A stretch of DNA of 22,351 nt from a virus. The position numbers and the translations under genes were made by a program. The first letter of the stretch is position 1. Every line of letters starts with the position of its first letter. This document shows, one piece after another, positions 1 through 22,351 of this stretch. The stretch spans positions 1 through 22,351 of IMG/VR virus record IMGVR_UViG_3300048029_000204. One strand, 5' to 3'. The notes under the pieces were generated by a model. The model saw only the letters and a list, made by a program, of their open reading frames with translations, was not told the DNA's origin and searched no databases.

Positions 1-30
1 AGAAATAGATTTGTTTTGCTTCTGTGTCAG

Positions 31-89
31 CAATGACACTGCGGCAACAATGACACGGCAGTTACATGTCTGCCGCGTGACAATGAGAA
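31..89. repeat. Repeat cluster and imperfect inverted repeat upstream of the HNH gene
   Basis: The nonamer CAATGACAC occurs at 31-39 and 48-56, and a variant CAATGAGAA lies at 81-89. Between them CGGCAG (56-61) pairs with CTGCCG (70-75) across an 8-base spacer, and the flanking bases extend this into an imperfect dyad reading TGACACG-GCAG against TGTCACGCGGCAG. The cluster sits directly in front of the HNH endonuclease gene. It could be an operator or a replication-initiator binding site; this is inference. I find no convincing sigma70 promoter here. Confidence 0.35.
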
Positions 90-134
90 CTCAAATATCA
101 CATTTCAAACCGTCTGTAAAGAGGAGGCACAGAC

Positions 135-836
135 ATGGGACAAGGGTTCAGGACCAAGGAAGAAATGATGAAGGAAAGCCCTTGCTTCGAGGTGGCGACC
201 GAGCAAGAGATTGACGACATGCTGGCATGGTATCCGCGCACACCGACAGAGGCCAAGCAGGCTGGCATGATGTCATACTTCACCGGAGTGAGATGCAAAA
301 GGGGGCATTTGACGCTACGCCGAGCCGTAAACGCATCGTGCCGGGGCTGTGACAGGGAGAAGGGCAAAGAGCTTTACCACAAACACAGGGAGAAGCTCCG
401 CGAAAAGGCTTTGGAATGGTACAACAAGACAAGGAAAATCAATCCTGAGTACCGGAAAAGGGCCAAGCTGTATGCGCGGGATTGGAGACAGAAAAACCCC
501 GGCTACATGTCAAACCATATCCGCAAGAACCGCGCCCGGTACACTGCGCTTGAAGCTGAACGCAGAGCCACCATCAAGCGTGGCACGTTAAGCCACCTGC
601 CCGAAGATGTTTTCCTGCCCATCTATGAAGAAAGAGAACGCCTGACAGCAGAGACAGGGGCCGAGCATCACGTTGACCACTATTACCCAATAAAGGGGAA
701 GACCGTCTGCGGCCTTCATGTGCCGTGGAATCTGCACATAATAACTTGGGAAGAAAACCTGGCCAAAGGCAACAAGATGCCGGAAGACTTTTACGGGCCG
801 GACCACACACCTCCGACATGGGAAGGGGGCGATTAG
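135..836 (+). CDS. HNH endonuclease with Zn-knuckle
   Basis: This 233-residue protein is a probable HNH-type DNA endonuclease that nicks or cuts phage or host DNA in the cytoplasm. A treble-clef-like zinc site is visible at C54-x3-H58 and C69-x2-C72, followed by a long basic helical region rich in Lys, Arg and Tyr (about residues 73-145). The HNH core is near the C-terminus: H179-V-D181-H182, then N199 and N208 with K211-x-N213-K214. The layout resembles phage HNH and endonuclease VII-like proteins with an N-terminal Cys/His knuckle. The ATG at 135 has a strong ribosome site (GAGGAGG, 121-127) about 7 bases upstream. It could be a free-standing homing endonuclease or a functional recombination/packaging nuclease; no terminase gene is visible nearby to decide this. 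Confidence 0.85.
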   Translation: MGQGFRTKEEMMKESPCFEVATEQEIDDMLAWYPRTPTEAKQAGMMSYFTGVRCKRGHLTLRRAVNASCRGCDREKGKELYHKHREKLREKALEWYNKTRKINPEYRKRAKLYARDWRQKNPGYMSNHIRKNRARYTALEAERRATIKRGTLSHLPEDVFLPIYEERERLTAETGAEHHVDHYYPIKGKTVCGLHVPWNLHIITWEENLAKGNKMPEDFYGPDHTPPTWEGGD

Positions 837-922
837 CAATATGCCCCCACTTAATGCTAGGCTTGAAGAGACGGCGCGGTGCGCTGTCAGTAACCCGGAG
901 GTTTTCGGAAAGGAGCATTGAC

Positions 923-1117
923 ATGTTCAAAGCCCTCATCCTGCTATGCGTCATAGGCCAGCCAAATCAGTGTGCAATGTTCGAGGACACGACCGGCCTG
1001 AAAGCAACAGAGAAAGAATGCCGAGCCCGCGCCAGAGAAATGGCAAAGTCAATCGGACCGATGTTTCCGATGCCGGTGCAAGCCCACTACAAATGTGAGA
1101 AAGGGGCTGCTACGTAG
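923..1117 (+). CDS. Small Cys-containing phage protein, 64 aa
   Basis: The ATG at 923 follows GGAAAGGAG (908-916) at good spacing, so this start is preferred over longer in-frame alternatives. The product has a short hydrophobic N-terminus (MFKALILLCVIG) and four Cys, including one in each of the segments QPNQCAM, EKECRA and HYKCEK. The N-terminus could be a weak signal peptide or a membrane anchor, which would put the remaining Cys in the periplasm; this is inference. I recognise it only as a type of small protein common in phages. Its TAG stop (1115-1117) lies in a palindrome that also supplies the stop of the convergent gene on the other strand. Confidence 0.6.
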   Translation: MFKALILLCVIGQPNQCAMFEDTTGLKATEKECRARAREMAKSIGPMFPMPVQAHYKCEKGAAT

Positions 1118-1120
1118 CCC
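1103..1120. other. Palindrome providing stop codons to two convergent genes
   Basis: GCTACGTAGC (1109-1118) is a perfect 10-base palindrome. Read rightward it ends the 64-residue gene with GCT ACG TAG; read leftward it ends the 59-residue gene with the same three codons. GGGCT (1104-1108) and AGCCC (1116-1120) can also pair across it, giving a short hairpin. Tracts of T on either side are weak, so terminator function is uncertain. Confidence 0.5.
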
Positions 1121-1289
1121 GCTTGTTGCCGCCTTGACTACGCTTTGACCAGAACGGCTTTTGCGCGTCTGTTGGCCTGACCTTGCGCTGATAAGTGCCT
1201 TTAGCTGGTGGCGTTGCTTCAGGTGGTGCCGTTAATCTGGCCAGCACTCTGCTGAACTCGGCTATACTCATGTTGTCTGTGTTGCTCAT
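1110..1289 (-). CDS. Hidden small protein, 59 aa, Pro/Lys-rich
   Basis: An ATG (1289-1287) preceded by GGGAGGGA, one of the best ribosome sites in the window, opens a 59-codon frame ending in TAG at 1112-1110. The protein begins MSNTDNMSIAEFSRVLARLT, continues with a Pro-rich linker (APPEATPPAKG) and has a basic aromatic C-terminus containing KPFWSKRSQGGNKR. No known family is recognised. It overlaps the 3' end of the upstream PD-(D/E)XK gene by 71 bases and the convergent 64-residue gene by 8 bases. The three leftward genes here probably form one mini-operon. Strong SD and position support reality; function is unknown. Confidence 0.65.
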   Translation of the reverse strand: MSNTDNMSIAEFSRVLARLTAPPEATPPAKGTYQRKVRPTDAQKPFWSKRSQGGNKRAT

Positions 1290-1671
1290 CTGTCAATCCC
1301 TCCCTGACAATCATGCACCACGTCTCAAAGCTGACCTCAGCCGTGTCAGCCTTGCCCCAATATTCAGGATTAATGCTACTGAGAAAGACCACGCAGCGGA
1401 TAGACTGGCGGTCATACTTGTAGATGAGAACAGGCTCACACATGGCAGCGTCTGCCGCCTTGGTTACCTGCCGCCACCAATCTTGCTTGTAGGTGGAGCC
1501 AGAAGCGTAGCGTTTGCACTCAATGACCCAACCAGGCACACCAATCAGGTCACCCCGGTCACCGCTTCTGTATTGTTCGAGGTCTCGCTTGGCCTCAAAG
1601 CCCAAATGCTCGTAGCACATCCGAGCCACATCGCGCTCAAACTGCGCGCCTTTTGCACGTCCGTTAGTCAT
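1219..1671 (-). CDS. PD-(D/E)XK nuclease, Holliday-junction-resolvase-like
   Basis: This protein of about 150 residues carries the hallmarks of the PD-(D/E)XK fold as seen in Hjc-type resolvases and VRR-like phage nucleases. There is an N-terminal helix with a conserved Glu (KGAQFERDVARM, E12), then SGDRGDLIG with D41, then VIECKRY with E51-x-K53. It probably cleaves branched or damaged DNA during phage recombination. The ATG at 1671 overlaps the upstream gene by 8 bases and has GAGG close by; ATGs at 1680 and 1683 are alternatives that add 3 or 4 residues. It sits in a leftward three-gene block facing away from the exonuclease operon, which suggests shared recombination functions. A restriction-like nuclease is the alternative reading. 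Confidence 0.75.
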   Translation of the reverse strand: MTNGRAKGAQFERDVARMCYEHLGFEAKRDLEQYRSGDRGDLIGVPGWVIECKRYASGSTYKQDWWRQVTKAADAAMCEPVLIYKYDRQSIRCVVFLSSINPEYWGKADTAEVSFETWCMIVREGLTDEQHRQHEYSRVQQSAGQINGTT

Positions 1672-1864
1672 TGGCCTCATCATACTCTATTTCAAAATAG
1701 GGCATCAGTTTGCCCTCGCCTCCACACACACCGCACTCCCATGAGTAGCTGCGTGTGATGGCAAACCCTATTTCGCTATGCTCGTACAAGTCAATGGGGA
1801 TAACACCGTTACCTTCACACTTTTCGCAATCCAACAATTCATCTGAATCAAAAACAATAAACAT
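1664..1864 (-). CDS. Small Zn-knuckle protein (DnaJ-like CxxCxGxG), 66 aa
   Basis: Two Cys-rich repeats, CEKCEGNG and CGVCGGEG, match the CxxCxGxG pattern of the DnaJ zinc-binding domain and of many small phage and bacterial Zn proteins. The rest is acidic (FDSDELLD near the start, FEIEYDEAND at the end). A single bound zinc is likely; the partner is unknown. The ATG at 1864 is preceded by AGGTG at suitable spacing; an in-frame GTG at 1873 would add three residues. It is the first gene of the leftward block and its 3' end overlaps the resolvase-like gene. It could modulate that nuclease or act as an independent regulator. Confidence 0.65.
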   Translation of the reverse strand: MFIVFDSDELLDCEKCEGNGVIPIDLYEHSEIGFAITRSYSWECGVCGGEGKLMPYFEIEYDEAND

Positions 1865-1866
1865 AG

Positions 1867-1895
1867 TTGACACCTGTGTTGACTGTGTTAATAAG
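1867..1895 (+). promoter_or_regulatory. Candidate sigma70 promoter for the recombination operon
   Basis: A perfect TTGACA (1867-1872) is followed after 17 bases by AATAAG (1890-1895), four of six matches to TATAAT. The predicted start near 1902 leaves a leader of about 12 bases carrying the GGAGG of the exonuclease gene. A second TTGACT at 1879-1884 makes a direct repeat (TTGACACCTGTG then TTGACTGTG), which could be an operator. The site lies in the short gap between divergent genes. Confidence 0.4.
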
Positions 1896-1913
1896 GGGGA
1901 TATGGAGGGTTAC

Positions 1914-2804
1914 ATGGAACGAACAATCCCTGATTACAGCTTGTTCTTTGGTCGGCAACACGTTAGCGCATCCGGCGCAACACAGCCGATTGACGAGCAT
2001 GTGCTGAAGCTGTTTCTTCGCAAAGAACACAAGATAAACTTCCCTTTCGCAGCGCGTCCTCGCGCAGGGCAGATAGTTCAAAGCATAGCCGACATGGCTC
2101 TTGGCGTCCACGACTACAGCCCCATCTATGGCCGCAAACAGCCTATTGATTTTCACGAGGCTGTGCGTCGGGGTCTGACAGAGTTTGAGTTTTACAAGCC
2201 GCGTGACTGGGACGGGGGCAAGGATGCAGAAGAACACAGCCACTTCAAAGAGGTCATCCCTGAGATGGCGCGATACGCTGTTGAAGGCATCAAGGAGTTC
2301 TATGACGGCGTCGAGTTCGAGGGCGAATACCAACGCTTCTACGACGAAGAAAAATTGGATGTCCCTGTCATCCTGTTCCAAGACTTTACGGGCGCTGGCA
2401 GACAGATTGACCTGAAATGTAGTCTGCCCCTGCGAAACCCGCCAAAGAAGGACGGCACCCGCACTTGGCGCAACCCGAAGCCCAAGACAGAACCCACTCC
2501 CCAGCAAATCATGCAACAGGCGGTCTATTGGAAGGCCACAGGCGACGAACCTGGCCTGTTGTTCGTGACACCTGCGGGCTACAACATCGTCACCGCCGAG
2601 AACTGTGACGCACTCAAGCCGGAGGCTCTCGAAGAGACCTACCAAGACGTAGTGCGTCGCTGGGTGGTGCAACAGAACTTGCTCAAGGCTGCTAATCAGA
2701 ACTGGAGCAATCTCTTTGGCCTTGTCCAGCCGGACTTTGGTCAAATCGCGGGCCGACACGGCCCTGACATCCTGAAAATAGCTAGAGAAACTTGGAGGTT
2801 ATAG
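1914..2804 (+). CDS. PD-(D/E)XK exonuclease (RecB/Cas4/lambda-exo type)
   Basis: This is a probable DNA-end-resecting nuclease of about 296 residues. Signature elements occur in the order expected for the RecB/Cas4 branch of the PD-(D/E)XK superfamily: an N-terminal helix RAGQIVQSIADMALG (G52), a metal-binding strand QDFTGAGRQIDLKCS containing D166-x-K168, and the downstream Q-x3-Y motif QQAVY (Q201 to Y205). It likely makes 3' single-stranded tails for annealing. The ATG at 1914 is chosen because GGAGG lies at 1904-1908; ATG 1902 is an alternative adding four residues. It heads a rightward operon with an annealing-type protein and an SSB-like protein, a lambda-Red-like arrangement. A candidate promoter lies just upstream. 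Confidence 0.8.
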   Translation: MERTIPDYSLFFGRQHVSASGATQPIDEHVLKLFLRKEHKINFPFAARPRAGQIVQSIADMALGVHDYSPIYGRKQPIDFHEAVRRGLTEFEFYKPRDWDGGKDAEEHSHFKEVIPEMARYAVEGIKEFYDGVEFEGEYQRFYDEEKLDVPVILFQDFTGAGRQIDLKCSLPLRNPPKKDGTRTWRNPKPKTEPTPQQIMQQAVYWKATGDEPGLLFVTPAGYNIVTAENCDALKPEALEETYQDVVRRWVVQQNLLKAANQNWSNLFGLVQPDFGQIAGRHGPDILKIARETWRL

Positions 2805-2806
2805 CT

Positions 2807-3064
2807 ATGGAACTCAAGATTGAACACAACATTCCACTGCCAGCAATCAACAAGGCTACCGGCAGAACCATGTCAGAGGAAACACGACTGGCTTTGAAGA
2901 TGAAGCCGGGCGACAGCATCTTTTGCCCGACCGGGCGCATTTACATGCGCATTGTCTCCGCTATGCGGAATCGCAAGCTGGCCTACGCAACGCGCAAGGT
3001 CGAGGGCGGCTATAGAGTGTGGCGCATTGATGGTCGGGCTTTGCCAAAAGCAGCCAATGCCTGA
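2807..3064 (+). CDS. Small phage protein, paralogue of the gene at 4521-4727
   Basis: The product is 85 residues, starting at ATG 2807 two bases after the exonuclease stop, with TTGGAGG (2791-2797) as ribosome site. Its shape is IPLPxxN near the start, MKPGDSIF in the middle and GGYRVWRID near the end. The same order (GIPVP, MEVGDCLV, GYRIWRIG) appears in the last gene of this operon, so the two are paralogues. The family is one I know as short unannotated phage proteins, and the fold is unknown. The basic segment RNRKLAYATRK would suit nucleic-acid contact. Position next to recombination genes suggests a role in DNA metabolism; that is inference. Confidence 0.7.
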   Translation: MELKIEHNIPLPAINKATGRTMSEETRLALKMKPGDSIFCPTGRIYMRIVSAMRNRKLAYATRKVEGGYRVWRIDGRALPKAANA

Positions 3065-3221
3065 CATTCAGGAGGTACAGCAGCAGCTAGACAGGCTTGA
3101 GGAACGCATGGTGCAGCTTCAAGCAGAGATGAGTGACATAAAGGCGGCTTGGACTGTCTTCATGCACTTGATGGCAGACCACTTGCACAAAGGAAAGGTA
3201 TTAGATGAGCAAGATAATTGA
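3057..3221 (+). CDS. Small coiled-coil protein, 54 aa
   Basis: ATG 3057 overlaps the preceding stop (ATGCCTGA), implying translational coupling. The 54-residue product is almost all helix: a heptad-like stretch from IQEVQQQLDRLEERMVQLQ through EMSDIKAAW, then a short hydrophobic segment (TVFMHLM) and an acidic tail. It probably forms a homo-oligomeric coiled coil. Its 3' end overlaps the start of the annealing-protein gene by 17 bases, again suggesting coupling. Function is unknown; a scaffold or partner for the recombination proteins is possible. Confidence 0.65.
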   Translation: MPDIQEVQQQLDRLEERMVQLQAEMSDIKAAWTVFMHLMADHLHKGKVLDEQDN

Positions 3222-3873
3222 TGCAATGGGGCTTGTCTCCGAGTTGAACAAGACGCATGGCGTCACTCAGCGCGGGGGTAAGAAATACACCCAGGTCGTT
3301 CACCGCATGGAAGCGTTCAGGACGGTCTTCGGGCTCGACTGCGGCGTGGACACGCAAATACTTGTTGATGATGGGCAACGTGTGGTTGTCAAAGCCGTTG
3401 TTACAGATGATAATGGCCACATCATCGGCTCAGGTATGGCAGAGGAAATCAGAGGACAGGGCAACGTCAACAAGACCAGCGCCTTGGAGAACTGTGAGAC
3501 ATCTGCCGTAGGACGCGCACTGGCAAGCATCGGTCTGTCCGGTGGTGAGTATGCCAGCGCCAATGAAATGGAGGCTGTGCCGAGAAAGCAGCAGAACTTG
3601 GAGACATCCGGTTCGGGCGGCGGCTCCGGTGGGAACCCTCCATCCCCTGTTGAGACGTCGTCCGATTCACAAGACGACCCGCACAGGGCGGCTGACGTAG
3701 ATGTGTACAAAAAGGCCCGCGTCAAGCTGGAGAACATCAAACTGCTTGGCGGTGTACACAATCTCTTCGCAGAGACCAAGCCACAAATCGCTGAAATCAA
3801 GGGGCGCAACCCTGCTCGTGCCAAAGCGCTCGTTGAATTATTTCAAAAGCACGAAGCCCGCCTTGGAGGTTAA
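3205..3873 (+). CDS. Putative single-strand DNA annealing protein (Erf/Rad52-like)
   Basis: This 222-residue protein resembles phage ssDNA-annealing or ssDNA-binding recombinases. The N-terminal domain is an alpha/beta region with QILVDDGQRVVVKAVVTD followed by the conserved-looking block N89-K-T-S-A-L-E-N and TSAVGRALASIGLSGGEY, similar to the TSAxGRALA element of many phage annealing-type proteins. A Gly/Ser/Pro-rich linker (about residues 134-155) then joins a C-terminal helical domain with many Lys. This domain-linker-tail layout is common in annealases. ATG 3205 has GGAAAGG upstream. Its position after an exonuclease and before an SSB-like gene strongly supports the role. Assignment to a specific superfamily (Erf, Rad52 or DUF1071) is not certain. 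Confidence 0.55.
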   Translation: MSKIIDAMGLVSELNKTHGVTQRGGKKYTQVVHRMEAFRTVFGLDCGVDTQILVDDGQRVVVKAVVTDDNGHIIGSGMAEEIRGQGNVNKTSALENCETSAVGRALASIGLSGGEYASANEMEAVPRKQQNLETSGSGGGSGGNPPSPVETSSDSQDDPHRAADVDVYKKARVKLENIKLLGGVHNLFAETKPQIAEIKGRNPARAKALVELFQKHEARLGG

Positions 3874-3875
3874 TC

Positions 3876-4208
3876 ATGGCAAGACAATGGAAAAACATCA
3901 CGCAGTTTCGGGCCTGGCCCAACGACAAAGGTGCCGCCAAGTACGGCAACAGCAAATGGACGCCGTACAAGGATGGCGCACCGGCTGACGTGCATCTGCG
4001 CGCAGACGTACAGTATTCCGTACGCGTGTATGAGAACGATGACGGAAGCATCACGCTGAAGGTTGAGCAGCCGATTGAATATGCTGGCACCGATAGCGTG
4101 GCTGACGACGTTTCGCAGGGTGGGTTTAAGCAGGTGGCGCAAGCCGCTGGCGTTCAGCAGGAGCAGAGAAAGTCTGCCATTAGCCTGGATGATGACAACC
4201 CATTCTAA
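3876..4208 (+). CDS. Putative SSB-like protein with acidic C-terminal tip
   Basis: The 110-residue product starts two bases after the annealing-protein stop. It ends in SLDDDNPF, closely resembling the DDDIPF tip by which bacterial SSB recruits partners, and also the acidic Phe-ending tail of T7 gp2.5. The body has an N-terminal Trp/Tyr-rich basic part (WKN, FRAW, KWTPYKDG) and alternating beta-type stretches (VQYSVRVYEN, ITLKVEQP) that could form a small OB-like fold. A Gln/Gly-rich segment precedes the tip. I infer a phage single-stranded DNA-binding protein. Length is shorter than a typical SSB (about 150-180), and the OB fold is not proven from sequence. Confidence 0.55.
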   Translation: MARQWKNITQFRAWPNDKGAAKYGNSKWTPYKDGAPADVHLRADVQYSVRVYENDDGSITLKVEQPIEYAGTDSVADDVSQGGFKQVAQAAGVQQEQRKSAISLDDDNPF

Positions 4209-4398
4209 AATAATCTTGGTAGTGCCTCGGCCAGACGGTTTGCTAGTAAGCATTGACGGCGTGTCCCACTACAGTGACATGGACGCAACGCAACTACTCT
4301 GGATGGCCGAGCGCTTCCTCAAAGCAGGATTGGAGGCCCAGCGTGAGGAAAAGAAAGCCGAGAAAGAAAACGCAGGACAGAAGGAAGCTGACTTGTGA
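4189..4398 (+). CDS. Small Lys/Glu-tailed phage protein, about 69 aa
   Basis: Tandem ATGs at 4189 and 4192 lie inside the end of the SSB-like gene, giving a 17-20 base overlap. The N-terminal half is beta-like (SKIILVVPRPDGLLVSIDG, then a helix DATQLLWMAERFLKAGLEAQ), and the C-terminus is a charged helix of alternating Glu and Lys. No recognised domain. The ribosome site is weak, so expression may depend on coupling to the upstream gene. Its 3' end overlaps the next gene by 56 bases. The acidic/basic tail could be a protein-interaction helix. Confidence 0.6.
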   Translation: MMTTHSKIILVVPRPDGLLVSIDGVSHYSDMDATQLLWMAERFLKAGLEAQREEKKAEKENAGQKEADL

Positions 4399-4531
4399 CT
4401 TCTGCGGCAAGGAACATTTTGTCATGGCTGGAACGTGGATTGCGAATGGGGAAGGACATTTCCTATGCCATGACATTACGACAGGAGGGTGTTTTGCAAA
4501 AGTGTGGAGAATGCGGGCAGGTGATACTTGA
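4343..4531 (+). CDS. Small zinc-finger protein, 62 aa (GTG start)
   Basis: A GTG at 4343 preceded by TTGGAGG (4330-4336) starts a 62-residue protein. It has a very basic N-terminus (RKRKPRKKTQDRRK) and then a Cys4-type zinc site: C18-x2-C21, C42 and C50, in the pattern CDFCGKEHFVMAG then HFLCHD then GGCF. The first pair and spacing resemble the ClpX-type zinc domain and ribbon-helix phage Zn proteins. The basic arm plus zinc knuckle suggests DNA or RNA binding. It overlaps genes on both sides in different frames. The strong SD chooses this GTG over upstream codons. Confidence 0.6.
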   Translation: MRKRKPRKKTQDRRKLTCDFCGKEHFVMAGTWIANGEGHFLCHDITTGGCFAKVWRMRAGDT

Positions 4532-4727
4532 AAAAGGCATACCTGTCCCCGGCGCAATGCGTGACAGATGGTCTATCCTTGGCCAAATGGAGGTTGGAGA
4601 TTGCCTTGTGGCGACCACAGTGTCAGACTATGAGAAGGTCCGCGGCGCAATGTATCACAGAGGCATGAAGTACCGGTCTCGCAAAGAGCCAAACGGTACA
4701 GGATACAGAATTTGGAGAATCGGATGA
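4521..4727 (+). CDS. Second copy of the small IPxP/GD/WRI phage protein family
   Basis: The segment ILEKGIPVPG, MEVGDCLVA and GTGYRIWRIG aligns in order and spacing with the gene at 2807-3064. GTG 4521 gives 68 residues and an N-terminus matching the paralogue, with GGAG about 11 bases upstream and an 11-base overlap with the zinc-finger gene. Alternative starts (GTG 4395, ATG 4446, TTG near 4488) would add an N-terminal extension with a KCGECGQ Cys pair. The C-terminal half is basic (YHRGMKYRSRKEP). It is the last gene of the rightward operon, 94 bases before the terminator. Function unknown; probably DNA metabolism by association. Confidence 0.6.
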   Translation: MILEKGIPVPGAMRDRWSILGQMEVGDCLVATTVSDYEKVRGAMYHRGMKYRSRKEPNGTGYRIWRIG

Positions 4728-4747
4728 CACAGATTAGCTAAGATTAC

Positions 4748-4784
4748 GCGGGTGGCTTTGTAACCGGCCGTAGGAGCCTCCCGC
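4748..4784 (+). other. Long imperfect hairpin ending in ACCA (possible structured RNA)
   Basis: GCGGGTGGCT (4748-4757) pairs with AGCCTCCCGC (4775-4784) over ten positions with one T-T mismatch, enclosing a 17-base loop that contains TTGTAACCGGCC. The 3' arm is followed directly by ACCA, like a tRNA acceptor end. No D arm, T arm or T-loop motif is present and the element is only about 41 bases, so it is not a normal tRNA. It lies downstream of the rightward operon, before its terminator, and could be a 3'-UTR structure or a small RNA. Confidence 0.4.
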
Positions 4785-4821
4785 ACCAGTTCCTCCCTAG
4801 CTAGAGAGTCTAGCCACTTAG

Positions 4822-4847
4822 CCCCCGCTTATCGGGGGTTCTTTTTT
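4822..4847 (+). terminator. Rho-independent terminator of the rightward operon
   Basis: CCCCCG (4822-4827) pairs perfectly with CGGGGG (4833-4838) around a five-base CTTAT loop and is followed by TTCTTTTTT (4839-4847). This is a textbook intrinsic terminator for rightward transcripts. On the opposite strand no T-tract follows, so it is one-directional. Confidence 0.85.
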
Positions 4848-4930
4848 CTGTTGTAAGAACCCCGGCCTTTGCGTGGCCGCACTACTCTTGGCTTGTAGAG
4901 AGGATTGGATAACTCAGCAGCAAAAGGATT
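4829..4930 (-). other. Open frame without a start codon, downstream of the 38-aa basic gene
   Basis: A 33-codon frame reads NPFAAELSNPLYKPRVVRP, then RKGRGSYNRKKNPR and stop TAA, with the stop inside the loop of the convergent terminator. The composition and the PLYKPRVV and YNRKK elements resemble short basic phage proteins, but no ATG, GTG or TTG opens it nearby. It is in the -1 frame relative to the 38-residue gene, whose last codons are CGC AAA AAG TAA. It may be made by -1 frameshifting on the A-run, from a non-standard start, or be a remnant. Confidence 0.35.
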
Positions 4931-5046
4931 TACTTTTTGCGCTTCATCGCTGGCTTTTTCTTCTTTGTGGTCATCGTGGCTGTCTTCATTGCCTTCTTCT
5001 TTGCGGCTGGTGACAGACCGTAACCGCCCTTGCCTTTTCCCATCAT
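4930..5046 (-). CDS. Tiny Lys-rich protein, 38 aa
   Basis: ATG 5046 overlaps the stop of the upstream gene (ATGA) and has AAAGGAAAG a few bases before it. The 38-residue product has 13 Lys and one Arg and no acidic residue, for example GKGKGGYGLSP, then AAKKKAMK, then TTKKKKPAMKRKK. It resembles other small basic proteins of this class of phage. A nucleic-acid-binding or packaged protein is plausible, with no direct evidence. Its 3' end is the candidate frameshift site described for the downstream frame. Confidence 0.6.
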   Translation of the reverse strand: MMGKGKGGYGLSPAAKKKAMKTATMTTKKKKPAMKRKK

Positions 5047-5357
5047 GACTTCTTTCCTTTCTTAGCTTTGTTGCGCTTGGAGATAGCTGCTGCCTTCTTC
5101 TTTGCGTCAGCCTTGCTGCTTGCACCCCATGCCCTGAGAGACAGCAAGAGCCGGGTAGGTTTGCCCTTCGCATCACGCTCTGGCCCTCTCATGCCACCCA
5201 TTCGTGCAAGGAAGCTGGCCCTGCGTGGGTTGTCGCCCTTCTTTACAGGCGCTTTCAGGTTCATGCCCTGCCTCTTTGCAGAGGCTCTGCCCTTTGCGTT
5301 CAGCCCGCCCTTCGGGCTCTTGCCAGCCTTACGCTGCCACGCCGGAGTCTTAGCCAT
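5043..5357 (-). CDS. Basic phage protein, 104 aa (DUF6321-like)
   Basis: The sequence contains KSPKGGLNAKGRASAKRQG, NPRRASFLARMGGM, GPERDAKGKPTRLLLSL and WGASSKADAKKKAAAISKR. I recognise this pattern as a common phage hypothetical family, which I recall as DUF6321; the number should be checked. It is strongly basic throughout with a Lys-rich C-terminus. The start at 5357 overlaps the stop of the upstream gene (TAATG), and its end overlaps the 38-residue gene by ATGA. The function is unknown. Conservation across phages suggests a virion-associated or DNA-binding role rather than a dispensable accessory one. Confidence 0.8.
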   Translation of the reverse strand: MAKTPAWQRKAGKSPKGGLNAKGRASAKRQGMNLKAPVKKGDNPRRASFLARMGGMRGPERDAKGKPTRLLLSLRAWGASSKADAKKKAAAISKRNKAKKGKKS

Positions 5358-5476
5358 TACTTCTTCTTCTTCTTCATCTTGCTGGCCTTCTTCAAGTCAG
5401 CACCTGTGATTTTCTTGCGAGGCTTGGCCATTGCCGCCAGCTTCTTTTGCTTTGGGGAATATTTAGAATAAGGCAT
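5357..5476 (-). CDS. Tiny Lys-rich protein, 39 aa
   Basis: ATG 5476 is preceded by GGAGA at good spacing, and the TAA stop overlaps the next start (TAATG). The 39-residue product reads MPYSKYSPKQKKLAAMAKPR and ends in a run of five Lys, with 15 Lys and one Arg in total. The Lys run is encoded by five tandem AAG codons. It matches a recurrent small phage protein type that I cannot name. Function is unknown; nucleic-acid binding is plausible from charge alone. Confidence 0.65.
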   Translation of the reverse strand: MPYSKYSPKQKKLAAMAKPRKKITGADLKKASKMKKKKK

Positions 5477-5489
5477 GTAAGTCTCCACG

Positions 5490-5930
5490 CTAAACATTAC
5501 GCATACGCTCAACGAGCCTGTCAGCCCGTGCCGTTACTTGGTTATACCACAAACTGTCCACCATCTCATCCGCAGCGCGGCTCCAATCCCTGTCATCTAC
5601 CGCTGCCTTCATGCCTCTGAATTTGGACAGGCGCGGCAAACCCATATTGAAGAGCATGTTGGCGATGATAAGCTGCACCTGTTCCGGCAACTCATCAAAG
5701 TCTTCATATAGCTTGCGACAGTCTTCCAGCGTAATCGTGATGTCGGCCTCGAAGGCCTCCTGCACCCTTTCGTCGCTAATAGAAGTGCCAACTGGCTCAC
5801 CATATTCAGGGTCTTTCTTTGTAATCATATGGCCGATGCCAAGAGTGGGATGCCCCGCCGGACAAATGTAAATTTCGTTGACGCAGCCCTCGTCTGCCTT
5901 GAGGTCATCACATAGTTTGTTCAGGTTCAT
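5490..5930 (-). CDS. Endolysin, T4-type lysozyme (GH24 muramidase)
   Basis: This enzyme cuts the glycan backbone of peptidoglycan to lyse the host. The GH24 catalytic pattern Glu-8aa-(Asp/Cys)-5aa-Thr is visible as E14, C23 and T29 in DEGCVNEIYICPAGHPTLGIGH; the Cys variant is known in the family. Later elements MLFNMGLPRLSKF and SLWYNQVTARADRLVERMR match the C-terminal lobe of T4 lysozyme. Length is 146, against 164 for T4. There is no signal peptide or anchor, so export to the wall needs a holin, for which nearby membrane proteins are candidates. The start overlaps the upstream stop by ATGA, so the gene is coupled to the basic 86-residue gene. Confidence 0.93.
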   Translation of the reverse strand: MNLNKLCDDLKADEGCVNEIYICPAGHPTLGIGHMITKKDPEYGEPVGTSISDERVQEAFEADITITLEDCRKLYEDFDELPEQVQLIIANMLFNMGLPRLSKFRGMKAAVDDRDWSRAADEMVDSLWYNQVTARADRLVERMRNV

Positions 5931-6187
5931 CGTGTCTTCCTGTATCTCTTTGTCTTCTTTGCGATTCGTTTTGGCTGCTTGCTGACTTGTTTTCCGGCTC
6001 TAGTAGCCTTCCTCTTCGCTCTCGTGGTCGCCGCATATTCTTGGGAAGAGAGCGCTTTAATAGCTCTTGACGGTAGATAGCGCTCCCCGGTTGCTTTCGG
6101 ACCCTGTGTGGACGGCTTGCCACTCTTGGTTCTCCATTTCTGTTTCGTCCAAGATTTGAGACTGCGTTGTGGTTTTTTGAGAGCCAT
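5927..6187 (-). CDS. Basic phage protein, 86 aa (DUF5872-like)
   Basis: The sequence SLKSWTKQKWRTKSGKPS, then GERYLPSRAIKALSSQEY, then KRAGK-type basic repeats and KQPKRIAKKTKRYRK is a pattern I recall as DUF5872, found in cyanophages and related viruses; the number should be checked. Nearly a third of the residues are Lys or Arg. The start ATG 6187 overlaps the upstream stop (TAATG), and its own stop overlaps the lysozyme start. Function unknown. The conserved Trp and Tyr positions suggest a folded domain rather than a simple basic tail. Confidence 0.8.
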   Translation of the reverse strand: MALKKPQRSLKSWTKQKWRTKSGKPSTQGPKATGERYLPSRAIKALSSQEYAATTRAKRKATRAGKQVSKQPKRIAKKTKRYRKTR

Positions 6188-6369
6188 TATCTGTAGCCCC
6201 CACCCTTAGCCTTGTACTGTTTAGCCAGCATCTGCGCTTTGCGGGCAGACCACTGCCCCGGCTTGCCGCCTTTGCCGCCAGCCTTAATCTTGTTGAACAA
6301 GTTTTTGCGCATGGTGGGCTTGGTGTAGTTACCAGCCTCGTTCACACGGCTCTTTGGCTTCTTCTTCAT
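6187..6369 (-). CDS. Small basic phage protein, 60 aa
   Basis: The product reads KSRVNEAGNYTKPTMRK, then NKIKAGGKGGKPGQWSARK, then QMLAKQYKAKGGGYR. This GGKGGKPGQWSARKAQ element is one I have seen repeatedly in phage hypothetical proteins, often beside the DUF6321- and DUF5872-like genes. It is highly basic and short. Starts and stops interlock with neighbours (ATGA upstream, TAATG downstream), so it is translated within the lysis-region chain. Function is unknown. Confidence 0.75.
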   Translation of the reverse strand: MKKKPKSRVNEAGNYTKPTMRKNLFNKIKAGGKGGKPGQWSARKAQMLAKQYKAKGGGYR

Positions 6370-6743
6370 TTCTTTAATCCCTTGAGGCCGCGAAGGCCAA
6401 ACGATGCAGCTATACTAGCGTACATGGCCCACTGGAACCAGTCAGGTGTACGGCCCAACGCATCGAACCCGCGCTCGACATAGGGCTGTAGAGGGGGGAT
6501 GAAGCACATGGCTATGATGGCTATGAACAAGATGGTCCAGGCTTCGTCCTTCCAGCTATCCTTGGAAGCCTCGGCCATAATCTTTTCCCAGCCAGCCTCA
6601 TGCGTAGCCGCAACGCGCATCACCTCGGCCTCTGCCTCGGCCTTGGCAATCTTGACTTGGGACTTGGCGGCTTTCTCAGCGGCCTTGCCCTTGAGCCAGC
6701 CACCAGCCAGTTCGCCAAAGATGGGGATGAGAGCCTGAATCAT
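6366..6743 (-). CDS. Membrane protein, holin candidate, 125 aa
   Basis: An amphipathic N-terminal region with a long Ala/Glu/Lys helix (about residues 18-60) precedes two membrane segments, at about 68-85 (AWTILFIAIIAMCFIPPL) and 102-117, and a basic C-terminus (RGLKGLKK). The WKDE element before the first segment and the overall layout recall the three-TM holin family (PF11351) found in phages and gene transfer agents. Position two genes upstream of the lysozyme supports a lysis role. It would form inner-membrane holes that release the endolysin. The next gene upstream (6740-6946) is also membrane-bound, so which one is the holin is undecided. Confidence 0.7.
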   Translation of the reverse strand: MIQALIPIFGELAGGWLKGKAAEKAAKSQVKIAKAEAEAEVMRVAATHEAGWEKIMAEASKDSWKDEAWTILFIAIIAMCFIPPLQPYVERGFDALGRTPDWFQWAMYASIAASFGLRGLKGLKK

Positions 6744-6946
6744 TTTTCACTCCCAAGCCAAACAGCGAAAGCGCCAGTCATAGCGCCGGTCACGGTAGCT
6801 GTCAGCGCGGTGGCCTGTGAAGTCATGGCCTCTGGCGGCAATGAAATGAACCATTCAATGACGCGTATATACATGAATGTCATCACGAACATCATAAACC
6901 TTGGCAGTATCTTCCACGCCAAGAAGCGTTCCATAGTAACATCCAT
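6740..6946 (-). CDS. Small membrane protein, holin candidate, 68 aa
   Basis: The product has two hydrophobic segments: about residues 13-34 (KILPRFMMFVMTFMYIRVIE and onward) and 46-64 (TALTATVTGAMTGAFAVWL), with a short acidic loop between. Small size, two TM helices and position beside the lysozyme fit a class II holin or an antiholin. ATG 6946 has AAGGGAGA upstream and overlaps the previous stop (TAATG); an in-frame ATG four codons later is an alternative that could give a dual-start holin/antiholin pair, as in lambda S. That is inference. Confidence 0.7.
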   Translation of the reverse strand: MDVTMERFLAWKILPRFMMFVMTFMYIRVIEWFISLPPEAMTSQATALTATVTGAMTGAFAVWLGSEK

Positions 6947-7377
6947 TATAATCTCCCTTGGTGATGCAGGATTAGGGCAATCAATGACCCAAATACAGCA
7001 AGGCAGCAGATGATGAATAGCGTTATGATACTGCCGTCTATAATCTTTCTGCGCTTTGCCGCTGAAGCAATAGCCGCCTCTCGTCTAGCTACGCGCGCCT
7101 GTGCCTGAAATCTTTGCCAGTCATTCCATAATCCGGGGCGACCTGTATAAATCATCAGTTCTTTGAGTTGCTTCTCCTGCTCCCTTATTTTTTCAAGGGC
7201 GAGGAAGCTTTCCAAGTCTGAGCCAGTGCCGTTCTTGTCAGCCTTCTTCTCTAGCTTTTCCTTAGCACCCACAAATTGAGCGATTGCATTGCCCGCTGCG
7301 GCAATCTCTTTGCCGTTCTGGACAGCTTGCTTGATAACGGCGAAGGCGGCATTGGCGGCGGCTAGTTCAGCAAGCAT
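6946..7377 (-). CDS. Coiled-coil protein with C-terminal membrane anchor, 143 aa
   Basis: The N-terminus is an Ala-rich helix (LAAANAAFAVIKQAVQNG), followed by a charged Lys/Glu region and the element MIYTGRPGLWNDWQRFQAQ. A strong single TM segment spans about residues 115-137 (GSIITLFIICCLAVFGSLIA and onward), with a short basic tail. The MIYTGRPGLW element is one I associate with a recurrent marine phage protein family of unknown role. A tail-anchored inner-membrane protein is likely. Position in the lysis chain makes a spanin-like or holin-partner role possible, but the topology is opposite to a normal i-spanin. Confidence 0.7.
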   Translation of the reverse strand: MLAELAAANAAFAVIKQAVQNGKEIAAAGNAIAQFVGAKEKLEKKADKNGTGSDLESFLALEKIREQEKQLKELMIYTGRPGLWNDWQRFQAQARVARREAAIASAAKRRKIIDGSIITLFIICCLAVFGSLIALILHHQGRL

Positions 7378-7562
7378 TAGTAAATCCTCGTGCTGTCACG
7401 CATTACCTGTATGGGTAAGCAGTAGCTGGTAATCTTCCCTCCTTGCTTATGAAGACGCTGTGCGAAATACACACAATCATCCACATTCCAAAAGTACATG
7501 TCCTGGCTTTTAGGCTTGCCGTCTAGGAAGACGTACAGCAGAAACACATGCACCAGTTCCAC
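7377..7562 (-). CDS. Small protein, 61 aa (GTG start)
   Basis: A GTG at 7562 opens this 61-residue frame. It has a hydrophobic start (VFLLYVFLDGKP), a Cys in VDDCVYFAQRLHKQGGK and another in ITSYCLP. The DDCxxFAxxLxKQ-YCLP pattern is one I recognise from small phage proteins of unknown function. The N-terminus could insert in the membrane, leaving the two Cys in an oxidising compartment. The start is two bases past the upstream stop, and the end overlaps the next gene by TAATG. The ribosome site is weak. Confidence 0.6.
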   Translation of the reverse strand: MELVHVFLLYVFLDGKPKSQDMYFWNVDDCVYFAQRLHKQGGKITSYCLPIQVMRDSTRIY

Positions 7563-7563
7563 A

Positions 7564-7728
7564 TCACTTGCGCCTAGTCAGCTTGCGAACAGTCTCAGTC
7601 TCCCAGATGCGGATAAGCACCCAGATGCCGGTGACGATTGCCACGGCGTTCGGGGCCATATCCATCATCGCAGCGGCGGTGCCTGTACCCGCCGCAACAT
7701 CAACAAATATTTTCTGCTCTTCTGGCAT
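7564..7728 (-). CDS. Hidden small membrane protein, 54 aa, holin candidate
   Basis: ATG 7728 with a GGTAG-type ribosome site opens a 54-residue frame that exactly fills the space between its neighbours. An Ala/Met-rich helix (AAGTGTAAAMMDMAP) leads to one TM segment, NAVAIVTGIWVLIRIW, and a basic tail (TVRKLTRRK). One TM with a charged tail, encoded after the tail fibre, recalls the position and shape of the T7 gp17.5 holin. It is a candidate holin; two longer membrane proteins downstream compete for that role. Confidence 0.65.
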   Translation of the reverse strand: MPEEQKIFVDVAAGTGTAAAMMDMAPNAVAIVTGIWVLIRIWETETVRKLTRRK

Positions 7729-7730
7729 CT

Positions 7731-8084
7731 CTACCAGCCCGACGGTACTGCCTGACGCATTGGCGGGTTGGCCAGCGCTGTCATCTGGTCATCGAGCAAC
7801 GTCTGCATCTCGTCTTCGGTCTTGTTGAGTGACTCAAGCGTCTTGGTCTTGGCCCAGTCCTTTGTAACGCTGTCAAAGGCAACAAAGTCAGGGTCGTCAG
7901 CTTCCGGTGTCTCCAGACCAGCGGTGCCGTATGCCGACACAGACAGCGGCTGGCCTTCTGCGTTTGTCTCGCTGTCGCTGACGGCTGTGACGCGCCAGTG
8001 GATAGTCTTGATGCAGTCGTCATGCCCATTCTCAGGCTGATTGCAGACGTCGAAGTTGAAGTTCCAAGTGTATGTGTTGGCCAC
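7731..8084 (-). CDS. Tail-fibre-linked phage protein, 117 aa (DUF7936-like)
   Basis: A GTG at 8084 preceded by AGGAGA gives ANTYTWNFNFDVCNQPENG at the N-terminus, then TIHWRVTAVSDSE and a C-terminal helix with MTALANPPMRQAVPSGW. This MANTYTW...HW...NPP...W layout is a recurrent phage family located beside tail or fibre genes, which I recall as DUF7936 (number to be checked). A longer in-frame ATG at 8144 overlaps the upstream gene and lacks a better ribosome site. The role is unknown; association with the tail fibre, or a chaperone-like function, is inferred from position only. Confidence 0.7.
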   Translation of the reverse strand: MANTYTWNFNFDVCNQPENGHDDCIKTIHWRVTAVSDSETNAEGQPLSVSAYGTAGLETPEADDPDFVAFDSVTKDWAKTKTLESLNKTEDEMQTLLDDQMTALANPPMRQAVPSGW

Positions 8085-8086
8085 GA

Positions 8087-8401
8087 TTAAATCTCCTGTG
8101 CGTCCATAGCTGTTTGATATGCTGTCTTCACAGCGTCGGTCCACACAGCATTGCAGATGCCCTGAACCTCAGTGCTTTCGCCGCTGATGTCTGTGTCAGC
8201 CCAAGTGCCAGCGTTATCAACGGTTCCATCTTCGTTATATGTGCGACCTGTCTTTGTGCTGGGCTGCAACACATGCCGGTGAAAGCTGCGACTAATTTCC
8301 TCGCCATCACGCTTGATGATTGTTGCGGTGCGTACTTGTACGGCTTTGTAATCGCCTACTACTTCAATCTTGTCTTCTAGGGTTTCTTCTGTCAGTGCCA
8401 T
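8087..8401 (-). CDS. Tail-fibre-linked small protein, 104 aa
   Basis: The product begins MALTEETLEDKIEVVGDYKA, continues with VQVRTATIIKRDGEEISRSFHRHVLQP, and ends in a helix with GICNAVWTDAVKTAYQ. The VQVRTATIIKRDG...SFHRHVL pattern is common in phage genomes next to fibre genes; no function is known. AGGAGAT lies just upstream of ATG 8401. It is the first gene after the tail fibre and is likely co-transcribed with it. A small virion component or assembly factor is possible. Confidence 0.7.
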   Translation of the reverse strand: MALTEETLEDKIEVVGDYKAVQVRTATIIKRDGEEISRSFHRHVLQPSTKTGRTYNEDGTVDNAGTWADTDISGESTEVQGICNAVWTDAVKTAYQTAMDAQEI

Positions 8402-8448
8402 TTTTATCTCCTATGGTTGGACTGTCCGACCCTCACCGTCTGGTGGGG

Positions 8449-11400
8449 TTATGGTACTGTATACTGAACAACTACTCTAATTTCGCCAGATGCCCCACTC
8501 AACTCGCTGCCAATTAGAGTACTGCCATCTACCTCGTAGAATTGGATAATGTTTGTTCCTCGTGGAACATGAACAATGTTGTTTGTGTTGGAAAAACCAT
8601 TTTGATAGGTGATAAACCCGCCGAAGGTGGACTCGTTGCTAGTGCTGTCCGATGAATTAAAAGGCAATCCACTAATGATAAAATGTGCGCCTGTTCGACT
8701 GCTGCCGTTATATTCCATAAAAACCCAAGCAGTGACTTGTCTGCCGACCTTTACATAATGACCAAGCTGATGGTCATAGCTTGAAATTGAAATGCCGGAA
8801 GACACAGTTACTGTGAAATTACCCTCCTCATAATCATCCAGATAATTAGCCGACCCAGTGCCGCCTAAGTATGCACCGCCGGAGAGGTAGAGGTCTTTGA
8901 AGCGGTTGGCTGAACGCCCTAAATCATAACTATTGTCTGTGACTGCTCTGAAGGAGTCACTCGTCCAAGTTACAACCTCAGTGCCATTTCGTGACAGCTT
9001 TCCATCAGCAATAGAGTCAACAACCAGACGAACACCGTCTGCACTTTTAATACTACCCACAGTGGTGCCGTCTTTGTAGAAGCCAACAATACCACCGTCT
9101 GTGCTTAACCTATTGAAATTACCACTAAGGTCGCTAGTATTCGTTGAGAGTATTTCTCCACCACCACGAATTACAATTCCATCATTTGCCAGTGCATTAT
9201 TAGTCTTACCCACCAGCAAGTTGCCGGATGCATCAAGCGTCATGTCAACAGTGGTGCCATCTGGCTTGAATTGCACAGACCCATCGCTTTGGATGCGGAG
9301 GCGTTCAGTGCCGTTGGTGTCAAACTCCATAAAATTGTTGGAGTGGTTGTAGACAATTCGGCCAGCCATCCCAGCGTTGTCGTTGAAATTAAGGCCAGAA
9401 TTGTAGCCTGTATAAGCCTGAATGATTACATCTGCGTGTGCGCCATCTTTGCCTTTGATGTGTAAATCCTCAGTCGGCCCCGTAGTGTTGATGCCCACGT
9501 TGCCGCTGCTGTCGATGGTCATGCGGGTGTTAGCGGCTGTTCCGAACAATAATCTCCGGCTGGAGTGGCTGTATTCTATGTACCCATCATACCTTGCCGC
9601 ACCGGATGAACCGTCAGCGAAATAAATCCTATTGACGCCCGATGTGCCGCCATACAAAGAAATGCCGTTGTCACCAGAACCGTCGCCAACTACAAGCTGA
9701 TTTGCGCCAGTGTAAAAGTTGCCCGGAGTAGAATTGCCGATGCCCACGTTGCCGCTTCGGTCTATTCGCATTGCCTCGCTTGGCGAAGAGCCAGTGCGAA
9801 ACACCATTTGAGCATCGTTTGTGCCGGTAGTGCTGGCCGTTGCGTCAAGGTACATCGCACCTGCATAGTTAGTGAAAGTGCTGCCAAAAAGCTGGATGCC
9901 AGCGCCAGCAGAGCCACCCTTCAACGTAATCTGTGCGTCTGTCCTGTCGCCCTCAATGTCAAGTGACGAAGACGCGACTTGCGCCACTACAATACTACCG
10001 GTTCCCGCTGGGTCGATGTTTACATTGCCATTCGTATCTGTGGACGAGATAGTGTTGCCGTCGATGCGGATATTGTCGACGTTAAGCTGGTCAGCCGTCA
10101 CAGTGCCAGTGACATTGATGTTGCCAGTGCCAGTGATGTCATTGCTGTTCAGGTCCAGGTCGCCGCCAAGCTGCGGGGTGGTGTCAGCAACAATGTTTGG
10201 TGATGCTGCTTGCCAAGCCGAGCCATTCCAGATGTAAAGCTCGTTGTCACCTGTGTCGAAATACAGGTCACCATTCGTCAGCGCATCGCCGTCATTGTCC
10301 ACAGTTGGGGCTGAGGCCTTGGCACCGAGGTAGATGTCGTCAAAAGCATCAAAGGAGGCCGCAGCAGACGCAGCAGATGTGGCAGCAGCAGAAGCATCAC
10401 TGGCCGCGCTAGACGCGCTTGTAGCCGCGTTTGTCTCGCTTGTAGAGGCATTTGACTCGCTGGTGGACGCATTTGAGGCAGATGTCGCAGCAGCCGAGGC
10501 GCTGTTCGAGGCATTGGTGGCGCTTGTTGCCGCATTGGACTCAGATGTGCCAGCAGCCGAAGCCGAGTTAGACGCAGAAGTTGCACTTGTCGCAGCATTT
10601 GTAGCCGAGGTCGATGCCGCCGAGGCGCTGTTAGACGCATTGGTCTCGGACGTGCTGGCATTTGTGGCACTTGTTGAGGCAGACGCCGCACTTGCAGCCG
10701 CTGCTGTAGCGTCGTCCGACACACTGGACTCACTTGCCGCAGCATTTGACTCGGATGTGGCCGCTGCACTGGCAGAGTTGGCCGCTGCTGTGGCGCTGGT
10801 AGCTGCCGCAGTCGCGCTGGTTGCCGCATTGGTTGCGCTGGTAGTCGCAGACGCAGCATCCACAATCAGGTCATACTTGGAAGCGTTGGCGTTGGTTGTC
10901 AGAGGCTGAGAGCCAGAGCTTGTGTGCGCAGAATTAACAATAAAGATGTTATTGGTGCTTGTGTCCTTCACAAGGTCACGCTCTGCATAGGCAGTCGAAG
11001 CCGCCCAGTTTCCTTGGAACGTGCCAATCTCTTGGGTAACTGCAAGCTCACCGCTGCTGTCGAAGGCAAACACCTTGTTTGCACGGTCAGTGGCACCAAC
11101 CGTGAACTCGGTCGATGTCATTGTGTTGGTGCGCGACAGCTTGATGGAACGGTCCACCTCTTCTTGGGTGTCCTGCGCCATCAATGTCAGCTTGTCCAGC
11201 GCGTCCTCGTGAGTAACGGCTGGGAATGGGTCGTTAGGAGTGTAGTCAGTAGTTTGTGTCAGCGGGACGTTACGCAGCAGGACAACAGTCACGGTTGTGG
11301 CCGGGGCCGAAACAAAGGTAATCGTGCCACCACCAGCGTTTCCAACGCCCGACACACTGTAATGCGTCGTCTTGGTCTGCACTGTTTCAGCGCCAGTCGC

Positions 11401-11520
11401 ATTGGTACGCAGGATGACCGTGATGTCATCGTCGTCCAAGATTTTGAAAGTATAGCTAAAAGCTACAGTCGAGCCGTCGCCGGAATAGCTATTCTTGGTG
11501 TTTGTGCTGCTGATTGTCAT
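8449..11520 (-). CDS. Tail fibre protein, T7-type N-terminus, 1023 aa
   Basis: This is the host-recognition fibre, probably trimeric. Residues about 1-130 (YTFKILDDDDITVIL, TQTTDYTPNDPFPAVTHEDALDKL) form the T7-like tail-attachment domain. A second domain runs to about 215. Residues about 218-390 are an Ala/Ser/Thr/Asn-rich heptad-like shaft. A short module (NDGDALTNGDLYFDTGDNELY and onward) follows, then a beta-rich region with repeats of the type RIDxSGNVGI at about 588 and 673 and LRIQSDGSVQF and MTLDASGNLLVG near 743-765. DNSYDLGRSANRFKDLYL leads into a distinct C-terminal domain from about 880, the likely receptor-binding tip. No S74 chaperone domain is visible. AAGGAG precedes ATG 11520, with a candidate promoter upstream. 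Confidence 0.9.
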   Translation of the reverse strand: MTISSTNTKNSYSGDGSTVAFSYTFKILDDDDITVILRTNATGAETVQTKTTHYSVSGVGNAGGGTITFVSAPATTVTVVLLRNVPLTQTTDYTPNDPFPAVTHEDALDKLTLMAQDTQEEVDRSIKLSRTNTMTSTEFTVGATDRANKVFAFDSSGELAVTQEIGTFQGNWAASTAYAERDLVKDTSTNNIFIVNSAHTSSGSQPLTTNANASKYDLIVDAASATTSATNAATSATAAATSATAAANSASAAATSESNAAASESSVSDDATAAAASAASASTSATNASTSETNASNSASAASTSATNAATSATSASNSASAAGTSESNAATSATNASNSASAAATSASNASTSESNASTSETNAATSASSAASDASAAATSAASAAASFDAFDDIYLGAKASAPTVDNDGDALTNGDLYFDTGDNELYIWNGSAWQAASPNIVADTTPQLGGDLDLNSNDITGTGNINVTGTVTADQLNVDNIRIDGNTISSTDTNGNVNIDPAGTGSIVVAQVASSSLDIEGDRTDAQITLKGGSAGAGIQLFGSTFTNYAGAMYLDATASTTGTNDAQMVFRTGSSPSEAMRIDRSGNVGIGNSTPGNFYTGANQLVVGDGSGDNGISLYGGTSGVNRIYFADGSSGAARYDGYIEYSHSSRRLLFGTAANTRMTIDSSGNVGINTTGPTEDLHIKGKDGAHADVIIQAYTGYNSGLNFNDNAGMAGRIVYNHSNNFMEFDTNGTERLRIQSDGSVQFKPDGTTVDMTLDASGNLLVGKTNNALANDGIVIRGGGEILSTNTSDLSGNFNRLSTDGGIVGFYKDGTTVGSIKSADGVRLVVDSIADGKLSRNGTEVVTWTSDSFRAVTDNSYDLGRSANRFKDLYLSGGAYLGGTGSANYLDDYEEGNFTVTVSSGISISSYDHQLGHYVKVGRQVTAWVFMEYNGSSRTGAHFIISGLPFNSSDSTSNESTFGGFITYQNGFSNTNNIVHVPRGTNIIQFYEVDGSTLIGSELSGASGEIRVVVQYTVP
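10340..10870 (-). repeat. Degenerate Ala/Ser/Thr-coding repeats in the fibre shaft
   Basis: Short tandem units of the type (S/T)ASNAATSAT repeat with drift through about 175 codons of the fibre. At DNA level this gives GC-rich GCA/TCT/GCT/ACA periodicity. The bias keeps other frames on both strands open, creating long false frames over the same interval. Confidence 0.7.
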
Positions 11521-11538
11521 GCGTCACTCCTTCGGTCC

Positions 11539-11567
11539 TTTATACCGCAGATTCGGACCTTTGTTAA
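11539..11567 (-). promoter_or_regulatory. Candidate sigma70-like promoter before the tail fibre
   Basis: On the leftward strand TTAACA (11567-11562) is separated by exactly 17 bases from TATAAA (11544-11539), ten of twelve matches to consensus. The start would fall near 11532, at the edge of the fibre's AAGGAG. GGTCC (11559-11555) and GGACC (11538-11534) form an inverted repeat around the -10 element. It could equally be a phage-polymerase site. The -35 overlaps the stop codon of the 1065-residue virion gene. Confidence 0.45.
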
Positions 11568-14500
11568 TCTTGTATCCGCGCCTGTTCTGGCAAGCCTTCC
11601 ACCATCGTATTTAACACGTTCTTGATGCCGATAGCGTTCTGAAACGGTAGCAGTGAGTTTAAGGCTCGTTGCTGCCCTCTGGACCATTGGTATTCCTCGT
11701 TGAACGCCGCCCTCGCGCCCCCGCGTATTACGTTTTCGGTTGTGTCTAACAAGTCAACCACAGGGTTACCCGCGATGAAGCTAGTCGCCAAACCGGTTGT
11801 GCGCTTGTAGGCAAACACAGGCTCTTGGCCAGTAGCCCACATTATTGCCTCAATACCTCCGGGGAGAAGAGCCGCCCAAGAACTGCGCTGGAAGGCAGCT
11901 TTGCCTATCTCTTCCGCAGACAACCTCTCACGCAAAAACTCTTCCTTGTCGTCCCGCCCAACAGCATTAACGTGAGTTTGCAGGGTGTAAGCCGCGCCAC
12001 CATAAAAGCAGGACCACATCATCGCGGAATACGCAGCGAAATCGTTGCGCTTGATGTTGTGCAAGAACTGCTTTGAATGGGACACCAGCATAAACGCACG
12101 GAATTGCGTGAGAATCTTGCCCATCGTGCTGGTCATGTGGATGTTGAGATTGCCAACGTCGTTCTGCTGAATGGACTGACGGGTCCAACGCGCAATCGCA
12201 AGCCCCAGCGCATCCCGCGCCTCAATGTCGTCCCAAGCATCCGTGTTAATGGCCTTAACTTTGCGGCTCTTGGAGAACATGGACGGGCGAGTCTCAACGT
12301 GCTTGTTAATTTGGTTGACCACGCGAGGCCACATAGCTTCATCAAGTCCAAGGCTGGCAAGGCGAGTAGCGATGTCTTGTTCAAGGCTGGTTTTGCCAAG
12401 CTTCTTCATCCGAACTTTCTTAATGCCAGAAGCTGTGTCCACCAGTGACTGCAATGCAATCTTAGCTGCGGAACGCTCCAGAATCGCAGTGATTGGGGCC
12501 AAGCCGGAGATGTCTGCCGTTGCTCTCTTCAATGGCTGGATGAAGTTGATGGCCCTGTCAATCGTGTCGCCCTTGCCCAGAGAGTACAAGTCCTCAACAC
12601 TGTAGCGGTTCATTGACTGCTGAATGTTTCGGTCAACCCCAGGGGCAACAAGCGCCTCAAGTTCACGAGCGACAACATCTTCCAACTCGCCATTCGCGGC
12701 GCGTTTAACCATCGCCTTGAAGTCAGGGACAACTCGCAGCAGCGCCATCGTACCGTCGATGGACACAGCGTTGCCAAGTTCCGAAATCTGAGCAAAGCCA
12801 ACCTGGTTCATGACGCGCAAGAAGTTGTAGTCCATCAACAGCCGGGTAATCCGATTGGCGTCACTGGTCGGGTTCCCGATAAGCGGCGAAGGACGCCCTG
12901 AAATCAGCGCATACAATACATCTAGCTTCTGAATGTCGCGTTCCGCTTGTGGGGTGTTGCCAATCTCCCTCCCGGCGGCTCGGATGTCTTTCTTCAAGCT
13001 CTCGAAGTCGCCGTCTGAGAATATGCCCTTCTTTGCCAAGGCAATCCTGCCCTGCATCTGGTTTATGTAGGCGTTGACCACCGCCTCTGTGTCACGCTCC
13101 ATTAGGTCTTTGATGTGCAGGGTTTTGCCGTTGCGCTCCACAGACGCACTCATGTCAAATTCGAGTCTGCGCCTTGCGCGAGGCCCAAGACCTTCACGGT
13201 CGAAGTCAAGCTGGCCGATAACTCGGTCCACCATGTCCTCCGAAAGTACCTCTTCTTCAAGCAGGATGTCCCGGAGCGCCTCTTTGTTGGAGGTGCTGAA
13301 CATGCGGGCCAAACCTGAATCTATGCCCACTTCCCGCTTCATAATCTTCTTAGTCATCCCCTCGCCAATGGCTTCGGCAACTTCCTCTGACATTCGCGGG
13401 TTGGCGTTTCGCAAGGACGTAGCCAAAAGGCGCGGTATGTCTTCGCCAAACTCAGACTCATATTTAAGGAACCTGTGGCCGTCCCACATATGCGTAAAGT
13501 ACGAAAGGTTTTCGGGGATGTTGTCAAAGCCCTTCACGCCAGCTTTCTTGGCCTCATTCAGCATCTCACTGAACAGCCCGCGCACATTGTTAGCGGCATT
13601 TATGATGTCCGGGTTTGAGGAGGAGCCAGGCATTTCAATCTCGTCAGAGACAAGCCTTCCAAACTCAGAGCGCCTTGAATCCATCCTGCGTTGCGCAAAG
13701 TTTACGCCACTAGCTTTGGCCCAGCCCTCATAGCTAGTTTCATATTGCTGATAGAACTTGTTAGACATCCGCTTGGTGCCAACAGTCTTCATCAAGTCAG
13801 CAGTAAACTCGCCGGGGTTGACGGCATCTTCGCCAAGCATTGAAACCACCCTGCGGGAAAGGCCGATTGCACTGTTCTTAACCTGGCCAACAATGTCGAA
13901 GCGCCAGCGCCCAAAGTCGGCCATAGGCTCTGCGTCGGCATCGTCAAGTCGCTCAGAGATTCCGCGCCTAATCTCAATGTCTTGCGTCGGACGAGACATA
14001 GGGTTTTCCATAGCGCCAACGCCAGTGTCGATGCCCCTATCCTGCATCGCACGGTTTACGTCCGCTGTCTGCGCCGCCTCTACATCGTTCATTATTTTCT
14101 TTACGGCGCTCTTGTACCTCTTTGCCGAAATAGCACCAAAGGCGCTGTCCAGCGCACCGCCAAGAAGGAAGCCACCGCCAGCCGCATACAGAATGTCATA
14201 TGGGTCTTTCATGGAGTTCTGTGAAACTAAGTAAGACTCAATGGCCGCTGCCGAAGCGGCACTTGTAGTGGCGTTACGGAACACACGCCCAATCCGGCCA
14301 GCCTTCGCTCCCCAGATGAATGGCGCAGCAGCACCCTCTGTCGCAACGGTCGCCGCAATGGCTGGCACGTCAAGTGTCGCTGCCGCAATCTGCAAGCCAA
14401 CTCCACCCCATCCGTACTTGGCCAAAGTCTCTTGGTTTTTAAGGGAATCAAGGGCGCGTTCACGCAGCTTCATAGCATGGGGCATACTAACGGCTTCGGT

Positions 14501-14761
14501 AATAAACCCGTGTTGGTCTTCGGGTATGCCCTTAGTCAGTGTGGCCAGGTTCTCGTCTGTGAGCCTGAAATCCGGGTCTGGCGCAAAGTCCTCTAGGCCA
14601 TTGAAAATCCACGACATTGTGTTTTCTTCTGAGAAGGCAGCGTCCGCCGCCTGCCCAAAAGTAACCTTGGCGCGTTCTTCTTCGTAAAGACGTTCAGCCT
14701 CCTGCTCGTCCAGAAGGCTGATAGGTCTCGCTACTTGGATTTTATCAGGGTCAAGAGCCAC
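11564..14761 (-). CDS. Large internal virion (ejection) protein, gp16-like, 1065 aa
   Basis: By size, composition and order (third after tail tubular B and two other ejection proteins) this matches the T7 gp16-type internal core protein, which is ejected into the host envelope to help move DNA. Two Gly/Ala-rich hydrophobic stretches near residues 115-155 and 187-212 (LQIAAATLDVPAIAATVA; ILYAAGGGFLLGGALDSAFG) could insert in the membrane. The C-terminal third has MGKILTQFRAFMLVSHSKQF, an element I recall from podovirus virion proteins. No soluble lytic transglycosylase motif is visible, unlike T7 gp16. GTG 14761 has AGGAAGG upstream, and the gene overlaps its predecessor by 11 bases. At 1065 residues it is shorter than T7 gp16 (about 1300), consistent with a missing enzymatic domain. 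Confidence 0.8.
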   Translation of the reverse strand: MALDPDKIQVARPISLLDEQEAERLYEEERAKVTFGQAADAAFSEENTMSWIFNGLEDFAPDPDFRLTDENLATLTKGIPEDQHGFITEAVSMPHAMKLRERALDSLKNQETLAKYGWGGVGLQIAAATLDVPAIAATVATEGAAAPFIWGAKAGRIGRVFRNATTSAASAAAIESYLVSQNSMKDPYDILYAAGGGFLLGGALDSAFGAISAKRYKSAVKKIMNDVEAAQTADVNRAMQDRGIDTGVGAMENPMSRPTQDIEIRRGISERLDDADAEPMADFGRWRFDIVGQVKNSAIGLSRRVVSMLGEDAVNPGEFTADLMKTVGTKRMSNKFYQQYETSYEGWAKASGVNFAQRRMDSRRSEFGRLVSDEIEMPGSSSNPDIINAANNVRGLFSEMLNEAKKAGVKGFDNIPENLSYFTHMWDGHRFLKYESEFGEDIPRLLATSLRNANPRMSEEVAEAIGEGMTKKIMKREVGIDSGLARMFSTSNKEALRDILLEEEVLSEDMVDRVIGQLDFDREGLGPRARRRLEFDMSASVERNGKTLHIKDLMERDTEAVVNAYINQMQGRIALAKKGIFSDGDFESLKKDIRAAGREIGNTPQAERDIQKLDVLYALISGRPSPLIGNPTSDANRITRLLMDYNFLRVMNQVGFAQISELGNAVSIDGTMALLRVVPDFKAMVKRAANGELEDVVARELEALVAPGVDRNIQQSMNRYSVEDLYSLGKGDTIDRAINFIQPLKRATADISGLAPITAILERSAAKIALQSLVDTASGIKKVRMKKLGKTSLEQDIATRLASLGLDEAMWPRVVNQINKHVETRPSMFSKSRKVKAINTDAWDDIEARDALGLAIARWTRQSIQQNDVGNLNIHMTSTMGKILTQFRAFMLVSHSKQFLHNIKRNDFAAYSAMMWSCFYGGAAYTLQTHVNAVGRDDKEEFLRERLSAEEIGKAAFQRSSWAALLPGGIEAIMWATGQEPVFAYKRTTGLATSFIAGNPVVDLLDTTENVIRGGARAAFNEEYQWSRGQQRALNSLLPFQNAIGIKNVLNTMVEGLPEQARIQD

Positions 14762-17300
14762 TTTCTGCCTTCCTCAATTCAAGCAACAACTGCCGGACAA
14801 GCTCGGCTTCATTCCGCAACTGCTCTCTCTTGCCGATTGCAGCTTCGGCTGCGGCCTCGCCTTCTTCTTGCCGTATCCTGGACAAGGTTCCGCCCGTTAG
14901 CGCGTTTGCTTCTCGGTTCAGCCTTTGGAACTCTTCCGTAACTTGGTCAATTGTGGTCAGCCCACGAGCCTCAAGGTTTTGCCTAATAAGTTCGGCGTTG
15001 TCCGACTGCTTGTCCTTAGCCAAGAGACCTTGCAGGTCTTCAAAGGTATACACAGACCCCTCATAACTTGTCGGGGCAAGTGTTCCATTGACCATGACAT
15101 TCCATTCATCAGCACGGCCAGGTGTTGGGAATATACTAACTTGCTCATCAGCCATGTTGGGGTTTTTGGCGATAAAGTCAGCCGCAGCCAAGTCAGCCAT
15201 GCGGGTCAGGTCTTGCGGATAACTACTGCTGCGCGGGATATACATGCCACGCAAATTAATGTGGGATGCCTCCATTTGCTCCGCTGCCTTTTTGACAGCA
15301 TCACGCCTAGGCAAGCCATGACCAATGTAAATCTTGGACAAGTCTTCCAGCTTTTGATGAAGGTAAGACCTGTTGGTGATTGTTTCCCCAGATAAAGTTA
15401 CGCCAAATATTTCAAACACACTACCGTCAAGGATACGGTCAACTTCTGGTTTTATGTTTTTGTATGCAGCGTTGATGTCAATCTCTGTACGCAAGGCAAG
15501 GCTTACCTTACGAATAGCGTCCTCTGTCTCAACGCCCACAGATTCCAAGGCCAGAACAGAATTGAAAAAGGCTTGGGAGTCCTCATCTGCGTGGTTGTTT
15601 AGCACGCCGCTTCCTCGAACTTTCGCTTGCCGATACAGCTCTAAGCCTTGCATAACTTGGGTCATGTCTGGCGTAGCGCCGCGGCCCTCTACAGAAGCAC
15701 CGTCAATAGTGTTCTTAATTGGCTCATAGACAAGGTTATTTTGCTCAAGAAGCTCAAATTGCTGCGGCAAGCTCTTGCCCGCGATTGCCTGTTCTAACGC
15801 AGCATTGGTTTGTTTAGACGTGAAACTAGACCCAAGTGAATCAAGTACACCGTTTTCAATTAAGTCTTTTGCCAACGATATTTGGCCAGCCTCAACGCGC
15901 TTGGATTGGGAGTTAGCCATAAGGCCACTTGTGCTTGTAAAGATGCTGTTGGCCGATGTCGCAACCGCCCCGGTTTTATCCCGCAACGAAACCAACCCGC
16001 CAAGTGGTTCATTTAAAAGAAGCTGGCTGGCAGAGGCCAAAGAGTCTGCGTTGTCATAATCTCCGGCGTCATAGGCAGCTTGGGCATCGGCTGCAAACCG
16101 CCGAGCCTGTGCAAGTATTGCCGCGTCCGCGTCTTCCTCACTGACGTCATCTCTAAGGCGGATGTTTGTTATAGTCGAAAGCAACCCTGCCGCGCCTTCA
16201 GCATCATATCCGCCAGCAATTTCACCGGACAGAAGATTGCGCGTCTCTTGTGTAAATTCTTTGGCAATGTCGTTGGCCATCTTGCTGATTTCAATACGCC
16301 TGCCAATTGGCATGTCCTTCACAGAGAAGGACAACTCATCGCCGTTTGCGCGGATGATGGAAAAGTCCTCACCCTTGTCAAAGCCATCCTTCACGGCAGA
16401 CGCCTCTGCGGACGACAGGGCTGACTCTACAATGGTCTCTCGCGTTGAGTCATAAAGCTCAGTGGCAAGGCGCTCCTTTGTTGCACGGGCAACACCAAGT
16501 GCTTCTGCCTTCTTTCCTGGCGGTATTGTCTCGTCATCAATAATTACTTTCAGGGTCGCATCAACGTCAGCCGGATTTGCCGCGTCTTGGAACCCAGCGT
16601 TTGCGGCCTCAAGCTTTGATGTCAGGCTAAAGGACTGAGGGGTGTATTTTAGTTTCCTGTTTTCGTTCCCTGCTGTTGTGAAGATGTCGTCAATCTGGCT
16701 CATTATCAAGTCACGCTCAGGAGAGCCTGATGGGTAAGTGCGAAGCGTTTGCAGAGCATCATCAAGGAACTGGTTGTCAGTTTCTGTGGCGATGCGCGTT
16801 CCGTTATCAAACGCTTTCTGCTTTGCGCCCAAGCGGTTTGAGGAGAAAACATTTTGCGCTGCGTTGAGGGCGACTTGTTCAAAGCGCGGGGTGTAACCAC
16901 GCCCACGGATGTTGTCTGCAAACTTCTCAAACTCTCCGTCGAATCTTGCTTCTGCCTCAGCTACGCTGCGGCTGTTGTCTTCTATAAGCATGGTGCCGAA
17001 AGTGTCTTGAGCCTCGCGCGTAAGCTCCTTTAGGGTGGTCTTCTCCTCGCGCTCCTTTTCCGCCATCTTAAAATCAAAATCAATCTTTGCCTTCTCAGCG
17101 TCAAAACGTTGCTTGTTTTGCAAAATACGCATTTCGCCTTCTGCATACTGACGACCGGCACGACCAACAGTTTCTCCCAACGCGGCCATTTGCCGAGCCG
17201 GTGCCGTAAAAACATCTGTACTAGCCCTTGCGCCAAGTTGGCCTGTGGCAAGAGGAACTTGCGACGGACCAGCTTTGTTATACAGAGGTATTTTCGGCAT
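14751..17300 (-). CDS. Internal virion (ejection) protein, gp15-like, 849 aa
   Basis: Second and middle-sized of three ejection proteins, in the position of T7 gp15 (747 residues). It starts MPKIPLYNKAGPSQVPLATG, a form I recognise in marine podoviruses. A long charged helical region follows (about residues 55-110, rich in Glu/Lys), and most of the protein is predicted-looking helix, ending in a coiled coil (about 800-845, with Glu/Arg/Leu repeats). It probably forms part of the periplasmic tunnel or core stack during DNA ejection. No enzymatic motif seen. The ATG directly follows the stop of the upstream gene with no gap, implying coupled translation. Confidence 0.82.
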   Translation of the reverse strand: MPKIPLYNKAGPSQVPLATGQLGARASTDVFTAPARQMAALGETVGRAGRQYAEGEMRILQNKQRFDAEKAKIDFDFKMAEKEREEKTTLKELTREAQDTFGTMLIEDNSRSVAEAEARFDGEFEKFADNIRGRGYTPRFEQVALNAAQNVFSSNRLGAKQKAFDNGTRIATETDNQFLDDALQTLRTYPSGSPERDLIMSQIDDIFTTAGNENRKLKYTPQSFSLTSKLEAANAGFQDAANPADVDATLKVIIDDETIPPGKKAEALGVARATKERLATELYDSTRETIVESALSSAEASAVKDGFDKGEDFSIIRANGDELSFSVKDMPIGRRIEISKMANDIAKEFTQETRNLLSGEIAGGYDAEGAAGLLSTITNIRLRDDVSEEDADAAILAQARRFAADAQAAYDAGDYDNADSLASASQLLLNEPLGGLVSLRDKTGAVATSANSIFTSTSGLMANSQSKRVEAGQISLAKDLIENGVLDSLGSSFTSKQTNAALEQAIAGKSLPQQFELLEQNNLVYEPIKNTIDGASVEGRGATPDMTQVMQGLELYRQAKVRGSGVLNNHADEDSQAFFNSVLALESVGVETEDAIRKVSLALRTEIDINAAYKNIKPEVDRILDGSVFEIFGVTLSGETITNRSYLHQKLEDLSKIYIGHGLPRRDAVKKAAEQMEASHINLRGMYIPRSSSYPQDLTRMADLAAADFIAKNPNMADEQVSIFPTPGRADEWNVMVNGTLAPTSYEGSVYTFEDLQGLLAKDKQSDNAELIRQNLEARGLTTIDQVTEEFQRLNREANALTGGTLSRIRQEEGEAAAEAAIGKREQLRNEAELVRQLLLELRKAESGS

Positions 17301-17831
17301 TTAAGACTCCAACTGTCTTTGCATAGAAGTTTTTTGCAACTCGAAAAGAGCTTGCTGCTGTCCCAAGATGCGTTGTTGCTGCTGCGCAGATGCAAAGCCA
17401 CTAGCGGCTCCAAGCAAGCTTCCAAACGCTGCCGTATTGTAAGCCGAGGCTTGTGCCTTTCCGGCAATTCTAGACATTGCAGCCTGAGACTCAGCTTGTG
17501 TTTGCTCTATAGACGCTGCGTACTGGATGCGCTGTGCGTCTCTTTCGGTGCTAAAGTATGTGTCCGCAAGCGCCTGTAAGGGGCTGCCTGACATCTGGAC
17601 CCCGGACTTAGCCGTCGAAACCCTTTGCATGCCAACCAATCGCTCTGACTGGTTGCGCAATCCTGCCTCTTGGTCGCGGCGGGCGCGTTCTGTCAGGATA
17701 AGCTCGTTCTCTTGAACCTGCGCATTATATTCAGCTACCCGCTGCGCTTGCTTTGCGGCGGCGCGGTTGCCCTTGAAGCCCATGACACCCTGGGCAACAG
17801 ACGCAGCAGCCATGATGGTGGTCGGTTCCAT
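17301..17831 (-). CDS. Internal virion protein, gp14-like, 176 aa
   Basis: The protein starts with a Gly/Ala-rich hydrophobic helix (MAAASVAQGVMGFKGNRAAA), continues with Gln-rich helices, and contains a second small hydrophobic patch (YNTAAFGSLLGAASGFASA), then a Gln-rich end (QQQQRILGQQQALFELQ). T7 gp14 (196 residues), the ejection protein that inserts in the outer membrane, has similar size, hydrophobic N-terminus and genomic place. ATG 17831 overlaps the stop of the GNAT-fold gene (TAATG). The next gene starts immediately after its stop. Called by synteny plus composition; no conserved motif is decisive. Confidence 0.8.
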   Translation of the reverse strand: MEPTTIMAAASVAQGVMGFKGNRAAAKQAQRVAEYNAQVQENELILTERARRDQEAGLRNQSERLVGMQRVSTAKSGVQMSGSPLQALADTYFSTERDAQRIQYAASIEQTQAESQAAMSRIAGKAQASAYNTAAFGSLLGAASGFASAQQQQRILGQQQALFELQKTSMQRQLES

Positions 17832-18253
17832 TATGCCACCTTTGCCATTCTGATGTAATCGTCGCCCTGAACGCCGTACTTACGCATTACACCCTCGTGT
17901 TCTAGTCCAAGCCACTCAGCGAAACGGATGGCTGGCTCGTCATCTACATGAATGCTGGCTTGCATCCGGCGCAGACTATGTTCTTGCAATATACTATCAA
18001 CAACGCCTTTTGTATAACGGGCAAACGGAGCTGCCCTGCGCTTTGCCTCTGGCGAAACCAGCACCCAAAGCTCACCGACGCCAAACCACATGATGTGTGC
18101 GCCGCCTACTGCCAACACCTCTTCGCCGTCAACCAGCGTATAGGCAACGATGTTGTCGTGGTCGCACAGGCCATCCCTAGACTCAGTTGTGAAGTCATAG
18201 TCCAGATAAATGTCGTAAACGTCGCTCTTTTTGAATTGCCTGACTTTAAGCAT
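17831..18253 (-). CDS. GNAT-fold protein at the gp13 position, 140 aa
   Basis: The sequence reads as a small GNAT (N-acetyltransferase) fold: strands LKVRQFKKSDVYDIYLDY and VLAVGGAHIMW, then ELWVLVSPEAKRRA (the acetyl-CoA-binding strand-loop-helix), then a helix, MQASIHVDDEPAIRFAEWLG and a final strand EGVMRKYG. It sits between tail tubular B and the ejection proteins, where T7 encodes gp13 (138 residues), a virion assembly protein. It may be a structural relative that no longer acts as an enzyme, or an acetyltransferase acting on host or virion proteins. The usual Q/RxxGxG/A loop is poorly kept (SPEAKRRA), so activity is doubtful. Confidence 0.75.
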   Translation of the reverse strand: MLKVRQFKKSDVYDIYLDYDFTTESRDGLCDHDNIVAYTLVDGEEVLAVGGAHIMWFGVGELWVLVSPEAKRRAAPFARYTKGVVDSILQEHSLRRMQASIHVDDEPAIRFAEWLGLEHEGVMRKYGVQGDDYIRMAKVA

Positions 18254-20654
18254 CGAATGTGTTGGACCTCCGCATCACCGCAAGAATTGTCATAGGCAGC
18301 GGCTGCGTTTGCCGCACAAACACCCTTGCGTCATTGTCATAGCCCGATGGGAATGAAATCTCTTTGTCGCCATCGAACATAGGCACAGCCTCATCCATGG
18401 CCATGCTGCTGTCGCGGAAAGGAAGCCGGTCCAGATTGTCCTCATCGGGCCCAATCTCAGCGCCTACCGTGTCGAGGAAGCGAATGGTCGCCCCGTGAAT
18501 ACGCTTAATCTTGCCCTGAGACACACCGTCGTCTGCCCCGCCTTCCATGCGCAGCGTCTGCACCTTAGAATCAAACGAGTAACCAACATGCACCGTGCTT
18601 GCGCTGCGGTCCAGCGTAACCACTCCACCACTAACAGTCTTGTCCGCATGAGCAGAGCCATCAGCAAGAATCTGTACAGTCTCGCCTTCAAGGTGGTTTA
18701 AGCCACTAATTGTGGTTGTGGCCGTGCTGTCATATGTCAGGCCGGAGTCTACATAAAAGGCGTCTGTTATGTCTGTGCCAAAAAATATGCTTTCCATAAA
18801 GACAATATGCCGAACTGTAGAGCCGTTGATAGTGCGCTTGACCGAAAGATACACTTGGTCCTCTGCGCCGCTAGGGATGGCCGTTATACTCTCCACAACC
18901 CCAGACTCCCCCATTGGGTGAGTATGCCACCCAATAGTCTGGTTTTGTGGGTCATAGGACAGGCCAACCAGAACGCCGTCATTGCGCACAAACCACAGGA
19001 TAAGCTCAGGTTCCTGCTGCCAAATCATGTCAGTCAGACCGCCACGGGCAATATGCTCTGCCAAGATGGTCAGGTCACGCCCTACAAGTCCGTCAGTGTC
19101 CAAATCGAATGTGACCTCTTTGACCTTCTCTTGCCCCTTCTGGATAAGGATGGTGCTGGACCCGGCGCGGATAGGACGCACGTCAGACGAGCCAAAGGTG
19201 GTCTCACGAAGAACATTGACGTTGGTTGGTGTGACTGGCTGTGTGCCTGTGCCACCGGACAGTGTGAACTCGGCACTGGTTGTCAGAAGCTGCAAGAAGC
19301 GGCCCTGAATCATGTGCTTGATGACGTTCACCTGGTCCGAGGCAATCGTCACATTAACCGCATCATCGTCGTTGATGCCCGGAGTGTGGTTCTCAAAGTC
19401 AGCAGTGGCAGAGCCAAAGATGGTTTGCGGCTGGCCTGTTGTGCCAGCAAAATAAAGGCGTTCTTCGTAGAAGGCCACAGCGCGGGGATAGCCTTGGTCT
19501 CCACCAAATGCGCCCAGTGACCATTTCTTTGTGGCATTAGCCGCGCCGATGATGTGGTCAGGAAGCACTGAAATACCGCCGTCATCTGTCTGCACAGTAG
19601 CTGTGACAGTAGTTGAGTTAGTGAAGGCTGTAATCTTCACATAGCCGGTGTCGTCGTGCTTGTATTCCCAATCAATAGAGCCGTAGGTCTCCGTGCCTTC
19701 TGTATGCACCGGAGGCGTGTTGCCTGATGTCTGCGTTGAACCTGTAACCTGTTCGTAGACATGACCGTCATAACGCACTGAATCGCCATCGTTGTAGCTT
19801 GTGCTGGCTGCCCACTCGTCATGCTCAATCTCAAGCACCTCACGGAACCGGATATACCGACCAACATCGTCGGCTGTGAACAACGCGGCTGATGCCGTAA
19901 TTGTTACGCTACCTGTCGCAGCGGACGCATATAGCGTAGTTGCGGTGGTGTTCTCGTCTAGGTACGGGCCATCGACAAACGCAATATCCGAAAGCGTAAA
20001 GCTGGTAGCCGTGGTGCGGGTCAGCTTGGCTGGCTCATGGTCCTTGTGCGCAAGGTACAGCACGTCAGCAGACTGCACATGGTTAAGCTCGAACACCTGC
20101 GCTTCTGTGTAGGTGGTCGTAACCTCTACAATCTTGCCGGATGTGCCGCCGCTGGTGTAGGCCGTAAAGCCAGTGCCGTCGATTCCGGAAAGCTGAAAGG
20201 TGTTGGTTGTGGCACCCGCCACCGTAAATTCACGATTATTCAACTCCACCATGCCAGCAACATCTTTAATGAACACCCGGTCTCCATTCGAGTACCCATG
20301 GCCGGTCGCTGTCACCACAACGGGATTAGCCTGTGTTGCTGCGCTAATTGTTTTGGTTGCCTCTGTCAGAATGCCCTCATCCTTGAAGAAGCGAATATAA
20401 TTTGCCCCAAATTCAAGGACATAGGCTTGCTCGTCACTGAACTGGAAGTCGATGAGCCGGACCTTGCCGCCGTCTTTTGACGTGCCAGCATACTTGGTGC
20501 CGGGTCTGCGAGTGATGCCGCCCTGCGGAAAGATAAGCATGTTCTCCAGCTTTTGTGCGCCGGAGTTGTACTTTTGCAGGTCAATACGGCCTTCAAGGCG
20601 CGGTGAAAACTCACCCGCTTGAAAGTTTGTGACAATAGTTGAAACGCGGGCCAT
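18246..20654 (-). CDS. Tail tubular protein B (gp12-like), 802 aa
   Basis: The protein forms the tail nozzle below the gp11-type ring in T7-like phages. The N-terminus NFQAGEFSPRLEGRIDLQKY, followed by GGITRRPGTKYAG, and the later VQSADVLYLAHKDHEPAKL are recurrent in this family. Two long beta-rich domains follow, and the C-terminus has YDNDARVFVRQTQPLPMTIL. Length matches T7 gp12 (794). It starts at ATG 20654, one base after the tail tubular A stop, and overlaps the GNAT gene by 8 bases. A strong assignment from motifs and synteny. Confidence 0.93.
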   Translation of the reverse strand: MARVSTIVTNFQAGEFSPRLEGRIDLQKYNSGAQKLENMLIFPQGGITRRPGTKYAGTSKDGGKVRLIDFQFSDEQAYVLEFGANYIRFFKDEGILTEATKTISAATQANPVVVTATGHGYSNGDRVFIKDVAGMVELNNREFTVAGATTNTFQLSGIDGTGFTAYTSGGTSGKIVEVTTTYTEAQVFELNHVQSADVLYLAHKDHEPAKLTRTTATSFTLSDIAFVDGPYLDENTTATTLYASAATGSVTITASAALFTADDVGRYIRFREVLEIEHDEWAASTSYNDGDSVRYDGHVYEQVTGSTQTSGNTPPVHTEGTETYGSIDWEYKHDDTGYVKITAFTNSTTVTATVQTDDGGISVLPDHIIGAANATKKWSLGAFGGDQGYPRAVAFYEERLYFAGTTGQPQTIFGSATADFENHTPGINDDDAVNVTIASDQVNVIKHMIQGRFLQLLTTSAEFTLSGGTGTQPVTPTNVNVLRETTFGSSDVRPIRAGSSTILIQKGQEKVKEVTFDLDTDGLVGRDLTILAEHIARGGLTDMIWQQEPELILWFVRNDGVLVGLSYDPQNQTIGWHTHPMGESGVVESITAIPSGAEDQVYLSVKRTINGSTVRHIVFMESIFFGTDITDAFYVDSGLTYDSTATTTISGLNHLEGETVQILADGSAHADKTVSGGVVTLDRSASTVHVGYSFDSKVQTLRMEGGADDGVSQGKIKRIHGATIRFLDTVGAEIGPDEDNLDRLPFRDSSMAMDEAVPMFDGDKEISFPSGYDNDARVFVRQTQPLPMTILAVMRRSNTFDA

Positions 20655-20655
20655 A

Positions 20656-21252
20656 TCAGAACCTGATGTTTATAAAGTCATCTGCAATCAGCTTGTCCGG
20701 CATACCTTCCATGGCGTCGATGGACCGGGCCTCACGCAATCTTATCTCATACAGTTGTTGCATTGACTGACTAACCGTAGTGCTGCCTGTGATGGCATAC
20801 GCGGTCTCAGCGGCTAGTTTGTGGGCAATGGTGCTGGAAAGCAGCGAGTCATATGTCTCTGTGTCTGTGATGCGGGCAAGATAGGTAATCCGGCAAGTGC
20901 CTTCGTCACTCAGAACTTTTCGCCCCTCAATCTTAAACATGACCTGACTATCATAGGCAGCAATCTCGCTGTCCACGTTGCTGTTCCAGAATGACAGTAC
21001 CCGTAAGCAAAAGGGGTCTGTCGGCAGCGTAAACTGATTAGCAAAGCCAAATGCCGGTGCATCAGAGTCCTTTGCCAGAGTTGCACGGGTGATTGCCGTA
21101 TTCCATGGATGGGCGCGCAGCACCGTGTCACGCACAGTCTCGAACCTACGGTTACACAAACGCGCCTCTTTAGAGTTCTCTGTAAGTGCAGTAATCGTAG
21201 CTGCACCCAACAGGTCCATTGCCTCGTTACAGATGTCAACTACGGATGGCAT
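20656..21252 (-). CDS. Tail tubular protein A (gp11-like), 198 aa
   Basis: This is the adaptor/gatekeeper ring between portal and nozzle. The sequence opens MPSVVDICNEAMDLLGAATI, continues with EARLCNRRFETVRDTVLRAHPWN, and has FTLPTDPFCLRVL and ITYLARITDTETYDSLL, all standard for the family. Length equals that of T7 gp11 (196). ATG 21252 overlaps the preceding stop (TAATG). It lies directly upstream of tail tubular B, as in all T7-like phages. Confidence 0.93.
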   Translation of the reverse strand: MPSVVDICNEAMDLLGAATITALTENSKEARLCNRRFETVRDTVLRAHPWNTAITRATLAKDSDAPAFGFANQFTLPTDPFCLRVLSFWNSNVDSEIAAYDSQVMFKIEGRKVLSDEGTCRITYLARITDTETYDSLLSSTIAHKLAAETAYAITGSTTVSQSMQQLYEIRLREARSIDAMEGMPDKLIADDFINIRF

Positions 21253-21602
21253 TACTTCACTAACCTTTCCAAATCAATAAGGACGCCTTTGCTCGTATTC
21301 GAGTCCCCGCCCTTCCAAACTTTGCCTTCTTCCTTGGCTTCTTTCACAAGCTCTTTGAGCCGTACCGTGGGCAATATTACCACAGTTTCGCCGTCAATGA
21401 CGAACGCCCAGAAATCAGCCTCGGTCTTGTCTATCCCAGAGGGCTTCCCCCTAGAAAAAAACTCCACAAACACTCTGCCGGTTCGTGAAGCTTTGAAGTC
21501 TCTTTTTATTTCAATCGTTTTGTTCTGTAGCAAATCAGCAAGCCAACTTTCTGCCATCTGACCCACTTTGAGGTCATACCGAAAGTCCCTGTTAAACTCC
21601 AC
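21252..21602 (-). CDS. Small PD-(D/E)XK nuclease-like protein within the structural operon, 116 aa
   Basis: GTG 21602 (with GGGGGAT upstream) begins a 116-residue protein with an N-terminal Glu helix (VGQMAESWLADLL, E18), the strand pair IEIKRDF and VFVEFFSRGKPSGI (D35, E47), and TEADFWAF. A related layout (E helix, E-x-K-x-D, then GxxxxE, then GKPSGI and ADxW) is known in phage nucleases of the PD-(D/E)XK class, including Holliday-junction-resolvase-like ones. Its place between the capsid region and tail tubular A is not part of the T7 gene order. It may resolve branched DNA for packaging or repair ends. Catalytic residues are plausible but not all confirmed. Confidence 0.6.
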   Translation of the reverse strand: MEFNRDFRYDLKVGQMAESWLADLLQNKTIEIKRDFKASRTGRVFVEFFSRGKPSGIDKTEADFWAFVIDGETVVILPTVRLKELVKEAKEEGKVWKGGDSNTSKGVLIDLERLVK

Positions 21603-21630
21603 CCGTCTATCCCCCGGAGTAGGAGTGAAA

Positions 21631-21655
21631 GGAGGGCGAGGACATCCCGCCCCCC
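21631..21655 (-). terminator. Hairpin between head and tail genes (weak terminator candidate)
   Basis: GGGCG (21634-21638) and GG (21640-21641), with A21639 bulged, pair with CC (21646-21647) and CGCCC (21648-21652) around an ACAT loop; GG/CC pairs extend it outward past one A-C mismatch. Leftward transcripts would then meet only TCCTTTCACT, a poor T-tract. The place, after capsid genes and before tail genes, matches that of T7 T-phi. A leaky terminator or RNA-processing hairpin is possible. Confidence 0.35.
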
Positions 21656-21663
21656 TTGTTTAG

Positions 21664-22143
21664 TTAGTCTACGACGTACTCAATGATGAACGCCAAGTCA
21701 CCGGCAGTGCCGCCAGTAGCGTTGAACGTCACAGCAATGTAGTACACATCGCTTGGGTCAGAGCTTTGACCTGCAAGTTCCCAGACCCGCTGGCCGGTAG
21801 TGTTGAGGTTGGCAACTTCATAGCGGAGTTCCGCTACGCCAGCACCATCAGCAACACTGGTAGCCAAAGCGTCCTCATCCACAACCACACCTTCGTTGGT
21901 GTAGAAACCAACATTGAAGGTGCAGGAGCCGCCGAGGGCATCAGAGCCTACACGAACGGACACGAGGGTTGCATGGGTTGGGACAGGTGCCAGCATTACG
22001 ATGTCGTCATCGGTGCTATCACCAGCAGCAAGCGCCACGTTGCCCTGAGCGATGCGGACGCGACCGCCAAGCTCAGATGCTGCGTTAGCAACCTGCGGGA
22101 GTGCCTCAATATTGGCAATGAGGTCAGAGTTTTTGGTTGTCAT
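21664..22143 (-). CDS. Putative head decoration or minor virion protein, 159 aa
   Basis: The product is beta-rich with GGRVRIAQGNVALAAGDS, MLAPVPTHATLVSVRVGSD, FNVGFYTNEGV and a final YYIAVTFNATGG and LAFIIEYVVD. I recognise this pattern from proteins that follow the capsid gene in marine phages; the fold is probably jelly-roll or Ig-like, decorating the head or forming head fibres. ATG 22143 has AAGGGAGA upstream. It lies 14 bases after the capsid gene stop, so both are made from one transcript. The decoration role is inference from position and composition. Confidence 0.65.
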   Translation of the reverse strand: MTTKNSDLIANIEALPQVANAASELGGRVRIAQGNVALAAGDSTDDDIVMLAPVPTHATLVSVRVGSDALGGSCTFNVGFYTNEGVVVDEDALATSVADGAGVAELRYEVANLNTTGQRVWELAGQSSDPSDVYYIAVTFNATGGTAGDLAFIIEYVVD

Positions 22144-22156
22144 CTCTCAATCTCCC

Positions 22157-22351
22157 TTACGCTGAACCGTCAAGGTCATCTTCGTCACACTTGATGCGAA
22201 CAACCATGTTCTCTTGCATCCGTGTAGCGCCGATGTCCATGCAGTAATAGACCTGGGTTGCGTAACCCTTGTCTGAACGCTCATCAATACGAGCCGACAC
22301 ATCCTTACCAATGCCAAGCGCAAGACCTTCTTCTGCCCAAGCAAAGCAGGT
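22157..22351 (-). CDS. Major capsid protein, C-terminal part (cut by window edge)
   Basis: The leftward frame is open to the right edge and ends at TAA 22157-22159. It encodes 64 residues: CFAWAEEGLALGIGKD, ISARIDERSDK-type sequence (here VSARIDERSDKGYATQVYY), then CMDIGATRMQENMVVRIKCD and an acidic end. The AWAEEG...ARIDERxDK.YATQVYYCMD.GATR pattern is the C-terminus of podovirus major capsid proteins. The rest lies outside the window. Gene order (capsid, small head protein, tail tubular A) agrees. A different overlapping open frame at 22147-22344 is not the real gene. Confidence 0.88.
   Translation of the reverse strand, partial: TCFAWAEEGLALGIGKDVSARIDERSDKGYATQVYYCMDIGATRMQENMVVRIKCDEDDLDGSA

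Follow-up and report, generated by a model that had tools for sequence, protein, structure and literature searches.

A predicted end-resection and single-strand-annealing operon with conserved small accessory genes in a podovirus-like virus

Introduction

The virus record studied here (IMG/VR IMGVR_UViG_3300048029_000204; the window, meaning its whole length of 22,351 bp) is a podovirus-like fragment, and it raises the question of what eight tightly packed genes at positions 1914-4727 of the plus strand do together, and whether the small proteins among them belong with the predicted nuclease, annealing protein and SSB-like protein. We consider it very probable that this operon encodes a phage machine for end resection and single-strand annealing.

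Results

An earlier note on this DNA had described eight overlapping or nearly touching genes, and both its coordinates and its count are correct (gaps +2 to -56); the successive gaps are +2, -8, -17, +2, -20, -56 and -38 bases. The layout was found again in 80 related IMG/VR loci, where the recurrent order is divergent PDDEXK_15/RusA-like and zinc-ribbon genes, then exo, in some cases small protein A, a coiled-coil protein, the annealase, the SSB-like protein, ORF6, a zinc finger and small protein B. Against close relatives, dN/dS is 0.06-0.11 for exo, 0.14-0.27 for small protein A, 0.10-0.32 for the coiled coil, 0.15-0.24 for the annealase, 0.08-0.17 for the SSB-like protein, 0.19-0.40 for ORF6 and 0.08-0.12 for small protein B; the zinc finger value of 0.37-0.82 is raised by overlap with neighbouring genes. 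Because dN/dS is low and the layout recurs in the 80 loci, we read all eight ORFs as true genes, not chance ORFs. A lack of conserved linkage between the small genes and the nuclease, which the earlier note had named as speaking against its proposal, can be rejected, since linkage is kept across these loci, strongly for the zinc finger, ORF6 and the coiled coil and more weakly for small protein A.

The module is broader than had been stated. A gene for a PDDEXK_15/RusA-like Holliday-junction endonuclease (1219-1683, minus strand; PF24608 2.6e-11, phrog_244 7.9e-19) diverges from the operon and is found in 57 of 82 sources and also in the group of phage C72C1. The resolvase gene overlaps one for a zinc-ribbon protein with weak DnaJ-type CxxC matches (1664-1873, minus strand; 63/82 sources), and an endonuclease VII-like (HNH) gene lies upstream of the operon (135-836, plus strand; phrog_1035 1.7e-18). 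The conserved TTGACA element at 1867-1872 of the plus strand, 47 bases 5' of exo, is probably the -35 element of the operon promoter: in 27 of 31 loci a TTGACA lies no further than 130 bases from exo, against an expectation of about 0.04 per 125 bases. An intrinsic-terminator-like hairpin with a T run is present 3' of the operon (4820-4840, plus strand); sites of this kind are about as frequent as shuffled sequence predicts. At the DNA level the operon matched nothing among phage records, and a scan of genome contigs for integrated relatives gave none that was confirmed.

The first gene, exo (1914-2804, plus strand), encodes a 296-aa PD-(D/E)XK nuclease of the RecB/Cas4/lambda-exo type that is probably an end-resecting exonuclease. 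It had been proposed as a RecB/Cas4-type nuclease, which is supported by the catalytic motif with QxxxY and by the replacement of its slot by curated families (see below). In the family alignment D157 and D166-L-K168 of the D-x(n)-(D/E)-x-K motif are invariant, as are Q201 and Y205 of the QxxxY motif of the RecB/Cas4 branch, and the motif was matched by eye to the GxxD and ExK of the C72C1 and HTVC proteins. Homologues are found in phage C72C1 and in two pelagiphages, HTVC106P and HTVC028P, the one in HTVC028P being annotated as 'putative nuclease'. A Pfam search of 32 exo members gave no match, and a comparison of five relatives of the window protein with curated families gave no nuclease family, the best match being DraIII at 0.049.

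The annealase gene (3205-3873, plus strand) encodes a predicted Rad52/Mgm101-type core (residues 1-116), a linker and a helical C-terminal domain. Its product matches phrog_11717 (1.6e-25), which is labelled 'unknown function', and the window protein has no Pfam family at E<=1. The AF2 model has a pLDDT of 77 and a pTM of only 0.49. In VIA-align, residues 1-116 of the model align with human RAD52 at Z 10.5 (rmsd 2.8, 112 aa) and with yeast Mgm101 at Z 9.9 (rmsd 3.1, 112 aa), the next unrelated fold following at Z of about 7.1, and structural neighbours in BFVD carry the names ERF, SAK3 and Rad52. Foldseek alone found no PDB match at E<=0.001; the SnoaL-like fold of its top matches was rejected, its rmsd being above 9 Angstrom and VIA-align ranking RAD52/Mgm101 first. 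In human Rad52, the basic residues K152, R153 and R156 of the DNA groove lie on the helix after the sheet (PMC3823998); in the annealase, R104 is invariant within the conserved stretch NxTSAxENxExSAxGRAL. RecT/Redbeta (PF03837) was found neither in the window protein (Pfam E<=1) nor in 38 members, for which Pfam gave no usable match, Erf (PF04404) has no match in the window at E<=10, and for Sak (phrog_659/8492) hhalign gave a probability of only 0.2 to the C72C1 Sak annealase, a shared superfamily fold being possible. The earlier note had suggested a putative annealing protein and a structural check, and the predicted core fold agrees with it; assignment as a putative Rad52/Mgm101-type single-strand annealing protein is well supported. 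Neither exo nor the annealase has a Pfam match, so their identification depends on motifs, fold and genomic context.

The following gene (3876-4208, plus strand) encodes a 110-aa protein whose C-terminal tip is DDDNPF. All 34 of the 34 aligned SSB-like proteins carry acidic residues and an invariant PF at this tip, which in relatives mostly reads DD(D/E)(I/V)PF. By hhalign the protein matches the C72C1 SSB family across its full length (probability 90, E 1.5e-6); two members match phrog_18154 weakly (best 0.0036), and PF00436 found no match in the window protein. A tblastn search of annotated phages with this protein and small protein B gave nothing. The N-terminal region is conserved, with beta strands. 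The AF2 model is poor (pLDDT 65), with a best Z of 3.6 to an unrelated chain, and the fold search with it listed no OB fold, which we do not take as absence. Of the earlier proposal of an SSB-like protein with a DDDNPF tip, the tip is present, while the OB fold was not recovered from the poor model. The tip, the weak profile match and slot replacement point to a probable role as a putative SSB.

The assigned roles are supported by three kinds of gene replacement, in which the exo, annealase and SSB slots are filled by curated families. A PF00436 SSB is present in 16 of 46 contigs with distant annealases, in every case downstream and on the strand of the annealase; 12 of these SSBs are no more than 1.5 kb away, where about 4 would be expected. 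A DUF3799 or YqaJ exonuclease is present in 15 of the 46, again with 12 no more than 1.5 kb away, against about 3 expected; one locus (L137) has the order DUF3799 exonuclease, annealase, PF00436 SSB. In the sister group of phage C72C1, homologues of exo, the resolvase and the zinc finger, plus ORF6 in three loci, accompany an annealase of the Sak type, and in one locus (L168) a canonical PF00436 SSB ending in DDNIPF sits in the SSB-like slot. Linkage of exo and annealase is common to the window, HTVC028P and HTVC106P groups. The HTVC028P group has both genes and a tipped protein downstream in 0 of 33 cases, so that any hand-over through the tip is not universal. In GenBank, podovirus MW202512 is annotated with mgM101-like, exonuclease, hypothetical and SSB genes.

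Two of the remaining proteins had been described as paralogues, and they are (BLASTP 29%, E 2e-9; hhalign 98.4%). Small protein A (2807-3064, plus strand; 85 aa) is strongly basic (pI 10.5), with phmmer matches, cross-hits to small protein B included, in 29 of 82 sources. Small protein B (4494-4727, plus strand; 77 aa, TTG start after AGGAGG) has an N-terminal CxxC and a basic GD...RxWR domain, and phmmer matched it in 47 sources. A Pfam search of A/B members gave nothing usable apart from weak RAMA matches (0.016), and a search with the homologue from L118 matched itself alone. In L118 and L119 the relatives are encoded on the other strand, at a distance of 1.7-2.6 kb from the annealase; in L120 and L121 two homologues stand directly upstream of a distant annealase.

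The coiled-coil and zinc-finger proteins reported in the operon are likewise both present, as seen from a heptad pattern and invariant cysteines. The coiled-coil protein (3057-3221, plus strand; 65/82 sources) is short (54 aa) and acidic (pI 4.66, charge -6.6; family medians 4.6 and -7.7), and in being a small, strongly acidic coiled coil it resembles RecBCD inhibitors of the T7 gp5.9 / lambda Gam type. Homology to distant loci was rejected, the L153 value of 0.16 being at noise level. ORF6 (4189-4398, plus strand; 69 aa, 61/82 sources) is a small conserved protein with a homologue in the three C72C1-group loci (1.6e-9; reversed-sequence control 0.23). The zinc finger (4343-4531, plus strand; 62 aa, GTG start, 74/82 sources) is a basic four-cysteine protein in which C18, C21, W32 and C50 are invariant and C42 is above 90%, and in the C72C1 group its homologue adjoins the SSB gene (2.5e-5; hhalign probability 95). 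The reversed-sequence control supports the links found for the zinc finger, ORF6, exo and the resolvase. Profile searches of PDB sequences gave chance matches only.

Discussion

From the motifs, the annealase fold, the tip, co-conservation and the independent replacement of the exo, annealase and SSB slots, we infer the following activities, step order and interactions. The nuclease would resect double-stranded phage DNA ends, with a 5'-3' polarity assumed by analogy, and the single strand that this exposes would be coated by the SSB-like protein. Through the acidic DDDxPF tip of that protein the coated strand may then pass to the Rad52/Mgm101-like annealase, which would pair it with a complementary strand of phage DNA. 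Branches could be trimmed or resolved by the flanking nucleases, one PDDEXK_15/RusA-like and the other endonuclease VII-like, and the products would be repaired genomes and concatemers that can be packaged.

It is highly improbable that the nuclease is mainly a degrader of host DNA or a Cas4-like enzyme that is only incidentally paired with the annealase. Its fold family is a broad one and the C72C1 homologue matches the Cas4-like phrog_1706 at 2.6e-4; however, annealase and exo are linked in all three groups named above, and distant annealases pair with exonucleases of other families, DUF3799 and YqaJ. The 110-aa protein could in principle be one that does not bind single-stranded DNA but serves as an adaptor or decoy, its acidic SSB-type tip letting it recruit host proteins that interact with SSB, or compete with the SSB of the host. 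This would fit the unrecovered OB fold, the tip being its best conserved feature and the weakness of the match to annotated phage SSB profiles, but we think it unlikely, given the conserved N-terminal region with beta strands, the full-length hhalign match and the canonical SSB that fills the same slot in L168.

The small proteins are harder to place. They may load or regulate the machinery, as the earlier note had suggested. Early phage operons often hold anti-host genes, and it is quite possible, though we rather doubt it, that these are unrelated passengers of that or another kind merely sharing the operon promoter; the patchiness of small protein A and the opposite-strand A/B relatives would suit passengers, whereas the wide retention of the zinc finger, coiled coil and ORF6, the company that zinc finger and ORF6 homologues keep with exo even beside an annealase of another family, and the paired A/B homologues in L120 and L121 would not. 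Most likely the accessory proteins act on the same DNA intermediates as the core machine. The basic zinc finger and A/B would be nucleic-acid-binding helpers, and the acidic coiled coil would serve either as an adaptor or as a decoy that engages RecBCD/AddAB of the host. Only tentatively do we suggest that the zinc finger, ORF6 and coiled coil belong specifically to a resection complex built around exo. Because the zinc finger and ORF6 stay with exo when the annealase family is swapped, exo, zinc finger and ORF6 might form a loading platform taking varied annealases and SSBs, and the coiled coil might also block a host end-resection enzyme in the manner of gp5.9 or Gam.

These assignments give a likely Rad52/Mgm101-type annealase function to phrog_11717, a large phage family of 'unknown function' with several hundred relatives from each of two viral-contig searches. 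The family occurs in marine phages, those of SAR11 included, and the operon is widespread. The small proteins that keep company with exo across the annealase swap are now named, giving a compact set of candidates for the means by which phages load and protect intermediates of recombination, and possibly a new recombineering toolkit for marine bacteria.

The module is of a well-known kind, in the style of lambda Red, SPP1 and P22. The G35P recombinase of SPP1 is RecT-like, whereas the annealase here is Rad52/Mgm101-like. The SPP1 set for recombination-dependent replication consists of the G34.1P exonuclease, G35P, the G36P SSB and the RusA-like resolvase G44P, the first three being encoded by a single operon (PMC3485210). 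The same four activities are predicted here, but the resolvase is divergent and adjacent, and the conserved zinc-finger, ORF6 and coiled-coil genes are extra. Lambda Red (exo, bet, gam) likewise joins an exonuclease and an annealase with a small partner gene, although the window has no Pfam match to RecT/Redbeta or a YqaJ-type exonuclease. To our knowledge, the lambda Red set has no SSB gene. For the acidic coiled coil, lambda gam provides the precedent, since its product inhibits RecBCD (PMC9836394). In HK620, the annealase Sak4 is stimulated via the tip of its own cognate SSB (PMC5928155), as proposed for this phage annealase; unlike it, Sak4 is a RecA-like ATPase of a different fold, and the HK620 tip is NDYPPF. 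MW202512 has a homologous annealase in the same kind of module with a different gene order, whereas C72C1 (hypothetical nuclease, Sak-like, SSB) shares homologous exo, zinc finger and resolvase and differs in annealase family. The P22 Erf/Arf/Abc1/Abc2 operon encodes a Rad52-superfamily annealase and several small accessory proteins, not all of which have been characterised so far (PMC9836394). That set is without an exonuclease and modifies RecBCD via Abc2, and the window has no PF04404 match; yet a Rad52-superfamily annealase together with small accessory proteins in one operon is what both have.

Conservation of the operon and exchange of its core genes

The strongest evidence for the roles assigned to the operon is slot replacement in relatives. 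In the sister phage group of C72C1, the exonuclease (1e-25 to 5e-30), the resolvase (up to 7e-62) and the zinc-finger protein (best 2.5e-5) are homologous to those of the window, and three loci also carry an ORF6 homologue (1.6e-9), although the annealase is of the Sak type (phrog_8492, 3.7e-38) and no profile relation was found between the C72C1 Sak protein and our annealase. In one locus of this group, L168, the SSB slot is filled by a canonical SSB (PF00436, 1.5e-21) with the C-terminus DDNIPF. The zinc finger and ORF6 remain with the exonuclease while the annealase and SSB are swapped. Among 46 records with a distant annealase, a PF00436 SSB was present in 16; it lay downstream on the same strand every time, and no more than 1.5 kb away in 12, where about 4 would be expected. 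A DUF3799 or YqaJ exonuclease was present in 15, with the same orientation in 14 and a distance of at most 1.5 kb in 12, where about 3 would be expected. One related locus, L137, has the window's order of exonuclease (DUF3799), annealase and SSB (PF00436). The C72C1 group also has, after the zinc finger, a short protein with the DnaA C-terminal domain (PF08299, 4.6e-20; 6307-6657 in L083, with relatives in L167-L173), which suggests an origin-binding protein within the recombination module.

The recombination operon at 1914-4727 (+) is real, and it is widely conserved. The eight genes are closely packed, with intergenic gaps of +2, -8, -17, +2, -20, -56 and -38 bases. An IMG/VR scan with the annealase as query gave 377 relatives, and genes were counted over 82 sources, many truncated by contig ends, comprising the best 80 of the 377, the window and the window's own copy. 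Among these 82, the SSB-like gene was found in 80, the zinc finger in 74, the exonuclease in 73, the coiled coil in 65, ORF6 in 61 and small B in 56 (a single-sequence search gave 47), small A being the least constant; on the opposite strand, 57 carry the PDDEXK_15/RusA-like gene and 63 the Zn-ribbon gene next to it. Constraint was seen for all eight ORFs across relatives, with the weakest signal in the zinc finger, where it is least clear because that gene overlaps two others. TTGACA lies 47 bases before the operon and occurs upstream of the exonuclease in 27 of 31 loci, against about 0.04 expected per 125 bases, within a conserved element (1861-1905, approximately TTGACA(G)-N2-TGGCAA-N8-TA) whose -10 hexamer is poor; this element precedes the gene in the same 27 of 31 loci and could serve the phage as a promoter or operator. 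A T-run hairpin stands beyond the operon end.

The 64,029-bp contig IMGVR_UViG_3300025889_000115 (L012 and L020) carries the whole operon twice, complete both times but diverged, at a distance of about 30 kb. The two annealases show 80% and 74% identity to that of the window. The arrangement looks like a joining of two related phage genomes, or else like a chimeric assembly. The minus-strand half of the window, a 22,351-bp virus record, encodes a lysozyme as well as tail and internal virion proteins of podovirus type (phrog_376, 394, 342 and 418). At 4829-6369 (-), a row of tiny lysine-rich ORFs surrounds a lysozyme gene adjoining the operon; one of these ORFs, at 6187-6369 (-), ends AQMLAKQYKAKGGGYR. 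An 849-residue protein (14751-17300, -) adjoining the internal virion proteins had no PHROG match and is possibly a divergent T7 gp15-like protein.

The three core proteins

The earlier note had named the three core genes correctly. In an alignment of 32 non-redundant exonuclease members, D157, D166-L-K168, Q201 and Y205 are invariant; this is the PD-(D/E)XK motif together with the QxxxY typical of RecB/Cas4-branch nucleases. Homologues occur in pelagiphages HTVC028P (annotated "putative nuclease") and HTVC106P and in phage C72C1. Because a Pfam search with this protein matched no family, we only infer its exonuclease activity. In two related phages the exonuclease is seemingly divided between one gene for the N-terminal part (SPSQL...GQAxQ) and another for the catalytic C-terminal part, at 4157-4411 and 7170-7808 in L082 (HTVC106P) and at 3518-3805 and 6466-7101 in L085, with the annealase and SSB-like genes between the halves.

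In a sequence search the annealase matched nothing but PHROGs without an assigned function, phrog_11717 being the best. In the structure prediction, which the earlier note had proposed, residues 1-116 of the AF2 model (pLDDT 77) form helices and three long strands, and this core matched human RAD52 best in VIA-align (Z 10.5, rmsd 2.8, 112 residues), with yeast Mgm101 at Z 9.9 (rmsd 3.1, 112 residues) and the first unrelated fold only at Z ~7.1. Neighbours among viral models carry the names Erf, SAK3 or Rad52, and one GenBank record labels a homologue "mgM101-like". An assignment to Erf itself was rejected by PF04404.

For the SSB-like protein the structure prediction was poor, and no OB fold was found. 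The identity of this protein is supported by a profile match to the C72C1 SSB that spans its full length (prob 90), by phrog_18154 matches in two members and by slot replacement. All 34 aligned members have an acidic C-terminal tip that ends in PF. The window's DDDNPF (4188-4205) is the sole such case, nearly all other aligned relatives having I or V before PF, and the related locus L003 has DDDIPF despite a 99% identical SSB-like protein and an identical annealase; the window's tip departs by one residue from a sequence that is normally conserved.

Proposed mechanism and accessory proteins

By analogy with SPP1 (PMC3485210) and HK620 (PMC5928155), the exonuclease would resect ends, the SSB-like protein would coat the strand and present it via its tip, the annealase would pair strands and the flanking endonucleases would process branches. 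The hand-over by the tip is not universal, since a tipped downstream protein was found in 0 of 33 members of the HTVC028P group.

The small proteins, chiefly the zinc finger and ORF6, are the part worth further work, and the roles offered for the accessory proteins are guesses. The zinc-finger protein is basic with four conserved cysteines. Small A and small B are paralogues, both basic with a GD...RxWR core, to which B adds a CxxC; two relatives lie immediately upstream of a distant annealase in L120/L121, and others, in L118/L119, are encoded on the opposite strand. The coiled-coil protein shows a heptad pattern and is both short and acidic, at a median pI of 4.6 and charge of -7.7. By analogy, rather than by a test of homology, it shares its small size, acidity and coiled-coil nature with T7 gp5.9, which inhibits RecBCD (PMC9836394).

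Follow-up and report, generated by a model that had tools for sequence, protein, structure and literature searches.

A predicted unpaired CUCCC motif and a lineage-restricted stem-loop at a convergent operon end of a pelagiphage-related, uncultured podovirus

The closest described counterparts of the phage operon end reported here are small RNAs (sRNAs) of bacteria and of other phages. As described in PMC3927594, the Rhizobiales sRNA model RFMSmelC671 carries a conserved CUCCC within a long stretch that stays unpaired; the flanking hairpins vary greatly, and the final one is the terminator. The phage module is alike in placing a predicted unpaired CUCCC between variable hairpins with the terminator last. 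RFMSmelC671, however, is a bacterial trans-encoded sRNA, and the phage operon end resembles it in predicted architecture. AbcR sRNAs of Brucella pair with mRNAs through short unpaired CUCCCA and GUUCCC motifs, according to PMC5461406; these are bacterial and mutationally tested, and the phage module resembles them in motif only. Phage RNAs that pair with mRNAs include, according to PMC12197685, lambda OOP, PreS and P22 sar; these have transcript or target evidence, whereas our module is a prediction from its sequence. The Rfam family RF00519 (suhB/mmgR) shares with the phage module a hairpin, an CCUCCCUAG stretch and a terminator, and gave the best sense-strand sRNA-like resemblance near the motif (18.8 bits, E 0.061); membership was rejected, this score being far under the gathering score of 41. 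A literature search by title returned nothing on this operon-end element, which does not imply its absence from print.

The window, i.e. the whole stretch of DNA analysed (22,351 nt, positions 1 to 22,351 of IMG/VR record IMGVR_UViG_3300048029_000204), has a GC content of 53% and belongs to an uncultured podovirus that has the pelagiphages HTVC010P and HTVC034P among its relatives. The tail protein encoded at 18249-20654 shows 44-49% identity to those of HTVC034P, HTVC035P and HTVC010P; 192 records match it, all at less than 60% identity. The order of the rightward genes is like HTVC034P gp15-gp17 (by annotation a nuclease, an annealing protein and a hypothetical protein), to which we infer that they correspond. 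Comparison of the DNA at 4200-5100 with named phages found no similar sequence, and the 110-aa gene that ends the rightward operon had no protein relative in named phages. Leftward genes, including an endolysin-like protein and a structural module, converge on the same junction. For another leftward gene, ORF 1219-1683 (- strand), the libraries disagree: Pfam assigns a PDDEXK_15 endonuclease and PHROG a 'RusA-like Holliday junction resolvase'. The features discussed below are as follows.

1110..1289, - strand: ORF of 59 aa in the leftward operon; it overlaps ORF 1219-1683
1294..1305, - strand: AGGGAGGGATTG, candidate target within the start region of ORF 1110-1289; 12 bp, two of them G-U, with 4787-4798
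4395..4727, + strand: 110-aa gene, the final one in the rightward operon; no family in Pfam or PHROG
4748..4784, + strand: hairpin 1, the stem-loop of the original prediction; predicted fold, with pairs kept in the homologue of loci L007 and L015
4785..4788, + strand: ACCA directly 3′ of hairpin 1, from the sequence; not conserved (ACTA in L007 and L015)
4787..4798, + strand: conserved block CAGTTCCTCCCT (YAGTTYCTCCC in relatives), from comparison; predicted unpaired
4800..4814, + strand: hairpin 2, GCTAGA-GAG-TCTAGC; sequence and length differ widely among relatives
4820..4847, + strand: intrinsic terminator with a T-rich tail behind its stem (4820-4840), from a terminator scan and fold

Hairpin 1 lies between the 110-aa gene and the terminator. 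Positions 4748-4757 pair with 4775-4784 across a 17-nt loop, U4753 and U4779 being the one mismatch among the ten positions. The stem and the ACCA behind it are thus present at 4748-4788 as originally claimed, and the claimed place ahead of a terminator is borne out by the intrinsic terminator 3′ of it. The predicted fold extends the stem (GCGGG, a U-U mismatch and GGCUUU with GGAGCC, U and CCCGC), and the first two bases of TTGTAA at 4758-4763 form U-G pairs in it. By itself the stem occurs at a frequency near chance for the window: there are 11 such stems per window strand, against 2-29 per shuffle in 10 one-strand dinucleotide shuffles. ACCA right behind such a stem is uncommon, with one stem plus NCCA on the + strand, none on the - strand and one in the 10 shuffles together. 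With a minimum free energy of -18.7 kcal/mol and z-scores of -0.82 (61 nt) and -1.70 (46 nt), the fold is predicted to be only mildly stable for its own composition, and about 1% of 8922 46-nt stretches fold as well or better. We accept hairpin 1 as a feature because it is conserved in a diverged phage, not because it is stable. As an intrinsic terminator it lacks a U-run straight after the stem, where ACCAGTTCC stands instead, and the sole call of the terminator scan on the + strand of the junction was 4820-4840. Positions 4835-4843 also form a perfect inverted repeat of 9 bp with 4855-4863, which overlaps the 3′ arm of the terminator; this is an alternative pairing that could matter to leftward transcripts.

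The original prediction had offered a shrunken tRNA-like 3′ element and an acceptor-stem mimic among the possible readings of hairpin 1; a CCA-bearing 3′ element would be of the same kind. What recalls a tRNA is a G+C-rich stem of acceptor type with ACCA behind it, which the window shares with its near-identical relatives. However, ARAGORN found 0 tRNA genes in the whole window and no tRNA in 24 related loci, and Rfam gave 0 matches in the window at gathering score; with E values up to 5 there were nine matches in 4720-4880, no tRNA family among them. These searches agree with the claimed absence of D and T arms, itself a departure from a tRNA. The CCA and the anticodon-like loop are not conserved either: TTGTAA, likened to a threonine anticodon loop, is present in the window and is lost from L007 and L015, where the stem is followed by ACTA. 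Moreover, the last two bases of ACCA are the start of the neighbouring YAGTTYCTCCC block, which relatives without hairpin 1 still have. By comparison of these sequences the tRNA reading is left with no support and fails; we consider it extremely improbable and withdraw the claim of mimicry, and attention shifts to the unpaired YAGUUYCUCCC motif. A kindred reading, that the junction is a site of phage attachment and matches the 3′ end of a tRNA, draws on the pelagiphage HTVC028P (L290), whose integrase gene (8887-10164) adjoins the end of its rightward genes. Against this, a PF00589 integrase was found in none of the 12 related records searched, all of them possibly fragments, and we regard an attachment site as very unlikely. 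As an observation in its own right, the integrase of this related phage sits at the same convergent junction.

Hairpin 1 was found in 5 of the 14 viral loci bearing the 110-aa gene. The copies in L002, L003 and L004 are near-identical to that of the window, while L007 and L015 form a diverged lineage in which the hairpin sits behind the same gene, 6 nt from its stop codon in L007 as against 20 nt in the window. L007 differs from the window at 5 of the 22 stem positions yet keeps 11/11 pairs: the outer stem is the same, the upper stem is consistently altered, and just upstream there is little similarity. All pairs would survive random changes in 2% of trials with any stem positions, 3.5% with the upper stem and 16% with the same positions and random bases. 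The L007 copy folds with a z-score of -4.89 and stands ahead of another ORF, not a terminator, which fits an mRNA structure rather than part of a terminator. The comparison comprises 4 distinct sequences, effectively two lineages, with 7 invariant pairs, 3 one-sided consistent, 1 double change (the one double-compensatory pair) and 1 found in L007 only. On these sequences the covariation score was equalled or beaten in 98/500 shuffles and the number of double changes reached in 126/500. For the covariation check named in the original prediction, this means a diverged copy that keeps its pairs and a covariation signal that is weak. The structure is supported by comparison, not proven.

Further copies were sought more widely. 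From 80 loci gathered, a covariance model of hairpin 1 was run on 64, the remaining 16 being on contigs covered elsewhere or close relatives, and gave nothing better than E 3.6 in these further loci. It scored strongly in 9 of 70 sources (6 contigs including the window, all already known), the next best being the terminator region of L002-L004 and L149 at E 0.028; in whole records it matched 3 of 16 and none of the other 13. A two-mismatch scan of 164 loci gave extra matches all judged to be chance. A broad viral pattern matched at least 120 stretches, and among the matches listed true hairpin 1 was present only in L118 and L125, near-identical to the window; a narrower pattern matched 14 stretches, of which 5 are the element. 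Contigs of bacterial genomes gave 4 matches to a stricter pattern, which were rejected as chance, there being no likeness beyond the pattern by eye. L148 shares a contig with L014, as does L227 with L312, and alignment A3, with its L148 row on the wrong strand, is the basis of no count.

The kept pairs could also be owed to shared ancestry and few changes instead of selection, hairpin 1 then being carried along neutrally where the gene junction varies. The near-chance frequency of such stems, the presence of hairpin 1 in just 5 of 14 loci and the occurrence of other genes at the same spot in relatives all favour a passenger. An unchanged outer stem and a consistently changed upper stem next to a little-similar flank argue against it, as does the 2-16% chance of keeping all pairs. 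We think a passenger unlikely, and rate it no lower because the shuffle controls of the covariation count are weak. Hairpin 1 is probably, though with real room for doubt, an intercistronic or 3′-UTR stem-loop that lies at the rightward operon's end and acts as local mRNA structure. From its position, it may slow 3′ exonucleases or border the terminator-proximal RNA, and the message of the upstream gene would thereby be protected or separated. Counting against the mRNA-structure reading are a window copy that alone is near chance, the effective two lineages and the lack of further copies by covariance model. Of the options first put forward, a structured 3′-UTR is the one supported, since the diverged homologue keeps its pairs, though covariation on 4 distinct sequences is weak. 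Hairpin 1 is a genuine intercistronic stem-loop, lineage-restricted and most likely generic in its mRNA role, and the operon end as a whole is structured and genuine but ordinary.

Separately, L005 and L006 have extra ORFs (160 aa, 92 aa and 199 aa; L006 1138-3000) right 3′ of the 110-aa gene, the first of them membrane-protein-like by eye. This is the spot that hairpin 1 occupies in L007, and it is a variable gene-exchange site.

Downstream of hairpin 1 the operon end follows a set order, namely YAGUUYCUCCC, a hairpin of very variable sequence and length, and the terminator. Block and terminator were found in 19 of 24 loci examined, amounting to 10 distinct sequences, and the block was missing from the other five (L011, L012, L013, L210 and L217). 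L313 and L314 add two further distinct sequences, giving 12 in all with the window included, and for 9 of the 12 no member was seen with hairpin 1. In several relatives without hairpin 1 the block is fused with the last gene's stop codon. The comparison thus shows a module common to many relatives and independent of hairpin 1. In 11 of these 12 sequences YAGUUYCUCCC is predicted to be free of pairing throughout, the exception being L313, where it is partly paired with 5/9 bases predicted free; the arrangement of CUCCC-type sRNAs, a conserved unpaired motif between variable hairpins plus a terminator, was accordingly found in those 11. Among relatives, the fixed part of this operon end is the unpaired CUCCC motif, not hairpin 1. 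A base-pairing RNA would be expected to look like this, the hairpins varying and the motif between them invariant and unpaired.

A pattern for the terminator module matched 16 stretches, of which 6 were unrelated by eye (L136, L137, L138, L141, L142 and L147). A stricter seed pattern was present in 9 of 16 records, an undercount since it cannot match the L153-type block. Two of the loci, L014 and L156, lie on one 64-kb contig, IMGVR_UViG_3300025889_000115, that carries the same operon end twice, in differing versions, so the contig may join two phage genomes.

The invariant unpaired motif raises the reading that the operon end is a 3′-UTR-derived small RNA whose CAGUUCCUCCCU seed (4787-4798) binds the 59-aa ORF 1110-1289 at its start region, blocks its translation and so links the two operons; host mRNAs may perhaps be bound too, and hairpin 1 may be the 5′ border. 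The ORF has relatives in other phages at 52-58% identity. The seed is complementary to AGGGAGGGAUUG, just upstream of the start of this leftward ORF, over 12 bp, while the next-longest contiguous match in the window, its own complement aside, is 8. When ORF starts were ranked with each lineage's own seed, the start region of 1110-1289 came first in 7/7 lineages; among three added lineages it came first in L314 and not in L312 or L313, in both of which one target pair is broken (8/10 in total). The seed, moreover, is kept and predicted unpaired across the module sequences as described above while hairpin 2 varies, and the architecture is like that of RFMSmelC671 as PMC3927594 describes it. However, 12 pairs were reached at some place in the window by 16% of shuffled seeds and the observed start-region energy by 23/300, and a 16S-like anti-SD control ranked the same gene first in the window. 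With the window's own seed, this start region leads the second site only narrowly, at -21.1 versus -19.1 kcal/mol. L011 retains the target site without the seed, and more distant relatives are without the site.

Codon conservation at the target site bears on the same question. In the PDDEXK-like gene, codons at 1290-1325 (- strand) show unusually few synonymous changes near where the overlapping 59-aa ORF starts, as judged from the window and orthologues in L007, L010, L011, L014, L151, L154 and L157. The conservation has P 0.048 with all 8 sequences and 0.00017 without L151, which was dropped post hoc, so that its significance hinges on this omission; the overlapping gene, through its ribosome-binding site and its start, would account for it. 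Taken together, the pairing across lineages, first-ranked in 8/10 with weak controls, lends the antisense idea only moderate support, and we hold the small RNA tentatively, as a rather unlikely reading. It is doubtful, too, that in this clade of podoviruses of marine type the rightward operon ends in an antisense RNA in which hairpin 1 and the variable hairpin frame an invariant anti-Shine-Dalgarno seed, silencing the small gene of the opposite operon as an RNA-level switch. Such a switch would work like the CUCCC sRNAs of alphaproteobacteria. If the motif does act in trans, it would connect two operons of this uncultured phage clade at the RNA level. A second CAGTTTCTCCCAA occurs at 17168-17180 (+ strand), antisense to the structural genes, and is probably due to chance.
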